From the NCBI RefSeq assembly GCF_000260715.1, contig NC_017834.1, positions 1,868,694 to 1,932,693 of the forward strand: DNA of 64,000 nucleotides, given 5' to 3'. The position numbers were made by a program, and so were the translations under genes. Every line of letters starts with the position of its first letter. The first letter of the stretch is position 1. The DNA comes from Bifidobacterium animalis subsp. animalis ATCC 25527. GTDB lineage: Bacteria > Actinomycetota > Actinomycetes > Actinomycetales > Bifidobacteriaceae. Shown here one piece after another: positions 1 to 64,000 of this stretch. The notes under the pieces are model-generated. The model had not been told where the DNA came from and made no database searches. It worked only from the letters and a program-made list of their open reading frames with translations.

Positions 1-1312
<1,312 letters not shown>

Positions 1313-1546
1313 AAACATTGCAGAAAGCCAAAAACGACTCTCAAATCCATTTCAAAAGAAATCAGACGGACCATCCAATAAGGAAGGACGGTCACACAAA
1401 AAACCTCCGCCATCCATCAAAACCCGACAGGATTACCCACACGAAACCATGCAGGCGGACAACGGAACTGGCATCATAAAAGACGACCAAGCACCATCAC
1501 GGCCACGACAGCCGCAACGACATCAACCTTGGTCAAGTAGTACAGT

Positions 1547-1567
1547 ACACGCTATTGAGTTCTCAAA
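1547..1567 (-). promoter_or_regulatory. rRNA leader motif (processing/antitermination box)
   Basis: On the minus strand this reads tttgagaactcaatagcgtgt, about 235 bases upstream of the mature 16S 5' end. Actinobacterial rRNA leaders commonly carry a 'GAGAACTCAATAGTGT'-type element of this kind, linked to pre-rRNA processing or antitermination. The whole stretch 1313-2170 has no convincing gene; its open frames are low-complexity C/A-rich sequence. I could not place the rrn promoters themselves with confidence. Confidence 0.55.
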
Positions 1568-1907
1568 CCACCACCACACAGCCGGCGAACACACCCGGAC
1601 CCAGTCCAGAAGCTCACCAACCGGCAGCAAGATGAATAACTTACACGCCCCACCCCGAAAACACAAACCCACCCCCAACCACACACCACAAAACCCCTAG
1701 AAAACACTCACCACCACCGGCGTGTCGAAAACCAGCCAAAACACCCCCAAACCAACCAAACAACCAACACACAACCAACCAAAAATGCCAGCACGGGAAC
1801 GAACATTCCATCAAACAGCTTCGCCGCCACGCAAAAGACCACCACAGATGCCACATCCATCCCCAGCGCATAACACCCGTGACACGAGCTACACAGCCTC
1901 CTCCCCA

Positions 1908-2029
1908 CACGTAAAAGGAGACAACAACCACACCACACACGACCCAAATTACGCAAAATGGGTCATACCAGACCATCCCTCGACGTAAAAGGAGACGAAA
2001 CCCGTGCCACAAACGACCCAAATTACGCA
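1908..2029. repeat. two copies of a 48-bp palindromic intergenic repeat
   Basis: Two related copies (about 1908-1955 and 1982-2029) each run from (c/g)acgtaaaaggagac to acccaaattacgca, so the ends are imperfect inverted repeats of TGCGTAA/TTACGCA type. They are 74 bp apart and lie between the rRNA leader and cobB. The same element recurs at 14233, 14389 and 14493. It looks like a dispersed REP-like family. Function unknown. Confidence 0.7.
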
Positions 2030-2170
2030 GGCTAGGCAGCCAACCCTGCAACACGGAGACAGTCGGGCGCAGTCAGCCAAGATGCACGTACCGCACCGAA
2101 ATGCGAAGTGGTGTAGAACTGGGAACAGAAGCAATCTGCAAACACAGCAACAAGCAACAGAGGAGCAGGC

Positions 2171-2929
2171 ATGGCACAGAAACAGATCGTGGTACTCACC
2201 GGCGCGGGAATCTCCACTTCGGCGGGAATTCCGGACTTCCGCGGGCCGGACGGCGTATGGACCAAGCACCCGGACCAGATGCAGGTGTACGACATCGATG
2301 CGTTCCTCACCGATAAAGAGGCGCGCGAATACTCCTGGCGTTGGCAGAAAGAGTCCCCGGTGTGGAACGCGAAACCGGGCAAAGCGCATTATGCACTCGT
2401 CGACCTCGAGAAAGCGGGCATGCTCAGTCTCATCGCCACGCAGAACTTCGACGCACTGCACGAAAAGGCGGGGAATTCGCCGAGCAAGATCGTGAATCTG
2501 CACGGCACCATCGGCACGTCGCACTGCATGAAGTGCCATGCGAAATATGACACCGCAGACATCATGGCACGGCTTGACGAGGAGCCGGATCCGCATTGCC
2601 ATCGCCAGCTGCCGTACCGCGGGAACATGCCCTGCAACGGGCTGCTCAAGACGGACGTCGTCTACTTCGGCGAAGCGCTGCCGGAAGGCGCGATGGAACG
2701 GTCTATCCGCGCCGCACAGCAGGCCGACGAACTGTGGGTGGTCGGGTCCACGCTCGAAGTGTTCCCCGCGGCGTCGATTGTTCCGGCCGCGGCTCAGGCG
2801 GGAGTGCCGATCACCATCATGAACATGGGTCGCACACAGTACGATTCGCTCGCCACGCGCCTCATTCACGAAGACATCGCGGTGGCGCTGCCGGAGCTCG
2901 TGCAGCGGACCATCGCAGACAACAGGTGA
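2171..2929 (+). CDS. cobB: NAD-dependent protein deacylase, sirtuin (Sir2/CobB)
   Basis: A 252-residue class III deacylase, which removes acyl groups from protein lysines while consuming NAD+, giving O-acyl-ADP-ribose and nicotinamide. The NAD-binding motif GAGISTSAGIPDFRG is at residues 11-25, the TQNFDALH motif at 90-97 and the catalytic His at about 111 in LHG. A zinc-ribbon insert is suggested by Cys119, Cys122, Cys143 and Cys155. Most family members have Ile or Val where this one has Phe93. The start is supported by a gaggag ribosome site about 7 bases upstream. It is a single gene followed by a strong hairpin, convergent with ilvA. Cytoplasmic. Substrates cannot be read from the sequence. 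Confidence 0.93.
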   Translation: MAQKQIVVLTGAGISTSAGIPDFRGPDGVWTKHPDQMQVYDIDAFLTDKEAREYSWRWQKESPVWNAKPGKAHYALVDLEKAGMLSLIATQNFDALHEKAGNSPSKIVNLHGTIGTSHCMKCHAKYDTADIMARLDEEPDPHCHRQLPYRGNMPCNGLLKTDVVYFGEALPEGAMERSIRAAQQADELWVVGSTLEVFPAASIVPAAAQAGVPITIMNMGRTQYDSLATRLIHEDIAVALPELVQRTIADNR

Positions 2930-2951
2930 GCGCACGGCGTTCCCGCACATA

Positions 2952-2994
2952 GTATTGGGCCCGCGTTCCAGTGCACGGAACGCGGGCCCAATAC
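2952..2994. terminator. bidirectional hairpin terminator between cobB and ilvA
   Basis: Perfect 18-bp inverted repeat with arms gtattgggcccgcgttcc and its complement and a 7-base loop, between the 3' ends of two convergent genes. There is no long U tract, so termination in both directions is inferred from position and stem strength. Confidence 0.7.
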
Positions 2995-3086
2995 ATTGCT
3001 TGGCAACAAACGTACCAGATTAGCAGATAATCGCCGGCGGGCAATCTGCAGACCGGCAGATGAAACCGGGAGGCGAGATCGCGGAA

Positions 3087-4361
3087 TCAGTAGATTCGCT
3101 TGGGTGAATAACCAGCATCGCGCAGCATCTGCATGACCTGTTCGATATGGTCCGGGCCGTTCGTCTCCACGGTCACGCCGAGCGCCACCGAGTTCGTGTA
3201 ATGACCGTTCGCCTTGAACTGGTCATGATCGAGCGCGATGACATTCGCGCGCGCCTTCGCGAGGATCGTCGCGACCTTGACCAGCTGGCCAGGGGTGTCG
3301 GGCAGCTCGACCTCGAAATTCATGATGCGGCCGCGCGCGATCATACCCTTCTGGATCACCGCGCCGATCGTCACCGTGTCGATGTTGCCGCCCGACATGA
3401 TCGACACGACGACGTGCTCTCCCGGCGCCTCCGCGAACTTGCGCGAACGCAGATTGAGATGTTCGAGCGCAGCGAGCGAAACGGCGCCCGCGGCCTCCAC
3501 GACCATCTTGTGCTTCTCGAGCATGAGCAGGATCATCTCGTTGATATCGCGCTCGGAGACCTCCACAAGGTCGTCGAGGAACTCATTGAGCAGCGCGAAC
3601 GTGAGATCGCCGGGACGACGCACCGCCACGCCCTCCGCAGACGTGACCACCTTGTCGGCCGGCACCACGTGACCGGCGTTGAACGACCTGCGGAACGCCG
3701 GCGAACCCTCCGGAATCGCGCCGATCACGCGCACCTCAGGACGGAACATCTTCACGGCGAGCGCGACGCCAGCACCCAGGCCGCCGCCGCCAAGAGGCAC
3801 GACGATGTCGGTGACATCCGGAACGTCTTCGAGAATCTCCATGGCGATGGTGCCCTGCCCGCACAGCACCTCGTAATCGTCGAACGGCGGCACGTAGGTC
3901 ATGCCCTCACGCTGGCTCAGCTCGATCGCGTAGGCCGCGGCCTCGTCGAACACATCGCCGTGCAGCACGACGTCGGCTCCGTACGCCTTCGTCGCGTCCA
4001 CCTTGAGCGGCGGCGTGATCTCCGGCATCAGAATCGTCGCCTTCGCCCCACGCTCACGGGCCGCATAGGCGACGCCCTGCGCATGGTTGCCTGCCGAGGC
4101 GGTGACAATACCGCGCTCGAGCTCCTCGTCGGTGAGCGAGGCGATCTTGTTGTAAGCGCCGCGAATCTTGAACGAACCTGTGACCTGCAGATTCTCCGGC
4201 TTGAGCAGGATCGTGTGCCCGGTCATCTCCGACAGCACCGGCGACGCGATGATCTGCGTGTGCTTTGCAGTCCCCTCGAGTCGTTCGGCGGCCATCTTCA
4301 GTTCCGCAGCGTGATCCCTGCGCATTGCTTGCAACACATCTTTCTGTTCCATGGGAGCCAA
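3087..4361 (-). CDS. ilvA: threonine ammonia-lyase (threonine dehydratase) with ACT domain
   Basis: PLP enzyme that deaminates L-threonine to 2-oxobutanoate, the first committed step of isoleucine synthesis. The PLP lysine is Lys65 in GSFKIRGA; the phosphate-binding glycine loop GGGGLGAG is near residue 190. A C-terminal ACT domain begins near residue 345 (FEVELPDTPGQLVKV), giving 424 residues in total, the usual size for the single-ACT form. Such enzymes are often allosteric. A second in-frame ATG three codons in (4352) is an equally good start, and neither has a clear Shine-Dalgarno. A parS-like site lies about 100 bases upstream. Monocistronic and cytoplasmic. A catabolic threonine-lyase role cannot be excluded from sequence alone. 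Confidence 0.93.
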   Translation of the reverse strand: MAPMEQKDVLQAMRRDHAAELKMAAERLEGTAKHTQIIASPVLSEMTGHTILLKPENLQVTGSFKIRGAYNKIASLTDEELERGIVTASAGNHAQGVAYAARERGAKATILMPEITPPLKVDATKAYGADVVLHGDVFDEAAAYAIELSQREGMTYVPPFDDYEVLCGQGTIAMEILEDVPDVTDIVVPLGGGGLGAGVALAVKMFRPEVRVIGAIPEGSPAFRRSFNAGHVVPADKVVTSAEGVAVRRPGDLTFALLNEFLDDLVEVSERDINEMILLMLEKHKMVVEAAGAVSLAALEHLNLRSRKFAEAPGEHVVVSIMSGGNIDTVTIGAVIQKGMIARGRIMNFEVELPDTPGQLVKVATILAKARANVIALDHDQFKANGHYTNSVALGVTVETNGPDHIEQVMQMLRDAGYSPKRIY

Positions 4362-4460
4362 GTTTAAGAAAAAACCGCGCGCGCGTCACACTCTGTCCGA
4401 CTGCTGACATAGTTCGTCTTCCAGCGTGAACAGATGCGGCCCTGTTTCCCGCATTCGATG

Positions 4461-4476
4461 TGTTTCACGGGAAACA
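4461..4476. promoter_or_regulatory. parS-like site (ParB-binding)
   Basis: TGTTTCACGGGAAACA differs from the near-universal parS consensus TGTTTCACGTGAAACA at one base. parA and parB are in this window (57109-59471). The site lies between the divergent ilvA and the 4598 operon. Binding is inferred from match alone. Confidence 0.7.
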
Positions 4477-4525
4477 CGGGCGCGAGTGCGAGCCGATGCA
4501 GGCTCGGAGATACCGAACAACCCCT

Positions 4526-4554
4526 GTACTTCCACTTCGACGCCAGTCTACAAT
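4526..4554 (+). promoter_or_regulatory. candidate promoter of the 4598-7472 operon
   Basis: A good -10 hexamer TACAAT lies at 4549-4554, 43 bases before the first ATG. The -35 region at the right distance is only weakly matched (gtactt). Called on the -10 and position only. Confidence 0.4.
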
Positions 4555-4597
4555 GAGATAGATTGCCAACTGCGTCAACGAAGGAGAGGGGGAACTT

Positions 4598-6019
4598 ATG
4601 GGCATGATCGTTGTGCTTGAACTAAGCGATGCCGACAACGAGTATCAATTTGATTCCCATATTGCCGCGGCGACAGAGAAAGCGCAACTGGAGCTGACGC
4701 GACTTGACGACATCATTGGGGCATCTCGGATGTTGAGACCCGAATGTGACCGCCTCGATTACGCTTTGGCAGTTTCGTCCGGCGTGCTGTGCTCGCTGTT
4801 CGATATCTTTCTCGTCGGGGCGCCGAACGATTCGGAGCTGCAAAGTCAAACCGATCAGTGGTTCAGTTCTCGCATACAGAACTTTGCAAGGTTTTTCGGA
4901 TGGGACGGCGAAAAGGGTGATCTGGCATCCGCCATCAAAAAGTTGGAGGACACGTTCGGGATTCCCTATGATCAGACAGGTCAGGGCATTTCCGGCACGA
5001 TTGTTTTCAGCCTCTCCCCGATGAACCATCATTTCAAATCGCTCGGTCACAATCCCACTCTATTTGGTCTGTTCTTCTCCATTCTGGACCAATTCACCAA
5101 TCAGTCGCATTTCGTGTCAGGCGGTCAGATGATTGCCTTGACCGAGGCCAGCGGTTCCTTCGAACTACGAGGCGCAACGGTTCCGGCACGCCTGTTCTGC
5201 GGATTCACGAATTGGCTTGGGCATCTTTTCTCTGATATGACAGGCTCGTCGGGAAGCGCACGAAAAGGCAATCGCGGCATGGGTATCCCCTCTCCACTGT
5301 GGACATGGGCCAATGACGCGATAGCCACACTGCAGACTATGCGTATACGGATTCCGGACTGGCTGACGCAGTTCAATGAATTTGCGATGAACTTGTATTT
5401 GCAGGGTTATGACCTGCGATTCCAGGCCATGCAGGCCATCCCCGTAATGCTCAATGAACTGATTACACGACTGCTGTATCTCACACGCAGGCTCGTCGAA
5501 TACTACCGAGAACATGCGCATGAATCGCTGTCACCTCAGGCAATGTGGACAGCATGTGAACCATTCACGAATCCCTCAGTCAAACGCATGCTTACGGTGG
5601 CACATGGCACCTTCTGCTTGTTTGACGCAACGGATGCCATCATTCGAGGGGCAACGAAAACGCCAGGTTCATTTGACGTACAGGAAATAGCGATGCGGCT
5701 CAATATCGTAGGAATCGGCCGTTTCGCCATCAGTCTGTACGGCGAAGGCAGGCGTGCCGGCCAGCTGCACAAAGTGGAGCAGCAAGCCCGATTCGCGAGC
5801 CGCGAGCGCATTATCGTCGAGGATTACCTCGCCGGATTGGTCGAGCTCGGTCGTTTGTATGACGATCGACAGCTCATCGATTTTACCGATGCTTTCAAAA
5901 ACAGCGGTCCATATATCAGGGCATTCGAGAAATCTGCCCGGCTGGCCGCACTTCGCAGGGTCCCGAAAGACCAGATTCTCACCACAAAGTCAGACATCGA
6001 TTCATATTTCAACAAGTAA
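4598..6019 (+). CDS. hypothetical protein, first gene of an unrecognised two-gene operon
   Basis: 473 residues; I do not recognise the family. It is probably cytoplasmic or membrane-peripheral: there is no signal peptide, but several hydrophobic or amphipathic stretches occur (about residues 57-75 and 158-172, the latter around PTLFGLFFSILDQF). Histidine-rich NHHFKSLGH precedes that stretch. No nucleotide-binding loop, nuclease motif or zinc cluster could be found. The start has a purine-rich ribosome site (ggagagggggaactt). Base and codon use are less GC-biased than in neighbouring genes, consistent with acquired DNA. Only 10 bases separate it from the next gene, so the two are surely cotranscribed. 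A defence or membrane-acting partner role is conjecture from context and the partner's features. Confidence 0.8.
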   Translation: MGMIVVLELSDADNEYQFDSHIAAATEKAQLELTRLDDIIGASRMLRPECDRLDYALAVSSGVLCSLFDIFLVGAPNDSELQSQTDQWFSSRIQNFARFFGWDGEKGDLASAIKKLEDTFGIPYDQTGQGISGTIVFSLSPMNHHFKSLGHNPTLFGLFFSILDQFTNQSHFVSGGQMIALTEASGSFELRGATVPARLFCGFTNWLGHLFSDMTGSSGSARKGNRGMGIPSPLWTWANDAIATLQTMRIRIPDWLTQFNEFAMNLYLQGYDLRFQAMQAIPVMLNELITRLLYLTRRLVEYYREHAHESLSPQAMWTACEPFTNPSVKRMLTVAHGTFCLFDATDAIIRGATKTPGSFDVQEIAMRLNIVGIGRFAISLYGEGRRAGQLHKVEQQARFASRERIIVEDYLAGLVELGRLYDDRQLIDFTDAFKNSGPYIRAFEKSARLAALRRVPKDQILTTKSDIDSYFNK

Positions 6020-6029
6020 AGGAGTTGCC

Positions 6030-7472
6030 ATGGGCAACAGTTTTTTCGATAACATCGGCAATGCGTTCAATGAGATTGGCAGGAATGTCAACAAAACCAC
6101 TAACGAAGTGGCGAATAACGTCGGCAAGGTCGCAGGAGAGGTCGGGAGCAATATCACGCATATGGCCGGGGAGGTTAGTCAGAATGTCGGCAGGATTGCC
6201 GGCGAAGTCGGACAAGGCGTCAGCAATTTTGCCAACGAGAAAGGCCGTGACATTAGCGATATCGCGACAAACGCGGCACACAACGTAGCCAAAACGGCAG
6301 GGGACGTCGGACATGGCATCGCCGAATTCGCCGGCAAAGTCGGCGACAACGTGAATAAAACACTCGATCCGGAGCAGGAGAAAATGGAACAGGCGAACGC
6401 GGAGATGCAACGCGCACTGGATGAGACGAACACGCAGATCGAACGGCTCGGCGCCTGCGACAACGTTCTCTTTGACCACCTCAATGAGATTCAGACATGT
6501 TTCGACGCCATCAGAAACGTCCCTACCGAACAGCGACTGCAATACGAAGAGCTGGCCAAGATTCGCCTGGATTGGAAGAAAAAGGCGGAGGAGATCCAGG
6601 AGGACTGCGAGATTGCCGCAGTCAAGGCCGCAGGTGCCGGAGCCGCGGGCGCGGCAGCGGGTATTGGAGTTGCAGCCCTAGCTCCAACCGTCGCCATGGG
6701 AATTGCAACTACCTTTGGCGTGGCATCCACAGGTACTGCAATTTCCGCACTAAGCGGCGCAGCTGCTACACATGCGGCCTTGGCATGGCTAGGAGGAGGG
6801 GCGCTGGCAGCCGGAGGAGGCGGTATGGCGGCAGGGAACGCCTTTCTGGCGATGTGTGGTCCTATCGGTTGGACAATCGCCGGCGTCGCATTGCTTACTA
6901 GCGGTCTGCTCATCTTCAAGAACATCAACGACAAAAAGAGACTCGAGAAGGTGTTCACGCTCATCAGCGAACGAGATACCAAGAAGTATCAACTGGCTAC
7001 CGTGGAACTCAAGGAACGCATTGTGCACATCGATGACGAGAACGACCGCCTCGCAGAAGCAATCGAACGTGTTAAATCGTTTGGGCTTGACTACGAGCAA
7101 ATGAGTGAAGCGCAGCAATACGAGCTCGGATCCTATGTGAACCTCATGGGTGCATCCACGCAGCTTCTCATTAATCCGATTCTCGGACTCCAGACAAAGG
7201 TGACGGAGACAGACCTGTCCAAATTCGCTCTGTCTGTGAACACGCACCTCGATAAGAAACACACCGAAGCAATCGTTTATCTCGCGAATCTGCTGTACAA
7301 AATCGATATCGACGGCACCGATCGCAAGCTGCTGTGCACAGCGTTCTCTAAAAATGAAGAGTTCCTCCAGTCCGTGAATCTGGACAAGAAGGACTTCGAC
7401 CTTTCAATGTTCGAAACGGTGACCAAGCTGCTCATGTGGACGTACGGCAACAACGCAGCAAAGGACATATGA
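6030..7472 (+). CDS. hypothetical protein with 11-residue amphipathic repeats and glycine-rich hydrophobic core
   Basis: 480 residues, starting at ATG 6030 with an ideal aaaggag ribosome site. Residues about 8-106 form nine tandem 11-residue units of the type NVGKVAGEVGS / NVGRIAGEVGQ / GIAEFAGKVGD. This is an 11/3 amphipathic-helix pattern as in LEA group 3 proteins, apolipoproteins and synucleins, which bind membranes. A coiled region follows, then from about residue 200 an Ala/Gly-rich hydrophobic block including ALAWLGGGALAAGGGGMAAG, with a membrane-spanning stretch near GWTIAGVALLTSGLLIF. The C-terminal 200 residues are soluble-looking and helical. No enzyme motif is seen. The architecture suggests a membrane-inserting or membrane-remodelling protein working with the upstream gene product; the biological role is unknown. 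Confidence 0.82.
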   Translation: MGNSFFDNIGNAFNEIGRNVNKTTNEVANNVGKVAGEVGSNITHMAGEVSQNVGRIAGEVGQGVSNFANEKGRDISDIATNAAHNVAKTAGDVGHGIAEFAGKVGDNVNKTLDPEQEKMEQANAEMQRALDETNTQIERLGACDNVLFDHLNEIQTCFDAIRNVPTEQRLQYEELAKIRLDWKKKAEEIQEDCEIAAVKAAGAGAAGAAAGIGVAALAPTVAMGIATTFGVASTGTAISALSGAAATHAALAWLGGGALAAGGGGMAAGNAFLAMCGPIGWTIAGVALLTSGLLIFKNINDKKRLEKVFTLISERDTKKYQLATVELKERIVHIDDENDRLAEAIERVKSFGLDYEQMSEAQQYELGSYVNLMGASTQLLINPILGLQTKVTETDLSKFALSVNTHLDKKHTEAIVYLANLLYKIDIDGTDRKLLCTAFSKNEEFLQSVNLDKKDFDLSMFETVTKLLMWTYGNNAAKDI

Positions 7473-7515
7473 TCCCGGCAGCAGTCGCACTACCGTCAGT
7501 CCAGAGGAAGCGATC

Positions 7516-7761
7516 TCAGTTCGCTTCCTCTGCGCTTTTGATGATGGATAGCGCCATATCTTCGAGATTCTGTTCCAACTGATTGAACGCCGCATATTGA
7601 CGCAAATACTCGCGCATGAACGGCATGGTGAACTCCACATAGCCCCAACCTGCAGGTTTGATGTAATCCTCGTGAATCAAGCGCGCACGGTACACGCTCG
7701 CATATTGCGGGGTCTTGTGCATGCGATGTGCAATCTCCGTCAAATCTGACAAATCTAACAA
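7516..7761 (-). pseudogene. C-terminal remnant of an AAA-type ATP-binding protein
   Basis: An 81-residue frame resembling, from memory, only the last part of bifidobacterial AAA ATPases with a winged-helix C-terminal region (VYRARLIHEDYIKPAGWGYV ending in MREYLRQY). The P-loop and core are missing, and the upstream side runs into a short tandem repeat of caaatctaa type. A truncated gene is more likely than a functional small protein, but translation of the remnant cannot be excluded. Confidence 0.5.
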
Positions 7762-7800
7762 ATCTAATGAAATCTAACAAATCTAAAATTCATCTAACAA
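7741..7800. repeat. short tandem repeat of caaatctaa type
   Basis: About six imperfect copies of a 9-base unit (caaatctaa and variants such as tgaaatctaa) at the broken end of the ATPase remnant. AT-rich against a GC-rich background. Replication slippage here could explain the truncation. Confidence 0.7.
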
Positions 7801-7870
7801 GATTGACGACCTGTGTAGCAAGCCGCGCGGGTGAGGCACTCGCAGAAGGGCCGTGCCTCCCGGAACAGAA

Positions 7871-7886
7871 CGTTCCACGAGAAACA
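7871..7886. promoter_or_regulatory. weak parS-like palindrome
   Basis: CGTTCCACGAGAAACA matches the parS consensus at 13 of 16 positions. It is much weaker than the 4461 site and may be a chance palindrome. Confidence 0.3.
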
Positions 7887-7917
7887 CGGCCGCAGAGTCT
7901 GCCAATGCGAGTATTCG

Positions 7918-9753
7918 CTACAGTTCGACGACGACGCCCTCCCAGCCGGCGAGCTCGCCGTTTGCCAAGGATTTCGCGGAGTGGATGGCATCGTACGTGC
8001 TCAGGATGATCCGGTCTTCGCTCACGCCGTCGGCGAGCAGATCCGCAACCGGCTTCGGCAGCGCGGCATGCCGACCAGTCAGATTGATTGCCACCAGTAC
8101 GCGCTTCGCCGTGCCGTCCGCGTTCGCCAGCGTGCGCGTGAACGCGTAGACCTGCTCGTCATCGTCGTCGGCGAGCGCCCATTCCCCGGCCGACACAACG
8201 GCACTGTTATGCCGCAGATTGACAAGCTTCTTATAGAACGCGTAGACCGAATCCGGGTCGTCGAACTGCGCGGCGGCATTGATCTCCACATGGTTCGGGT
8301 TCACCGACAGCCACGGTTCGGTCTTGGCGTCAGCCGCGGTGAATCCCGCATATTTCGAACCATCCCACTGCATTGGCGTGCGCGCATTGTCGCGGCCGAA
8401 CAGCGCGAGCGAATCCATCATGGACTCGCCGGACTGCACCTTCGCCTCTTCGACGCGCTGGCGGTATGCGTTGATCGACTCGAGATCGCGGTACTGGCCG
8501 AGTTCCGTGAAATGCGCACCTGTCATGCCGAGCTCCTCGCCCTGATAGATGTACGGGGTGCCGCGATGCAGGTGGATGAGCATGCCGAAGGCCTTCGCCG
8601 AATGCACACGATTCTCCTCATTCGAATCGTCGCCCCAGCGAGTGACCACGCGCGGTTGGTCGTGGTTACAGGTGAACAGACTTGCCCACCCGCGGTCGTG
8701 CACGGCCTCCTGCTGCGCCTTGAGCTGCTCGCGCAGGTGGCGCACATCGAACTTGACGACGTCCCACTTCGAATCGCCCTGGTCAATGCCCACATGGTCG
8801 AACAGGAACAGCATATCGAGTTCCTTGTGGTCTGGATCGGTGATGTACTCGTTACGCGCAGCGTCCACACCCGGCGCCTCGCCGACGTTCATATAGCCCC
8901 CGCGCTTCTCGAACACCTCACGGCGCATCTCCTGCAGGAACTCGTCGATGCGCGGGCCGTCGGAGGAGAACGGGTACGGGCTCGAGTACCCTTCTGGGCC
9001 GGCCGGGTAGTCATCGATCTCAGAACCCGCTTCGCCCGGAAGACGGCCGTTCTTGTCGACCACCTTGGAGATCTGCGTGATCACGTCCATACGGAAGCCG
9101 TCGATGCCCTTATCCATCCACCAGTTCATCATCCGGTAGACAGCTTGGCGCACGTCGGGGTTCTCCCAGTTGAGGTCGGGCTGTTTCTTGGAGTATTGGT
9201 GGAGGAAGTACTCGCCACGCTTGGTGTCATACTGCCATGCGGAACCACCGAAGTAGGAGCCCCATTCGTTCGGCTCGGCGCCCGGTGCACCCGGTTCCAT
9301 GCCCGGTTTGGCGGGGCGCCACCAGTACCAGTCGGCTTTGCTGGAGTTGGGGTCGCGTGACTCCTGGAACCATGCATGCTCGTCGGAGGTGTGATTGACC
9401 ACGAGGTCCATGATCACCTTGATGCCGCGCTTGTGCGCTTCGGCGAGCAGCTCGTCCATGTCATCCATCGTGCCGAAGATCGGGTCGATGGCCTCATAGT
9501 CAGAAATGTCATAGCCATTGTCGTCCTGCGGCGACTGATAGACCGGGCTCAGCCAGATCACATCCACGCCGAGATCGGCAATGTAATCGAGTCGGCTCGT
9601 GATGCCCTTGAGATCGCCGATGCCGTCGCCGTTAGAATCCTGGAAACTCCGCGGATAAATCTGGTACACCACCGCGTTCGCCCACCACGGGTTGGGTGTA
9701 GCGCCGTTCGTACGCACGGAATCGGGAAGCGCAGGCCTATTCATTGCGGTCAT
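7918..9753 (-). CDS. alpha-glucosidase / oligo-1,6-glucosidase, GH13
   Basis: A 611-residue cytoplasmic GH13 hydrolase that splits terminal alpha-linked glucose from short oligosaccharides, such as isomalto-oligosaccharides, sucrose or maltose. Visible are the DSNGDGIGDL calcium-loop sequence near residue 39, the DLVVNHTS region, the nucleophile Asp about 223 (GFRMDVI), the acid/base Glu about 292 (GEAPG) and the transition-state Asp about 365 (CNHDQPR). The start was set at ATG 9753 because ggag sits 6 bases upstream; a longer frame to 9780 lacks a ribosome site. It belongs functionally with the alpha-galactoside genes to the right. Its promoter region abuts the 52-bp repeat array. Exact linkage specificity is not readable. 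Confidence 0.93.
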   Translation of the reverse strand: MTAMNRPALPDSVRTNGATPNPWWANAVVYQIYPRSFQDSNGDGIGDLKGITSRLDYIADLGVDVIWLSPVYQSPQDDNGYDISDYEAIDPIFGTMDDMDELLAEAHKRGIKVIMDLVVNHTSDEHAWFQESRDPNSSKADWYWWRPAKPGMEPGAPGAEPNEWGSYFGGSAWQYDTKRGEYFLHQYSKKQPDLNWENPDVRQAVYRMMNWWMDKGIDGFRMDVITQISKVVDKNGRLPGEAGSEIDDYPAGPEGYSSPYPFSSDGPRIDEFLQEMRREVFEKRGGYMNVGEAPGVDAARNEYITDPDHKELDMLFLFDHVGIDQGDSKWDVVKFDVRHLREQLKAQQEAVHDRGWASLFTCNHDQPRVVTRWGDDSNEENRVHSAKAFGMLIHLHRGTPYIYQGEELGMTGAHFTELGQYRDLESINAYRQRVEEAKVQSGESMMDSLALFGRDNARTPMQWDGSKYAGFTAADAKTEPWLSVNPNHVEINAAAQFDDPDSVYAFYKKLVNLRHNSAVVSAGEWALADDDDEQVYAFTRTLANADGTAKRVLVAINLTGRHAALPKPVADLLADGVSEDRIILSTYDAIHSAKSLANGELAGWEGVVVEL

Positions 9754-9788
9754 GGAAGCTCCTTTGCCTTTGAATAACAACCACCAAC

Positions 9789-9817
9789 ACTATAGAGATG
9801 GCTCCATAGTAGGCACC
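9789..9817 (-). promoter_or_regulatory. candidate promoter of the GH13 gene
   Basis: A TATAGT -10 hexamer on the minus strand (9789-9794) would start transcription about 30 bases before the GH13 ATG. The -35 match is poor, suggesting an activator-dependent or weak promoter. Confidence 0.4.
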
Positions 9818-9882
9818 CATGAATTAATTGCCCAGCGTAGTATGCGGACGGGCGTGTGGGAAAGTAATTCCGCGGTCACATG

Positions 9883-10454
9883 CACGGGAATCTCCGCAAA
9901 ATCGACCATATACGGCGTTTGCGCGGCATACTTTACGGAAGTCTCCGCAAGGAATGCCATGCTGGAGCCTCTTTGCGGTCGGTCATGCGGAAGCATCCGT
10001 AAACCATGCCGCGGCGGAGTCTGCAAATGGTGTATCTTACGGAACGCTCCGAGAACCATGCCAGCAAAAGACGTTTTTGCGGTCCATCTCAAGGAAACTT
10101 CCGAAAACCATGCCACAAAGAAGCGCTATTGCGGCGCATCTTACGGAAGCTTCCGAAAAACACGGCGCAAGCGGGTACTCCTGCGGCATATCTCACGGAA
10201 GACTCCGAGAAACAAACCGTTTTGAGACCACCGCGCGGTCGGTCATGCGGAAGGTTCCGGGTAATGAGGTGCCATAGCGGCAATCTGCGGTACGTCGTAC
10301 GGAAGGTTCCGGGTAATGAGGTGCCATAGCGGCAATCTGCGGTACGTCGTACGGAAGGTTCCGAGAAACACACCAAGGAGGAATCCAGAAATGGTATATC
10401 TTACGGAAGCTTCCGAAAAACAAGCCGCAAACAAAGCGCAAAACAGCGCTTCCA
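9883..10454. repeat. 52-bp-period tandem repeat array A
   Basis: Ten degenerate units begin at 9935, 9987, 10039, 10091, 10143, 10195, 10247, 10299, 10351 and 10403: every spacing is exactly 52 bases. A weaker unit lies near 9883. Each begins (a/g)cggaagnntccg, a small palindrome, then gagaaccatgcc, then about 16 variable bases, then tgcggtnnatctt leading to the next unit. In many units ccgcaaa and tttgcgg form a second hairpin around the variable part. Units 7 and 8 are almost identical. There is no good open frame (52 is not a multiple of 3) and no cas gene. The array fills the gap between the GH13 gene and the DUF559-like gene, 9754-10553. Confidence 0.9.
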
Positions 10455-10476
10455 AGCGCCCATAGGCGCCAAATAC

Positions 10477-10502
10477 GGTGGATAACGGCGAAGTTATCCA
10501 CA
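10477..10502. promoter_or_regulatory. divergent DnaA-box pair
   Basis: GTGGATAAC, six bases, then GTTATCCAC forms a perfect inverted repeat. The right half is a perfect DnaA box TTATCCACA and the left half differs by one base. It lies about 50 bases upstream of the DUF559-like gene. DnaA binding is inferred from sequence. Confidence 0.6.
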
Positions 10503-10553
10503 AATTCCAAATCGGGATTGCACGGCATTCGACACTCCCCTACCGTCGAAAGC

Positions 10554-11510
10554 ATGAAAATAGATTCGCAAATCGAGCGACTCCTCGACGAGTCCCAGAA
10601 CGCACACCGATGCGCGGTGACGACCGACGTCAACCTGCGCCGCAAACTACGCCGCAGATGCGAAAGCGGCGAATTGACCATGCCATACCCGCAACTGTTT
10701 GCGCGGAAGGAAACTTGGGATGCGCTCAATCCGCGCGAGAAAAAGAGACATGTCATACTCGCCCTGGCAATGGTGCGCCCCGACTGGATTTTCTGCGCAC
10801 AGAGCGCGGCTTGCCTGTACGGCATAGAACAGTCGTACCAGATTCACGACAATCCGATGATCCACATTGCATCCACACACGAAAGCGGCATATACCGGGC
10901 CAGGCGGAGTGATGCCGTGATGCACCGCGTGTACACGCCAAATCCGCAATACAACGTGATCAATGGAGCCAAGGTCACCACACTGCCGTGCACGATCTAC
11001 CAATGCGCGCTCGTGCTGCCGTTCGAACAGATACTGCCGCTCGCAGATTCCGCAGTACGCAGCGGTATGGCGCTCGACGATCTGCGACAGTTCCCCGTTC
11101 ACAGCGCGACCGAGGCACTCGCGATCGGCAACGTGCTCGAATACACCGACCCGCGCAGTGAGAACGGCGGCGAAACGCTCGCAAGAAGCCGATTCATCGA
11201 ACGCGGGCTCATGATTCCACAGCTGCAGAAGGAGTTCCCGAATCCGCAGAACCCGGAATACCCGTTCCGCGTTGATTTCATTTGGATTCTGCCAGATGGA
11301 CGCATGATTGTCGCCGAATACGACGGCATGACGAAATACGGCAATGACCGCAAGACCATCGCAAACCGCGTGCACAGGGAGAAACTGCGCGACGAAGCGC
11401 TGCGGCAACACGGCGTCACCGCGATCATCCATTTCGATTATGAGGATTTGCTCAATCCCAACGAACTCATTGCCAAGCTCGTCGCCGCCGGCGTGCCGTA
11501 CCGCCGCTAA
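10554..11510 (+). CDS. AbiEi-like / DUF559-type protein with PD-(D/E)XK endonuclease-like C-terminus
   Basis: 318 residues. The N-terminal half resembles the winged-helix AbiEi/'transcriptional regulator' part, with basic helix NLRRKLRRR at about 27-35 and the conserved-looking FCAQSAACLYG near 80-90. The C-terminal third looks like DUF559/Vsr-type nucleases: GGETLARSRF (Glu207), FRVDFIW (Asp241) and IVAEYDG (Glu255), the expected E...D...ExD order of a PD-(D/E)XK site. Similar bifidobacterial proteins are often annotated vaguely or misnamed. The start is ATG 10554 with a weak gaaag ribosome site; an upstream in-frame TTG (10518) is possible. It is flanked on both sides by the same 52-bp repeat family. 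A toxin, defence nuclease or repeat-maintenance role is speculative. Confidence 0.78.
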   Translation: MKIDSQIERLLDESQNAHRCAVTTDVNLRRKLRRRCESGELTMPYPQLFARKETWDALNPREKKRHVILALAMVRPDWIFCAQSAACLYGIEQSYQIHDNPMIHIASTHESGIYRARRSDAVMHRVYTPNPQYNVINGAKVTTLPCTIYQCALVLPFEQILPLADSAVRSGMALDDLRQFPVHSATEALAIGNVLEYTDPRSENGGETLARSRFIERGLMIPQLQKEFPNPQNPEYPFRVDFIWILPDGRMIVAEYDGMTKYGNDRKTIANRVHREKLRDEALRQHGVTAIIHFDYEDLLNPNELIAKLVAAGVPYRR

Positions 11511-11541
11511 GCATGCAGCGGATCTGGTCGCGACATGGTAT

Positions 11542-11860
11542 GCGGAAGATTCCGAGAACCGTGCCGCAAACGTCGACTTTTGCGGTCGATCATGCGGAAG
11601 ACTCCGTAAACCGTGCCTCAAAAGGCATCCCGCGCGGCATGGCTTACGGAAGGTTCCGAGAGTCGTACCGCAAACGGAGACTTCCGCGGTCAGTCTTACG
11701 GAAGGTTCCGTGAAAGCGACTATATTCAGGATTCAGGTCACTTTGCGGTCGAATATACGGACGACTCCGAAAAACAGACCACGAAACGGGGTCTGTGCGG
11801 TACAGCTTACGGAAGACTCTGAGAGCTGTGCCGAAAATGCATGCGGGCGCCGGATTACGT
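11542..11860. repeat. 52-bp-period repeat array A, second block
   Basis: The same family as 9883-10454 resumes 31 bases after the DUF559-like gene. Units begin at 11542, 11594, 11646, 11698, 11757 and 11809. Spacings are 52, 52, 52, 59 and 52, so one unit gained 7 bases. Sequence again is (a/g)cggaagnntccgagaaccgtgccgcaaa with tttgcggt before the next unit. The block runs to the 3' end of the raffinose-synthase-like gene and accounts for all of the 11511-11854 gap. Confidence 0.88.
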
Positions 11861-13747
11861 AAGAGGCTGCAATACGCGCAGCTCGCACTCGCCGTAATGC
11901 AGCGTGAGCGCGAGGTCTTCGCCGATGCTCAGATGCACACGTCCGCCGGTCTGCGGATCGAACACCGTGAGAGGAGATTCCGTCGCGCGAATGTGGGCGG
12001 TCTGCGGGGCATCGGCGTTCAATCCGACGAACAGCAGTACCTCGTCGCCGCGGAACGTATTGCGAATGCCGAGTGGAACGTCGCCATGCACCGGGTCTGC
12101 GAGCAGACTGTCGAGCACCGGCACGCCGACGCCGTCCGGATGCGTGAGATTGCCGTCGGCATCGAACAGCGGGGCGAGAAGATCGGAATCGGTCTCGCCA
12201 AGCTTGTCGGAACAGTAGATCGGGCCACCGCTTATCCAGCGCAACAGCATATGCGTGCGCGCGTGCGGGTGGCGGGTCCAGAACATATCCCAGTCGCAGT
12301 AGCAGAGGCAGCCCATGAGCAGCGAACAGTACGCGTTCTCGATGGCATGCTCGGTGAGCGATTCGGGAATGTTCGGGAAGAAGTCGTCGCTCGTGCGGGC
12401 GACTCCCTCAGCACAGCGCTGCCAATAGTTCTCGGGAGTCATGCCCATGCAGTGGATCACGGCGAGATGCGCGTATTCCCAATCACCATTGTCATCTTCG
12501 TGACGTATCCAGTTGGTGGCGTATTCCACGGCATCATGGCGAACGCCTAGAGACGCATAGGATTCCAGGCCGCGTGTGAGCACAGGAAGTGTGCCCTGCG
12601 AATCCACCTTCACGAAGTCGATGCCGGCGCCGTCCAAGTGCGTGTTCCATGTACGCCAGAACAGCGCTGCACACTCCGGATTCGCAGTGGGGATTGCCAT
12701 GCCATTGGGTAGTGTTTCGAACGCGGATCGGCTCACGAGGAGCTTGGGATCCTCAACGCGCGCGTCCCCATACGGATACTCCTGCTTGTAGTACTCGTAC
12801 CAATCATCGTCGGATTCGGGCTTGCCGGCGAGCGCGTCCACATCCACGCCATGCCAATACCCTTGGAACGCCTGCCATACGCCGACGTACCGCACGCCGA
12901 AGTCGTGTTTGAGCACGTCAATGGTATGCGAGAGTCCCTGCGGGAAGCGCGTTGTGTCGGCGTCAAAACCGGTTAGCTTACCGTTCTCGACTTGAGACCA
13001 ACCGTCGTCTATGAGCACCCACGAAACGGGCACGTGTTTGGCGGCGAACTCCTCCATTTTGGCGATAATGGCCTGCTCGCTCACGTTCGTGCCGAGCGAG
13101 TCCCAGGTGCACCAGCCAAAACCGCGCAACGATTCCGGCAGAGTCTGCTTCCACAATCTCCCCAAGCCACCGTTCTGCGACATGACCCACTCCGCGCATC
13201 CCCGAATCAGCTCGTAAGGATCCTCGACTTTCCGATCGCTTTGCCGATGGACGAGCAGTGGCCCCTGCAATTGCACACGGTCAACCTGATTCGTGGAGAC
13301 ATCGAGCAGCAAGTCATTGTGGCCTCGCCCATCGCCGCGAATGTCAACGCGCATCTCGTGACGGAACACCGGCATCATCACATGCCACGCCTTCGCCGAT
13401 TTCCACAGCACCAGCTGGGTGCGCTCCGGTATGTCACAGAAATGCTCGACCCATGCCGGCCGCATCCACCATTCCTTGTGCTGGTAAAGGCACAGAATCT
13501 GCCCCACTGGTTTCAATCTGCCCAATTGCAGCCGTACGGACACCGACCGCCCGGCCAGCAATGTGGGATGCTCGAGAATCGGATTGGATTCCGGCAGCTG
13601 CGCACTTATCTCCGTCACCGTTGCGCTACGCAGTGTGCGCCACGGTATTTTGTGTTCGCTCACCGAGTCCGGGGGCAGTTCGACTTCGCCGCGCTCATCG
13701 AACGGCCCGCATTCGGTATGCGCCACCACCGATCTCACCGTTATCAT
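11855..13747 (-). CDS. GH36 raffinose-synthase-like alpha-galactosidase
   Basis: 630 residues of the Sip1/raffinose synthase branch of glycoside hydrolase family 36, here more probably an alpha-galactosidase or alpha-galactosyl-transferring enzyme in sugar use. Diagnostic pieces are FGWCTWDSLGTNVS, VLIDDGWS, the nucleophile region DFVKVDSQG and the likely acid/base Asp in RTSDDFFPN. No signal peptide, so it acts in the cytoplasm on imported sugar. It differs strongly from the classic bacterial-type GH36 at 19279, so the locus carries two distinct GH36 branches. Its upstream region contains repeat arrays C and D. Substrate preference is not decidable by eye. Confidence 0.88.
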   Translation of the reverse strand: MITVRSVVAHTECGPFDERGEVELPPDSVSEHKIPWRTLRSATVTEISAQLPESNPILEHPTLLAGRSVSVRLQLGRLKPVGQILCLYQHKEWWMRPAWVEHFCDIPERTQLVLWKSAKAWHVMMPVFRHEMRVDIRGDGRGHNDLLLDVSTNQVDRVQLQGPLLVHRQSDRKVEDPYELIRGCAEWVMSQNGGLGRLWKQTLPESLRGFGWCTWDSLGTNVSEQAIIAKMEEFAAKHVPVSWVLIDDGWSQVENGKLTGFDADTTRFPQGLSHTIDVLKHDFGVRYVGVWQAFQGYWHGVDVDALAGKPESDDDWYEYYKQEYPYGDARVEDPKLLVSRSAFETLPNGMAIPTANPECAALFWRTWNTHLDGAGIDFVKVDSQGTLPVLTRGLESYASLGVRHDAVEYATNWIRHEDDNGDWEYAHLAVIHCMGMTPENYWQRCAEGVARTSDDFFPNIPESLTEHAIENAYCSLLMGCLCYCDWDMFWTRHPHARTHMLLRWISGGPIYCSDKLGETDSDLLAPLFDADGNLTHPDGVGVPVLDSLLADPVHGDVPLGIRNTFRGDEVLLFVGLNADAPQTAHIRATESPLTVFDPQTGGRVHLSIGEDLALTLHYGECELRVLQPLT

Positions 13748-13893
13748 GGGCGTCTCCCTCCTGCCGTTCTTCGTTGACCTGCATTGGTTCCCGCCACAAT
13801 AACCAGCTTTGGCTGCCGTTTCCAGCCCGCCACGCCGAGCGTCATTACTCCCTCAGCAAAACAGCAGCGCGCACTGCCTAACGCGCATTTGCT

Positions 13894-14219
13894 TGCAACT
13901 CCGGTCTCATGCGGGCAATCTGAACATGCACTCGGGTGTCGTTATTGCAATCGGATCTCAGATTGGCTCTTGGATCGCAGATTATCTCGCCGTATTTGCA
14001 AACGCAGTCTCATCATGGGCGACTATGACGCGTCTGCCTGGTCCCAGCGAGACCGCAGCTGCAGGACAGGCAATCTAGGAGCGCGCAGACGTGCCTTTCT
14101 TGCAAACCCGACTATGGCAAGGCGCTCGCGAGCCGCTTGCTGTGCCATATTTGCAAACTCAGTCTCAATTTGCAGATCTTAATATGCAGATGCAGCCATA
14201 GATTCCCGCACTCCCGGAT
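13894..14219. repeat. 52-bp-period degenerate repeat array C
   Basis: A motif of the form atttgcaaacncagtctcat recurs at 13894, 13946, 13997, 14101 and 14152, spacings of 52, 51, 104 and 51, i.e. one or two 52-bp units, with degenerate intervening units. Sequence is unrelated to array A although the period is the same. No gene is seen in 13748-14665: this array and the palindromes that follow fill most of it. Confidence 0.65.
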
Positions 14220-14232
14220 ACGCATCTGCAAT

Positions 14233-14541
14233 CTGCGTAAATGTGTAAAAAGGGACATCGCGGACCCGTGCACGTCCCCAATTACGCAAAACAACAGGGC
14301 AACAGAACACAGGCGATCGCCGCCGAAAGACGCGGTGCCCGCTACAACTCTGCAGGAAAGAACTCTGCGTGAAAGGGAACGCTAGCTCTGCGTAAAAAGA
14401 GACATCTCCGACCCACAGATGTCCCAAATTACGCAAAGGATGAAAAGGAAGAAGGGGAAAGCAGAGACAAAGAATTACTGAAAGTAATAGTCTGCGTAAA
14501 AGGGGACAGATAGAACGCCTATCTGTCCCCTTTTACGCAGA
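14233..14541. repeat. palindromic repeats D on a 52-bp lattice
   Basis: Imperfect to perfect palindromes of about 47 bases running from tgcgtaaaa(a/g)g to (t/a)ttacgca begin at 14233, 14389 and 14493, spacings 156 and 104, exactly three and two times 52. The last copy, 14491-14541, is a perfect 22-bp inverted repeat (tctgcgtaaaaggggacagata and complement) with a 7-base loop. It is 125 bases from the 3' end of the importer operon and may also stop transcription, though it lacks a U tract. Related copies lie at 1908-2029. Confidence 0.75.
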
Positions 14542-14665
14542 TGCGCTAGCCGCCCATGCACTGGCCGCAGACGGACCGGTCGCCGCTGCGCTGGCCGCAG
14601 ATGCGCTACCCGCAGACGCCCGCCCGCTCCACTCCCGCAGCGCAGTCGGCAGAACGGGTCGCGGG

Positions 14666-15571
14666 TTACTTCACGGCGCCGCGCATCACACCGCCGACGA
14701 CCCACTTCTGGGCGAAGATGTAGACGACGAGCACGGGGGCCATGGCCATCAGGTAGCTCGCGAACGCCTGCGGGTAGTTCGTGGCGAACTGCGAGCTGAA
14801 CACATACTGTGCGAGCGGGATGGTCTGGTTGCTCTGATCGGTGAGGATGATAAGCGGGAGCAGGAAGTCGTTCCATGCCCACAGTGCGGTCATGATCGCA
14901 ATCGTCGCGTTAATGGGCCCCATGAGCGGGAAGATGATCTTCCAGAAGATGCGCCATGTGCCCGCGCCGTCGATGCGCGCGGCCTCTTCGAGCGACACCG
15001 GGATTGAGCGAATGAATCCGGTGGCGATGAACAGGTTCGTGCCAAGGCCGAGAATCACGTACAAGACAATCAGGCCGGCCTGGTTGTCGAGGTGCCACGA
15101 GCCCATCTGCTTGGCGAGCGGCAGCATGACCACCGGGAACGGCACGAACATCGCAGCGATGAAGAAGTAGTAGAGGAAGCGGAAGAAACGCTTGTCCATG
15201 TTGCGCGCGATCGCGTAGGCGACGAAGGTGTTCGTCACGAGCGTGAGCGAGACGGCGAGCACGGTGATGATCGCCGAGTTGAGCGCGGCGCGCGGGTAGT
15301 CCACTTTGGCCGAGGCGGCCGCGAAGTTGCCCCACTGCCAGCTCGTCGGCAGCGAGAACGAGCCCGCCTCCGCCGGCGTCTTCAATGCGGTGACCACGGT
15401 GAAATACAGCGGCACGAGAATCGTGAGGCTGAACACGGCGACGACCGCGGTGAGCCACCAATTGATGCGGCGGTCCTTGCGGAACTTCTCCGCTTTGGCC
15501 GGCGCGGTATTCATGGTTGCAGATTGTTGCGCAGACTGCTGCGACATGGTGTTTGCGGTTGCGGTGGTCAT
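14666..15571 (-). CDS. sugar ABC transporter permease (MalG/MsmG family)
   Basis: Inner-membrane permease, the second of two that form the translocation channel of a CUT1-type sugar importer. About 301 residues with six predicted membrane spans and the ATPase-docking EAA loop EEAARIDGAGTWRIFWKI. The start is uncertain: ATG 15571 has an aagg-rich ribosome site, while GTG 15580 overlaps the stop of the upstream permease (GTGA) and would allow translational coupling. It is the last gene of the operon substrate-binding protein, permease F, permease G. No ATPase gene is adjacent. Confidence 0.92.
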   Translation of the reverse strand: MTTATANTMSQQSAQQSATMNTAPAKAEKFRKDRRINWWLTAVVAVFSLTILVPLYFTVVTALKTPAEAGSFSLPTSWQWGNFAAASAKVDYPRAALNSAIITVLAVSLTLVTNTFVAYAIARNMDKRFFRFLYYFFIAAMFVPFPVVMLPLAKQMGSWHLDNQAGLIVLYVILGLGTNLFIATGFIRSIPVSLEEAARIDGAGTWRIFWKIIFPLMGPINATIAIMTALWAWNDFLLPLIILTDQSNQTIPLAQYVFSSQFATNYPQAFASYLMAMAPVLVVYIFAQKWVVGGVMRGAVK

Positions 15572-15576
15572 TGGTA

Positions 15577-16569
15577 TCACACCTTTTCCTTGCTGCCGAA
15601 GAACTTAAGCTGAATGAACGCGATGATCGCGAGGACGATGAAGAAGAGCACGGCGTTCGCCGTCTGGTATGCGTACTCTCCGCCGGTGAGGCCACCCTTC
15701 CAGATGAGGTAGGTGACGGTCTCGGTCTTCGAGTTCGGGCCGCCGTCGGTGAGCGCGACGACCTGGTCGAAGGTGCCGAGCGCGTTCTTCATGGTGAGCA
15801 CGAGATTGATCGTGAAGAACGGTCCGATGAGCGGGAACGTGATCTTCCAGAACTTCTGCCAGGCGTTCACGCCGTCGATCGCGGCCGCCTCGTAGACCTC
15901 GGAGTCCACGGTCTGCAGGCCGGCGAGATAGATGAGCACCGAATAGGCGACGCCCTGCCACACGGCGAGGAACACGATTGGAATCCACGCATAGCGCTCG
16001 CTGGTGAGCAGCGACTCGCTCAGCCAGCCAATGCCGAGCGCCTTGCCGAGCTCGGGCAGCGGCTGCATGAAGATGTACTTGAACACGTAGCCTATGACGA
16101 GCACGGCCAGCGTGTACGGAATGAAGTAGATCGCGCGGAAGCCGTTCTTGCAGGCGATCTTGCCGTTCAGCGCCACCGAGAGGAACAGTGCGATCACGTT
16201 GATGAGCACGGTGATGGCGATGGCGATGAGGAATGTGAACAGGTAAGCGTGGCCGACCCGTTCGTCGCGGAACAGGGCGACGTAGTTCTGGAACCCGATC
16301 CAGTTGTAGCTGCCGTACCCTTGCGAATTCGTGAACGAGTACATGATGCCGCGCACGAAGGGCACATACAGGAACACCGCGAAGATCACGGCGGCCGGAA
16401 CGGCCATCCAGTAATAGGCGTGGTCCACCTTGCGGCGGGAGAACGCGGAGACCCTGCGCTTGCTCGGCGGTTTGCCCGCGGGTGTGCGCGAGTGATGCGT
16501 GTCGATGTCATTCGCAAGCACGTCCTCCATGGCGCGCGCCTGCTGGTCGGCATTGGCCAACGAAGTCAT
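15577..16569 (-). CDS. sugar ABC transporter permease (MalF/MsmF family)
   Basis: 330 residues, CUT1-family permease with a long cytoplasmic N-terminus followed by six membrane spans. The EAA loop reads YEAAAIDGVNAWQKFWKI. It pairs with the permease encoded immediately downstream, which its stop codon touches or overlaps. By context with GH36 and GH13 enzymes and the ROK regulator, the probable cargo is raffinose-type or melibiose-type alpha-galactosides, or isomalto-oligosaccharides; the sequence cannot distinguish these. 33 bases separate it from the binding-protein gene, fitting one transcript. Confidence 0.93.
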   Translation of the reverse strand: MTSLANADQQARAMEDVLANDIDTHHSRTPAGKPPSKRRVSAFSRRKVDHAYYWMAVPAAVIFAVFLYVPFVRGIMYSFTNSQGYGSYNWIGFQNYVALFRDERVGHAYLFTFLIAIAITVLINVIALFLSVALNGKIACKNGFRAIYFIPYTLAVLVIGYVFKYIFMQPLPELGKALGIGWLSESLLTSERYAWIPIVFLAVWQGVAYSVLIYLAGLQTVDSEVYEAAAIDGVNAWQKFWKITFPLIGPFFTINLVLTMKNALGTFDQVVALTDGGPNSKTETVTYLIWKGGLTGGEYAYQTANAVLFFIVLAIIAFIQLKFFGSKEKV

Positions 16570-16602
16570 TTTGCTTTCCTTCCCTTGTATCCCGGCCGCA
16601 GA

Positions 16603-17928
<1,326 letters not shown>

Positions 17929-18006
17929 TCACCGAGGCTCCCTTACCTCGACTGACGGTTGCCAGTGTATGGAACCGCCCTTTTCATTCCCACCTCCCTG
18001 CGTGCC

Positions 18007-18036
18007 TTGAAACCGCGCAAGTAATTGGCGTATATT
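18007..18036 (+). promoter_or_regulatory. promoter of the ROK regulator, probably leaderless
   Basis: TTGAAA (18007-18012), an 18-base spacer and TATATT (18031-18036) make a good promoter. The predicted start falls within about 3 bases of ATG 18046, so the mRNA would have essentially no leader, and no ribosome site is present. Confidence 0.65.
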
Positions 18037-18045
18037 TATGTATTC

Positions 18046-19254
18046 ATGGAAACTAATTCGGATTCGCTTGATTTTCCACGCTGGTTCAGTCGTTCGGATG
18101 CCACGCACAATGTGGCGCGCGGCATCATGCAATACGGCCCGATCGCGCGGACGCCGCTCGCACAGATCTTCAATCTGTCGCAAGGCGCACTCTCGCGCAT
18201 CACCAGCGATCTCATTTACGACGGCGTGATCGAGGAGATGCCGGCTGGCAGCACGCAGGCGGGCAGATTGCCGCAGGGATTCGACCTGCGCGAGTCAGGT
18301 GAGCGTCGCGGCCGCCCACAGACCGCGCTGCGCATTCGCGAGGATTCGCATGCCTTCGTCGGCGTCAACATTCACGACGGCGCCATCACGGTGTCCGAGG
18401 TGAACGCGGTGTGCCACCCCATCGGCAGTGACATCACCGAAACCGTGTCGAACACCGCCCCACAGGCCGTGGTCGAGCAGATCACCCGCATGGTGCGTGA
18501 ACTCGCCGCCTCCTCCCCTGACGCCCCCTCGCCCACCGCGCTTGGTCTTTCGCTCGGCGGCCACGTCGAAGACGACCGTTACGTCACCTTCGCGCCGTTC
18601 CTGTACTGGGATTCCACCGTCGATCTGGGCGGCATGCTGCAGCGGGCCACCGGCATTCCCACCAAGGTGTTCAACGACCTCGACTCGGTGCTGCTGCACG
18701 AATGCTGGTTCGGCGACGCCATTGGTGTCCCCAGATTCGCCGTCATCACGATGGGCGCCGGCGTGGGCTATTCGATCTCCGACCACGGCGACCCGATAGA
18801 CAACCCCGACAAAAGCTATGGTCTGGCCGGACATGTGCTGATCGACCCGGAGGGGCCGCGCTGCTCCTCCGGGCATATCGGCTGCTCGCAATGCCTGACG
18901 TCCGACTCGATCGCCGAGGAATACTCGGGCATCATGGGGCATGTGACCACCTTCGAGGAGTTCTCGCACGATCTGCGGGCGAACCGGCCGCAGGCGCGCA
19001 GACTCGCCGAACGCACCTGCTACCGGCTCGGCGTGCTTGTGGCGACCGTCTCGAATCTGGCGATGCCCTCACGCGTGCTCGTCAGCGGGGAAAGCTCGTT
19101 CATTGCGAAGAAGAACCGCGAATTCATTCGCAAGGGCATCGATGCCTACCGGCACAGCCAGGCCGCGCCGGTCGAATTCTCGATTCCGCAGTTCAGCTGG
19201 CGGCTGTGGTCGGATTCCGCCGCCGCCCGCACCATCGCCACCTACATTCGCTAG
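18046..19254 (+). CDS. ROK family transcriptional regulator
   Basis: 402 residues: N-terminal winged helix (residues about 20-75, AQIFNLSQGALSRITSDLI) followed by a ROK sugar-sensing domain. The zinc-binding ROK signature is visible as CSSGHIGCSQC near residue 283. ROK repressors release DNA when a sugar or sugar phosphate binds. Divergent from the importer operon and beside the alpha-galactosidase, it is most likely the local repressor of this locus. The start ATG 18046 was preferred to an upstream TTG because the promoter -10 lies between them. Confidence 0.9.
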   Translation: METNSDSLDFPRWFSRSDATHNVARGIMQYGPIARTPLAQIFNLSQGALSRITSDLIYDGVIEEMPAGSTQAGRLPQGFDLRESGERRGRPQTALRIREDSHAFVGVNIHDGAITVSEVNAVCHPIGSDITETVSNTAPQAVVEQITRMVRELAASSPDAPSPTALGLSLGGHVEDDRYVTFAPFLYWDSTVDLGGMLQRATGIPTKVFNDLDSVLLHECWFGDAIGVPRFAVITMGAGVGYSISDHGDPIDNPDKSYGLAGHVLIDPEGPRCSSGHIGCSQCLTSDSIAEEYSGIMGHVTTFEEFSHDLRANRPQARRLAERTCYRLGVLVATVSNLAMPSRVLVSGESSFIAKKNREFIRKGIDAYRHSQAAPVEFSIPQFSWRLWSDSAAARTIATYIR

Positions 19255-19278
19255 CGAAGGCGCGGCCGCAATGACGTG

Positions 19279-21501
19279 CTACACGCGCGTCACGCTGAAC
19301 AGCACCGCGTTAGCGGGGTGAATGCTCGGCGGTCGCAGACCGTAGCTTGCGAGCGCCTCGCCCGTCATCTCGACGCCGTTCGCATTCCACCAGCCGAGTT
19401 CACTCTGCCCGTTGCCGATCTCGCTGAATGGCTCGCCACTCGCCATATTCAGTGCGAGCGGACGCACCCGGTAGGTGGCGTGCGCGTCGAGTCCGGGAAG
19501 CGCAACGGGTGCGGCCGGGTAGGTCTGCGACGTGGTGAGCTGGGTGAAGCGGTAGACGGCACGCGCACCGTCCGCGCTGATCACACCGTCCACGCGCACG
19601 GCCGGGTCGGCGGCGTCGCCATGCACGGCGACGCCATGTTCGAAGTCGACGCGGTGCTCCTTGTAGGCGCGCACCCATTCGCCCAGCAGGTCGAGGTCGT
19701 GCTGCGGCTCCTTGAGCAGATTCCATTCGATGCCCAGGTGCCCGAAGAACGCCATCGCCATGCGCATCTCCTGGCTCGTCGCGCGGTGCGTGGAGTGTGC
19801 GGGGCTGGCGCCGACATGCTCGCCGATCATCTCCGGAGGCACGAGCAGCGAGGTGTAGCGCTGGATGTCGGCACGCTCCACCGGATCCACGCAGTCGGAA
19901 GCCCAGATGCGGTCTGCAAGCTCGAGAATGCCCATGTCGACGCGGCCACCGCCCGACGAGCAGCTTTCAATCTCCAGACCGGGGTGGGAGGTCTTCAGGT
20001 CGTGGAACATGCGGTAGACGGCGAGCGTCTGCCCATGGACGGCAGGGCGGCCCGTGCGCGGGGAGGCCGCTTCGGTCACATACTTGTTGTGGTCCCATTT
20101 GATGTAGTCGATGCCGAGTTCGCCGACGAGCGAGTCCATGCAGCCGTACACATATGCGTACGCCTCGGGATTCGTCAGATCGACGACCTGCTGGTTACGC
20201 CCCTGCATCGGCAGACGGTGCGCGGTGGGCATGAGCACCCAGTCGGGGTGCTCGCGGTACATGGCGGAATCCGGGTTCACCATCTCCGGTTCGAACCACA
20301 GGCCGAACTCCATGCCCTTGGCATGCACGTAGTCGGCAAGCGCCTTGAGCGAGTGCTCACCGTCGGGCCACACCTCCTGGGAGATCTGCCAATCGCCCAG
20401 TCCCGCCGTGTCGCCACGGCGGTCACCGAACCAGCCGTCGTCGACCACGAAGCGCTCGACGCCGCTGGCGGCGGCCTTGTCGGCGAGTTTGACGAGCGTG
20501 TGGTAGTCATGGTCGAAATACACGGCCTCCCAGGTGTTGAGAATCACCGGCCGCGGTTTGCCGGCAATGCCATGCTCGGCACGCCAACGCGCATGGGTGG
20601 CGCGCAGATCGGCGTGGAACCGCGCGGCGACTTCGTTGAGCCCCTCGCCGTGGGAACCGTAGAGCCACGGCGTGGTGTAGGAGTCCGCGGAATCATGCAG
20701 CGTGATCTCGCCGCCGGCAAGCACTTCCGCGCCGCCGATCACACCGGTCGTGTATGGCAGGCGCTCGGCCGACATGAGCGAATTGCCGCTCCATGCCACG
20801 TGCACCGAATACACGTCGCCATGCGTGAAGCCGAAGCCGGGGCGGCCTGCATTGAGCAGCAGCGAGGCGTCGAAGTCGGGGCGGCCCACCATGCTCGCCT
20901 TCTGGAACCGACCGATCGTCAGCGGCTGGCGCTGTGGTGAACGCTCACGCAAATGATGCCCGGTGGTGGTGAGCAGCTCGGTCATGTCGGCCGGCACCGG
21001 GAAGCCGAGTTCCACCTTGCCAATCTCCAGATTCCCCGCGCCCAGATTGCGCACGTCCGCGCGCTGACGCACCAGGCCGCTGTCGCGCATCTCGCAGGTC
21101 CAGGTGATCTCGACCCCCTGTTCGGCGTCGCTGGCGGTGACGGCAACCCCGGCGTCACCCACCGCGGTGTCGGTGACGACGAAACGGCAGAAGAGCTCCA
21201 CGCCATCGCGACGCACCACGAAACGCGGCTCGCCGGTCCATGCCTCGGCCGGCGTGGGCAGCACGCTCGGCCATGTGGTCTCGTCGAGCGCACCGGAGAC
21301 CCGTTGCGGGCGCAGGGCGTCCACCGCGCTCACCAGCGTGCGCGGCTGGGTGAGGGGGCGCCCCCAATGCACCACACGCGGCAACTCGTCGGCCACGAAC
21401 GCGAGCGCGAACGCCGAATCCGCGTCGTGGTTCTCCATGGAGACCACATGCAATGCCTCGCCGGCGTGCGTGGTCGCGTTGAATTCGGAAATCTGCGTCA
21501 T
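19279..21501 (-). CDS. alpha-galactosidase, GH36
   Basis: 740 residues, the size of the bacterial AgaA/RafA enzymes, which release galactose from raffinose, stachyose and melibiose. The N-terminal beta-sandwich is followed by a barrel with VVDDGWFGDRRGD, the nucleophile Asp about 470 in IKWDHNKYV, the SCSSGGGR motif and the acid/base Asp about 536 in WASDCVDP. No secretion signal, so it acts on imported oligosaccharides. A gaaaggggaacc ribosome site supports the start. It is convergent with the ROK gene and 116 bases beyond the end of tadA. Confidence 0.95.
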   Translation of the reverse strand: MTQISEFNATTHAGEALHVVSMENHDADSAFALAFVADELPRVVHWGRPLTQPRTLVSAVDALRPQRVSGALDETTWPSVLPTPAEAWTGEPRFVVRRDGVELFCRFVVTDTAVGDAGVAVTASDAEQGVEITWTCEMRDSGLVRQRADVRNLGAGNLEIGKVELGFPVPADMTELLTTTGHHLRERSPQRQPLTIGRFQKASMVGRPDFDASLLLNAGRPGFGFTHGDVYSVHVAWSGNSLMSAERLPYTTGVIGGAEVLAGGEITLHDSADSYTTPWLYGSHGEGLNEVAARFHADLRATHARWRAEHGIAGKPRPVILNTWEAVYFDHDYHTLVKLADKAAASGVERFVVDDGWFGDRRGDTAGLGDWQISQEVWPDGEHSLKALADYVHAKGMEFGLWFEPEMVNPDSAMYREHPDWVLMPTAHRLPMQGRNQQVVDLTNPEAYAYVYGCMDSLVGELGIDYIKWDHNKYVTEAASPRTGRPAVHGQTLAVYRMFHDLKTSHPGLEIESCSSGGGRVDMGILELADRIWASDCVDPVERADIQRYTSLLVPPEMIGEHVGASPAHSTHRATSQEMRMAMAFFGHLGIEWNLLKEPQHDLDLLGEWVRAYKEHRVDFEHGVAVHGDAADPAVRVDGVISADGARAVYRFTQLTTSQTYPAAPVALPGLDAHATYRVRPLALNMASGEPFSEIGNGQSELGWWNANGVEMTGEALASYGLRPPSIHPANAVLFSVTRV

Positions 21502-21617
21502 GGTTCCCCTTTCGGCATGCGTCGTTGCAATGTGACTACGCTGTCATGCTACGCAATCGCGCATTCCTTGCCACGCCATGGTGTGTTCCGCGCACACGGC
21601 AAGTAATTCACCGCAGA

Positions 21618-22142
21618 TCAGGCATGCCGGCGGTCACGGAAGAACTCGGCGAGCAATGCCGTGCACTCGCGCTCGCACACGCCTCCGTACACCTCGGGCT
21701 CATGACCCACATGCGGGTCGCGCGGAATGTCCCACACCGAACCGCACGCCCCCAACTTGGCATCCCAGCCGCCGAACACGATGCGGCCGATGCGCGTCTG
21801 CAGGCATGCGCCCGCGCACATCGGGCATGGCTCGAGCGTGACGACGAGCGTGCAATCGGCCAGATTCCAATTCCCGCGCACCGCTGCCGCGTCACGCATC
21901 GCCACGATCTCGGCATGGGCAAGCGGATCCGCATCGCGCTCACGCAGATTGCAGCCGCGCCCGATCACCTCACCGCGCGCATCGAGCACGACCGCCCCCA
22001 CCGGCACATCGCCCGAGGAGCGCGCCAGTCGCGCCTGCGCGAGCGCCTCGCCCATCGCCTCTTCGAATCGTGCCATTGCCGTCACCGCATCTGCCTCCGT
22101 GTATTCCCGTGTATTCCCATTGCATTGCCCAGATTTCGCCAT
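21618..22142 (-). CDS. tadA: tRNA-specific adenosine deaminase (A34 to I34)
   Basis: Zinc deaminase that converts adenosine 34 of tRNA-Arg(ACG) to inosine. The catalytic HAE (PLAHAEIVAM) and the zinc cysteines in EPCPMC are present. The frame gives 174 residues, longer than the usual 150-160; GTG at about 22085, preceded by ggagg at good spacing, or ATG at about 22076 would give a normal length, so the true start may be internal. Cytoplasmic, apparently single-gene. Confidence 0.9.
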   Translation of the reverse strand: MAKSGQCNGNTREYTEADAVTAMARFEEAMGEALAQARLARSSGDVPVGAVVLDARGEVIGRGCNLRERDADPLAHAEIVAMRDAAAVRGNWNLADCTLVVTLEPCPMCAGACLQTRIGRIVFGGWDAKLGACGSVWDIPRDPHVGHEPEVYGGVCERECTALLAEFFRDRRHA

Positions 22143-22318
22143 CGCCCACCCGCCCCATTCCGAGCGCTTAACCGTTCGACATCTGGTTTTGCTAGGCTCT
22201 CAGACGACGGCTCTGCCTATACAGCATACTGAAGCCAGATAGCATATGAGAAGATTGGCCACAGACCGTGCCCGCAGCAGCCAACCTGCCCATCGACACG
22301 CATACAGAAAGGAAGCCT

Positions 22319-24391
22319 GTGAGCGTTCTTATTCTCATTCTGTGCATTCTCGGCGCCGTGTTGCTCTCATCGTTCCTGAGCCGCTTCCTGCCGCGCATCT
22401 CCACGCCGCTCGTGCAGATCGTGCTCGGTCTCATCGCCTCGCAGATGCCGTTCTTCCCGGATGTGCAACTCGACCCGGAGCTGTTCCTCGTGTTGTTCAT
22501 TGCGCCGCTGCTCTACCTTGAGGCGCATGAGATCAACAAGAGCCAGCTGCTCGAATCGCTCAAGCTGTCGCTGTCGCTCGCCATTGGTCTGGCCATTTTC
22601 ACGATGGTGGTCGTCGGATTCTCGCTGCACGCACTCTGGCCCATGTTCCCGTTGGCCGCTGCACTGGCGCTCGGCGCCGCACTCGGCCCCACCGATGCGG
22701 TCGCCGTGAGCTCGCTGAGTCATGAGGCCACGTTGACGCAACGCCAGATTGGCGTGCTCAAAGGCGAATCGCTGTTCAACGACGCCTCGGGCATCGTCGG
22801 CTTCCAGTTCGCGATCGCAGCCGCCGTCACCGGCCAGTTCCGCGTCACCGAGGCGGCCTGGGAGTTCCTCATCACCTTCTTCGGAGGCGCCATATTCGGC
22901 TGCATTGTGGGTGTGCTGGCCAATTGGGTGTTCGAATCCTCGCGCCAACTCGGTTGGGAGACCACCACCACACGCATTCTCATGGAGCTGTTCCTGCCGT
23001 TCCTGCTGTATCTGGGCGCCGAGGCCGTGCACGTCTCGGGCATTCTCTCGGTGGTGGCCGCAGGCCTCGTGATCCGTTTCGACCGCACCGGCATAGGGCC
23101 GAATGTGGCCCGCACGAACATCGTCGCCTCAAGCGTGTGGTCGGTGCTCTCGTTCTCACTCAACGGCGCCGTGTTCATTCTGCTCGGCATGCTGCTGCCG
23201 GGGGCTATGCGCACGAGCTGGGATAACCCGATGGTGAGCAACTACACGCTGCTTGCGATTATTCTGTGCGTCTCCGCGCTCGTCGTGGGACTGCGCTTCT
23301 TGTGGGTCTCGGGCATGCTGCGTCTCGCCCGCGCGCAGGATTCCCACAAGAGGCGCCGCATGACGCCCGGACGCTGGCGTTCCGCCGCCGTGATGACCTT
23401 CGGCGGGGCCAAGGGCACCATCACGCTGTCGTTGATGTTCACGATCCCGTACACCATTGCCGATGGCGAATGGTTCCCGATGCGCGACGAACTCATCTTC
23501 ATCGCCGGCGGCGTGATCATCGTGACGTTGCTGCTCGCGAACTTCCTCCTGCCCGTAATCGCGCCGAACAGCGCGAAGGACGCGTCACGCGAGACCACCG
23601 AGGCCTCCATAGAGGTGCTGCGGCGCACGGTGGAGGAATTGGCGGAACTGACCACCGACGAGAACCGTTCCGCCGTGATGGTGGTGATCAACTCGTACAC
23701 CCAGCGCATCGGCCGGCTCAAGAACCAGCTGGGCACCATAGACCCTTCGGCACGCATCGAACTGCAGATCGACGCGCTCAACTGGGAGAAGGAGTACGTC
23801 AAGCGCAGGCTCGCCGAATTCCGTTTCGACCCCACGCTCAGCGAGCGCGAACGCGAGGTTAATGTCGAGGCATGCGAACGTCTGCTCGACCAGATCATGG
23901 ACACCCTGCGTCACACGAACACGAAACACGACTCCTCGCACGTGGTCTGGCAGGTCAAAGGGCGTGCCCATTCGGCGCAGCGCCGTCTGGTCCTGCTCTC
24001 CCGCCGTGCCGCCAACACGATTCGCCGCAGCACGCCGCTCGTCAATGAAAGCGAGATCTACGCGAGTCTGCGCAATCTGGAACTCGGCGCCTTCGATCAT
24101 GTGATCGACAGGCTGTACGAGGAGATGAGCAGCAACACCTACGGCACGGAGTACGTATCGTCGCTGCTCATGGATTACCGGCGCGCGGAAGCGGCGCTCA
24201 AATCGCGCCCGAACATGGCGAATTCCGCCTCACTCGTCACCCAGATCGAAGACGTCAAGCGTGAAAGCTTCGGCATCGAGCTCAGCGTGATCCAGAACAT
24301 GGTGGAGGCCGGCGACATCACGCGCGCGCAGGCACGTCAGCTGCGCAAGAACGTGTATGTGATGAGCGTGGCCGCCGATTCGAACTTCTGA
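22319..24391 (+). CDS. Na+/H+ antiporter, CPA1/NhaP family
   Basis: Membrane protein of 690 residues that exchanges cytoplasmic sodium (or potassium) for protons. Twelve or so spans fill the first 420 residues, with the family motifs GPTDAVAVSSL and GESLFNDASGIV, which include the ion-binding Asp pair. A long charged helical cytoplasmic tail follows, as in YjcE/Nhe-like members. The start is GTG 22319, chosen for the gaaaggaag ribosome site; an upstream ATG (22268) lacks one. Likely role: pH and sodium homeostasis. Confidence 0.92.
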   Translation: MSVLILILCILGAVLLSSFLSRFLPRISTPLVQIVLGLIASQMPFFPDVQLDPELFLVLFIAPLLYLEAHEINKSQLLESLKLSLSLAIGLAIFTMVVVGFSLHALWPMFPLAAALALGAALGPTDAVAVSSLSHEATLTQRQIGVLKGESLFNDASGIVGFQFAIAAAVTGQFRVTEAAWEFLITFFGGAIFGCIVGVLANWVFESSRQLGWETTTTRILMELFLPFLLYLGAEAVHVSGILSVVAAGLVIRFDRTGIGPNVARTNIVASSVWSVLSFSLNGAVFILLGMLLPGAMRTSWDNPMVSNYTLLAIILCVSALVVGLRFLWVSGMLRLARAQDSHKRRRMTPGRWRSAAVMTFGGAKGTITLSLMFTIPYTIADGEWFPMRDELIFIAGGVIIVTLLLANFLLPVIAPNSAKDASRETTEASIEVLRRTVEELAELTTDENRSAVMVVINSYTQRIGRLKNQLGTIDPSARIELQIDALNWEKEYVKRRLAEFRFDPTLSEREREVNVEACERLLDQIMDTLRHTNTKHDSSHVVWQVKGRAHSAQRRLVLLSRRAANTIRRSTPLVNESEIYASLRNLELGAFDHVIDRLYEEMSSNTYGTEYVSSLLMDYRRAEAALKSRPNMANSASLVTQIEDVKRESFGIELSVIQNMVEAGDITRAQARQLRKNVYVMSVAADSNF

Positions 24392-24461
24392 TCTGCCTTC
24401 TGATCGGCACTGCGCGGCACGGTTTGCGGAAGAGTCTGAATACGGCGGCAGTGGTTGCGAA

Positions 24462-25382
24462 TCAGATGATGCCGGAGGCGATGTCCTGGTCGAGCAGCCA
24501 CTGGCGTAGGTCGGAGAACTCCTCCATGCTCACCGCGTGGTCGAGTCCGCGGTAGCCGCGTGCGGTGAGCCAGGTGTGTTCCTCGAGCCATGCGATTGTC
24601 TCGTAGATCATGTATTTCGGCAGCACCGTGTCGAGTTCACCGTACCCGTAGAACACCGGGATGTTCAGATCGGCGAGAATGTCGTCGTACGGAGTGGTCT
24701 CGGGCACATTGCCGGGCGCCACGAATCCGGAGAGGGAGATCGCCGCGCGGTAGCGTTGCGGGTGCACGCGCAGCAGCTCGACGGCGAGCGTGCCGCCCTG
24801 CGAGAAGCCGATTGGCACCACATCGCGGTTCTCGTCCACGTTCGTGGTCACCCAGTCGTCGATTGCGCAGGCGGCGGCATAGGCGTCATAATCAAGATCG
24901 TCGCCCACCGGCACCGCGTCATGGAACCAGCTGTAGGCACCCGGCTGCATGGCGAATCCGCGTGACGACGCCTCCTGCAGCACGAGCGGCGCCCGCAATG
25001 ACACGAAATCGTTGTATGGCGCCACATAGCGCATCATGCCGGCGAGGTCGTCCTCATTCGACCCCCAGCCATGCAGGCAGACGAACAGTGGTCGGTTCGG
25101 CTGCGCATTGCCGCCGCCTCGCGAGGCCAACGCCTCGGTCACGGCAAGCCGGTCGCCGAAATGCCCGGGCACCACCGAGGCCACGCGGCCCACCGGCGGC
25201 TCCATGCGTTTGCGTTCACCGGCGCTCTGCCCGGCATACGGGCCCGACGGCGTCGTGTTCGCTGCCTCGTTCATTTCATGCTCAAGATTGGCGAAATCAA
25301 CCAGATCGTCGAGCTCGCGCGACAGATCGTCGGAGGGCTCGAACGGATCGTGGGGGTTCGTGGTGTCGTCTGCAGTGCTCAT
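24462..25382 (-). CDS. alpha/beta-hydrolase (phospholipase/carboxylesterase family)
   Basis: 306 residues. A charged, probably disordered N-terminus of about 80 residues precedes a serine hydrolase fold with oxyanion region CLHGWGSNEDDL, the nucleophile elbow GFSQGG, the Asp in GELDTVLP and the His in LDHAVS. Related to small carboxylesterases; substrate unknown. The start was set at ATG 25382 because a TATATT -10 sits 7 bases before it, implying a leaderless mRNA. The open frame continues upstream but is low-complexity Pro/Arg-rich sequence antisense to nothing conserved. Confidence 0.82.
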   Translation of the reverse strand: MSTADDTTNPHDPFEPSDDLSRELDDLVDFANLEHEMNEAANTTPSGPYAGQSAGERKRMEPPVGRVASVVPGHFGDRLAVTEALASRGGGNAQPNRPLFVCLHGWGSNEDDLAGMMRYVAPYNDFVSLRAPLVLQEASSRGFAMQPGAYSWFHDAVPVGDDLDYDAYAAACAIDDWVTTNVDENRDVVPIGFSQGGTLAVELLRVHPQRYRAAISLSGFVAPGNVPETTPYDDILADLNIPVFYGYGELDTVLPKYMIYETIAWLEEHTWLTARGYRGLDHAVSMEEFSDLRQWLLDQDIASGII

Positions 25383-25476
25383 GCGTCTTAATATACGCGC
25401 ATTACCTCTGCACCCGCTTGGTCTGCCATGCTGTACGCCAAATGGGCATGGTGCCACGCGCACGCGCCGCATGAGG

Positions 25477-26979
25477 TCACTGAGCGGCGCCCGTGGTATC
25501 GCCGTTCGACGGCGTATCACCGCCGTTGGTGGTGGTGTCGGTCGTATTGGGCGTAGTGGTGTCGGTGTTGGCCGCACCAGCGTCCCCGGCGTCGGGTGTG
25601 GTGGGCTGTGTATTCTGCTGGGCCTGCGCAGCCTGCTGTTGCGCCTGCTGGGCTGCTTGCGCCTCGGCTTCGGCCTGACGTTGCGCCTCCTCGGCCGCCT
25701 GCTGGGCCGCTGCAGCCTGCTGGTTCGCATACTCGGTCTGCGACTGCTGTACGGCGGTGCCGGCATCGGTAAGCGTCTTCACCATGGCCGACACATCCTC
25801 CGCGTTCAGATTCTGGCCGTCCGCCAGCTTGCGCGCATCTGCGATGCGGTTCTCCAGATCGGTGCGAACCTGCTCGTCGGTCACGGCGTTGGCGCTTGCG
25901 TCGAGAATCTTCTGCGCGTCGTCTATGGCCTTCGTCAATTCGTCGCGTGCGGCCGACTGCGATTTCGCGTTCTTCGAATCGTTCACCGCCTTCGTTGCCG
26001 CGTCAACCGCGCTCTTGGCCTTGGTGATCTCGTCTGTGGTGTTGCGCAGCGCATCCGTGGTCTTCTCGATCGCAGCCGCGTCGGCATCCGCCGCACATTC
26101 CGCCACCGACTGCTGGTCGAGCTTCTCGGCGTCGGCCACGGCGCTCTTCAACGTGTCGAGCGTCTTCGCATCGGCGACCTGATCGGCCGGCGTGCCGGCA
26201 AGACCATTGGCATCCTTCAATGCCGCCGCCAGTGCGGTATGGGCATCGTCGTACGAATCACGCGTGTTCTGACACAGCGTGTATGCATTCCGCTGTGCGT
26301 CGTTCTTGCGACTGCTCGACCACCATGCAATACCGCCAGCGATGAGCGCGATCACGAGCACGCCAACAACAATGCCCACGATGAGCTTCGTATGGCTCTT
26401 GCCGCCACCATTTGCCGAGTGATGAGGGGCTTCCTCGTCGGGCTCGTCACCCGATCCATCTGCATTGCCGTCCGCATCCGTCGGCGGAATGGTCGGCGGC
26501 ATCGCGGCCGGGGCGGCCGGCGGCATCACCGACGTCTGCGAATCTACAATCTGCTCCCATTCCGAGGAGACGACGCGCGTCGGTGCATCCGCCGGCAGCG
26601 GAGGATTGACCGAGACGCCCGCCAGCACATCGTCATGGGGCGACGTGAACAGCTGCGTGGGCGCGGCATCGCCCGCAGACGCGCCGTTCACCGTGTTCGC
26701 CGCATGACGGCCGGCACTGGGCTGGGGTGTGATGAGCGGCTGGGTCGCGGCTAGCGTGGGCGCCGCGGAATCCGCAGGGGTCTCATCCGGCGTCGGCGTT
26801 GCATCATGTGCGCCCGAACGCGCGGTGCGGCGCGCGTGATCATGCGGATGCCCACTCGCCGGCGGCGCGGGAATCGCAGCCGTATTCGCCGAGCCCGCAG
26901 ATTGCAGCTGGGTTTCGTGTGCGGCGGCATGCGACGGATCGTCGTCCATGCTCGGGAATTCGAGCGCATCTTTGTCCAC
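25477..26979 (-). CDS. single-span membrane protein with Pro-rich N-terminus and helical C-terminus (function unknown)
   Basis: 500 residues with a GTG start. A cytoplasmic Ala/Pro/Thr-rich region (1-195) leads to one membrane span (about 199-220, LIVGIVVGVLVIALIAGG), then an extracellular region of about 280 residues of Ala/Asp/Gln-rich helical coiled coil ending in a Thr/Asn/Gly tail. Similar bifidobacterial proteins have been labelled 'colicin transporter' without clear basis. A different frame upstream (from ATG 27058) encodes a plausible 26-residue N-terminus that would join after a one-base shift, so the gene may be frameshifted or start there. It follows dcd on the same strand. Confidence 0.75.
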   Translation of the reverse strand: MDKDALEFPSMDDDPSHAAAHETQLQSAGSANTAAIPAPPASGHPHDHARRTARSGAHDATPTPDETPADSAAPTLAATQPLITPQPSAGRHAANTVNGASAGDAAPTQLFTSPHDDVLAGVSVNPPLPADAPTRVVSSEWEQIVDSQTSVMPPAAPAAMPPTIPPTDADGNADGSGDEPDEEAPHHSANGGGKSHTKLIVGIVVGVLVIALIAGGIAWWSSSRKNDAQRNAYTLCQNTRDSYDDAHTALAAALKDANGLAGTPADQVADAKTLDTLKSAVADAEKLDQQSVAECAADADAAAIEKTTDALRNTTDEITKAKSAVDAATKAVNDSKNAKSQSAARDELTKAIDDAQKILDASANAVTDEQVRTDLENRIADARKLADGQNLNAEDVSAMVKTLTDAGTAVQQSQTEYANQQAAAAQQAAEEAQRQAEAEAQAAQQAQQQAAQAQQNTQPTTPDAGDAGAANTDTTTPNTTDTTTNGGDTPSNGDTTGAAQ

Positions 26980-27107
26980 TTACATGGGTGACATCGAAAT
27001 CGCGCGGCTCCGGACTCACCGGAAACTGCAAATCAGACGGATTCTCCGAATCAGTCATGCCTCTCTTCGCCCTTCTGTGTCAATCTGTACATCCATTCAC
27101 CGAGACA

Positions 27108-27689
27108 TCAGTCGGTGATCTGCGCGCGGTAGAAGTTCTGGTACGAGCGCGACGGCGTCGGGCCGCGCTGCCCCTGGTAATGCGAACCAGTGGTCTCGGA
27201 GCCGTAAGGGTGCTCCGACGGCGAGCTCAGCTGGAAGAAGCACATCTGGCCGATCTTCATGCCAGGCCAGAGTTTCACGGGCAGTGTCGAGACATTCGAC
27301 AGCTCAAGCGTGATATGCCCCTCAAAACCGGGGTCGATGAACCCGGCAGTCGAATGGGTGAGAATGCCCAAGCGACCGAGCGAGCTCTTGCCCTCCAATC
27401 GTGCGGCGAGCGTCTCGTCGATCTTCACGTACTCCCAGGTAGAACCCAATGCAAACTCGCCGGGGTGCAGAATCCACGGTTCGTCCGGGCCCACTTCGAA
27501 CTGTTCGGTGAGCTCGCCCTGGTTCTCCGCCGGATCCACGTAGGTATACGCATGGTTGTTGAACAGGCGGAAGAAACGGTCGAGACGAACGTCAATGGAC
27601 GCTGGCTGCACCATTTCGTCGGTCCACGGATCAAGCGAGATATGACCCTCGGCGTGCGCGGCACGGATGTCGCGGTCAGATAGCAGCAT
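27108..27689 (-). CDS. dcd: dCTP deaminase (probably dUMP-forming)
   Basis: 193 residues, trimeric enzyme of dUTPase fold that deaminates dCTP; actinobacterial members are usually bifunctional and release dUMP directly, feeding thymidylate synthesis. The active-site region [20 protein letters not shown] and the C-terminal [12 protein letters not shown], which closes over the nucleotide, are intact. The start was set at ATG 27689 for its ideal aaggag ribosome site; the open frame reaches 27851 without further similarity. Confidence 0.95.
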
Positions 27690-27866
27690 CAGCTTCTCCT
27701 TGCAAAGGACGATGAGTGTTCCTGCGCACGTCGGACGCATGCATACGCTGCCATGCCCCTCGCGCGCACATATACGGCCCAGTGTAGTAATACCAAGCGA
27801 ATTCACCGGCGGCATGAGCGAACACCGCCATCGACCCAGCCGTGGCCGCATTCAGTGCCCGGAAAA

Positions 27867-27900
27867 CGCAAGGGCCTGCCACGACCGGCAGGCCCCTTGC
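27867..27900 (-). terminator. terminator after the P-type ATPase gene
   Basis: Inverted repeat gcaagggcctgcc / ggcaggccccttgc with a 6-base loop and a one-base bulge, 17 bases after the stop codon. No strong U tract. Confidence 0.6.
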
Positions 27901-27916
27901 GGGAATCCAAACGGAA

Positions 27917-30907
27917 TCAGTGCTTCGCACGCATGCGCAGGAAGATCTTGCGAATCTCCGATGCGATGAGCACGATGGCGGCCAGGCCAATGCATTCCAG
28001 CCATGCCATCGGAGGCAGCGGCGTGGTGCCGAATGCAGTGTTGAGCCATGGCACGTAGATCACGAGCAGCTGCAGCACAATCGACAGCGCGATGGCGCCC
28101 CACAGCCACTTGTTCGAGAACAGCCCCCTGAAGGCGCTCTGCAGGTGCGAGCGCGAGGCGAGCGCGTTGAACAGCTGGGCGAACACGAGGATCGTGAAGC
28201 CCATCGTGCGCGCCTCGACCATCTGGGCGTCGTGGCCGAGCGCATCCACGGAACGGTCGGTGAACAGACCGCCGCTCAGGTGCATATCCATGCCGATCAG
28301 CGTCACAATGGCCATGATGAGGCCGATGTAGACGATGTCACCCCACATCGCGCCATCGATCACACGGTCGGTGAGCTTGCGCGGCTTGCGGTTCATTACG
28401 TCTTCGGTCGTTGGATCCACGCCCATCGCGAGCGCCGGGGCGGCGTCGGTGAGCAGGTTGATCCACAGCAGCTGGGTGGCGAGCAGCGGCACCGTCACAC
28501 CCACGGAATCCGGGTTCTTGATGCCCAGGAAGCCGGCGAGCACGACGCCGAGGAACACGGTGAACACCTCGCCCACATTCGAGCTGAGCAGGTAGCGCAG
28601 GAACTTGCGAATGTTGTCGAAAATGCCGCGGCCCTCGCGCACGGCGGCGACGATGGTGGAGAAGTTGTCGTCGGCCAGGATCATCTTGGCCGACTGCTTC
28701 GTCACCTCGGTGCCGGTGATGCCCATGGCCACGCCGATGTCGGCGGCCTTGACCGCAGGCGCATCGTTCACGCCGTCGCCAGTCATGGCGGCGATGTTGC
28801 CCTGGCGCTGCAGGCTTTCCACGATCTTGAGCTTGTGCTCCGGGGCCACACGGGCGTACACGGAGACCTCGGAGGTCGCCTTGTCGAGCTGCTGCTCGCT
28901 CATGGCGTCGAGTTCGTCGCCGGTGAGCGCCTTGCCGCCCTGTTCGATGATGCCCAGATCGGAGGCGATGCGGGCCGCGGTGAGCGGGTGGTCGCCGGTG
29001 ATCATGACCGTGCGCACGCCTGCACGATGTGCTTCGGCCACGGCGTCACGCACCTCCACGCGCGGCGGATCGATGATGCCGACCATGCCGGTCCAAATGA
29101 GCTGATGTTCGATCACATCCGCCTGCTCCGAGATGTCGGAGACGTCTCCCGCGGCATTCGTGCGGATGCCCGGCACCTCGCTCAGCGAAGCGGTCTCGAG
29201 CGGTCGGTATGCCTCGCCGAGCGTGCGGTAGGCGTTGCGGGAGAGCTCCTCCACCTTGTTGAGAATGTCCTGGCGATCGCCTTCGGTGAGCTTGCGCACG
29301 GCACCGTTGACGAAGATGCGGTCGCAGTAGCTCAGCAGCACGTCTGGGGCGCCCTTCGCGAACACGGTGAGCTTGCTCGAGTCGGTGTCGTTCTTCGTGA
29401 TGACCGACATGCGCTTGCGCTCCGACGTGAACGGGATCTCGGCCACACGGGTGAAGTGGCGGAAACGCTTGTCGGCGTGCGTCTTGCGGGCTGCCACGAC
29501 GAGCGAGACCTCGGTCGGGTCGCCGACGATCTCCCATGTGCCGGGCTTGGGGCCCTCGCGCAGTTCGCCGTCGTTGGCCAGCGTGCCGGCGCCCAACGTG
29601 GCGTACACCTCGTGCGAGATGTTCTCCGGCACGGCATCGCCGTTCAGCGAGACCATATCGCCCTCGGGCGCATAACCGGTGCCGGTGAGTTCGACTTCGC
29701 CGCTCGGCACGACCACGCGTTCCACGGTCATTTCGTTACGCGTGAGCGTACCGGTCTTGTCGGAGCAGATGACGGATGCGGAACCCAGCGTCTCCACCGA
29801 ATGCAGCTTCTTCACAATGGCATGGTGCGCAGCCATCCGCTGCACGCCGAGAGCCAGCACGACGGTGAGAATGGTCGCCAGACCTTCCGGCACGGCGGCG
29901 ACAGCGAGCGAGACGGCGAGCAGCAGAGAATCGATGACGTCATGCACGCTGTGGAAGCCTTCGAGCACGGCGAGCGCCAGCAGCACCACCGCTGCGATGA
30001 TGCACACGGCGATGCCGAGGATCTTCGAGACGTGGTTCATCTCCTTCTGCAACGGCGTGGTGTCGTCTTCAGTGGACTGCAGCAGGTCGGCGATCTTGCC
30101 CACCTGCGTGTTCATGCCGGTGCCGGTCACGATGGCACGGCCGGTGCCCTGCGTCACGGACGTGCCGTTGAACACCATGTTCGAGCGGTCGCCCAAGGCC
30201 TTGGCCTTCTCAAGCGTCTCCGGCTTCTTGCTCACCGGCACGGACTCGCCGGTGAGCGATGCCTCCGCGATGCGCAGGCTGGCGGCGGCGAACAGACGGC
30301 CATCGGCCGGCACCGTGTCGCCTTCGCCGAGCACCAGCACGTCACCCGGCACGATGTCGGTGGTGGCGATGCGTTCCACCCGGCCGTTGCGCAGCACATT
30401 GGAGGTGGGCGCCGTCATTTCGGACAGTGCGTTGACCGCCTCGTCGGCCTTCGCCTCCTGCACATAGCCGAGCACGGCGTTCACAATGAGGATCAGCACG
30501 ATCACTATGGCATCGAAGGGCAGCGCCTCGCCACCCTCGGCACCGGGGGTCGCATTCACCTTCTCGATGATCCACGCGACCAGCGAGATGGCCGTCGCGG
30601 CGAGCAGCAGGTAGACCAGCGGGTCCTGGAATTGCTGCAGGAACTTCTTCCACTTGGGCACGGGCGGTGCGGAGGCCAGTTCGTTCGGGCCGAACTCCCC
30701 GAGTCGGCGTTTGGCTTCTTCGCTGCTCAGGCCGGTGCGGGTATCCACATTGAGGGCCTTGGCCACCTCGTCGGCGCTGGCGAGCGACGGGTCGACGTCA
30801 TGGAGCAGCGCCTCTTGGGCCTTCACTTCCTTGGATTCTTCGGCATCCGCAGGTTCCACATGGGGTTCGCGGTTCAGTGCGGATGGATCTATGATGCGAT
30901 CATCCAT
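27917..30907 (-). CDS. cation-transporting P-type ATPase (P2, Ca2+/Na+-type)
   Basis: 996-residue ion pump. A P2-type N-terminal cation ATPase domain (ALNVDTRTGLSSEEAKRRL, about residues 50-70) is followed by ten expected membrane spans. The phosphorylated Asp is about residue 383 in SDKTGTLT, and the hinge GDGVNDAP is near 710. The intramembrane PEGL (AVPEGLA) is the calcium-type P2 signature. ATP drives export of a divalent or monovalent cation, most likely calcium. The start has a gaggag ribosome site 7 bases away. Single gene with its own terminator. Confidence 0.94.
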   Translation of the reverse strand: MDDRIIDPSALNREPHVEPADAEESKEVKAQEALLHDVDPSLASADEVAKALNVDTRTGLSSEEAKRRLGEFGPNELASAPPVPKWKKFLQQFQDPLVYLLLAATAISLVAWIIEKVNATPGAEGGEALPFDAIVIVLILIVNAVLGYVQEAKADEAVNALSEMTAPTSNVLRNGRVERIATTDIVPGDVLVLGEGDTVPADGRLFAAASLRIAEASLTGESVPVSKKPETLEKAKALGDRSNMVFNGTSVTQGTGRAIVTGTGMNTQVGKIADLLQSTEDDTTPLQKEMNHVSKILGIAVCIIAAVVLLALAVLEGFHSVHDVIDSLLLAVSLAVAAVPEGLATILTVVLALGVQRMAAHHAIVKKLHSVETLGSASVICSDKTGTLTRNEMTVERVVVPSGEVELTGTGYAPEGDMVSLNGDAVPENISHEVYATLGAGTLANDGELREGPKPGTWEIVGDPTEVSLVVAARKTHADKRFRHFTRVAEIPFTSERKRMSVITKNDTDSSKLTVFAKGAPDVLLSYCDRIFVNGAVRKLTEGDRQDILNKVEELSRNAYRTLGEAYRPLETASLSEVPGIRTNAAGDVSDISEQADVIEHQLIWTGMVGIIDPPRVEVRDAVAEAHRAGVRTVMITGDHPLTAARIASDLGIIEQGGKALTGDELDAMSEQQLDKATSEVSVYARVAPEHKLKIVESLQRQGNIAAMTGDGVNDAPAVKAADIGVAMGITGTEVTKQSAKMILADDNFSTIVAAVREGRGIFDNIRKFLRYLLSSNVGEVFTVFLGVVLAGFLGIKNPDSVGVTVPLLATQLLWINLLTDAAPALAMGVDPTTEDVMNRKPRKLTDRVIDGAMWGDIVYIGLIMAIVTLIGMDMHLSGGLFTDRSVDALGHDAQMVEARTMGFTILVFAQLFNALASRSHLQSAFRGLFSNKWLWGAIALSIVLQLLVIYVPWLNTAFGTTPLPPMAWLECIGLAAIVLIASEIRKIFLRMRAKH

Positions 30908-31222
30908 AAATAATCTCCTCGGTCAGCCGCGGAGTAGTCAACCATGCTCTGTCTGGCCTGCAACTGCCTCTGTTCGCAACATCCGCAGAGTCTGCATACG
31001 CAATCTGCACAGTATTGCACAGACTGCAACTGTTGCTGCAACGGTTTGCAGGGCCGGCACACGCTTGGCTGCGCGGTTATGGGCATACGCTTTGTCGCGC
31101 AATGCTAACGGTTGCCATTATTCCATATACCGCGACGCAACCCTTTGCCTGTAAGTGAATATGGTGTGCAGCCCCTTGTTTTTTCACCGATTCTTGACAA
31201 CGGGTGCTGAGAGAATGAGCGC
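30908..31222. other. divergent intergenic region, no gene seen
   Basis: 315 bases between the divergent P-type ATPase and rlmB genes. The middle part is rich in tgca-containing words (tgcaac, tctgca) without a regular period. A TTGACA hexamer at 31194-31199 faces rlmB but lacks a convincing -10. Promoters for both genes must lie here. Confidence 0.6.
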
Positions 31223-32218
31223 ATGGTTACTAAGAAGGGCCCGACCAAGGGGTCGGGCGGCAAACATCGTAATTCCCTGCGCGGCAAGGGCCCCACCCCG
31301 AAGGCCGAGGACCGTGTCTACCATAAGGCGTACAAGGCGAAGAAGCAGGCCGAGAAACGCCAGCGCTCCGATCCGCGACTGGCCGCACGCCGTCGCGCCG
31401 CACATTTCACGTCGAACTCCGACGATCTGGTGATCGGCCGCAACTCGGTGCTCGAGGCATTGCGCGTGGGCGTTCCCGCCAGTGTGCTGTACGTGGCGAA
31501 CCGCATCGAACACGACGACCGCACGCGCGAAATCGTGCGTCTGGCGGGTCAGCATGGTCTGAACCTGCTAGAGGCGGACCGTTTGGAGATGGATCGCATC
31601 GCACGTTCGGGCAATCACCAGGGCGTAATCCTCAAGGCCGACCCGTTCCAGTACTCGTCGCTGCATGAGCTGGTGGAACGCGCGGAGCGCAAGGCACGTG
31701 CTATGGAGATGGCGGATTCCAAGGCCTCCCGCCTGAGCGCACGCCCACTGTTCATTGCCCTCGACGGCATCACCGACCCACAGAACCTAGGCGCCGTGAT
31801 CCGTTCCGCCGCCGCATTCGGCGTCAACGGCGTGATTCTGCCGGAACGCCGCTCTGCGTCGGTGAACGCCGCCGCGTGGAAAGTCTCCGCCGGAGCCGCC
31901 GCGCATATGCCGATCGCCCGCGTCGTGAACCTCACGAAGGCAATCGAGGCGCTCAAGGAACACGGTTACTACAGCATCGGCCTCGACGGCGGCGGTAGCA
32001 AGCTCGTGGGCGAGACCGGCTTCGAAACCGATCCGCTCGTCGTGGTGCTCGGTTCCGAGGGCAAGGGCCTGAGCAGGCTCACCCGCGAGGCATGCGACGC
32101 CATCGCGAGCATTCCGATCACCAGCGCCGTGGAGTCGCTGAATGCCTCCGTGGCAGCGGGCATCGCCCTCTACGCCACCGTGAATGCACGGCGCAAGGCC
32201 GGCGAAGCCGCCAACTAA
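31223..32218 (+). CDS. rlmB: 23S rRNA 2'-O-methyltransferase (SpoU/TrmH family, RlmB-like)
   Basis: 331 residues. A very basic N-terminus (about 60 residues, KGPTPKAEDRVYHKAYKAKK) precedes an RNA-binding domain and a SPOUT knotted methyltransferase domain with NLGAVIRSA, GSEGKGLSRL and ESLNASVA motifs, the three SpoU boxes. It transfers methyl from SAM to a ribose 2'-OH, probably G2251 of 23S rRNA or a related site. Cytoplasmic, monocistronic, followed by a terminator. The family includes antibiotic-resistance methyltransferases, but housekeeping is likelier given the genomic setting. Confidence 0.92.
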   Translation: MVTKKGPTKGSGGKHRNSLRGKGPTPKAEDRVYHKAYKAKKQAEKRQRSDPRLAARRRAAHFTSNSDDLVIGRNSVLEALRVGVPASVLYVANRIEHDDRTREIVRLAGQHGLNLLEADRLEMDRIARSGNHQGVILKADPFQYSSLHELVERAERKARAMEMADSKASRLSARPLFIALDGITDPQNLGAVIRSAAAFGVNGVILPERRSASVNAAAWKVSAGAAAHMPIARVVNLTKAIEALKEHGYYSIGLDGGGSKLVGETGFETDPLVVVLGSEGKGLSRLTREACDAIASIPITSAVESLNASVAAGIALYATVNARRKAGEAAN

Positions 32219-32222
32219 CACC

Positions 32223-32290
32223 CCGGGCATCACGCTCGTCATCTGTTCCAAGCTGCAGTCAGAGGACGAGTATGATGCCCGGTTTGTATT
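32223..32290 (+). terminator. terminator of rlmB
   Basis: Long stem ccgggcatca...tgatgcccgg, extending inward through cgctcgtc/gacgagta, followed by tttgtattt. It directly follows the rlmB stop. Confidence 0.7.
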
Positions 32291-32330
32291 TCATCGCATG
32301 CCGTCGGCGAGGTCGCGAACATGACCCACC

Positions 32331-33716
32331 TTAGGCGAGCAGTTCGTTGAACGCTTCGGTCATGGTGGGATGCGTGAAGATGGCATCGCGCAGGTAGGCG
32401 GCATCGGCATGGAAATCCATCGCCACCTTGGCCGTGTTGATCATCTCATACGCCTCCGGGCATAGCAGCGTCACCCCGAGCAGCTGCCCGGTGGCGGGGT
32501 CGGTGAGCGCCTTGAGCAGTCCTTCGGTCTCGCGCATCACCACGGCCTTCGGCACCGCGGCGGTGGGCAGCGTGTGCACCTGCACCGCAATGCCCTGCTC
32601 GGCGGCATCGCGTTCATTGAGACCCACACGCGCGTACGGCACATGCAGGAACACGCACGACGGCACATTGCGGCGCTGCGCGCGGTTGTATTCCGGCGCA
32701 TCCGGCGCAATCTGAGACCAGACGATGCGGTAGTCGTCGAGTGAGATGTACGTGTGCTGCGGGCCGCCGTTGCAGTCCCCCATCGCCCAGACATTCTCGT
32801 CGGTGGTGCGCAGCAGATCGTCCACCACAATGCCGCCGTTCGCATCGGTCTCAATGCCTGCGGCGGCCAGATCGAGGTCTGCCGTCTCGGGAACGCGTCC
32901 GGCGGCCACCAGCACCGCATCGGCGCCGAACACCGCGGCGGCTCCGTTCACTTCGGCGTCCACCCGAACCGAAGCGCCCTCACCGGCATGGCCGCCGGAT
33001 CCCGGACTCACACGGGTGACGACCGCGTCGGTCACCACTTCGACGCCCTGTCGCTTCAGCATGTCGAGAATGGCCTCGGCCATGTCGGCGTCCTCACGTG
33101 GCAGCACGCGATCGTTGTGCTGGAGCACATGCACCTCGGAACCGAAGTCTGCAAGCATCGACGCGAATTCCAGGCCAATGAACCCTGCGCCCAGAATCAC
33201 CACGCGTTTGGGGAATGCGGGCAGCGAGAGCATGCCCGTGCTGTCATACACACCGGGCGTGGTGCGAATGCCTTCGATATCGGGAATCCGTGGCTTGGCG
33301 CCGGTGTCGATGTAGATGCGGTCGGCCTCCAACACCGTCTGCACACCATCCGCGCCATCCACCAGCACGGTGTGCGCGGCGGTGAACCGCGCCGTGCCAT
33401 CGAGCACCGCCACGCCGTCGAGCACATCGAGCTTTCGGTAGTTCGCCGTGCGCAGCTTCGACGTGAGCGCCGTTTTCGCCGCCATCGCCTCGGCGAAGGC
33501 CTGCCGCGGCTCGGCACCATGCCGGTCTGCCGCATAGGCGTCGAGAATGAGCGACTTCGACGGCAGGCAGCCGATGTTGATGCACGTGCCGCCGTACATG
33601 TTGCGATCACGCTCGACCAGCGTGACATGGCCGCCCTCCTTGGCGATGCGCGCGGCCAAGGTCTTGCCTGCCTTGCCGAAACCGATGATGAGATGCTCTA
33701 CATGCCTGGATTCCAT
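32331..33716 (-). CDS. FAD-dependent pyridine nucleotide-disulfide oxidoreductase
   Basis: 461 residues, class I flavoprotein of the dihydrolipoamide dehydrogenase/mercuric reductase superfamily. FAD-binding GFGKAGKTLA is at the N-terminus, the redox-active disulfide is in GGTCINIGCLPSK near residue 37, and the NAD(P)-binding GAGFIGLEFA is about residue 162. The C-terminal interface domain ends in HPTMTEAFNELL, containing the His-x4-Glu expected of the active-site base. Bifidobacteria lack pyruvate dehydrogenase, so a thiol/disulfide or reactive-chlorine-type RclA-like role is more likely; this is inference. Start fixed by gggaggcg at ATG 33716. Confidence 0.9.
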   Translation of the reverse strand: MESRHVEHLIIGFGKAGKTLAARIAKEGGHVTLVERDRNMYGGTCINIGCLPSKSLILDAYAADRHGAEPRQAFAEAMAAKTALTSKLRTANYRKLDVLDGVAVLDGTARFTAAHTVLVDGADGVQTVLEADRIYIDTGAKPRIPDIEGIRTTPGVYDSTGMLSLPAFPKRVVILGAGFIGLEFASMLADFGSEVHVLQHNDRVLPREDADMAEAILDMLKRQGVEVVTDAVVTRVSPGSGGHAGEGASVRVDAEVNGAAAVFGADAVLVAAGRVPETADLDLAAAGIETDANGGIVVDDLLRTTDENVWAMGDCNGGPQHTYISLDDYRIVWSQIAPDAPEYNRAQRRNVPSCVFLHVPYARVGLNERDAAEQGIAVQVHTLPTAAVPKAVVMRETEGLLKALTDPATGQLLGVTLLCPEAYEMINTAKVAMDFHADAAYLRDAIFTHPTMTEAFNELLA

Positions 33717-33855
33717 ATTCGCCTCCCGTAGACGTGGTGTGGCTCTCACGCTAACGGACGACGCGCTGTTCGCGAACAAGCATCTCCGTACGCGAAGAAC
33801 CGCACACCGCCATACAGAATGCGGCGATTTGCATCAATTCACATCGAGGGGCCGC

Positions 33856-35304
33856 TCAGTGCGCCCATACGGCGGCATCCGGGTCGTCCTCGGGATTGTA
33901 CCCGTCGTCATGAGCGGTCGCCGGCGCAGTGTGCTCACTGTTGTTCGAGGCGTCGTCATACGTGTATTCGTCGTCGACCACACCGGCATCGGCATCGGCG
34001 TTCAGCTCGTTCACCGTCTTCGTGTCGAGCTGGTACTGCGGCAGCACGTTCTTGATGTAGCTTTGCACGGCCTCGGCCATCGGCACATCGTGGCCGGCCT
34101 TCTCGGCCATGTACCAGCGGTGGTCGAGCACTTCATGGAAGAACTGCGCGGGCTCGATCTGCGAACGGTATTCGCGTGGAATCATGCGCACCGTCGGCTC
34201 GAATACCTCGCGCATCCAGTCGGTCGCCACAATCTCGAGATCCTCGCCGTCACGCCAGCTCGAGGCGCGGTAGGCGTCGAGGTCGTTGAGCAGTCTGCGG
34301 GCCTGGTTCTCCTGCACGTCGAGGCCGGTGAGGCGCAGCAGTTTGCGGTTCGCATAGCCAGCATCGACAACGCGCGGGCGCACGAGCACACGCTTGCCGT
34401 CCTCGGCGGTCTTCATCTCGAGCTCATCCACATCGAAGCCAAGCTCGTTGAGACGATTCACGCGCTTCTCGATCTTCCACATCTCGTTCGGCGAGAAGTT
34501 GTCGGTGTCGGTGAGCGCGCTCCACAGCGAATGGTAGCGGTCGACGAGCCGGTTTCCTATGGAGATCTCGTCCACATCCGGCGGCAGCAGCTCACCCGAG
34601 CTCAGATCCATGAGTTCGCCGATGATGTTCGTACGGGCCAGATCGATATCGTACTCGCGCTGCCCGGAGGTCAGTTCAATCTGCAGATCGCCCGTCTCGG
34701 CGTCGACGAGGAATGCGGAGAATGCGTCTGCATCCTTGAGGAAGAGCACGTTCGACAGCGAGACATCGCCCCAGTAGAAGCCTGCGAGATGCAGACGCAC
34801 CATGAGCACGGCCAACGCGTCAATCAGGCGTTCCGCGGTGTCGGGCCGCAGCGTGCGCGCAAACAGGGCGCGGTATGGCATGGAGAAACGCAGGTGCTTG
34901 GTCACCAGGATCGCCTCGAGCGGCTCGCCACTGTCGTCATGCCTGCCGGTGACCACGGCGATCGGCTGCACAGTGGGCAGATTCAGCTTCTGCAGCTGGC
35001 GCAGCAACTCGTACTCGCGTTCGGCCACGGTGCGCGTGATCTCCTTCATCGCGTACACCTCGTCGCCCACGTGCACGAAGCGCACGATATGGCGGGAGAT
35101 GCCTCGCGGCAGATTCACCAGCAGTTCCGGCGGCCAGGTGGCAAGCGGCTTCTCCCACGGCAGCGTGAACATCTTCGGGTCCGAGCTCGCCGCTGTGATC
35201 TTCAACGTCGATGGCTCGGAGCCTGGCGTCGCGGGATCCTCGGCCTTCACCGACGTCGCTTTCAACGCGCGCGGATCCAATTGCGGATTATCGGTTATTC
35301 CCAT
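33856..35304 (-). CDS. DUF4032 domain protein, kinase-fold
   Basis: 482 residues. The middle part has features of the protein kinase/lipopolysaccharide kinase fold (YAMKEI with the Lys; FYWGDVSLSNVLF in place of the HRD loop; DAETGDLQ in place of DFG), followed by the DUF4032 region and an acidic disordered tail (about residues 430-482). Widely conserved in Actinobacteria, function unknown. Cytoplasmic, no signal peptide or membrane span. Monocistronic. Catalysis is uncertain because the canonical kinase residues are substituted. Confidence 0.85.
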   Translation of the reverse strand: MGITDNPQLDPRALKATSVKAEDPATPGSEPSTLKITAASSDPKMFTLPWEKPLATWPPELLVNLPRGISRHIVRFVHVGDEVYAMKEITRTVAEREYELLRQLQKLNLPTVQPIAVVTGRHDDSGEPLEAILVTKHLRFSMPYRALFARTLRPDTAERLIDALAVLMVRLHLAGFYWGDVSLSNVLFLKDADAFSAFLVDAETGDLQIELTSGQREYDIDLARTNIIGELMDLSSGELLPPDVDEISIGNRLVDRYHSLWSALTDTDNFSPNEMWKIEKRVNRLNELGFDVDELEMKTAEDGKRVLVRPRVVDAGYANRKLLRLTGLDVQENQARRLLNDLDAYRASSWRDGEDLEIVATDWMREVFEPTVRMIPREYRSQIEPAQFFHEVLDHRWYMAEKAGHDVPMAEAVQSYIKNVLPQYQLDTKTVNELNADADAGVVDDEYTYDDASNNSEHTAPATAHDDGYNPEDDPDAAVWAH

Positions 35305-35417
35305 GCCCTACCCATCCTTGTGCCATACAGTGCGGTATTCAGATTTCAGATTCCCAGATTACCCGCATTCCACGCCGGACACCCGAATAATCTGCAAAAG
35401 GAAGAGAATGCGCCCGA

Positions 35418-35458
35418 ATATGCGAAGGACCCCGTGTATAACGGGGTCCTTCGCATAT
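35418..35458 (-). terminator. terminator of the UgpC/MsiK-type ATPase gene
   Basis: Perfect 17-bp inverted repeat (atatgcgaaggaccccg and complement) with a 7-base loop, 55 bases beyond the stop codon. No adjacent long U tract. Confidence 0.7.
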
Positions 35459-35513
35459 CATGTCAACGCCCTACATGTGCGCTTCCGCCTGTTTCCAAGC
35501 GGATGCGCTTGGC

Positions 35514-36647
<1,134 letters not shown>

Positions 36648-36659
36648 GTGCTGTTCATC

Positions 36660-36829
36660 CTTTCATCGGCAGGTACGTGCCGAACGATCCGTTGTGAGGG
36701 GATTACTGTGTTGTGTTGTTTCCGTTTGCAACCGTCGTCTTCGACTAGGCCACAACCTTCCACTGCTCTGTGAAGTGTTTCTCTTCGATGAGCTCTCTTC
36801 ACTATACACAATCCGGCGAACAAAGCAAA
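36660..36829 (-). promoter_or_regulatory. promoter and structured leader of the UgpC/MsiK-type gene
   Basis: On the minus strand TTTGCT (36824-36829), a 17-base spacer and TATAGT (36801-36806) would start a transcript near 36795, giving a leader of about 150 bases. The leader contains a short hairpin tcggca/tgccga near 36675. Actinobacterial msiK genes are known to carry a conserved leader RNA (the msiK motif); I suspect but cannot prove it here. The rest of the 36648-37008 gap shows nothing else except the channel gene's promoter. Confidence 0.4.
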
Positions 36830-37008
36830 TCCCTCCGCCTTGCACGCCGTCTCGTGCATATGCACAAGCTTCCCCACTTGCCCGAACTGGTAGGTTCGTG
36901 ATAGCCATCTTGCCAAATTTGCCGTGCGACACGCAAGCATGTCCACAGAACGGGCACATTGGCGTCCATGTCACGCGCGGAATCGATGTCGATAATAGAA
37001 TCGGCACT

Positions 37009-38067
37009 ATGACGGCAAGAAAAAGCGCACGACGGCCCGGTCTGACACTGCACACCTGGCAGCACTACACGAACGCACCCATGTTCGTGCTCTCCGCATT
37101 CTTCCTGTTCGCGTACTCATGGCAGATTCTCGCAGGCACCCACACACGGCTGTGCAATCTGGTGATCAACCTGGTCTGGGTGCTCTACGGCATCGACTAC
37201 GCCGTCTCGCTGTACCTCGCGCCCAACCGGTGGAGCTGGTTCAAAAGCAACCTGATCCTGCTCATCACGATGATTCTGCCGATGTTCCAGCCGTTGCGGC
37301 TGCTGCGCTTCGTCCCCATGCTGCACATGTTCAACCGCTCGGCCGGCACGGCCTCGCGCGGCCGCATCACGTTGTACGCGGTGGCCGTGGTCTCAATGCT
37401 CATCTATGTGGGCGCGCTCGCCGAATACTCGGTGGAGCACAAGGCTCCCGGTGCCACGATTACCAGTTTCCCGCTGTCGATCTGGTGGGCGTTTGTCACG
37501 GTGACCACGGTCGGCTACGGCGACGTCTACCCGGTCACCACACTGGGCAGATTCATCGCGATCATTCTCATGATCACCGGCATCGCCGTCATCGGCATCG
37601 TGAGCGCCATGATCTCGTCGTGGGTGATCGACCAGGTCAACGTGGCCCGCCAGCCCATGCCGCCATTGGCGCACACCGCGAAAACCGCCACTTCGGGCGA
37701 CGCTGCTTCCAAGGGGACGCAGGGTGCGACGCAATCCGTCTCGAGCAGTTCACAGGAGGTTCGCGAAGACTTCGACGCCGAGGACTACACCACTGGCGAT
37801 GAGGACATCATCGACGCACCCGATCCGCTCAAGGAGGAGATTCTCGGGCCGAATCTGAACACCGCACAGTCGAAGATCATGCAAGCGGAACTGCTGCGGC
37901 TCACCGATTCGGTGAATCGTCTGCACAACGAGATCGAGCGCATGCGGCGTGCGGAACGCAGGCATGCGCACACCTCCGGGCAAACCACACGCAAATCGAA
38001 ATGGCGCGGGGATCGCAGCGGGCACATGCCGCCCCACGACTCCCATGAGGGCGACGAACCGGCCTGA
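37009..38067 (+). CDS. voltage-gated-type potassium channel
   Basis: 352 residues. Six-span ion channel layout: several N-terminal spans, an S4-like segment with spaced arginines (LRLLRFVPMLHMFNR), then the pore with selectivity filter TVGYGD near residues 166-171 and the last span. A long acidic cytoplasmic tail ends in a basic coiled coil (about 280-352). It should pass potassium and set membrane potential. The start is ATG 37009; a GATAAT -10 at 36991-36996 implies a very short or absent leader. Confidence 0.9.
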   Translation: MTARKSARRPGLTLHTWQHYTNAPMFVLSAFFLFAYSWQILAGTHTRLCNLVINLVWVLYGIDYAVSLYLAPNRWSWFKSNLILLITMILPMFQPLRLLRFVPMLHMFNRSAGTASRGRITLYAVAVVSMLIYVGALAEYSVEHKAPGATITSFPLSIWWAFVTVTTVGYGDVYPVTTLGRFIAIILMITGIAVIGIVSAMISSWVIDQVNVARQPMPPLAHTAKTATSGDAASKGTQGATQSVSSSSQEVREDFDAEDYTTGDEDIIDAPDPLKEEILGPNLNTAQSKIMQAELLRLTDSVNRLHNEIERMRRAERRHAHTSGQTTRKSKWRGDRSGHMPPHDSHEGDEPA

Positions 38068-38135
38068 GTCGACGCGCCCACCCGCTTTTCGCACATTTGT
38101 TCGCATCGCGAGTGCGTTCGCTATACGATAGGCGT

Positions 38136-40232
38136 ATGACTGATGTATACGCATTGCAATTGCAGCCCGGAGACGTGGTGGGCGGCTACACGCTCGAGTC
38201 ACGCCTTGGTTCCGGTGCCATGGGTTCCGTATGGCGCGCCGTTGACGGCGGAGGCAATGCGTATGCGATGAAGATCCTGCGGGCGTCGCTCTCCGATTCC
38301 GACGACGGCAATCCGGATTCGCCCGAATACCGCGCGCAGGTGGTCGCCCGTGAGCGCTTGCGCCGTGAGGCCGTGGCGATGCGCAAGATCCGCAATTCGG
38401 GAGTCTGCCAGATTGTCGACATGGAGATAGACGATTCGCTGGCATTCCTGGTGACCGAACTCATCGAGGGCGAGAATCTGCGTGAGGATGTTCGCCATAA
38501 CGGCAAGTATGTGGGAGACGATCTCGAACGGCTCTCCAGCAAGCTCATCGACGCCGTGCATGCAGTGCATGAGGCGGGAATTGTGCACCGCGACATCAAG
38601 CCGACCAATGTGATGATTTCGGTGACGGGTCCTGTGCTCGTGGATTTCGGCATCGCGATGACGCCGGGGGAAAGCCATGTGACCAGCACCGGGCTCGTGA
38701 TGGGCACACCCGGCTTCATTGCCCCCGAGGTCATCGAGGGCGCCGAATCCACGGCGGCCAGCGATTGGTGGTCGTTGGCCTCGGTGCTCGCATTCGCGGC
38801 GACCGGCGAACCGGTGTTCGGCACATCGCCCATGATGGCGGTGCTGCAACGCGAGGCATCCGGTCACGCGAATCTGGCAGGGCTGCCCCCGCACACACTG
38901 GAGGCGTTCCGTGCCGCATTGAACCCCGACCCGGCCCAACGCTGCACCCCACAGGAACTGTTGGAGGCCATTCGAACCGACGCGTGGACCAGTGACGGCG
39001 AGGCGATGCTCCCTTTTGATCTTCGCCGCATAGGGCGCAGGGAAACCGATGCTCCCGGGGTGCCAGGCAGCGTGCTCAGCACCCATGAGCGTGTGGAGAA
39101 CCCGCGCACATTATGGCACCGCCAGTCGTTGCCCACCGAGGCCATGCCGGTGAATGTCTCCACAGGTACGGTGCCCCTCCCCCCTATAGCCCGGGCATCG
39201 CATGCGGCAAACGACAATGGCGATATCGTCACACCTTCCTTCAACGATACCGAGAGCACAGTTGACACAAGGGTTTTACCCCAACAGAGCTTTTCCCGAC
39301 AGTGGGACTCCGAGCATACGGTGACGATGCCCCAGCCGCAACCGACCACCCCACTTACGGACACACCACTCCTCGAAGCGGCGACTCAGGCCATGCGCCC
39401 CATGCAATCCGCAACCGGGTTCCAACCCGTCGGCCCTGAGGCAAACAACGCAGAGGCCTCCCCAAATCTCGACCAGTCCCAATATGATGCGCCCAATGGT
39501 GCGTATGCCCCGCAGACACCTGCCTTGCCCAGTGATTACGGACCGGTCGCGACTGCGTACCAGAACACCGTGCGCATGCACCGCACCCGCGGGATTCTCC
39601 CCGTGCTGCTCGCCACACTGCCGTTGATGGCCTTGGCCGCCGCCTGTCCCATGGGCGCAGGCATCGCCGCCAGCATGCTGATCTGGGTGGAGCTTACATT
39701 GGGCATGAACCTCAACACACATGTGGCCCATGTGCTCAGGCGCAATGGGCAGGAGGGCAACGGGTCCAAGGTGTTGCGTGTAGCCCAGCTGCCGTGGCAT
39801 GCCTTTGCGGCGTTGTTCATGTCGCTCTGGAGTCTGTTGCTGTTCTGGGCGATCTATGTGGCGCTAATGCTCGCGGCCATCTATCTCACCGGATTCCCCA
39901 CGTTCACCATGGATGCACCATCGCCGTTGCCGATCAGTCAGATACGGCTGCTGGCGGCATCGCCGGAGTCCACGAGCGGAGCCTGGCTTGCCGTCTCCGC
40001 GGCATTGGCATGGCTGTTCTCGCAATTCGGGCCGTATTCCGCGAATCTACGCGCCGGGGGTGGCGTGATCATCGGGCTGAGCCCCAAGCAAAGGCACATG
40101 CTCAAACCGGAGGGCAAACCCAACAACATCCGCAGGTTCATCGTCCTTGCCATCTGGATCGCGCTGCTCATCGGATCGGTCACACTACTCATCACCACCC
40201 CTTTCATCGACTGGTGGCCCATCCTGCCGTGA
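38136..40232 (+). CDS. serine/threonine protein kinase with C-terminal membrane region
   Basis: 698 residues. The N-terminal kinase domain has the glycine loop GSGAMGSVW, the Lys in AYAMKIL, the catalytic VHRDIKPTN and DFG in VDFGIAM, then GTPGFIAPE, so all key residues are present. A Pro/Thr/Gln-rich linker (about 300-480) leads to a hydrophobic region with about four membrane spans, and the C-terminus lies just past the last span. No extracellular PASTA repeats, so this is not the PknB orthologue. Start at ATG 38136; a TATACG -10 lies 8 bases upstream, suggesting a leaderless mRNA. Confidence 0.92.
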   Translation: MTDVYALQLQPGDVVGGYTLESRLGSGAMGSVWRAVDGGGNAYAMKILRASLSDSDDGNPDSPEYRAQVVARERLRREAVAMRKIRNSGVCQIVDMEIDDSLAFLVTELIEGENLREDVRHNGKYVGDDLERLSSKLIDAVHAVHEAGIVHRDIKPTNVMISVTGPVLVDFGIAMTPGESHVTSTGLVMGTPGFIAPEVIEGAESTAASDWWSLASVLAFAATGEPVFGTSPMMAVLQREASGHANLAGLPPHTLEAFRAALNPDPAQRCTPQELLEAIRTDAWTSDGEAMLPFDLRRIGRRETDAPGVPGSVLSTHERVENPRTLWHRQSLPTEAMPVNVSTGTVPLPPIARASHAANDNGDIVTPSFNDTESTVDTRVLPQQSFSRQWDSEHTVTMPQPQPTTPLTDTPLLEAATQAMRPMQSATGFQPVGPEANNAEASPNLDQSQYDAPNGAYAPQTPALPSDYGPVATAYQNTVRMHRTRGILPVLLATLPLMALAAACPMGAGIAASMLIWVELTLGMNLNTHVAHVLRRNGQEGNGSKVLRVAQLPWHAFAALFMSLWSLLLFWAIYVALMLAAIYLTGFPTFTMDAPSPLPISQIRLLAASPESTSGAWLAVSAALAWLFSQFGPYSANLRAGGGVIIGLSPKQRHMLKPEGKPNNIRRFIVLAIWIALLIGSVTLLITTPFIDWWPILP

Positions 40233-40310
40233 TCCGGCTTGAAGACCATGCAAGACGCTGCGGTCAGCTCCGGGCGAATCGCGCCAGTCATTCATCAGGT
40301 ATCTCCAAAT

Positions 40311-40396
40311 GGGAAGAAAATATGCAGTGCAGGTTTTTCTTCCCATGAAAGACCTCATATCTGGGAAGAAAATATGTGGGCCCAGTTTTTCTTCCC
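40311..40396. repeat. two hairpins with 52-bp spacing (family B)
   Basis: gggaagaaaatatg begins at 40311 and again at 40363, exactly 52 bases apart. In each, gggaagaaaa pairs with ttttcttccc, a perfect 10-bp stem around 12-13 unrelated bases. AT-rich stems could act as terminators after the kinase gene. The same family appears at 60900. The remaining part of 40233-40569 shows nothing I can name. Confidence 0.75.
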
Positions 40397-40569
40397 ATGA
40401 ACGCTGTATATCAGGCAGACGAACCTTGCGAAGCGCAGCAGTGAAGCCGCCGTACCGAATGCCCTGACGAGCGGAGAGCCAAGCGCGCCCTACCCGAATG
40501 CCGCAGCTGCACGCGATTGCCAAAGCATGGGCGTTGCCATAGACTGCTTAGGGTAAGGAAAGGACGGGC

Positions 40570-41601
40570 ATGGCCGCAAAGACACCAAAACGGGAAAGCC
40601 GGGCTCAACGCCGGCAGGAGGAGCAGGCGCGCGCACAAGCCGAGCGCGAGCGACTGCAGAAGGAACGCAGAACACAGACGATCATCGGCATCGTGGTCAC
40701 CGTGGTGCTCATCGCACTCATCGCCATTGCCGGCATCGCCGTGTACCGCAACACGCATCCGAGTGCCGCCAAGCAGCAGGAGGCGGCGAACGAACAATCC
40801 GCAGCGCAGGCCACGCTCAAGGACTCCAAGGTGAAGCCGGCGAAGGCCAGCGAGCTCGGAGGCCTACTCGTGTCGAAGAACGGCTACAACAAGCCGGTGG
40901 AGGGCGTGCCCACCGTAGGAATCTACATGGACTTCATGTGCCCTGGCTGTGGCAATCTCAACCGCAACCTCGACCAGGACCTCGTGAAGATGATGGATGC
41001 AGGCCAGATCAACATCGACCTGCACATCATGAGCTTCATGGACCGTTACTCGTGGATCAACGGTGATTCGAACAATGTCGACGATTACTCGAGCCGCACC
41101 GCCAATGCGGCGATCTACGTGGCAGAGCACGATGACGACCCGAATCATCTGCTCAACTTCATCACGAACCTCTACGCCAAGGATTTCCAGCCTGAAGAGG
41201 GTTCCGGGTACAAGCAGGTGACCGACGACCAGATTAAGGCCCGCATGGATGGCACCGGCATCTCCAAGGATGTGCAGGACAAGGCGATGCAGCGCGGCTA
41301 CGACAAGTGGCTCGATGCCGTGAACACCTACACCCCCACCCGTTCCGAGCTGTTCAACCGTTCCGGACAGCTCAAGGGTGCGATGAGCACCCCGACGATG
41401 ACGATCAACGGCTACTACTGGGATATGAACAGCAGCGAGGTCACAAGCCACAAGACGCTCGCCGAGGCGTTCCTCGAGGCAATCGGTCTGGCCCAGAACA
41501 AGGTGGGTGATGCCGAGGTGCGTCCGTCGATTGGCGCGACCGGCAAGCCGCTCATCGGCTATGCCGACAACAACACCGGGGCTGCCACGAACTCACAGTG
41601 A
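40570..41601 (+). CDS. membrane-anchored DsbA-family thiol-disulfide oxidoreductase
   Basis: 343 residues. A basic cytoplasmic N-terminus (1-36), one membrane span (about 37-58), then an extracellular thioredoxin-fold domain with the active site CPGC in MDFMCPGCGNL, the expected cis-Pro loop near STPTMTINGYYW, and a helical insert. It should oxidise or isomerise cysteines of exported proteins. No DsbB/VKOR gene is adjacent, so the electron acceptor is unknown. Ribosome site aaggaaagga supports the start. Confidence 0.92.
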   Translation: MAAKTPKRESRAQRRQEEQARAQAERERLQKERRTQTIIGIVVTVVLIALIAIAGIAVYRNTHPSAAKQQEAANEQSAAQATLKDSKVKPAKASELGGLLVSKNGYNKPVEGVPTVGIYMDFMCPGCGNLNRNLDQDLVKMMDAGQINIDLHIMSFMDRYSWINGDSNNVDDYSSRTANAAIYVAEHDDDPNHLLNFITNLYAKDFQPEEGSGYKQVTDDQIKARMDGTGISKDVQDKAMQRGYDKWLDAVNTYTPTRSELFNRSGQLKGAMSTPTMTINGYYWDMNSSEVTSHKTLAEAFLEAIGLAQNKVGDAEVRPSIGATGKPLIGYADNNTGAATNSQ

Positions 41602-41665
41602 CCCACCCGGCGATAGCGGGGCCACGAAAATCTGCAGCTAGACACGCACGTACACCATGCCCTCG

Positions 41666-41683
41666 CCTCACGTGAGGTATACT
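41666..41683 (+). promoter_or_regulatory. palindrome abutting a -10 hexamer
   Basis: CCTCACGTGAGG, a perfect 12-bp palindrome, is followed directly by TATACT. It lies 134 bases before tRNA-Thr. The layout is like an operator overlapping a promoter, but the transcript is uncertain. Confidence 0.35.
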
Positions 41684-41758
41684 CTGTGACGACCGTGGAG
41701 ATATTCCACATACCGAGCCGAGATTGTGAAAGCTCTGTGTGACACGCGCGTGGCCGGT

Positions 41759-41789
41759 TTGCCAGCGATTCCGGGCATCTGCTATGCTC
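41759..41789 (+). promoter_or_regulatory. candidate promoter of tRNA-Thr
   Basis: TTGCCA (41759-41764) and TATGCT (41784-41789), spacer 19 bases, would begin transcription about 20 bases before the tRNA. Confidence 0.4.
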
Positions 41790-41816
41790 GGCTGTTGACG
41801 TCGAGCGCACGTTGCG

Positions 41817-41893
41817 CCTCCTTAGCTCAGATGGCCAGAGCGGCCGCCTTGTAAGCGGCAGGTCGTCGGTTCGATCCCGACAGGAGGCTCCAC
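41817..41893 (+). tRNA. tRNA-Thr (anticodon TGT)
   Basis: Complete cloverleaf: acceptor GCCTCCT with AGGAGGC, D arm GCTC/GAGC, anticodon arm GCCGC-CTTGTAA-GCGGC placing TGT at positions 34-36, and T arm GTCGG-TTCGATC-CCGAC. CCA is encoded (41891-41893). Reads ACA and, by wobble, other threonine codons. Confidence 0.96.
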
Positions 41894-41931
41894 GGTTGTG
41901 TCGGGGGAATGTATCGCGTACAATGAAGGTA

Positions 41932-42130
41932 CATTTCCTTTGAATTGATAATTGAATAACACTTACCACGAGTAAGATCCAGAAGTCTTCCCCCCCAACC
42001 ATGAGACTTCTGGACTGAGCAGCGACCCTCCCCTAGCGGTCGCGCTCAACGGGGGCGAGATAACCCCCTTCTCTCTCGCCCCTATTACCTCAATGGCTTC
42101 AGCGTTTCGGCGCTGAAGCCATTTCTTTTA
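41932..42130 (+). ncRNA. candidate small RNA with C-rich hairpin loops (6C-like)
   Basis: No reading frame, but a complete transcription unit is visible: TTGTGT (41897), 17 bases, TACAAT (41920-41925), then a region ending in a textbook terminator at 42093-42130. Between them are three hairpins with C-rich loops: CCAGAAGTCT/AGACTTCTGG with seven consecutive C in the loop; GCGACC/GGTCGC with ctcccct; GGGGCGAG/CTCGCCCC with aaccccctt. Such loops could pair with Shine-Dalgarno sequences. Actinobacteria have a known '6C' RNA family with C-run loops and a terminator; identity with it is inference. Confidence 0.6.
42093..42130 (+). terminator. intrinsic terminator of the small RNA
   Basis: atggcttcagcg and its complement, 6-base loop, followed by ttctttta. 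Textbook form. Confidence 0.85.
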
Positions 42131-42270
42131 TTCACGTTCACTGTCTATGCAGAAGGTGAGTTGCTGCCGGTACAATCGATAGCACATATTCACAAGCACC
42201 TGCTCGACGACCACGCCTGCGGCGCAAGATGCAGGGGCTCCGTTGCAACGGAAAACGGGAAAGAGGAACC

Positions 42271-43818
42271 ATGGCGAGACGTTGGACTCCGCAGCGCATG
42301 ATGCGATTGCGGACCATTCGCATTGCGTCGAGTATGGTCACCATTGTGGCCCTGCTGCTCGGTTTCTTCGTGTGCGCACGAAAAACCGTGGCGCTCGAGG
42401 TGAACGGCGAAACCACCACCGTCACCACGTTCGCGACCACGATTCCCGGGTTTCTACGCGAACAGCATGTCAAGCTCAAAACTCACGATCTGGTGCGCTC
42501 CTCCACTCCGGGCCAGCTCACCGACAACTCCACCGTCACCGTGCAGAGCGCCTACCAGACAACCATCTCAATCGACGGCCAGCAGATGCCGTTCTGGACG
42601 GTCGCCGACAGCGCGGAACAGCTCATCGCCTTCTTCGAACAGAACGAAGTGGCCGCGAACCGCATCACCGTGGACATCAAGAACGTGTATAACCAGCTCA
42701 CCGGCGGACTGGTGATCAACGCCGACGGTCCGGTCACCGTGATCGCGGACGGCAAGACCTCCATTGCCCCCAACGGCAAGCTCCCCGCCGCCTCCATAAT
42801 CGATTCGAAAGGCATCACGCTGGGCAAGAACGACCGCGTGAGCGTTTCGAAAGACGGCTCGCAGACTATTCTGCGCGTGGAGCGCGTGACCACCAAGGAG
42901 ATCACCGAAACCGAGGATGTTCCGTTCTCCACGCAGACGATTGTGGACGACTCGCTTGAACCCGGGGTCACCGAGGTACGGCAGGAGGGCAGGAACGGGC
43001 AGAATCAGCTGCGCTACCGCGTGACCTACGTAGACGGCAAGGAGGACTCCCGCGAACTGTTGGACACCACCCCACTGTCCACCCCAATCGACCGGATCAT
43101 CGCCATAGGGCCTGAACCCGTGAAAGAGACGCCCCAGAAGGAAGACAACCCCGGCGCGTCCAACGACGAAGTGCAATCCGCAGGCCAATCTGCAGGCAAT
43201 TCCGCGGGTACGAACGACAAGCAGTCCGCAACGGAAAACAACACCGGAGACGCCGCGGAACCAAGTGCTGAATCCTCCCCCACCCCCTCGGCACAACCGA
43301 GCCAGCAGCCCAGCGCGAAGCCGAGCGAGCAACCGACGAGCAAGCCGACGCAATCCGCACAGCCCACACAGAAACCGTCTGAGCAGCCTACGCAGCAACC
43401 GTCCGCGCAGCCCACCCAACAGCCGAAGCCCACGCCGACACCTACCCAAAAGCCGACGCAGCAACCGGAACAGCCCACGCCATCGAATTGCCGCCTGTGC
43501 AAGCCGAGTCCGAGCGCCGCGCAAGCGTATGCGGCCGGCGCCGCAGCACAATACGGGTGGACCGGCAAGAACTGGGAAGATCTGGTGAAGCTGTGGAACC
43601 GCGAATCAAACTGGCTGTGGTATGCGGAGAACAAGTCGTCGGACGCATACGGCATACCGCAATCCCTGCCGGGCAGCAAAATGGCGCAGTTCGGCGAGAA
43701 CTGGAAGGAAGACGCCGCCGTGCAGATTGACTGGGGACTCAACTACATCGCCACGCATCCGAAGTACGGCAGTCCGAGCAAGGCGTGGGCCCACTCCGAG
43801 AAATACGGGTGGTATTAA
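42271..43818 (+). CDS. Rpf/transglycosylase-like secreted protein with G5 domain
   Basis: 515 residues. An N-terminal signal or membrane segment (about 17-40) is followed by DUF348 repeats (VTVQSAYQTTISIDG-type), a G5 domain (about 205-265), then a long Pro/Gln/Ser-rich stalk (about 320-405) that can cross the cell wall. The C-terminal 95 residues are lysozyme-like with LWNRESNW holding the likely catalytic Glu. This is the resuscitation-promoting-factor layout: cleavage of peptidoglycan to aid growth. The start was set at ATG 42271 because of gaggaacc; a frame from 42229 lacks a ribosome site. Confidence 0.9.
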   Translation: MARRWTPQRMMRLRTIRIASSMVTIVALLLGFFVCARKTVALEVNGETTTVTTFATTIPGFLREQHVKLKTHDLVRSSTPGQLTDNSTVTVQSAYQTTISIDGQQMPFWTVADSAEQLIAFFEQNEVAANRITVDIKNVYNQLTGGLVINADGPVTVIADGKTSIAPNGKLPAASIIDSKGITLGKNDRVSVSKDGSQTILRVERVTTKEITETEDVPFSTQTIVDDSLEPGVTEVRQEGRNGQNQLRYRVTYVDGKEDSRELLDTTPLSTPIDRIIAIGPEPVKETPQKEDNPGASNDEVQSAGQSAGNSAGTNDKQSATENNTGDAAEPSAESSPTPSAQPSQQPSAKPSEQPTSKPTQSAQPTQKPSEQPTQQPSAQPTQQPKPTPTPTQKPTQQPEQPTPSNCRLCKPSPSAAQAYAAGAAAQYGWTGKNWEDLVKLWNRESNWLWYAENKSSDAYGIPQSLPGSKMAQFGENWKEDAAVQIDWGLNYIATHPKYGSPSKAWAHSEKYGWY

Positions 43819-43959
43819 GGAGCGCCACATGTTGGCACGCATCCGGTCTGCCCGACAGTGGTGCGGCCGCACATGCAGCAGATGAAGACGCCTACACTTG
43901 GTATTGAGCATTTGACAGACAGGATCACACAAAGATCACACAAGGATTCGGGAGCAAGC

Positions 43960-44853
43960 ATGGGCACAGCGCAAGCAGACGGCGGGAACCTGCTGGGAGC
44001 GGCCGATATTCGCAGAATCGCCGCCGAAGAGGGCATCACGCCGACGAAGAAGTTCGGGCAGAACTTCGTGATCGACCCCGGCACCGTGCGCAAGATTGTG
44101 CGCGAGGCGGGCGTCGACGCCGGTGACCAGGTGATGGAGGTGGGTCCCGGGCTCGGTTCGCTCACCTTGGCGATTCTCGAGACCGGCGCCGACCTCACCG
44201 CCGTGGAAATCGATCCGCCGTTGGCACAGCGCCTGCCGCAGACGATCGCCGAGTTCATGCCGAATGCGGTTAACAGATTCCGTGTGGTCAACATGGATGC
44301 GCTCAAGGTCACGCCGTCGCAGTTGCCGCAGCTCGCCGACGCCGCGACGTTCACACTGGTGGCCAATCTGCCCTACAATGTGGCGACGCCGATTCTGCTC
44401 ACGCTGCTCGAACGATTCGGCAATCTCGACTCCTTCCTCGTGATGGTGCAGAAAGAGGTGGCCGAACGCCTCAGCGCACAGCCGGGATCCAAGGTCTACG
44501 GCACGCCGAGCGTAAAGCTCGCCTGGTACGGCACCGCGAAAAGCGTGGGCAATATTGGCCGCAACGTGTTCTGGCCAGCGCCGAACGTTGATTCCGCACT
44601 GGTGCGGTTCGAACGCCATGCCGCAGACGATCCGCGCAATCCCAACAACCGCAATGTGGAACGCGATCTGGTGTTCCGGCTCATCGACGCCTCCTTCGCG
44701 CAGCGACGCAAGACACTGCACGCGGCATTGAGGAAAATCGTGCCCCCCGGCGCATTCGAACGCGCGGGAATAGACCCGACTCGCCGTGGCGAGACGCTTG
44801 ACATAGATGAATTCGTGGCGCTCGCCACCGCATGCAAGGAGCTTGAAGCATGA
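43960..44853 (+). CDS. rsmA: 16S rRNA dimethyladenosine transferase
   Basis: 297 residues; dimethylates A1518 and A1519 in helix 45 of 16S rRNA during small-subunit assembly, using SAM. The SAM loop EVGPGLGSLT, acidic EIDPP, and catalytic motif NLPYNV are all present, with a C-terminal helical domain. Loss of this enzyme gives kasugamycin resistance in other bacteria. The start was set at 43960 for gggagcaagc; the open frame extends to 43858. Its stop overlaps ispE by four bases (ATGA), so the two are translationally coupled. Confidence 0.95.
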   Translation: MGTAQADGGNLLGAADIRRIAAEEGITPTKKFGQNFVIDPGTVRKIVREAGVDAGDQVMEVGPGLGSLTLAILETGADLTAVEIDPPLAQRLPQTIAEFMPNAVNRFRVVNMDALKVTPSQLPQLADAATFTLVANLPYNVATPILLTLLERFGNLDSFLVMVQKEVAERLSAQPGSKVYGTPSVKLAWYGTAKSVGNIGRNVFWPAPNVDSALVRFERHAADDPRNPNNRNVERDLVFRLIDASFAQRRKTLHAALRKIVPPGAFERAGIDPTRRGETLDIDEFVALATACKELEA

Positions 44854-45806
44854 GCGCACCCAACGGCGCCCGATTCCAGACCCCCATGCTCCGCGCAGAC
44901 TACGCCAGCGTGCATGTGGACTGCCCTGCCAAGACGAATCTCACATTGCATGTGGGGGAACGCCGTGAGGAATGGGACGGCAGACATACCTTGGAGACCA
45001 TCTACTGCGGCGTGGGCATATACGACACGGTGACGGTGACCGCCAAGGAACCGGGAACCGGCTTCTCCCTCGATCTCGCTGGCACTCATTTGGGAGACCT
45101 GGCCGCGTCAACGAGCGACATGCGCAGGAACCATGCCGTGCTCGCCATGTTCGCGATGGCGCAGGCCAGCGGGCACGAACCTGACGTCTCCATTAGCATA
45201 GAGAAGCGCATTCCCGTCGCAGCCGGCCTGGGAGGCGGCTCGGCGGATGCGGCAGGCACACTGCTCGCGCTCAATGCGTTGTGGAATCTCAATTGGCCAG
45301 TGGCACGACTCCGCGAGATAGCGGCCACCTTGGGCGCCGACATGCCGTTCTGCGTTACCGGCGGCCTGGCTTTGGGCACCGGCTTCGGCGAGCGTATAGA
45401 GGATCTGACCGCATCCGACCCGCGTATCGAACATGCGGTGGGCGATCTGTTCGCAGATGCCCCCTCCGGCGATGGCGCGCACATGCTCGTCGGCGCATAC
45501 CTGTCACAGCTGAGCACGCCAGAAGTCTACTCCACCTTCGACGTGCTCGGCGCAGGAGAAGGCGACCTCAACGAGTTGCAGCACGCCGCCGTCTCGCTGC
45601 ATCCGCGCAGCGGCGTGGCCATCCGCGAAGCTCAGCAGGCGGGCGCGACGAGTGCCTTCGTCTCCGGATCGGGCCCTACCGTGATCGCCGTGGTGCCTAA
45701 CGACCGGGTGCGCGAGGCGACGCGCGCGGCATGGCAGGCTTCCGGGGCCGTCGACCGCATCATCGAAGCACAGGTGCCGGCCGTACCGCTCATGCGAGCC
45801 GAGTAG
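44850..45806 (+). CDS. ispE: 4-diphosphocytidyl-2-C-methyl-D-erythritol kinase
   Basis: 318-residue GHMP kinase of the MEP isoprenoid pathway; phosphorylates CDP-methylerythritol at the 2-hydroxyl. The ATP loop PVAAGLGGGSADAAG is near residue 118, and the N-terminal CPAKTNLTLHVG and C-terminal GSGPTVIAVV motifs are in place. The start overlaps the rsmA stop. Presence shows that this organism makes isoprenoids through MEP. Confidence 0.95.
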   Translation: MSAPNGARFQTPMLRADYASVHVDCPAKTNLTLHVGERREEWDGRHTLETIYCGVGIYDTVTVTAKEPGTGFSLDLAGTHLGDLAASTSDMRRNHAVLAMFAMAQASGHEPDVSISIEKRIPVAAGLGGGSADAAGTLLALNALWNLNWPVARLREIAATLGADMPFCVTGGLALGTGFGERIEDLTASDPRIEHAVGDLFADAPSGDGAHMLVGAYLSQLSTPEVYSTFDVLGAGEGDLNELQHAAVSLHPRSGVAIREAQQAGATSAFVSGSGPTVIAVVPNDRVREATRAAWQASGAVDRIIEAQVPAVPLMRAE

Positions 45807-45877
45807 CGGGCAGCCGGACCGCCGGGCGTCAGGGCTTATGCGATACTGGAACCACCGGTTACATGTAAAGGATTGAC

Positions 45878-46504
45878 ATGGCAGAGAATAATGACGCCCG
45901 CGAAGAACGCCGGGAGTACATGCACAGGCGCCAGACGATCGTGTTCGCGGTCGTGGGCGCGGTTCTCGTGGTCGCGCTGTTCATTTCGTCGCTGTTCCTG
46001 TTCCACGTCGGTGGTCTGGGCGAGGTGAAGACCACTGCCGAGGGGGCGAACCACGGTGTGGTGGCGCCCTGCGTATCCCCTGCCGAAGATGGCAGCAAAC
46101 CGAAGTACCTCGACAGCAAATCCGTAACCACGCGCGTGCTCAATGGCACGAAGTTCTCCGGGTTCGCGAATGCCGTCGGCCAGGCGCTGCAGAACCGCGA
46201 ATTCGTGGTGCAGAGCATTGACAACTACGACAATGCGAAGGTGGAGCGCACCACCATCGTGTTCGGCAAGAACGCCATTCCGCAAGCGTACACGCTTGCC
46301 GCGAACTTCCCTGACGCCCAGCTGCAGATGGATGATCGGCAAGACAAACTGGTGGACGTGATTCTGGGCGCCACGTTCCAGAACCTCACGAAAACCGATG
46401 AACTGCCCAAGACCGGCTCCGAGATCCCGAACATCGAAGGCTGCAAGCCGGCGAACGACATGAAAGACCTTCCCAAGGCCCCCGAGCATACCCCGGTGGG
46501 CTGA
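45878..46504 (+). CDS. LytR C-terminal domain membrane protein
   Basis: 208 residues: short charged cytoplasmic tail, one span (about 22-44) and an extracellular LytR_C domain (VTTRVLNGTKFSGFANAVG and following). This small domain accompanies many LytR-CpsA-Psr proteins but here stands alone; its role in the envelope is unknown. It is followed by a long hairpin and is convergent with cca. Confidence 0.85.
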   Translation: MAENNDAREERREYMHRRQTIVFAVVGAVLVVALFISSLFLFHVGGLGEVKTTAEGANHGVVAPCVSPAEDGSKPKYLDSKSVTTRVLNGTKFSGFANAVGQALQNREFVVQSIDNYDNAKVERTTIVFGKNAIPQAYTLAANFPDAQLQMDDRQDKLVDVILGATFQNLTKTDELPKTGSEIPNIEGCKPANDMKDLPKAPEHTPVG

Positions 46505-46564
46505 TTCCCCTTCGTCCGCCTGAAACGGCACCTTTTCGGCATGATTGTGGTCGGGGCGGGACCT

Positions 46565-46649
46565 CGCTTCGTCAAACGCTCGCTACGGCGGCTTTGCTAC
46601 CGCGGCTCGCGGCAGCAAAGCCGCCGTACGGAGACGCTTCGACGAAGCG
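46565..46649. repeat. long-stem intergenic hairpin (family H)
   Basis: About 34-base arms (cgcttcgtcaaacgctcgct... against ...gagacgcttcgacgaagcg, with tacggcggctttgct perfect at the tip) around a 15-base loop, between convergent genes. The arms contain the gacgaagcg word seen in other H-family hairpins at 56818-61158. Confidence 0.65.
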
Positions 46650-46699
46650 GGGGCGTCGGTCGGGACCCGCACACGGCACACCGGCATTCCTACAGCGCA

Positions 46700-48118
46700 C
46701 TACTCGGCTTGCGAGGCATACCAGTTGTGGAGCTCAGCCACAGCGGTGTCGTGATCGACGGGGCCGTTGTCGAGACGATATTCAAGCATGTGTCGGTACG
46801 CCTTGCCCACCAACGGCCCGGGGGCGATGCCGAGTTCGGCCATGATCTCGTCGCCGTTGAGATCGGGGCGAATCGCATCGATGTCCTCCTGCTCCTTGAG
46901 CTTGGCGACCCGTTCCTCCATCTCATCCATCGCATGCTCGAACATGAGCGCCTTGCGTCGGTTCTGCGTGGTGGCATCGGCACGCGTCAGCCGATTGAGA
47001 CGGGCGTAGAGCGGGCCCGCGTCCTTGACGTAGCGACGCACGGCGGCATCGGTCCACGGTTCGTCCACGTAGCCATGGAAGCGCAGGTGAAGGTCGACCA
47101 AGTCACTCACCTGCTCCACCACATGATGGTCGAAGCGCAGCGCCCTGAGCCGTTTGCGCGTCATCTTGGCACCCACCGCATCGTGGTGGTGGAAGCTCAC
47201 TTTGCCTCTCGGCTCGAATCTGCGAGTCTTCGGCTTGCCAATGTCATGCATCAGGGCCGCCAAGCGCAGCACCAAGTCCGGGGCCGGCACCGGGCCATCC
47301 GGGCCGGTCTCCAATGCCACCGCGCGGTCGACTACGATCATCGTGTGGTCGAACACATCCTTGTGGCGGTGGTGTTCGTCAATCTCCAAGCGCAGAGCGG
47401 GAATCTCGGGCAATACGACATCGGCAAGACCCGAATCCACCAATGCCTCAATGCCGGCACGCGGGCGGTCGGAGAGCAGCAGCTTCGTCAGCTCGTCACG
47501 CACACGTTCCGCGGAGACGATCTCAATGCGGTCGGTCATGCGCGTAATCGCCTCGGCGGTCTCGGGTTCAATCGAGAAGCCGAGCTGCGCAACGAAGCGA
47601 ACCGCCCGCATCATGCGCAACGGGTCGTCGTCGAAGCTCTGATATGGGTCCACCGGCGTGCGCAGCACCCGCTTGTTGAGGTCGTTCGCCCCGCCGAACG
47701 GGTCTACGAATTCAAGGTCGGGCACAGTGAGTGCCATTGCATTCACCGTGAAATCACGGCGGGAGAGATCTCCGTCGAGCGAATCGCCGTAGCTCACCTC
47801 CGGCTTGCGCGAATCCGGGTCGTACACGTCGGAGCGGTAGGTGGTCACCTCCACCTTGACCTCGGTGCCATCCGGCCGCCGGCGCATCGCACCGAGTGTG
47901 CCGAACTTACGGCCCATGTCCCAGAAGCCATCGTGTCCAAAGCGCCGCAGAATCGGCTCGAACTGCTCCGGACGCGCATTCGTGCAGAAATCGAGGTCAT
48001 GCGAGCGCCGGTGCAGCAGCAGGTCACGCACCGGGCCGCCCACCAGCGCCAGTTCAAAGCCTTCATCTGCGAACATCTGCCCCAGCTCAATCGCCTCAGG
48101 CCACACCTCGAAGTTCAC
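46700..48118 (-). CDS. cca: CCA tRNA nucleotidyltransferase with HD domain
   Basis: 472 residues, class II CCA-adding enzyme that completes or repairs tRNA 3' ends. Nucleotidyltransferase core GGPVRDLLLHRRSHDLDF, then SRRDFTVNAMAL and DPLRMMRAVRF, and an HD hydrolase-like region LAALMHDIGKPKTR. The start was set at GTG 48118, where aaagg is at good spacing; the open frame runs back to 48280. It corresponds to Rv3907c (pcnA) in the M. tuberculosis order, head of the conserved block. Confidence 0.92.
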   Translation of the reverse strand: MNFEVWPEAIELGQMFADEGFELALVGGPVRDLLLHRRSHDLDFCTNARPEQFEPILRRFGHDGFWDMGRKFGTLGAMRRRPDGTEVKVEVTTYRSDVYDPDSRKPEVSYGDSLDGDLSRRDFTVNAMALTVPDLEFVDPFGGANDLNKRVLRTPVDPYQSFDDDPLRMMRAVRFVAQLGFSIEPETAEAITRMTDRIEIVSAERVRDELTKLLLSDRPRAGIEALVDSGLADVVLPEIPALRLEIDEHHRHKDVFDHTMIVVDRAVALETGPDGPVPAPDLVLRLAALMHDIGKPKTRRFEPRGKVSFHHHDAVGAKMTRKRLRALRFDHHVVEQVSDLVDLHLRFHGYVDEPWTDAAVRRYVKDAGPLYARLNRLTRADATTQNRRKALMFEHAMDEMEERVAKLKEQEDIDAIRPDLNGDEIMAELGIAPGPLVGKAYRHMLEYRLDNGPVDHDTAVAELHNWYASQAE

Positions 48119-48291
48119 GCCGCACCTTTCATTTGCGCCCGCCCATGCGAAACGCCCAATCTGCAATACAAGAACCTGACGGGTGCGCAAAAGCGGCGAA
48201 ACGCCCATAACGCCACGGCTGCATGCCTTGGCCGCAGCACCCGTCATTCCGCCATCAAGCATACCGATACCCATACGCACATTTATTGAGT

Positions 48292-49308
48292 ATGGTTGAA
48301 ACCATGATCACTCCCGCAGACGTTGCTCGCATGCATGCCAACGCTGCGGTGAACCATGCCCTGAGCCCCGATGACCCGGATTTCGACCTGCTGGTGCCGG
48401 ACGAGCTCATGTACACGTCGCAGACCACCACGGTGCATCTGAACACGGTGCTCGATGAGGCCGGGGCGGTCAAGGCGAAACTCAGGGCGGAACGGAGCGA
48501 AACAGCCTCCGCACAATCGGCACATATACCAACGCCGGCGGATATGCCGTCGCACCCGACCGCCCACGAAGCCACGCAGGAACAATCCGAACCCTCTGGG
48601 GCCCCTGTGCCGAATCAAGCGCGCAGCACACGTCGTATACCGACTCCGGCACAGGTGGCGCAGGCCGCCCATGCAGCACACATGATGCAGGCATTGCACG
48701 CCACGCAGCCCCTGTACAGTTCGCAGCCCATGCTGGCGCAGAGCACAGCAGTTCCGGCGCACCCCATGCGCAACGCGGCACCGCGTGACCCTGGCAAACC
48801 GACCCCGGCAATGATGCCGCAACGGCGCAGCACCGACCGCCGTAGATCATTCGCCTCGCTCGACGCCCAGGAACTGCCAGTGGTGCGCGAATACTCGGCG
48901 GGTGGACTCGTGTTCGACGCGCATGGCCGCGTGGCGATTATCGCCCGGCATTCGCGCAGCGGGCATCTTGAATGGTGCCTGCCGAAAGGCCATATAGAGA
49001 AGGGCGAGACACCCCAGCAGACCGCCGTGCGCGAGATTCACGAAGAGACCGGCATCATTGGCGAGGTGGTAGATTCCATAGCCACGATAGACTATTGGTT
49101 TACCGGAACAAGTCAACGCGTCCACAAGTTGGTGCATCATTTCGCATTACGGCAGACGGGCGGCGAGCTCACCGTTGAAGGAGACCCCGATCACGAGGCC
49201 GAAGACGCCATATGGGTGGATTTCGCAGACCTCGACGATGTGCTCAGCTACCCTAATGAGCGTAAGATTGCATGGCTGTACGCAAGGAAACTGAATAGGC
49301 AGGCTTAA
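48292..49308 (+). CDS. Nudix hydrolase with long N-terminal extension
   Basis: 338 residues. The C-terminal 140 residues are a Nudix domain with the full box GHIEKGETPQQTAVREIHEE, preceded by a low-complexity Ala/Pro/Gln-rich extension of about 190 residues. MutT4-like position next to cca and DUF6049 as in M. tuberculosis (Rv3908). Substrate probably a nucleoside diphosphate derivative; not resolvable. The start may be ATG 48292 or 48304; neither has a good ribosome site. Confidence 0.88.
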   Translation: MVETMITPADVARMHANAAVNHALSPDDPDFDLLVPDELMYTSQTTTVHLNTVLDEAGAVKAKLRAERSETASAQSAHIPTPADMPSHPTAHEATQEQSEPSGAPVPNQARSTRRIPTPAQVAQAAHAAHMMQALHATQPLYSSQPMLAQSTAVPAHPMRNAAPRDPGKPTPAMMPQRRSTDRRRSFASLDAQELPVVREYSAGGLVFDAHGRVAIIARHSRSGHLEWCLPKGHIEKGETPQQTAVREIHEETGIIGEVVDSIATIDYWFTGTSQRVHKLVHHFALRQTGGELTVEGDPDHEAEDAIWVDFADLDDVLSYPNERKIAWLYARKLNRQA

Positions 49309-49310
49309 AC

Positions 49311-51560
49311 GTGAATCCACACCGCACCGACCTGCGCCACACGGCACGACAGCGGTGCAAGGGCACCGCGCTGCTCACGGTGCTGTTCACGCTCATACTG
49401 GCATTGTGCACCGGCTTCGCAGTCCGACCGGCACATGCCGAGGAACCCGACACCACGACGAATACCGACCAGGCCGCCAAACCCGGCGTATCAATCACGG
49501 TCAACTCGATGACGCCGGTGATCACGCCATCCTCCGGCTACAAACTGAATCTGACCGTCATGAACAACACCGACGCGGATGTGGACCACGGCTCCATAGA
49601 CGCACTCACGAACTTCACCTACAATTTCATCTCCCGCACCGACCTGCAAGAATGGGCCGAAGGCCGAGGGCAGATTCCGTTGCCCGACCTGCTTGTCACC
49701 CTGCACGTGCCGCGCATCGCCGCACACAAATCGGTGACCGTGAACAGTTCGCTGCCTGCGAGCGAGCAGATTCTCAAACAGTTCAATTCGTGGGGTCCGC
49801 GCCCGCTCGCACTCGACTACCGCAGCGATGACGGCGCGCAGACGAGCACGCTGCACAGTTTCGTCACGCGCTCGCAGGATGGCTTGCAGGGCGAGCGCAC
49901 ACCGCAGCTCCATATGACGATGCTGATGCCGCTCACTGCCGGCGACTGGTCGCTCGACGAGACCACACTCAAGGCGCTGCGGGCGGATCGCTCGGCGAAG
50001 ACGCATGCCTCCGCCATCGCAGCCTTGGACAGCAAGAGTACCGAGGCACTGCGCGCCAAGGACCAGCTCATGCAGCGCTTCCCCCATGTGCAGACGCTCG
50101 CGGATCCGCAGGTGCTCGCCACGCTGCAGACCCCTCACACGCAGGCGCTCATGCAACCCGCCGATTTCGACATTACTCGCTACAGCTATGCCGGCAATGC
50201 GAACGGATATGTGAATGCCGGCGTCCCGTTATCGAGCTGGGCCTCCTCCAATTCGGTGCAGACGCTGCGCACCGTGCTCAACGACGGCACTGCCGAGCGC
50301 CCTGTCTATGCGATGCAGGGTGTGGGGGCTTGGAACACCGAGGCCCTCGATACGGCGCGCATGCAGGGGTATGACACGGTGATCGCCACCCATGACTTCG
50401 ATGATCAGGATGACACGGCAGCCCACACCGGCGTCTATCGCGTGCCCACCGCCCACGGCGACGTCACGGTGATGGCCACGCATCCCATGCTCTCGCAGCT
50501 GGCGGCGGGCCAAGCCACGTCGCAGCAGGCGCAGGCGGAGACGAACACCGCCGGCCGGCTGCAGAGGTTCATCGCCCAGAGCGCCTTCTACCAAATGGAA
50601 CAGCCGTACCAGAACCGTTGCCTGCTGGTGAGTTTCGGCCCGGATTCCTCTGCCGCGAACGTCTCCACCTTCATGGGGGCGCTGCAGGAGGCGAGTTGGC
50701 TCGATCTCACCGATCTGGAGACGCTCCGTGCCAGCGAGCCGTACATGAGCGGCGATGACGCGGCGGCCGTGGCCGACACCACCACCGTCGACCCGGCTGT
50801 ATATGACACGGCAACGCTTAACACGACCTTGACCACCTTGGCACACACACGCCGTGACCTCCAGCACTTCAACACCTCCGTGCTGCTCGCCGATGGCAGT
50901 ATGCCGGGCGACTCCGCGGCACAGGCGGGCGATGCCAACAACACCAAGCCCGGCAACGGCGATGCCAACGATACCGGTGATGCCAACGACAATGCCACGT
51001 CAGACGATTCCGGTGATGCGTTGGGCGCCCTCCAATGGAGCAACCGCTGGCTGCAGGCCCACGATGAGCTCGCGCTGCTGTCACTCAATGCGAACACCGC
51101 ACGTTCCAGCGCGCTCACGGTCGCCACACAGGCCATGGTCGACTATCTGCGCCAAGGCATCGGCCTTACCAACCCCACCAATGTGAACGTCGTCTCCGAA
51201 TCGGCCTCGCTGCCGGTGACCGTGACGAACAGCCTGCCCTACCCGATCTCACTGCGCATCTCGTCGCGCACCGATTCAATGGAGATCGTCACCTCCCGTT
51301 TCGTCGACGTGAATGTGCCGCCGGACAGCGAAGCGCCGGCCACGCTGGAGATTCGCGTCTCCACCTCGGGCACCACGGTGGCCAATCAGGAGCTCGTGAA
51401 TCATGAAGGCGTGCCGCTCAGCGGCATCCACACCACCACGATCACCTCGTCGCTGCAGATCAGCGACAAAAGCGGCATCGTGTTCATCATCATCGCGGTG
51501 CTGCTGGGCATTGTAGGCCTGTGGCGCCAATTCCATCGCAAGAAGGACCCCGACGAATGA
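49311..51560 (+). CDS. DUF6049 family secreted/membrane-anchored protein
   Basis: 749 residues with a GTG start two bases after the nudix stop. A signal peptide (about 15-45, ending near RPAHAEE), a large extracellular Thr/Ala-rich region and one C-terminal span (GIVFIIIAVLLGIVGLW) with a cytoplasmic basic tail. This family sits directly before murJ across Actinobacteria (Rv3909 position) and is thought to serve the envelope, but its function is unknown. It contains an Asn/Asp/Gly/Thr-rich disordered insert near residue 540-565. Its stop overlaps murJ by four bases, so they are coupled. Confidence 0.88.
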   Translation: MNPHRTDLRHTARQRCKGTALLTVLFTLILALCTGFAVRPAHAEEPDTTTNTDQAAKPGVSITVNSMTPVITPSSGYKLNLTVMNNTDADVDHGSIDALTNFTYNFISRTDLQEWAEGRGQIPLPDLLVTLHVPRIAAHKSVTVNSSLPASEQILKQFNSWGPRPLALDYRSDDGAQTSTLHSFVTRSQDGLQGERTPQLHMTMLMPLTAGDWSLDETTLKALRADRSAKTHASAIAALDSKSTEALRAKDQLMQRFPHVQTLADPQVLATLQTPHTQALMQPADFDITRYSYAGNANGYVNAGVPLSSWASSNSVQTLRTVLNDGTAERPVYAMQGVGAWNTEALDTARMQGYDTVIATHDFDDQDDTAAHTGVYRVPTAHGDVTVMATHPMLSQLAAGQATSQQAQAETNTAGRLQRFIAQSAFYQMEQPYQNRCLLVSFGPDSSAANVSTFMGALQEASWLDLTDLETLRASEPYMSGDDAAAVADTTTVDPAVYDTATLNTTLTTLAHTRRDLQHFNTSVLLADGSMPGDSAAQAGDANNTKPGNGDANDTGDANDNATSDDSGDALGALQWSNRWLQAHDELALLSLNANTARSSALTVATQAMVDYLRQGIGLTNPTNVNVVSESASLPVTVTNSLPYPISLRISSRTDSMEIVTSRFVDVNVPPDSEAPATLEIRVSTSGTTVANQELVNHEGVPLSGIHTTTITSSLQISDKSGIVFIIIAVLLGIVGLWRQFHRKKDPDE

Positions 51561-54500
51561 GCTCTTCCATAGGACGCAATTCGCTTATCATGGCCTCGGG
51601 CACGGCCGCGAGCCGTATCACCGGCCAGATTCGTACGATTCTGCTGGCGGCCGCCATAGGCACCACCGGTATGGCAGCCAATGCCTACCAAGCCGGCTCG
51701 ATGATTCCGCAGGTGATCTTCACGCTCGTCTCCGGCGGCGTCTTCAACGCCGTGCTGGTGCCGCATATCACGCGTACGCTCAACAGCGACAACGCCCAGG
51801 AGACGCTCGATAAGATCGTCACCTTCGCACTGACGCTGCTGCTCGGCGCCACCGTGATCATCGCCGCGCTCACCCCCGTGCTCACCCGCATCTACGTGAA
51901 CGGCAGCCCGGATCTCGTGGGATTGTCGATGGCATTCATGCTGTGGTGCACCCCGCAGATTTTCTTCTATGGCCTGCATATGCTCCTCGGGCAGATTCTC
52001 GCCGTGAAGAACCGATTCGGCGCCTACGCGTGGAGTTCCGTGGGGGCGAATGTGATCAGTTGCCTCGGCTTCGGCGTGTTCATTGCGATGTTCGGCAATG
52101 CGGCGCAGCAGCCGATCGGGTTCTGGACTCCCGCCACCCTTGCGCTCACCGCCGGCACCTGGACGCTTGGCGTGGCATTCCAAGGCTTGGTGCTGCTGAT
52201 TCCGCTCAAACGGCTTGGCTTCCACTTCCACCTGCGCTTCGGCGTGCGTGGCATTGGCTTGCGGTCCATGGGTCCAGTGGCCGGCTGGAGCCTAGGCATA
52301 GTGGGCATTGACCAGGTGGTCAATGTGATCACCACACGCATTCTCACCAGCGCCCCGTCGATCGCCGAACGCACCCTGCATATGAACCAGTTCGACGTGG
52401 CCGGCAACGCCACCTACCAGAACGCCTACACGCTCTACATACTCCCCTACTCGCTCATCGCCACCTCCGTGGCCACCGCATTGTTCCCGCAGATTTCCCA
52501 AGCCATCGCCACCAAGGACCTCGACGGCGCCCGCACAGACCTGTCAAGCGCGCTTCGCACCGTCGGCGTCATCATGTGCTTCTTCTCGTCGGCATTCATT
52601 GTGATGCCGCTGGCCATCACGCGTTCGCTGCTGCCCACGGTGGGTGTCTCGCAGGCGCTGCTCATCTGCGGTCCGCTCGTGGGCATGAGCATCTGCCTGC
52701 CGCTGGCGAGTGCCTACCTGCTCATTCAGCGCACATTCTATGCGTTCGAAGACGGTCGCTCGCCGTTCATGTTCATGGCGCTCATGTATGCGCTGCAGCT
52801 CGTGCTCATTTTCATCGGCACCAGGGTGTTCCCTGCCACGGATTGGGCCACGATGGTGGGCCTGTGCATGTCGCTGGCGTACGTGCTGTCGTTCACTCCG
52901 CTCGTCGTGATGCTGCGCAAGCGTTTCAACGGACAGCTCGACGGTCGCCGCATCGCCGTCACGTACGGCAAGGCGTTGCTCGCCGCCGCGGTCACGATCA
53001 TCATCGGCATGGCACTGCGCAACCCCGTCTACTCAATCGCGCAGGTGCTCAAACCCAGACTCGGCGTCACCGGCTGGATTCTCACCGTGCTGGCCACTGG
53101 TGTGCTCGCCGTGGTGCTGCTCGTCATCTATGTCGCCGTGCTCTGGGTGTTGAGATGCGCGGAGCTCATGGGCATCATCGCCACGCTCAAGGCGCGCTTC
53201 GGGCGCAAGAGCCCGGCCCCGCAATCCGAGACGTCCACGACTGCCGGGGGATCCGCCAGCACCACGCCGGCAGTCGGCCGCAGAATATCTGCAAGCACGG
53301 CACGACCTGTGGAGATGCCGCCGAGCTTCCCGCCCAGTTTCCCTCCCAACATCCCCTCGAGCATGCCGCCGAGCTTCCCGCCGAGCATGTCCACCGACCT
53401 GCCCGCCGAACCCTATGGGCAGATCGAACAGCTTGGCGTGGTCGAGCCGATCGAGTTGGCCGAAAACCCCGTTGCGCTGCAAGATAATCAGTCTGAGGGA
53501 TTATCGCAGCCGACCAGTGGCAACAGTAGAATCGAATCAACTTATAGGAGAGCGCAGAGCACAGATGGGGAGCATATGAGGCCGCACTTAGGAGACACCG
53601 TTCTCAACCGGTACACATTGGTATCACCACTCCGCGAGGAGCCGGGACTGCAGGCCTGGAAGGCGAACGACCGCGTGCTCTCGCGCGACTGCCAGCTCTT
53701 CATTGTGAACAACAAGGCCGTGCTCAAGAACACGAACGCCGTCGCCGGCACGCTCGCCGCCACCAAGGACCCACGATTCACCCCGGTGCTGCAGCTGCTC
53801 CACGACGGGCCCGTCGCCGTCGTGCTCACGCAACTCGACGCGGGTGTCTCGCTCACCGAATACCTGCAGCGTCCCGATTCCTCCCCGCTCAGCTACGAGG
53901 CCATGCGCACCGTGATCGGCGAAACCGGCAAGGCACTCGCCTCGCTGCAGCGCGATCATCTCACGCATCACGCGGTCTCCACCGACACCGTGCGCATCAC
54001 CGTGGGCGGCATCCAGCTCGCCGACGCGTCGATCAGCACCGCGCTGGCCGACACCTCGGGGGCCTCGCCCGCCGACAACGACGAGCGTCTCGCCGTGCGT
54101 CAGCTCGCCAGTGTGCTCTACGGCATGCTCACGCGCCGCCCGTCCACCTTCCCGCCGAAGTTCAATCTCAACGATCTGCCTGCAGATGTGCCAATGGAAC
54201 TGTTCGTGATCTGCAAGCGTGGTCTCGAACTGCAGGACGGCACCACGCCGACGATTCCACTACTCACGCTCAACGAGCTCGAAGCGCTGCTCGGCCCATA
54301 CAAGCCGCTGCACATGCTCACCCGGCACGATCTGCGCATTCCGAACGCGGAGGGCGCCTGCTCAGTGGTCTATGCGCCGGTGCGCCCGATTCTGCCCAGC
54401 GATCTGCTCGAACTGCCGGATTCCCTGATCTCCTCGCAGACGCTTCCCTCGCTCACGTTCGCCTCCACTGCAGGTCCCGAATTCGCCGCCGTGGAAGTGG

Positions 54501-55582
54501 ATGACGAAGACGAGACCCCCGGCGAGAAGACGGAATCCATGCCGGCGAACTCGTTCAAGGCGCTCTGGAACAAGAGCAAGGCCTACATGGAAGGCGGGGA
54601 GGACGCGGCAAGCGCCATTCCGGAGATCTCGCCGGCCGACGCCACCGAGATGTTCTCGGCCTTCGACCCGAACGCGCAGAACGAACCGCCTATGCAACCC
54701 TCGCGCATGACCGTGCCGGTGGATGTCTCCGGCGTGCGTGACGGGTCTATGGACGCGACGCGCGGCGTCACCACCACGGGGCGCATCCCGCTCATCGACG
54801 ACCAAGGTAACGAAGTGCCGAACGGCACCGAATCGCAGCGTGCGCTTGAAGAGGAGCGGAAGGCAATCGACGCCGCATATGCAGCCGGCACGCCGGCGCT
54901 GCCGCCGAGCTTCGCACCGCAGAGCAATCCGGGCGCGAACACCAATCCACCGCATGCCTTCACCACCGCCGGCGAGGAGAAGAAGAAGCGCAGCAAGGGT
55001 GCCACGGCGGCCGTCATCGTCGTGATCGTGGCTCTCGTCGCCGTGCTGGGTGTGGCGATCCACAGTCTGGCAACCGGCGGCACGCTGTTCGGCTTCGGCA
55101 AGCAGAACACCAATTACTGGCCGAGCGACGCCGACATCGAGAAGGTGCCGTTCGGCACCCGCTCCGGCGAAGATGTGCAGAACAAGTCGAAGGAGCCGTC
55201 CGAAGAGGTCAAGCCCACCCCGCCACCCACGGAGACGAAGAAGCCCGAGAACACCACGGCCTACCCGGTCGCCTCGCAGCGCTTCCTCGACCGCCCAGGC
55301 GGCCAGCAGGGCTACGGCTACTACATTCACCTCGACAAGAAGGAGGACGTCTCCAAGATCGTCATCAAGATCCAGTCCTCCGGCGGCAAGGGCTACATTC
55401 GCGTGAACACGAACGGCGACCCGAACGCCGGCGAGCAGGTGGCCGAGTTCACGTTCGCCGAAGGCGGCACCACCGAGGTCAAGCTCGACAAATCGGTGAA
55501 CACGCAAGACATCGTGATGTGGGTGCCCATCGATTCGCTGCCCGGCAACCAGCTGTACATCAACTCGATGCAGGCGTTCTAG
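51557..55582 (+). CDS. murJ: lipid II flippase MurJ fused to pseudokinase and C-terminal domain
   Basis: 1341 residues. Residues 1 to about 540 are the MurJ/MviN flippase, with about 14 spans, which moves lipid II across the membrane. A Pro-rich linker follows (about 586-614). A kinase-fold domain begins near Met674 but lacks HRD and DFG, so it is a pseudokinase; then a disordered acidic region, one span (about 1151-1171) and an extracellular beta-rich domain of about 150 residues. This is the mycobacterial MviN (Rv3910) layout, where PknB-type phosphorylation recruits FhaA. Starts with ATGA overlap with DUF6049. Sequence just before Met674 looks like old intergenic DNA (see findings). Confidence 0.93.
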   Translation: MSSSIGRNSLIMASGTAASRITGQIRTILLAAAIGTTGMAANAYQAGSMIPQVIFTLVSGGVFNAVLVPHITRTLNSDNAQETLDKIVTFALTLLLGATVIIAALTPVLTRIYVNGSPDLVGLSMAFMLWCTPQIFFYGLHMLLGQILAVKNRFGAYAWSSVGANVISCLGFGVFIAMFGNAAQQPIGFWTPATLALTAGTWTLGVAFQGLVLLIPLKRLGFHFHLRFGVRGIGLRSMGPVAGWSLGIVGIDQVVNVITTRILTSAPSIAERTLHMNQFDVAGNATYQNAYTLYILPYSLIATSVATALFPQISQAIATKDLDGARTDLSSALRTVGVIMCFFSSAFIVMPLAITRSLLPTVGVSQALLICGPLVGMSICLPLASAYLLIQRTFYAFEDGRSPFMFMALMYALQLVLIFIGTRVFPATDWATMVGLCMSLAYVLSFTPLVVMLRKRFNGQLDGRRIAVTYGKALLAAAVTIIIGMALRNPVYSIAQVLKPRLGVTGWILTVLATGVLAVVLLVIYVAVLWVLRCAELMGIIATLKARFGRKSPAPQSETSTTAGGSASTTPAVGRRISASTARPVEMPPSFPPSFPPNIPSSMPPSFPPSMSTDLPAEPYGQIEQLGVVEPIELAENPVALQDNQSEGLSQPTSGNSRIESTYRRAQSTDGEHMRPHLGDTVLNRYTLVSPLREEPGLQAWKANDRVLSRDCQLFIVNNKAVLKNTNAVAGTLAATKDPRFTPVLQLLHDGPVAVVLTQLDAGVSLTEYLQRPDSSPLSYEAMRTVIGETGKALASLQRDHLTHHAVSTDTVRITVGGIQLADASISTALADTSGASPADNDERLAVRQLASVLYGMLTRRPSTFPPKFNLNDLPADVPMELFVICKRGLELQDGTTPTIPLLTLNELEALLGPYKPLHMLTRHDLRIPNAEGACSVVYAPVRPILPSDLLELPDSLISSQTLPSLTFASTAGPEFAAVEVDDEDETPGEKTESMPANSFKALWNKSKAYMEGGEDAASAIPEISPADATEMFSAFDPNAQNEPPMQPSRMTVPVDVSGVRDGSMDATRGVTTTGRIPLIDDQGNEVPNGTESQRALEEERKAIDAAYAAGTPALPPSFAPQSNPGANTNPPHAFTTAGEEKKKRSKGATAAVIVVIVALVAVLGVAIHSLATGGTLFGFGKQNTNYWPSDADIEKVPFGTRSGEDVQNKSKEPSEEVKPTPPPTETKKPENTTAYPVASQRFLDRPGGQQGYGYYIHLDKKEDVSKIVIKIQSSGGKGYIRVNTNGDPNAGEQVAEFTFAEGGTTEVKLDKSVNTQDIVMWVPIDSLPGNQLYINSMQAF

Positions 55583-55615
55583 CACGCGGTCTTGCGGCCT
55601 CAGGGAAACAATTTC

Positions 55616-55645
55616 GCGGGGGTGTGGTTTTTGCCACACCCCCGC
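55616..55645 (+). terminator. terminator after murJ
   Basis: gcgggggtgtgg / ccacacccccgc stem with a T-rich loop, 34 bases after the stop. Confidence 0.75.
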
Positions 55646-55661
55646 CGGCATCTTTCAATCG

Positions 55662-55773
55662 TTACGGGATGTCAAGGGCAAAATCGCAACTGTGGAAAAC
55701 AGCCATATATGCATGGGAATATGCGGGAATGGACGAAATCTGACATCCCGTAAGCCGCAACGACATCCCGTAA
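55662..55773. promoter_or_regulatory. three GACATCCCGTAA sites upstream of trxB
   Basis: TTACGGGATGTCA (55662-55674) faces two direct copies TGACATCCCGTAA (55741-55753) and CGACATCCCGTAA (55761-55773), the last 50 bases before the trxB start. A repeated, oriented 12-base word in a promoter region looks like an operator. The regulator is unknown. Confidence 0.5.
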
Positions 55774-55822
55774 GGCATAACGCGGGAGGAATAATCCAAA
55801 ACCCGCGCCTATTGTGGGAGTC

Positions 55823-56785
55823 ATGAACAGCACAGCAGCAGTACGTAACGTCATCATTGTCGGATCGGGCCCCGCCGGTTATACGGCCGCGATCTATCTG
55901 GCCCGCGCTGGACTCAAGCCCGTCGTCGTCGCAGGGGCGCTCACCCCGGGCGGCCAGCTCATCAACACCACGGAGGTCGAGAACTACCCCGGCTTCCCCG
56001 ATGGCGTGATGGGCCCCGACCTCATGGAAAGCATGCAGCGACAGGCCGAACGCTTCGGTGCCGAGATCATATTCGACGACGTGGAATCGGTGGATCTGCA
56101 AGGCGAGCTCAAATCCGTGCGTCTGAGTGGCGGCCAGGATCTCCAGACGCGCGCGCTCATTGTGGCGACCGGTTCAAATTACCGGCATCTCGATGTGCCC
56201 GGCGAACTCGAATATTCTGGCAAGGGCGTCTCGTATTGTGCGACGTGCGACGGCTTCTTCTTCCGTGGCAAGCCGATCGTCGTAGTGGGCGGCGGCGATT
56301 CCGCAATGGAGGAGGCGAACTTCCTCGCGCGCTTCGGCTCGTCGGTCACGCTGATCCACCGCCGCGACGAGTTCCGCGCCTCGCAGATCATGGTGGAACG
56401 CACACGGGAGAATCCGAAGATCAATCTGCTCATGAGCACCGTCGTCGAACGCATCAACGGCGATAGCAAGGGGGTCACCTCGCTCGACCTGCGCAACACG
56501 GCGACCAACGAGACTTCGAAGATCGAGGCAAACGGCGTATTCGTGGCGATTGGCCATGTGCCGCAGACCGGTTTCCTCGGAGGCCAGGTCGACCTCGACG
56601 AGCACGGCTATATCCAGATCGCCGAAACCTCCACCGGCGCCACCCGCACGAGCGTTCCGGGCGTATTCGCGGCCGGAGACTGCGCGGACGCCATCTACCA
56701 GCAGGCCATTGTCGCCGCTGGTTCGGGCTGCCGCGCCGCCCTTGACGTCCAAAGCTACCTGGAAGACATTCCCGAGGGCATCTAG
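55823..56785 (+). CDS. trxB: thioredoxin reductase (NADPH)
   Basis: 320 residues. FAD-binding GSGPAGYTAA, the redox disulfide CATC in YCATCDGFFF, and NADPH-binding GGGDSAMEEA are in order; it ends in the second FAD motif GVFAAGDCAD. It passes electrons from NADPH to thioredoxin. Unusually for the actinobacterial order, no thioredoxin gene follows. The start is ATG 55823; a TATTGT -10 lies 7 bases upstream, suggesting a leaderless mRNA and a binding-site cluster just above. Confidence 0.95.
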   Translation: MNSTAAVRNVIIVGSGPAGYTAAIYLARAGLKPVVVAGALTPGGQLINTTEVENYPGFPDGVMGPDLMESMQRQAERFGAEIIFDDVESVDLQGELKSVRLSGGQDLQTRALIVATGSNYRHLDVPGELEYSGKGVSYCATCDGFFFRGKPIVVVGGGDSAMEEANFLARFGSSVTLIHRRDEFRASQIMVERTRENPKINLLMSTVVERINGDSKGVTSLDLRNTATNETSKIEANGVFVAIGHVPQTGFLGGQVDLDEHGYIQIAETSTGATRTSVPGVFAAGDCADAIYQQAIVAAGSGCRAALDVQSYLEDIPEGI

Positions 56786-56817
56786 CCCCTCTTCAGCAAC
56801 GGAGAGAATCAGCCCGA

Positions 56818-56953
56818 CCTCAGCCGGTATGGGAGCGGCACCGTCGCGGAACCCATGCTTCATCGAGGTGTCTGCATGACGCGGCTTCGCTACGTCAGTA
56901 GCACGCTCCTCAGCATGGGTTCCGCGACGGTGCCGCTCCCATACCGGCTGAGG
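56818..56953. repeat. long-stem hairpin H1 (42-bp perfect arms)
   Basis: cctcagccggtatgggagcg... to ...cgctcccataccggctgagg: 42-bp perfect inverted repeat with a 52-base loop. On the minus strand the apical part reads ctgaggagcgtgctac...gatgaagc, the conserved head also seen in H2. It lies between convergent trxB and parB and may terminate both. Confidence 0.8.
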
Positions 56954-56983
56954 TTACGCGTATGCCATTGAAGCAATAACCAA

Positions 56984-57086
56984 GCGGATGGGGCCGACAC
57001 CCGGCAGGCCTGCTGAGGAGCGTGCTACGCACGAAGTGCGCAGGCACTTTGATGAAGCAGGCCTGCCGGGCGTCGGCCCCATCCGC
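56984..57086. repeat. long-stem hairpin H2 (31-bp arms)
   Basis: gcggatggggccgacacccg... and complement with one G-U-type mismatch, loop of 41 bases starting gaggagcgtgctac and ending gatga. Same apical sequence as H1 in opposite orientation, unrelated stem sequence. With H1 it fills 56786-57108. Confidence 0.8.
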
Positions 57087-57108
57087 TCAACGGGTGATGT
57101 CTCAGTCC

Positions 57109-58497
57109 CTACCCAAGCAGATCGATGATGCGCTGCATCTCCTCGGGAGATGAGAACACAATCTCAATGCGGCCATGCTGTTCGGAACCCTTGATCGAGA
57201 CCTTGGTGGCGAACCGTTCCGAAAGGTGCTGCTGAATCGGAGAACCGGCCCACGGATTGTTGCGGTTCGTCTTCGGCTTGCGCGGCTCCTTGTTCGCGCT
57301 CATCGAGACGATCTCCTCGACACTGCGCACCGAGAGACCCTCGTCTATGATGCGCTGGGCGAGCTGCTCCATCTCCGCATCGGTGTCGAGACCGAGCAGG
57401 GCGCGCGCATGACCGCTCGACAGCTGCCCCGCCGCGACCTTCTTCTGCACGCTCGCCGGCAGGTTCATGAGACGCAGTGTGTTCGCAATCTGCGGGCGTG
57501 ATTTCGAGACGGACTGTGCGAGCTGCTTCTGCGTCAGCCCGAACTCGTCAATCATCTGCTGGTATGCGGCCGCCTCTTCGAGCGGGTTCAGCGCGACCCT
57601 GTGCAGATTCTCGAGCAGTGCGTCACGCAGCATATACTCGTCGGACGTCGTCTTCACAATGACCGGAATCTCGGTGAGTCCCGCCAACTGCGACGCACGC
57701 CAGCGCCGCTCACCCATGATGAGCTCGTATTCGCTGTCCATGCGCCCGGCGAAACGGTCTGCGGCATGCTCCTCGGATTGCCTGCGCTTTGCCTCGTCAA
57801 TCTGCTCCTGCGGGCGTTTGCGCACGACGATCGGCTGCAGCACGCCCACTTCCTTGATCGAGTCGGCGAGCTCCTGCAGTTCCTCCTCGTTGAACGTGGT
57901 GCGCGGCTGGTACAGATTCGGGCCAATCTGATTCGGATTGAGCTCCACCAGGTAACCACCGGCGACCGGTTTGAGCTCCGGCGCCTCGCTCTCCTCTTCC
58001 TTCGGCTTCGCCGTGTTTGCCAGCGGAGTGCCATCGAAGAACATGTCGCTCGGGTGGTGGGTCATGGATGAGATCGCAGGCATCGTCGCGCGCTTGCCAT
58101 GCATTTTCACCGGGCTCGACGGGCGGTCGGGCTGCTGGGCCACATGGTGCTCCGCCGCCTGCGGCTGCAGTGTCATCGGCGCGGACAGCTTGTTCACCGT
58201 CTCCGCATGAATCGTCATCGCGCCCATTGAGGGGATCGTCGAGCTCAGCGGCGAAATCGGCCCGTCGACGTCCGCATAGGCCTCGGGGTCATATGGGGCC
58301 TTCTTTGGTCCCGTTGCAGCCTTGGCGGGCTTGCTGGGGGCCTTTTTAGCCGTCTTGCGCGCTGTCGTCCTCTTCGCGGGTTCCGGCTTCGTCGGTTCAG
58401 GCTTTACAACCTGCGCTTCGTGCTGGAACTCCTGCTCATCGGGAAGCGTGGGGAACAGTGCGCCGAGTCCCCTGCCCAACCGTGATTTCGATGCCAT
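57109..58497 (-). CDS. parB: chromosome partitioning protein ParB
   Basis: 462 residues. CTP-dependent clamp that loads at parS and spreads to segregate origins. The N-terminal half is long and variable, with a basic Lys/Ala/Pro stretch. The core has the NQIGPNLYQPRTTF segment, the GERRWRASQLAG CTP-binding motif, and the helix-turn-helix GLTQKQLAQSVSKSRPQIAN. The C-terminus is the dimer domain. The ATG overlaps the parA stop by one base, so the two are coupled. Confidence 0.95.
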   Translation of the reverse strand: MASKSRLGRGLGALFPTLPDEQEFQHEAQVVKPEPTKPEPAKRTTARKTAKKAPSKPAKAATGPKKAPYDPEAYADVDGPISPLSSTIPSMGAMTIHAETVNKLSAPMTLQPQAAEHHVAQQPDRPSSPVKMHGKRATMPAISSMTHHPSDMFFDGTPLANTAKPKEEESEAPELKPVAGGYLVELNPNQIGPNLYQPRTTFNEEELQELADSIKEVGVLQPIVVRKRPQEQIDEAKRRQSEEHAADRFAGRMDSEYELIMGERRWRASQLAGLTEIPVIVKTTSDEYMLRDALLENLHRVALNPLEEAAAYQQMIDEFGLTQKQLAQSVSKSRPQIANTLRLMNLPASVQKKVAAGQLSSGHARALLGLDTDAEMEQLAQRIIDEGLSVRSVEEIVSMSANKEPRKPKTNRNNPWAGSPIQQHLSERFATKVSIKGSEQHGRIEIVFSSPEEMQRIIDLLG

Positions 58498-59471
58498 CAG
58501 TTCTCGTTCCTCCTCGACGCAATGGTTTCCAGCACAATCTGAGAGCGTTCATTGATCTCGTAGGCGGCCTCGCGGTACGAGATGGCACCGAGTCCGCGCG
58601 GATCGTACGTGATCACCGTCTCACCGAAGCTCGGCGCCTCGGAAATCTTCACGGTTCGCGGAATCGTCGTGTCGAGCACAATGCTCGGGTAGTGCGTTTT
58701 CACTTCCTGATACACCTCGCGGCTGAGCAGCGTGCGCTTGTCGAACATCGTCACCAACATCGTGGAGACGAGCAGCAGCGGGTTGAAATGGGTCTGCACG
58801 AGGCCGATCGTGTTGATGAGCTGCCCAAGACCCTCCAGCGCATAGTATTCGGCCTGGATCGGAATGAGCATCTCGTTCACCGCGCACATCGCGTTGATCA
58901 CGAGCAGACCCAGGCTCGGCGCGCAATCGACGAACACGTAATCGTAGTGGATCTCGGCTGAGTCGAGGAACTTGTCGAGCGCCTCGTCAAGCAGATCGTT
59001 TCGGTTCGGCAGATCCGAGATCTCCAGTTCCGCGCCGGAGAGGTCGATGGATGCCGGGACCACCTGCAACGTGGGGAATTCAGGGCAGGTTTGCATAACG
59101 TCGGCGATGCCCGCGCGCCCCTCGATGACGTCGTAGACTGAAGGGTCGCCCGAATTGTGCTTGGCGCCGAGCGCGGTGGATGCATTGCCTTGTGGATCCA
59201 TGTCGATCACGAGCACGTTCATGCCGGCCAATGCGAGCGCCGCCGCCAGATTCACCGTGGTGCTCGTCTTGCCCACACCGCCCTTCTGATTGGCGACGGC
59301 GATGCGCCGCGTCTGCGCGGGCTGCTTGAACTTCAGTCGTTCCAATGCATGCAGGCGGGTCGATGCATCCGCAATTTCCGAGCCGACACCGGAATTCTCA
59401 TGGTCGGAAAAGATTCGCGCAATGGTGTCTTCGGCGCTTTCGAACTCAGGGCTGCTCCCTTGGTGTGTCAC
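58497..59471 (-). CDS. parA: chromosome partitioning ATPase ParA
   Basis: 324 residues, deviant Walker ATPase with KGGVGKTSTTVNLA (two signature lysines), DMDPQGNAST and DCAPSLGLLV. It forms the nucleoid-bound gradient that pulls ParB-parS. An N-terminal extension of about 50 residues precedes the ATPase. A parS-like site and DnaA boxes lie upstream, so its expression or the origin may be tied to these factors. Confidence 0.96.
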   Translation of the reverse strand: MTHQGSSPEFESAEDTIARIFSDHENSGVGSEIADASTRLHALERLKFKQPAQTRRIAVANQKGGVGKTSTTVNLAAALALAGMNVLVIDMDPQGNASTALGAKHNSGDPSVYDVIEGRAGIADVMQTCPEFPTLQVVPASIDLSGAELEISDLPNRNDLLDEALDKFLDSAEIHYDYVFVDCAPSLGLLVINAMCAVNEMLIPIQAEYYALEGLGQLINTIGLVQTHFNPLLLVSTMLVTMFDKRTLLSREVYQEVKTHYPSIVLDTTIPRTVKISEAPSFGETVITYDPRGLGAISYREAAYEINERSQIVLETIASRRNEN

Positions 59472-59537
59472 GAAGATTCCTCCTCATATCGCAATGTATC
59501 CAGTTTCTTCGTGCATACGGACAAACATGCCGTGTTT

Positions 59538-59553
59538 TGTTTCATGTGAAACG
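59538..59553. promoter_or_regulatory. parS-like site upstream of parA
   Basis: TGTTTCATGTGAAACG, 14 of 16 matches to the parS consensus, 67 bases upstream of the parA start: expected position for an origin-proximal parS or autoregulatory ParB site. Confidence 0.65.
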
Positions 59554-59583
59554 TGTCGTTTCCGCATTCGACCCAGCGCGAAG

Positions 59584-59733
59584 TTATCCACATCTCCTGT
59601 GGATGATTGTGGATAACCGGTGGATAACCCACCCCCATACCAAGCTCAGAAATTGGCTATTTTCAATGGCTTTGCAGATTTCCACAGCTCAAGAACACGC
59701 CGATGTGCACATTGTGGATAACTCTGTGGATAA
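59584..59733. promoter_or_regulatory. cluster of six DnaA boxes
   Basis: Perfect boxes at 59584-59592 (TTATCCACA), 59608-59616, 59713-59721 and 59725-59733 (TGTGGATAA), and single-mismatch boxes at 59598-59606 and 59619-59627. Spacings of 10-12 bases inside each group put neighbouring boxes on the same DNA face. The section between is AT-richer than the background. This is either part of oriC or a DnaA-responsive control region of parA. Confidence 0.75.
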
Positions 59734-59829
59734 CCAGAATGCCCCGCCACTACATGTAGTGGTTGAGCCGCTCGAAATCTCTATGAACCTTAGTGCACCC
59801 GGTGGGTCTGGTAGATGGTCGTCAACGAT

Positions 59830-59938
59830 GGAGTTGGTGGGGTGGGCGCGAGGCCCCGTCGAGGTTGAGGAACGTAAAGAGCGCTTGCGATCCAGTGACG
59901 AAGCCTCACCGGAGCCTCGCGCCCACCCCACCAACTCC
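59830..59938. repeat. long-stem hairpin H3
   Basis: ggagttggtggggtgggcgc... with 28-base arms (27 pairs) and a 53-base loop containing gaggaacgtaaagagcg and agtgacgaag. Downstream of rsmG on the minus strand, so possibly its terminator. Confidence 0.75.
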
Positions 59939-60009
59939 GCGCTATACCTAATACAATCACTCCCCCCATAGGGCGGTCATGAGCATTTGAGTCATCTGTG
60001 CGGCCGGGA

Positions 60010-60090
60010 TCGAGGTGGTGGGAAAAGGTGGAGGAACGTAAGGGAGCTTGCGACAGTGACGAATCTGTTCCGTAGTCGCCAGGCCGGCGC
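60010..60090. repeat. degenerate H-family element
   Basis: Contains ggaggaacgtaagggagc and ttgcgacagtgacgaatc, the conserved apical pair, but its flanks no longer form a good long stem. A decayed copy just after the rsmG stop. Confidence 0.6.
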
Positions 60091-60101
60091 AGACATGGCC
60101 G

Positions 60102-60845
60102 CTACTGCTTGTCAACGATCAGCACATGCGTGGGCTCAAGGCCCGGAGCCACCTCAGCTTCCTTGACCCGCGCGTGGCGCCCACCGTACTGCGCAATCAC
60201 TTTGCGCGCCTTCTCGATCTCGGCACCGGCGGAGCGTCCCTTCAACGCAATGAGCTCGCCATGCGGCGCCACGAGCGGCAACGTCCATCCGGCCAGCTTC
60301 GTCATCGGCGCGACCGCCCGGCAGGTCACCACGGTGAACGGATGCCGTATCGCCTGCGCCACCTCGGGAGTCACCGTGTTCTTGGCATGGCCGCGTCCCG
60401 AGGATTTCCCGCGTGCCTGCTCGAGTGCGGCGATCGCCTCCTCGGAGCGCGCGCGAACAATCTGCACATTCTCCAAACCCATCGTCTCCACACATTCGGA
60501 GAGCCACTCGCACCGGCGTTCCATCGGCTCGATCAGCGTGAACGTGTGGTCGGGCAGCATGGCGGCCGCGACCAGACCGGGGAATCCGCCACCGCTGCCA
60601 ATATCGGCGACCGAGCGGAATTGCTTGCCGCTCGTGGCCTGGCGAATGAACGGCACCACGGCGGCGGAATTGAGCAGATGGCGCTCCCACAGAATGTCGA
60701 CGTCACGCGGGCCGATCAGTCCGCGCGGCTCCCCCTCGGATTTCAGTTTCTCGTAGAATGCCCGCACCTTCGGCAATGCGTCGCCGAATATGGTCTCGAG
60801 AATCCCGGACTGCTCAATCTGTTCGTCGCTCATCATCTCACTCAT
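60102..60845 (-). CDS. rsmG: 16S rRNA (guanine527-N7)-methyltransferase
   Basis: 247 residues (GidB). Methylates G527 of 16S rRNA with SAM; loss gives low-level streptomycin resistance elsewhere. The SAM motif [12 protein letters not shown] is near residue 77, and conserved HLLNSA and MERR are nearby. Between jag and parA as in most Actinobacteria. Start may be ATG 60845 or an in-frame ATG four codons later. Confidence 0.95.
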
Positions 60846-60899
60846 ACCCCCATCCTAACCACCCTGCCAAACCCCAAGGCGTGCCGATCAGCCGGTTAT

Positions 60900-61036
60900 G
60901 GGAAGAAAATATGGAACCGCAGATTTTCTTCCAATCTACAGACCTCTCGCGGGAAGAAAATATTGAATTTCAGATTTTCTTCTGATGTAGCCCATGGTTC
61001 ACGAGAAGAATATATGCGCCGCGAATTATTTCTCTC
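60900..61036. repeat. three hairpins of family B with 51-52-bp spacing
   Basis: gggaagaaaatat begins at 60900 and 60951, and a decayed gagaagaatatat at 61003: spacings 51 and 52. The first two pair gggaagaaaa with ttttcttcc. Same family as 40311-40396. Situated just upstream of rsmG in the 60846-61292 gap, which has no gene. Confidence 0.75.
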
Positions 61037-61064
61037 ATTTGGCAGCAGGTACCGGCGAATCACC

Positions 61065-61158
61065 GCGGTGCGCGATGGGGCCGGCCGGGAAAGATGAGGA
61101 ACGTAAGGGAGCTTGCGACAGTGACGAATCCTTCCCGTCCGGCCCCATCGCGCGCCGC
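61065..61158. repeat. long-stem hairpin H4
   Basis: gcggtgcgcgatggggccgg... against ...ccggccccatcgcgcgccgc with loop gaggaacgtaagggagcttg...agtgacgaatc. Apical sequence nearly identical to the 60010 element and close to H3. Confidence 0.75.
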
Positions 61159-61233
61159 ACTGCCGGTAGCCTTCGACGTTGCTCCACGACTTGCACACCC
61201 CGGTCCCACCGCACTGCTCCATGCGATTCTATG

Positions 61234-61272
61234 AAAAACCGGCGCCACACCACTCGGGTGCGACGCCGGTTT
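61234..61272 (-). terminator. terminator of the rpmH-jag operon
   Basis: On the minus strand aaaccggcgtcgcacc pairs with ggtgtggcgccggttt and is followed by ttttt, 21 bases after the jag stop. Good intrinsic terminator. Confidence 0.85.
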
Positions 61273-61292
61273 CATCGAGACGAACAGGCGAC

Positions 61293-61835
61293 TCAGTCGT
61301 CGACGAGGAACTCGTCTTCCTCTACTGCCTCGCCGTCGGCCTCGGCACGTTTCAAATACACCGTGACATAGCGGTGCGGCTCCTCGCCATGCGAGCGGGA
61401 ACGCAGGCCCTCGTCACGCACGACATCGTGGATGATCTTGCGTTCGAACGAGTTCATTGGCTTGAGATCGACGGGCTCGCCGGTTTCGCGCACCTCGTCC
61501 ACGGCATCCAGGGCCATATCGCGCAGGGTCTGCCGCTTGCGCTTGAGGAAGCCGTCGACGTCCACGATCAGGTGCGAACGTTCGCCGGTCGCCTGCTGCA
61601 CGGCAAGGCGGGTGAGCTGCTGCAGCGCATCGACCACCTCGCCGTTCTTGCCGATCAGATGCTTGATGTCGGTGTCGTCGTCGGCCACAATCTGGACCAT
61701 CGGGCGGCCGTTGCGTACGCCCATCTCGATGTCGCCCTCGTAATCCGCGATGTCGAGCAGTCCCTCGAGGTAATCCGCGGCGATGTCCGCCTCCTCGTTG
61801 AGCTGGTCAAGCGTCTTGTCGTCAGTCTGCACCAT
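61293..61835 (-). CDS. khpB: RNA-binding KhpB/Jag protein (KH and R3H domains)
   Basis: 180 residues. A KH domain with IGKNGEVVDALQQL (about 75-90) and a C-terminal R3H domain with EGLRSRSHGEEPHR. It lacks the N-terminal Jag-N domain of the Firmicute proteins. Binds RNA and influences cell-wall elongation in other Gram-positives. It sits downstream of yidC as in nearly all Gram-positive genomes. Confidence 0.93.
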   Translation of the reverse strand: MVQTDDKTLDQLNEEADIAADYLEGLLDIADYEGDIEMGVRNGRPMVQIVADDDTDIKHLIGKNGEVVDALQQLTRLAVQQATGERSHLIVDVDGFLKRKRQTLRDMALDAVDEVRETGEPVDLKPMNSFERKIIHDVVRDEGLRSRSHGEEPHRYVTVYLKRAEADGEAVEEDEFLVDD

Positions 61836-61957
61836 GTTGGCACTCCTTACTCATACTGACTCGATTATATCGCTGGTCTTGCAGGTGGGTGCGGCCGACG
61901 ACACCGAGTATGTCGCCGACCGCCTTGCCGATATAGCTCACCGGTCCGGGCGACCGG

Positions 61958-62968
61958 TCACTTCTTCCTGCCGCGGTTCTTGCGCTTCGGCTGTTCGCGC
62001 TGGAACCCTTGGGTCACGCGGGATTCGGCTTCCTGCTTGGCCTTGATGAGCTCCTCCTCCTCGAGGGACGGCCGGCCTTCCTTCTCGCGCTTCTTGTTCT
62101 CGTTGTTGTGGTCGCGAATCTCCTTCGCCTCAGCGGCTGGGCTGCCCGGCGTGGGGAATTCGTGCACCTGCCACATGGTGCGCAGCAGGTTGCAGATGTT
62201 GTTCGCGAGCCAGTAGATGAGCACGGCGAAAGGCATGGCCACGCCGGAGAAGATGTACATGATCGGGAAGACCCACAGCATGGCCTTCTGCATCATCTGG
62301 CTCTGGCGGTTCACGGAGGCCGGCGCCGTGTTGCGGCGCATCGAATAGAACTGCATGTACCACAGGCAGGCGCACATCAACGCGACGAAGATGCCGATCA
62401 CGACCTTGCCGGTCGTGGTGGCGGTGGTGAACGAATCGGTGATCTTCACACCGAAATACGTGGATTGCGAGAACGACTCCGCGGTGGCGACGTCGAAGGC
62501 GCCGAGCGGACTGCGCTTGCCGCGTGCGATGTACGGGATGGCGGAGAGCACGTAGAACATGCACATGAACACCGGGCCCTGCAACAGCATCGGCAGGCAG
62601 GAGCCGGCCGGGTTCGCGTTGTTGTCCTTATACAGCTTCATCATCTCGCGCTGCAGGGCTTCCTTCGAAGCCGGGTCGTTCTTGCCCTTGTACTTGTTCT
62701 GGATCTTCATCATCTTGGGCTGCATCGCCTGCATGGCGCGCATGCCCTTCATGCTCTTGTAGTAGAGCGGGAACACGCAGGCCTGCACCACGATCACCAG
62801 GAAGATGATCGCCAGTGCCCATGAGATGCCGTGCTCAGGCATGCCAATGAACGTGAACAGCTTGTGGAAGACCCACATCACCCACGTCATAAGCCATTCT
62901 ATTGGCGTGAGGATCTTGTAGACGAATCCCCAGATGCCGGCGTCAAGAAGAAAGTTTTCGGAATTCAT
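61958..62968 (-). CDS. yidC: membrane protein insertase YidC
   Basis: 336 residues. Five spans, the conserved YKSMKGMRAMQAMQPKMMKI cytoplasmic loop and a basic C-terminal tail (QPKRKNRGRKK) that can touch ribosomes. Inserts membrane proteins with or without SecYEG. The stop of yidD directly abuts its ATG, so it is coupled. Confidence 0.95.
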   Translation of the reverse strand: MNSENFLLDAGIWGFVYKILTPIEWLMTWVMWVFHKLFTFIGMPEHGISWALAIIFLVIVVQACVFPLYYKSMKGMRAMQAMQPKMMKIQNKYKGKNDPASKEALQREMMKLYKDNNANPAGSCLPMLLQGPVFMCMFYVLSAIPYIARGKRSPLGAFDVATAESFSQSTYFGVKITDSFTTATTTGKVVIGIFVALMCACLWYMQFYSMRRNTAPASVNRQSQMMQKAMLWVFPIMYIFSGVAMPFAVLIYWLANNICNLLRTMWQVHEFPTPGSPAAEAKEIRDHNNENKKREKEGRPSLEEEELIKAKQEAESRVTQGFQREQPKRKNRGRKK

Positions 62969-63286
62969 TTAGGCTGCCTGCTCCTTCCCGTGTGATGGCA
63001 GCGGGGTAAGTCTCGGCTCCTCATGTGCCTTCGACCACGAACATCTGTAGAACAGCGAGAACCGTTGGGGAACATCGTCAATATCGCAACGCGTCCAGGG
63101 CCTGCAGCGCAAGAGTCTCAATGCGGCGAGCATGCCACCGCGAATGGCGCCGAACCGTTCGATCGCTTCAAGGGCATAGTTGGAACAGCTGGGGTAATAA
63201 TGGCAAGAGGGCGGTGTATTCGCCGAAATCCGCCGTTGATACCAGCGGATGCAACGAATCATCACTCGCCCTGCATACCCTGTCAC
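62969..63286 (-). CDS. yidD: membrane protein insertion efficiency factor YidD
   Basis: 105 residues; Cys-containing [15 protein letters not shown] and RLLRCRPW mark the family. Helps YidC-dependent insertion. GTG 63286 overlaps the rnpA stop (GTGA); ATG 63262 (MIRCIRWYQ) is the more usual family start. Confidence 0.92.
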
Positions 63287-63639
63287 GATTGCTCCGATTT
63301 GCGCATCACTGCGCGAAACAGCGCCTGAATCTGCGCTTCAAGAGACTGGAAGGAGGCATGCGCCGCCCTCGGCTTCGCACGCAGCACAATATCGCAGTCT
63401 GCGGGAAGCTCATGCTCATAGCGATGCGCCAATACTCGGAATCGACGTTTCACCGTATTGCGAACCACCGCGTTCCCCACCGATTTGGAGACGGCCAAAC
63501 CCAAACGCCTCGCCGGTGCCGCACCGGTCGGGGTCGACGGCGTGTGCACCACGTAATGCAGCACAATGTCCGCGTCACTGACCCGACGGCGGCGTTTGAG
63601 TACGGCGACAAATTCGCGATGGTTTTTCAGCCGCTCCAC
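63283..63639 (-). CDS. rnpA: ribonuclease P protein component
   Basis: 118 residues. Basic protein that binds the catalytic RNase P RNA for tRNA 5' maturation. The signature [16 protein letters not shown] is intact. Twelve bases after rpmH, same operon. Confidence 0.95.
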
Positions 63640-63651
63640 TTCGCGTGCGAA

Positions 63652-63786
63652 TCAGGCGGAGAGGGACTTGCGGCCCTTGGCGCGACGGCGGTTGATGAGC
63701 GCGCGGCCTGCGCGGGTGCGCATGCGAACGCGGAAGCCGCTCTTCATGTGACGGCGGCGGTTATTCGGCTGGAATGTCCTCTTCAT
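63652..63786 (-). CDS. rpmH: 50S ribosomal protein L34
   Basis: 44 residues, very basic, beginning [12 protein letters not shown] and ending AKGRKSLSA, a typical bacterial L34. Too short to stand out as an open frame, but the position before rnpA and the sequence leave little doubt. First gene of rpmH-rnpA-yidD-yidC-khpB. Confidence 0.97.
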
Positions 63787-64000
63787 ACAAACTCCCGGTT
63801 AATTTAGGCCATGCTCGTGCACGGCTCCTCATGAGTCAAGCTCTACCAATTTACAAGCACCCCTACCCGTGGGCGTGATCCACGCACATTTCCACAATTG
63901 CCGTGGTGCATAGGCTCGCGAAAATGTACACCGCGCGCTGTGGGCAGATTCGCCGCATTACCCACAAACCCGTTGAAATATGGGGACAATTCGCGCAATC
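63787..64000. other. rpmH upstream region, edge of the origin region
   Basis: 214 bases with the rpmH promoter. Near-matches to DnaA boxes appear: TTTCCACA (63889-63896) and TTACCCACA (63958-63966). dnaA is expected shortly beyond the window edge on the plus strand. Confidence 0.5.

Follow-up and report, generated by a model that had tools for sequence, protein, structure and literature searches.

Helix-phased palindromic arrays flank, and are probably bound by, an AbiEi-like protein encoded between them in Bifidobacterium animalis

Described systems and the array-gene-array locus

The antitoxin AbiEi of S. agalactiae binds two 23-bp inverted repeats located 3 bp apart, and Rv2827c binds four inverted repeats with gaps of 13 bp within pairs and 4 bp between them (PMC7319586). 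The same account reports that both proteins repress their own operons through these inverted repeats, and its authors propose that the extra 10 bp of the Rv2827c spacing perhaps provides room for a larger C-terminal domain (PMC7319586). A different association of a gene with palindromes is known from the REP/RAYT elements. In the published description, the RAYT gene is flanked on both sides by its own REP palindromes and coevolves with them; gene-palindrome pairs differ between species, several can occur in one genome, and the cognate palindromes are dispersed and species-specific and, in some genomes, concentrated near the rayt gene (PMC2817692).

The window, i.e. the whole stretch of 64,000 nucleotides of B. 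animalis subsp. animalis ATCC 25527 analysed here, carries a cassette of two palindromic arrays with one gene between them (Table 1). As in the AbiEi antitoxins, the encoded protein may be of winged-helix type, the sequence relationship being weak. Moreover, the published AbiEi and Rv2827c designs, with their 23-bp inverted repeats and spacings repeated as units, sum to 52 or 63 bp (PMC7319586); this sum is our own addition, and it hints independently that the arrays of five and six turns described below may reflect binding geometries of an AbiEi-type protein. In contrast to AbiE toxin-antitoxin systems, no AbiEii toxin (PF08843, DUF1814) was matched at E<=1e-5 in the genome of the window, and none of the 48 places with PF08843 in the genus falls inside the 40 fetched loci of gene homologues (comparison by eye). 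The arrays also differ from AbiEi operators in that they reach eleven units and occur on both sides of the gene and at many other sites, and the protein of 318 residues extends into an additional C-terminal domain that bears a PD-(D/E)XK-like motif.

The likeness to REP/RAYT lies in the flanking of the gene on both sides, the coevolution, the species specificity, the dispersal, the presence of several unlike gene-repeat pairs in one genome and the build-up of repeats close to the gene in some genomes, although two-sided flanking is not universal here: arrays were found on one side only at 18 of 32 array-bearing loci of the genus, and on neither side at 7 of 40 loci. However, judged by its conserved columns the protein is not an HUH/Y1 tyrosine transposase of the kind related to IS200/IS605, and the repeats form tandem arrays at five or six helical turns whose half-sites vary independently, with no sign of hairpin covariation. 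Because the enzyme differs, the locus is not a member of REP/RAYT. CRISPR arrays share regular repeats with a variable segment, but here the repeats are degenerate, the variable segment measures ~14-16 bp (against ~30 bp for spacers), and the immediate neighbours are an amylase gene, the linked gene and an alpha-galactosidase-like gene. We therefore regard the array-gene-array arrangement as a new kind, belonging neither to REP/RAYT nor to the AbiE toxin-antitoxin systems; more cautiously, it may be labelled an expanded AbiEi-type operator with dispersed copies. Our searches of the open-licence PMC literature turned up no publication that connects AbiEi-like or DUF559-like genes with tandem arrays of palindromes in Bifidobacterium.

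Table 1. Features of the array-gene-array locus (window coordinates)
Feature	Position	Strand	Remarks
Left neighbour, alpha-amylase-family glycosidase	7918..9753	-	outside cassette
Array-gene-array cassette, approximate limits	9876..11854	.	flanks have counterparts in relatives without it
Array 1, eleven 52-bp palindromic units	9883..10454	.	5' of the 10554-11510 gene
Array 1 cores	9885, 9936, 9988, 10040, 10092, 10144, 10196, 10248, 10300, 10352, 10404		
318-aa gene between the arrays	10554..11510	+	AbiEi-like region and C-terminal PD-(D/E)XK-like motif
C-terminal motif of the 318-aa protein	E207, D241, E255-x-D-G-x-x-K261-Y		
Array 2, six units, family common to array 1	11523..11841	.	3' of the 10554-11510 gene
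Array 2 cores	11543, 11595, 11647, 11699, 11758, 11810		
Right neighbour, raffinose synthase/alpha-galactosidase-like gene	11855..13747	-	outside cassette

Unit structure and spacing

A sequence-only reading of the array 1 region had proposed ten degenerate units at exactly 52-bp spacing, whose length is held while their sequence drifts. The autocorrelation that it called for confirms the spacing. Between 9840 and 10460 the maximum lies at lag 52 (0.56 identity), followed by lags 156 and 104, and the highest value in 300 shuffles was 0.335. Ten cores, from 9936 to 10404, follow each other at exactly 52 bp, and an eleventh, degenerate one lies 51 bp earlier at 9885. That reading overlooked array 2 (units 11543-11821, with one 59-bp step among its spacings), the gene between the arrays, the unit copies elsewhere in the genome and a perfect repeat of 116 bp at 10248-10363 within array 1, which comprises 2.2 copies of 52 bp (TRF). 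The latter indicates one recent unit duplication in array 1, the rest having diverged. A position weight matrix (PWM) trained solely on 94 units of this genome lying outside the window recovered all 17 units of both arrays, including all 11 of array 1, at 19-51 bits, as compared with at most 11.4 bits in 20 window shuffles. Outside the arrays, the same family (family 1) is represented in the window by an isolated unit-like site at 24427 (13-16 bits, 13.4 by this PWM). The window also contains an msiK RNA at 36652-36710 on the minus strand (Rfam RF01747, 61.6 bits).

Each unit is a pair of inverted half-sites with the consensus GCGGTATATTTTACGGAAG and CTTCCGTGAAATATGCCGC. Over 110 units, the family-1 consensus consists of a dyad, GCGGTATATTTTACGGAAGCTTCCGTGAAATATGCCGC, and ~14 weakly conserved bases, and the unit profile correlates at 0.93 with its own reverse complement. 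Among 94 spacings in 21 chains from fetched stretches of this genome, 86 are of 52 bp, six of 51 and two of 104; in this tally, done by hand, 50, 53 and 54 were permitted but are absent. In the least conserved 14 bp, adjacent units are 36% identical and random pairs 32%. The 52-bp spacing thus prevails while the variable 14 bp are close to random, so that unit length is held at near-saturated sequence, as the earlier reading had claimed; its statement that the array does not look like CRISPR also stands, the repeats being degenerate and the variable segment ~14 bp long. A neutral tandem repeat, in which the register would be kept merely by the rarity of indels, would agree with the slightly higher identity of adjacent units (58%, against 53% for random units), but the dominance of 52 bp (86 of 94 spacings) despite near saturation makes it hardly credible, and the genus-wide data given below argue in the same direction.

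The palindromic units also raised the possibility of a structured RNA of repeated hairpins, or of an RNA antitoxin of type III-like design, as the sequence-only reading had suggested beside a phased protein-binding array; on paper, the CCGCAAA/TTTGCGG pair could indeed fold as a hairpin. Covariation among the units of this genome speaks against both RNA options. Watson-Crick pairing of dyad partners within units lies under the shuffled expectation (z -3.1, 110 units), as does pairing across the dyad between units (z -4.4, 86 unit pairs), and a search of these units and unit pairs for compensatory base-pair changes found none. Half-sites therefore vary independently: each half-site is under selection, and their pairing is not. 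Conservation of half-sites without pairing is what one expects of a protein site rather than of a hairpin. Furthermore, the array region has no Rfam match at gathering scores. Genes next to arrays, as delimited by a simple ORF caller, are arranged in every relative order (tandem, convergent and divergent), and the linked protein resembles AbiEi, with no type III toxin found by any library match. We thus rejected RNA hairpins on covariation and consider either RNA reading highly improbable. The remaining option, a phased protein-binding array, gains support from the whole helical turns, the dyad symmetry, the independent half-sites and the link to a winged-helix-like gene.

The gene and its repeats in the genome and across the genus

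The library matches of the protein family are of AbiEi type. Weak PADLOC AbiEi matches cover residues 3-92, 60-176 and 114-178 of the window protein, which is found by the AbiEi model PDLC02228 at E 6.9e-5; at E<=0.1 this model matches 35 of 40 members (best 1.7e-8). Pfam AbiEi_1 and AbiEi_4 match seven of 40 members each, and the window protein itself has no match in Pfam or NCBIfam. Among the columns invariant in all 40 aligned members are E207, D241, E255, D257, G258, K261 and Y262, and we take the resulting motif, E207/D241/E255-x-D-G-x-x-K261-Y, to be a PD-(D/E)XK-type site; Pfam yielded no nuclease match for the family. The same invariant columns contain no HUH pair, as judged against what we take to be the HUH motif. 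A single-sequence fold was poor (pLDDT 42.5) and the fold search from it uninformative, and a PDB profile search found no relative of the protein. From its sequence, the gene product is likely a DNA-binding, and perhaps a DNA-cutting, candidate protein. Homologues of the gene were found neither in phage records nor in viral contigs, and plasmids gave two weak matches.

Family-1 units are abundant elsewhere in this genome. Counting both strands, 111 places match a one-unit pattern, as compared with two for the reversed pattern, and 110 units in 21 chains were extracted from the fetched stretches. At least 94 units, in about twenty arrays, lie outside the window. With a simple ORF caller, ORFs overlay most arrays and the neighbouring genes show all three orders mentioned above; in six of 20 arrays every one of the six reading frames is closed, and most arrays are probably intergenic.

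The distribution of these units is uneven. With dnaA at the contig start and a skew turn near 0.9-1.0 Mb, all family-1 places among the matches listed fall within 19-560 kb or 1.60-1.88 Mb, and no family-1 unit occurs in the sixteen stretches that we sampled from 600 kb to 1.58 Mb. We initially favoured the idea that phased arrays are chromosome-organising sites marking the origin-proximal half for segregation or a nucleoid function, since the family-1 arrays lie in the origin half. The empty arc makes up 54% of the genome; with 15 hand-merged clusters, the bound is 3e-4. However, in G043, another genome of the genus, the half-site family of one homologue is also dispersed, and its matches lie at 565-976 kb, around the gene and not dnaA, with the exception of one two-mismatch match at 1757 kb. 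Nearness to the parent gene may account for the patterns of both genomes. In addition, a two-unit pattern has at most two matches per genome in 111 other genomes of the genus (28 matches in 25 genomes, some of them unlike 52-bp arrays, against nine for the reversed pattern). The G043 matches, located around the gene and away from dnaA, led us to drop the origin mark as the main reading, and we now regard it as very unlikely.

The genome contains four further, divergent paralogous places of the gene, each beside its own repeats. Next to paralogue B (1531.9 kb) lies an array with a period of 53 from a different family, which also occurs at 116, 245, 595 and 1549 kb; a third family, of period 52, borders paralogue C (672 kb) on both sides; paralogue E (1451 kb) has a fourth, on one side, also with period 52; and paralogue D (1697 kb) is bordered on both sides by a less regular palindromic repeat with motif steps of 77, 86 and 73 bp. 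Paralogues D and E (loci L039 and L040) are broken by stops and have retained their flanking palindromic repeats. Two further repeats were observed in this genome: a short 52-bp array at ~652.8 kb (L133, 12828-12984; CGACCATA ... TATGGTCG), with no gene homologue found within ~19 kb, and a CRISPR-like array of 61-bp period at ~1.657 Mb (L150, ~16800-18400; repeat CGGATCATCCCCGCCTGTGCGGGGCAAAC).

At E<=1e-10, 93 of the 112 genomes of the genus contain homologues of the gene. We sampled one homologue in each of 40 genomes, together with as much as 8 kb of flanking DNA per side; it was the best-listed one, except in G058 and G005, where the best lay at a contig end and another match was used, and several sampled contigs stop close to the gene. 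Within 900 bp of the gene, 33 of 40 loci show a lag of 51-53 or 61-63 (>=52% identity), as compared with 15 of 147 controls, which are positions shifted by 3.5 or 5.5 kb inside the same loci and share them. For strong lags (58%; 52, 53, 61 and 62) the counts are 24 of 40 against 2 of 147, the lag classes and the strong cut having been fixed after inspection of the lag table. Seven of the 40 loci have no lag of either class at threshold. The 70 near-gene matches include 23 at 51-53 and 33 at 61-63, with few between, which again argues against a neutral repeat. Most of the 144 far matches fall at multiples of three, the pattern expected of coding sequence, and weak matches at 51 or 63 may stem from coding periodicity. 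In total, 62 arrays, some of them overlapping, were delimited at 32 loci, 58 of them in the two lag classes; at 14 of the 32 loci they lie on both sides at threshold. Units of these 58 arrays, again with some overlap, show dyad symmetry with a median z of 6.1.

The repeats follow the protein. In all 16 loci tested, including the window and paralogue C, the best match of the 5' array is the 3' array of the same locus. Array similarity correlates with protein identity over 31 loci (Mantel rho 0.32, p 0.0005; one hand-chosen array per locus, species kinship not removed), and does so for the N-terminal (0.28) and C-terminal (0.31) parts separately (p 0.0005 each, 31 loci). The five- or six-turn label changes four times on the protein tree, against 11.8 times when shuffled (none of 500 as low), and one clade of 18 rows carries only six-turn labels (14 of 14 labelled); labels were hand-assigned, a few of them from weak arrays, and nine of 44 rows are unlabelled. 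That the lag class follows the protein clade is a further argument against neutrality. Arrays of period 63 in G061 and G033 turned up in scans blind to the gene link and lie beside a gene homologue.

Outside the genus, 28 homologue loci contain no strong array and five weak ones, not clearly above background, and most homologues among the matches listed there align only from about residue 22-45 on. Matches to the DNA pattern in contigs of other genomes (70 stretches, one place each) were taken as chance; nine were inspected and show no period near 52. Small genomes of the genus (G108, G035 and G110; fetched loci of 41-51% GC) contain 52-bp arrays of unlike sequence at L057, L058, L059 and L061, although their homologues of the gene are distant ones. 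Several draft contigs of other species (L182, L185, L191 and L199) stop within ~0.65 kb of a homologue; arrays that break assemblies would produce such ends.

Gain of the cassette and a proposed explanation

The amylase locus was compared in ten relatives. Eight of them have the amylase gene next to the alpha-galactosidase-like gene, without the cassette gene or the arrays, and G001 and G069 have no alpha-galactosidase match at this locus. The gap between the matches to the two genes is 140-164 bp in six relatives, 199 bp in G026 and 777 bp in G017, and none of the ten loci has a family-1 unit above 0 bits by PWM. Counterparts in cassette-free relatives extend up to ~9869 on the amylase side and begin again with the gene starting at 11855. 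On the amylase side, seven of the eight relatives (all but G026) match the window recognisably as far as a GTGGGAAAGTAATT-like stretch, after which the cassette begins in the window. In the G017 gap, the place of the cassette is taken by another repeat, which has a 20-bp period and is enclosed in a long inverted repeat (L152, 5390-5560). Since the outer genes adjoin without it in eight relatives, the array-gene-array was probably gained as a cassette; gain in the lineage of the window is probably the simplest reading, as compared with loss in all other relatives. Likewise, the PWM finds no counterpart of a four-unit solo array (262.8 kb) at the matching locus of any of the eight relatives; the gap itself was inspected in five. 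That relatives lack the cassette is no proof that anything was moved by the protein.

We consider it fairly likely that the protein encoded between the phased arrays binds them, that the cassette was gained, and that its units have spread in a REP/RAYT-like manner. The computed steps of this explanation are the period, the symmetry, the two-sided linkage, the recurrence across the genus with different sequences, the coevolution, the absence from relatives and the dispersal. Two operator-type arrays would be bound by the product of the intervening gene, a protein with an AbiEi-like winged-helix region and a PD-(D/E)XK-like C-terminal domain, acting with no separate toxin. As successive half-site pairs recur every five turns, bound protein pairs would be lined up on one face of the DNA. 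After its gain in the lineage, units of the cassette would have accumulated without the gene at other chromosomal sites, like REPs beyond rayt. The C-terminal domain may cut DNA, and the protein could drive the spread of the units, perhaps by cutting and repair copying. It is tempting, on a more tentative note, to see here a new class of self-spreading bacterial DNA, a counterpart of RAYT/REP with an unrelated enzyme. In it, a nuclease descended from AbiEi, with a winged helix and no toxin, would move its helix-phased operator arrays through the chromosome or copy them, and the protein clade would set five or six turns; we view this as possible, with the balance somewhat against it.

Alternatively, the arrays could be autoregulatory operators only, through which the protein represses its own gene, the dispersed arrays being passive copies or regulators of their neighbours and nothing being mobile. 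Array 1 lies directly upstream of the gene in the window, AbiEi and Rv2827c repress their operons via inverted repeats (PMC7319586), and tandem duplication alone could lengthen arrays, as the identical stretch of 116 bp illustrates. However, arrays also lie 3' of the gene, with both sides occupied at 14 of 32 array-bearing loci at threshold, at least 94 units are found at other places of the genome, the cassette and one inspected solo array are absent from relatives, and all 40 aligned proteins share the C-terminal motif without variation. These observations render a purely autoregulatory role unlikely.

If arrays bound by their own protein and spreading in a REP/RAYT-like manner are indeed what the locus represents, a common unnamed gene family, present in 93 of the 112 genus genomes searched, would carry its own addressable binding arrays. 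It would offer many natural, unlike pairs of protein and site, from which recognition rules and array assembly could be learned, and the switch between five and six turns by protein clade would provide a handle on protein-protein contacts along DNA. It would also add a second, unrelated type of enzyme to the REP/RAYT idea, so that the spread of short palindromes could be tested in another system.
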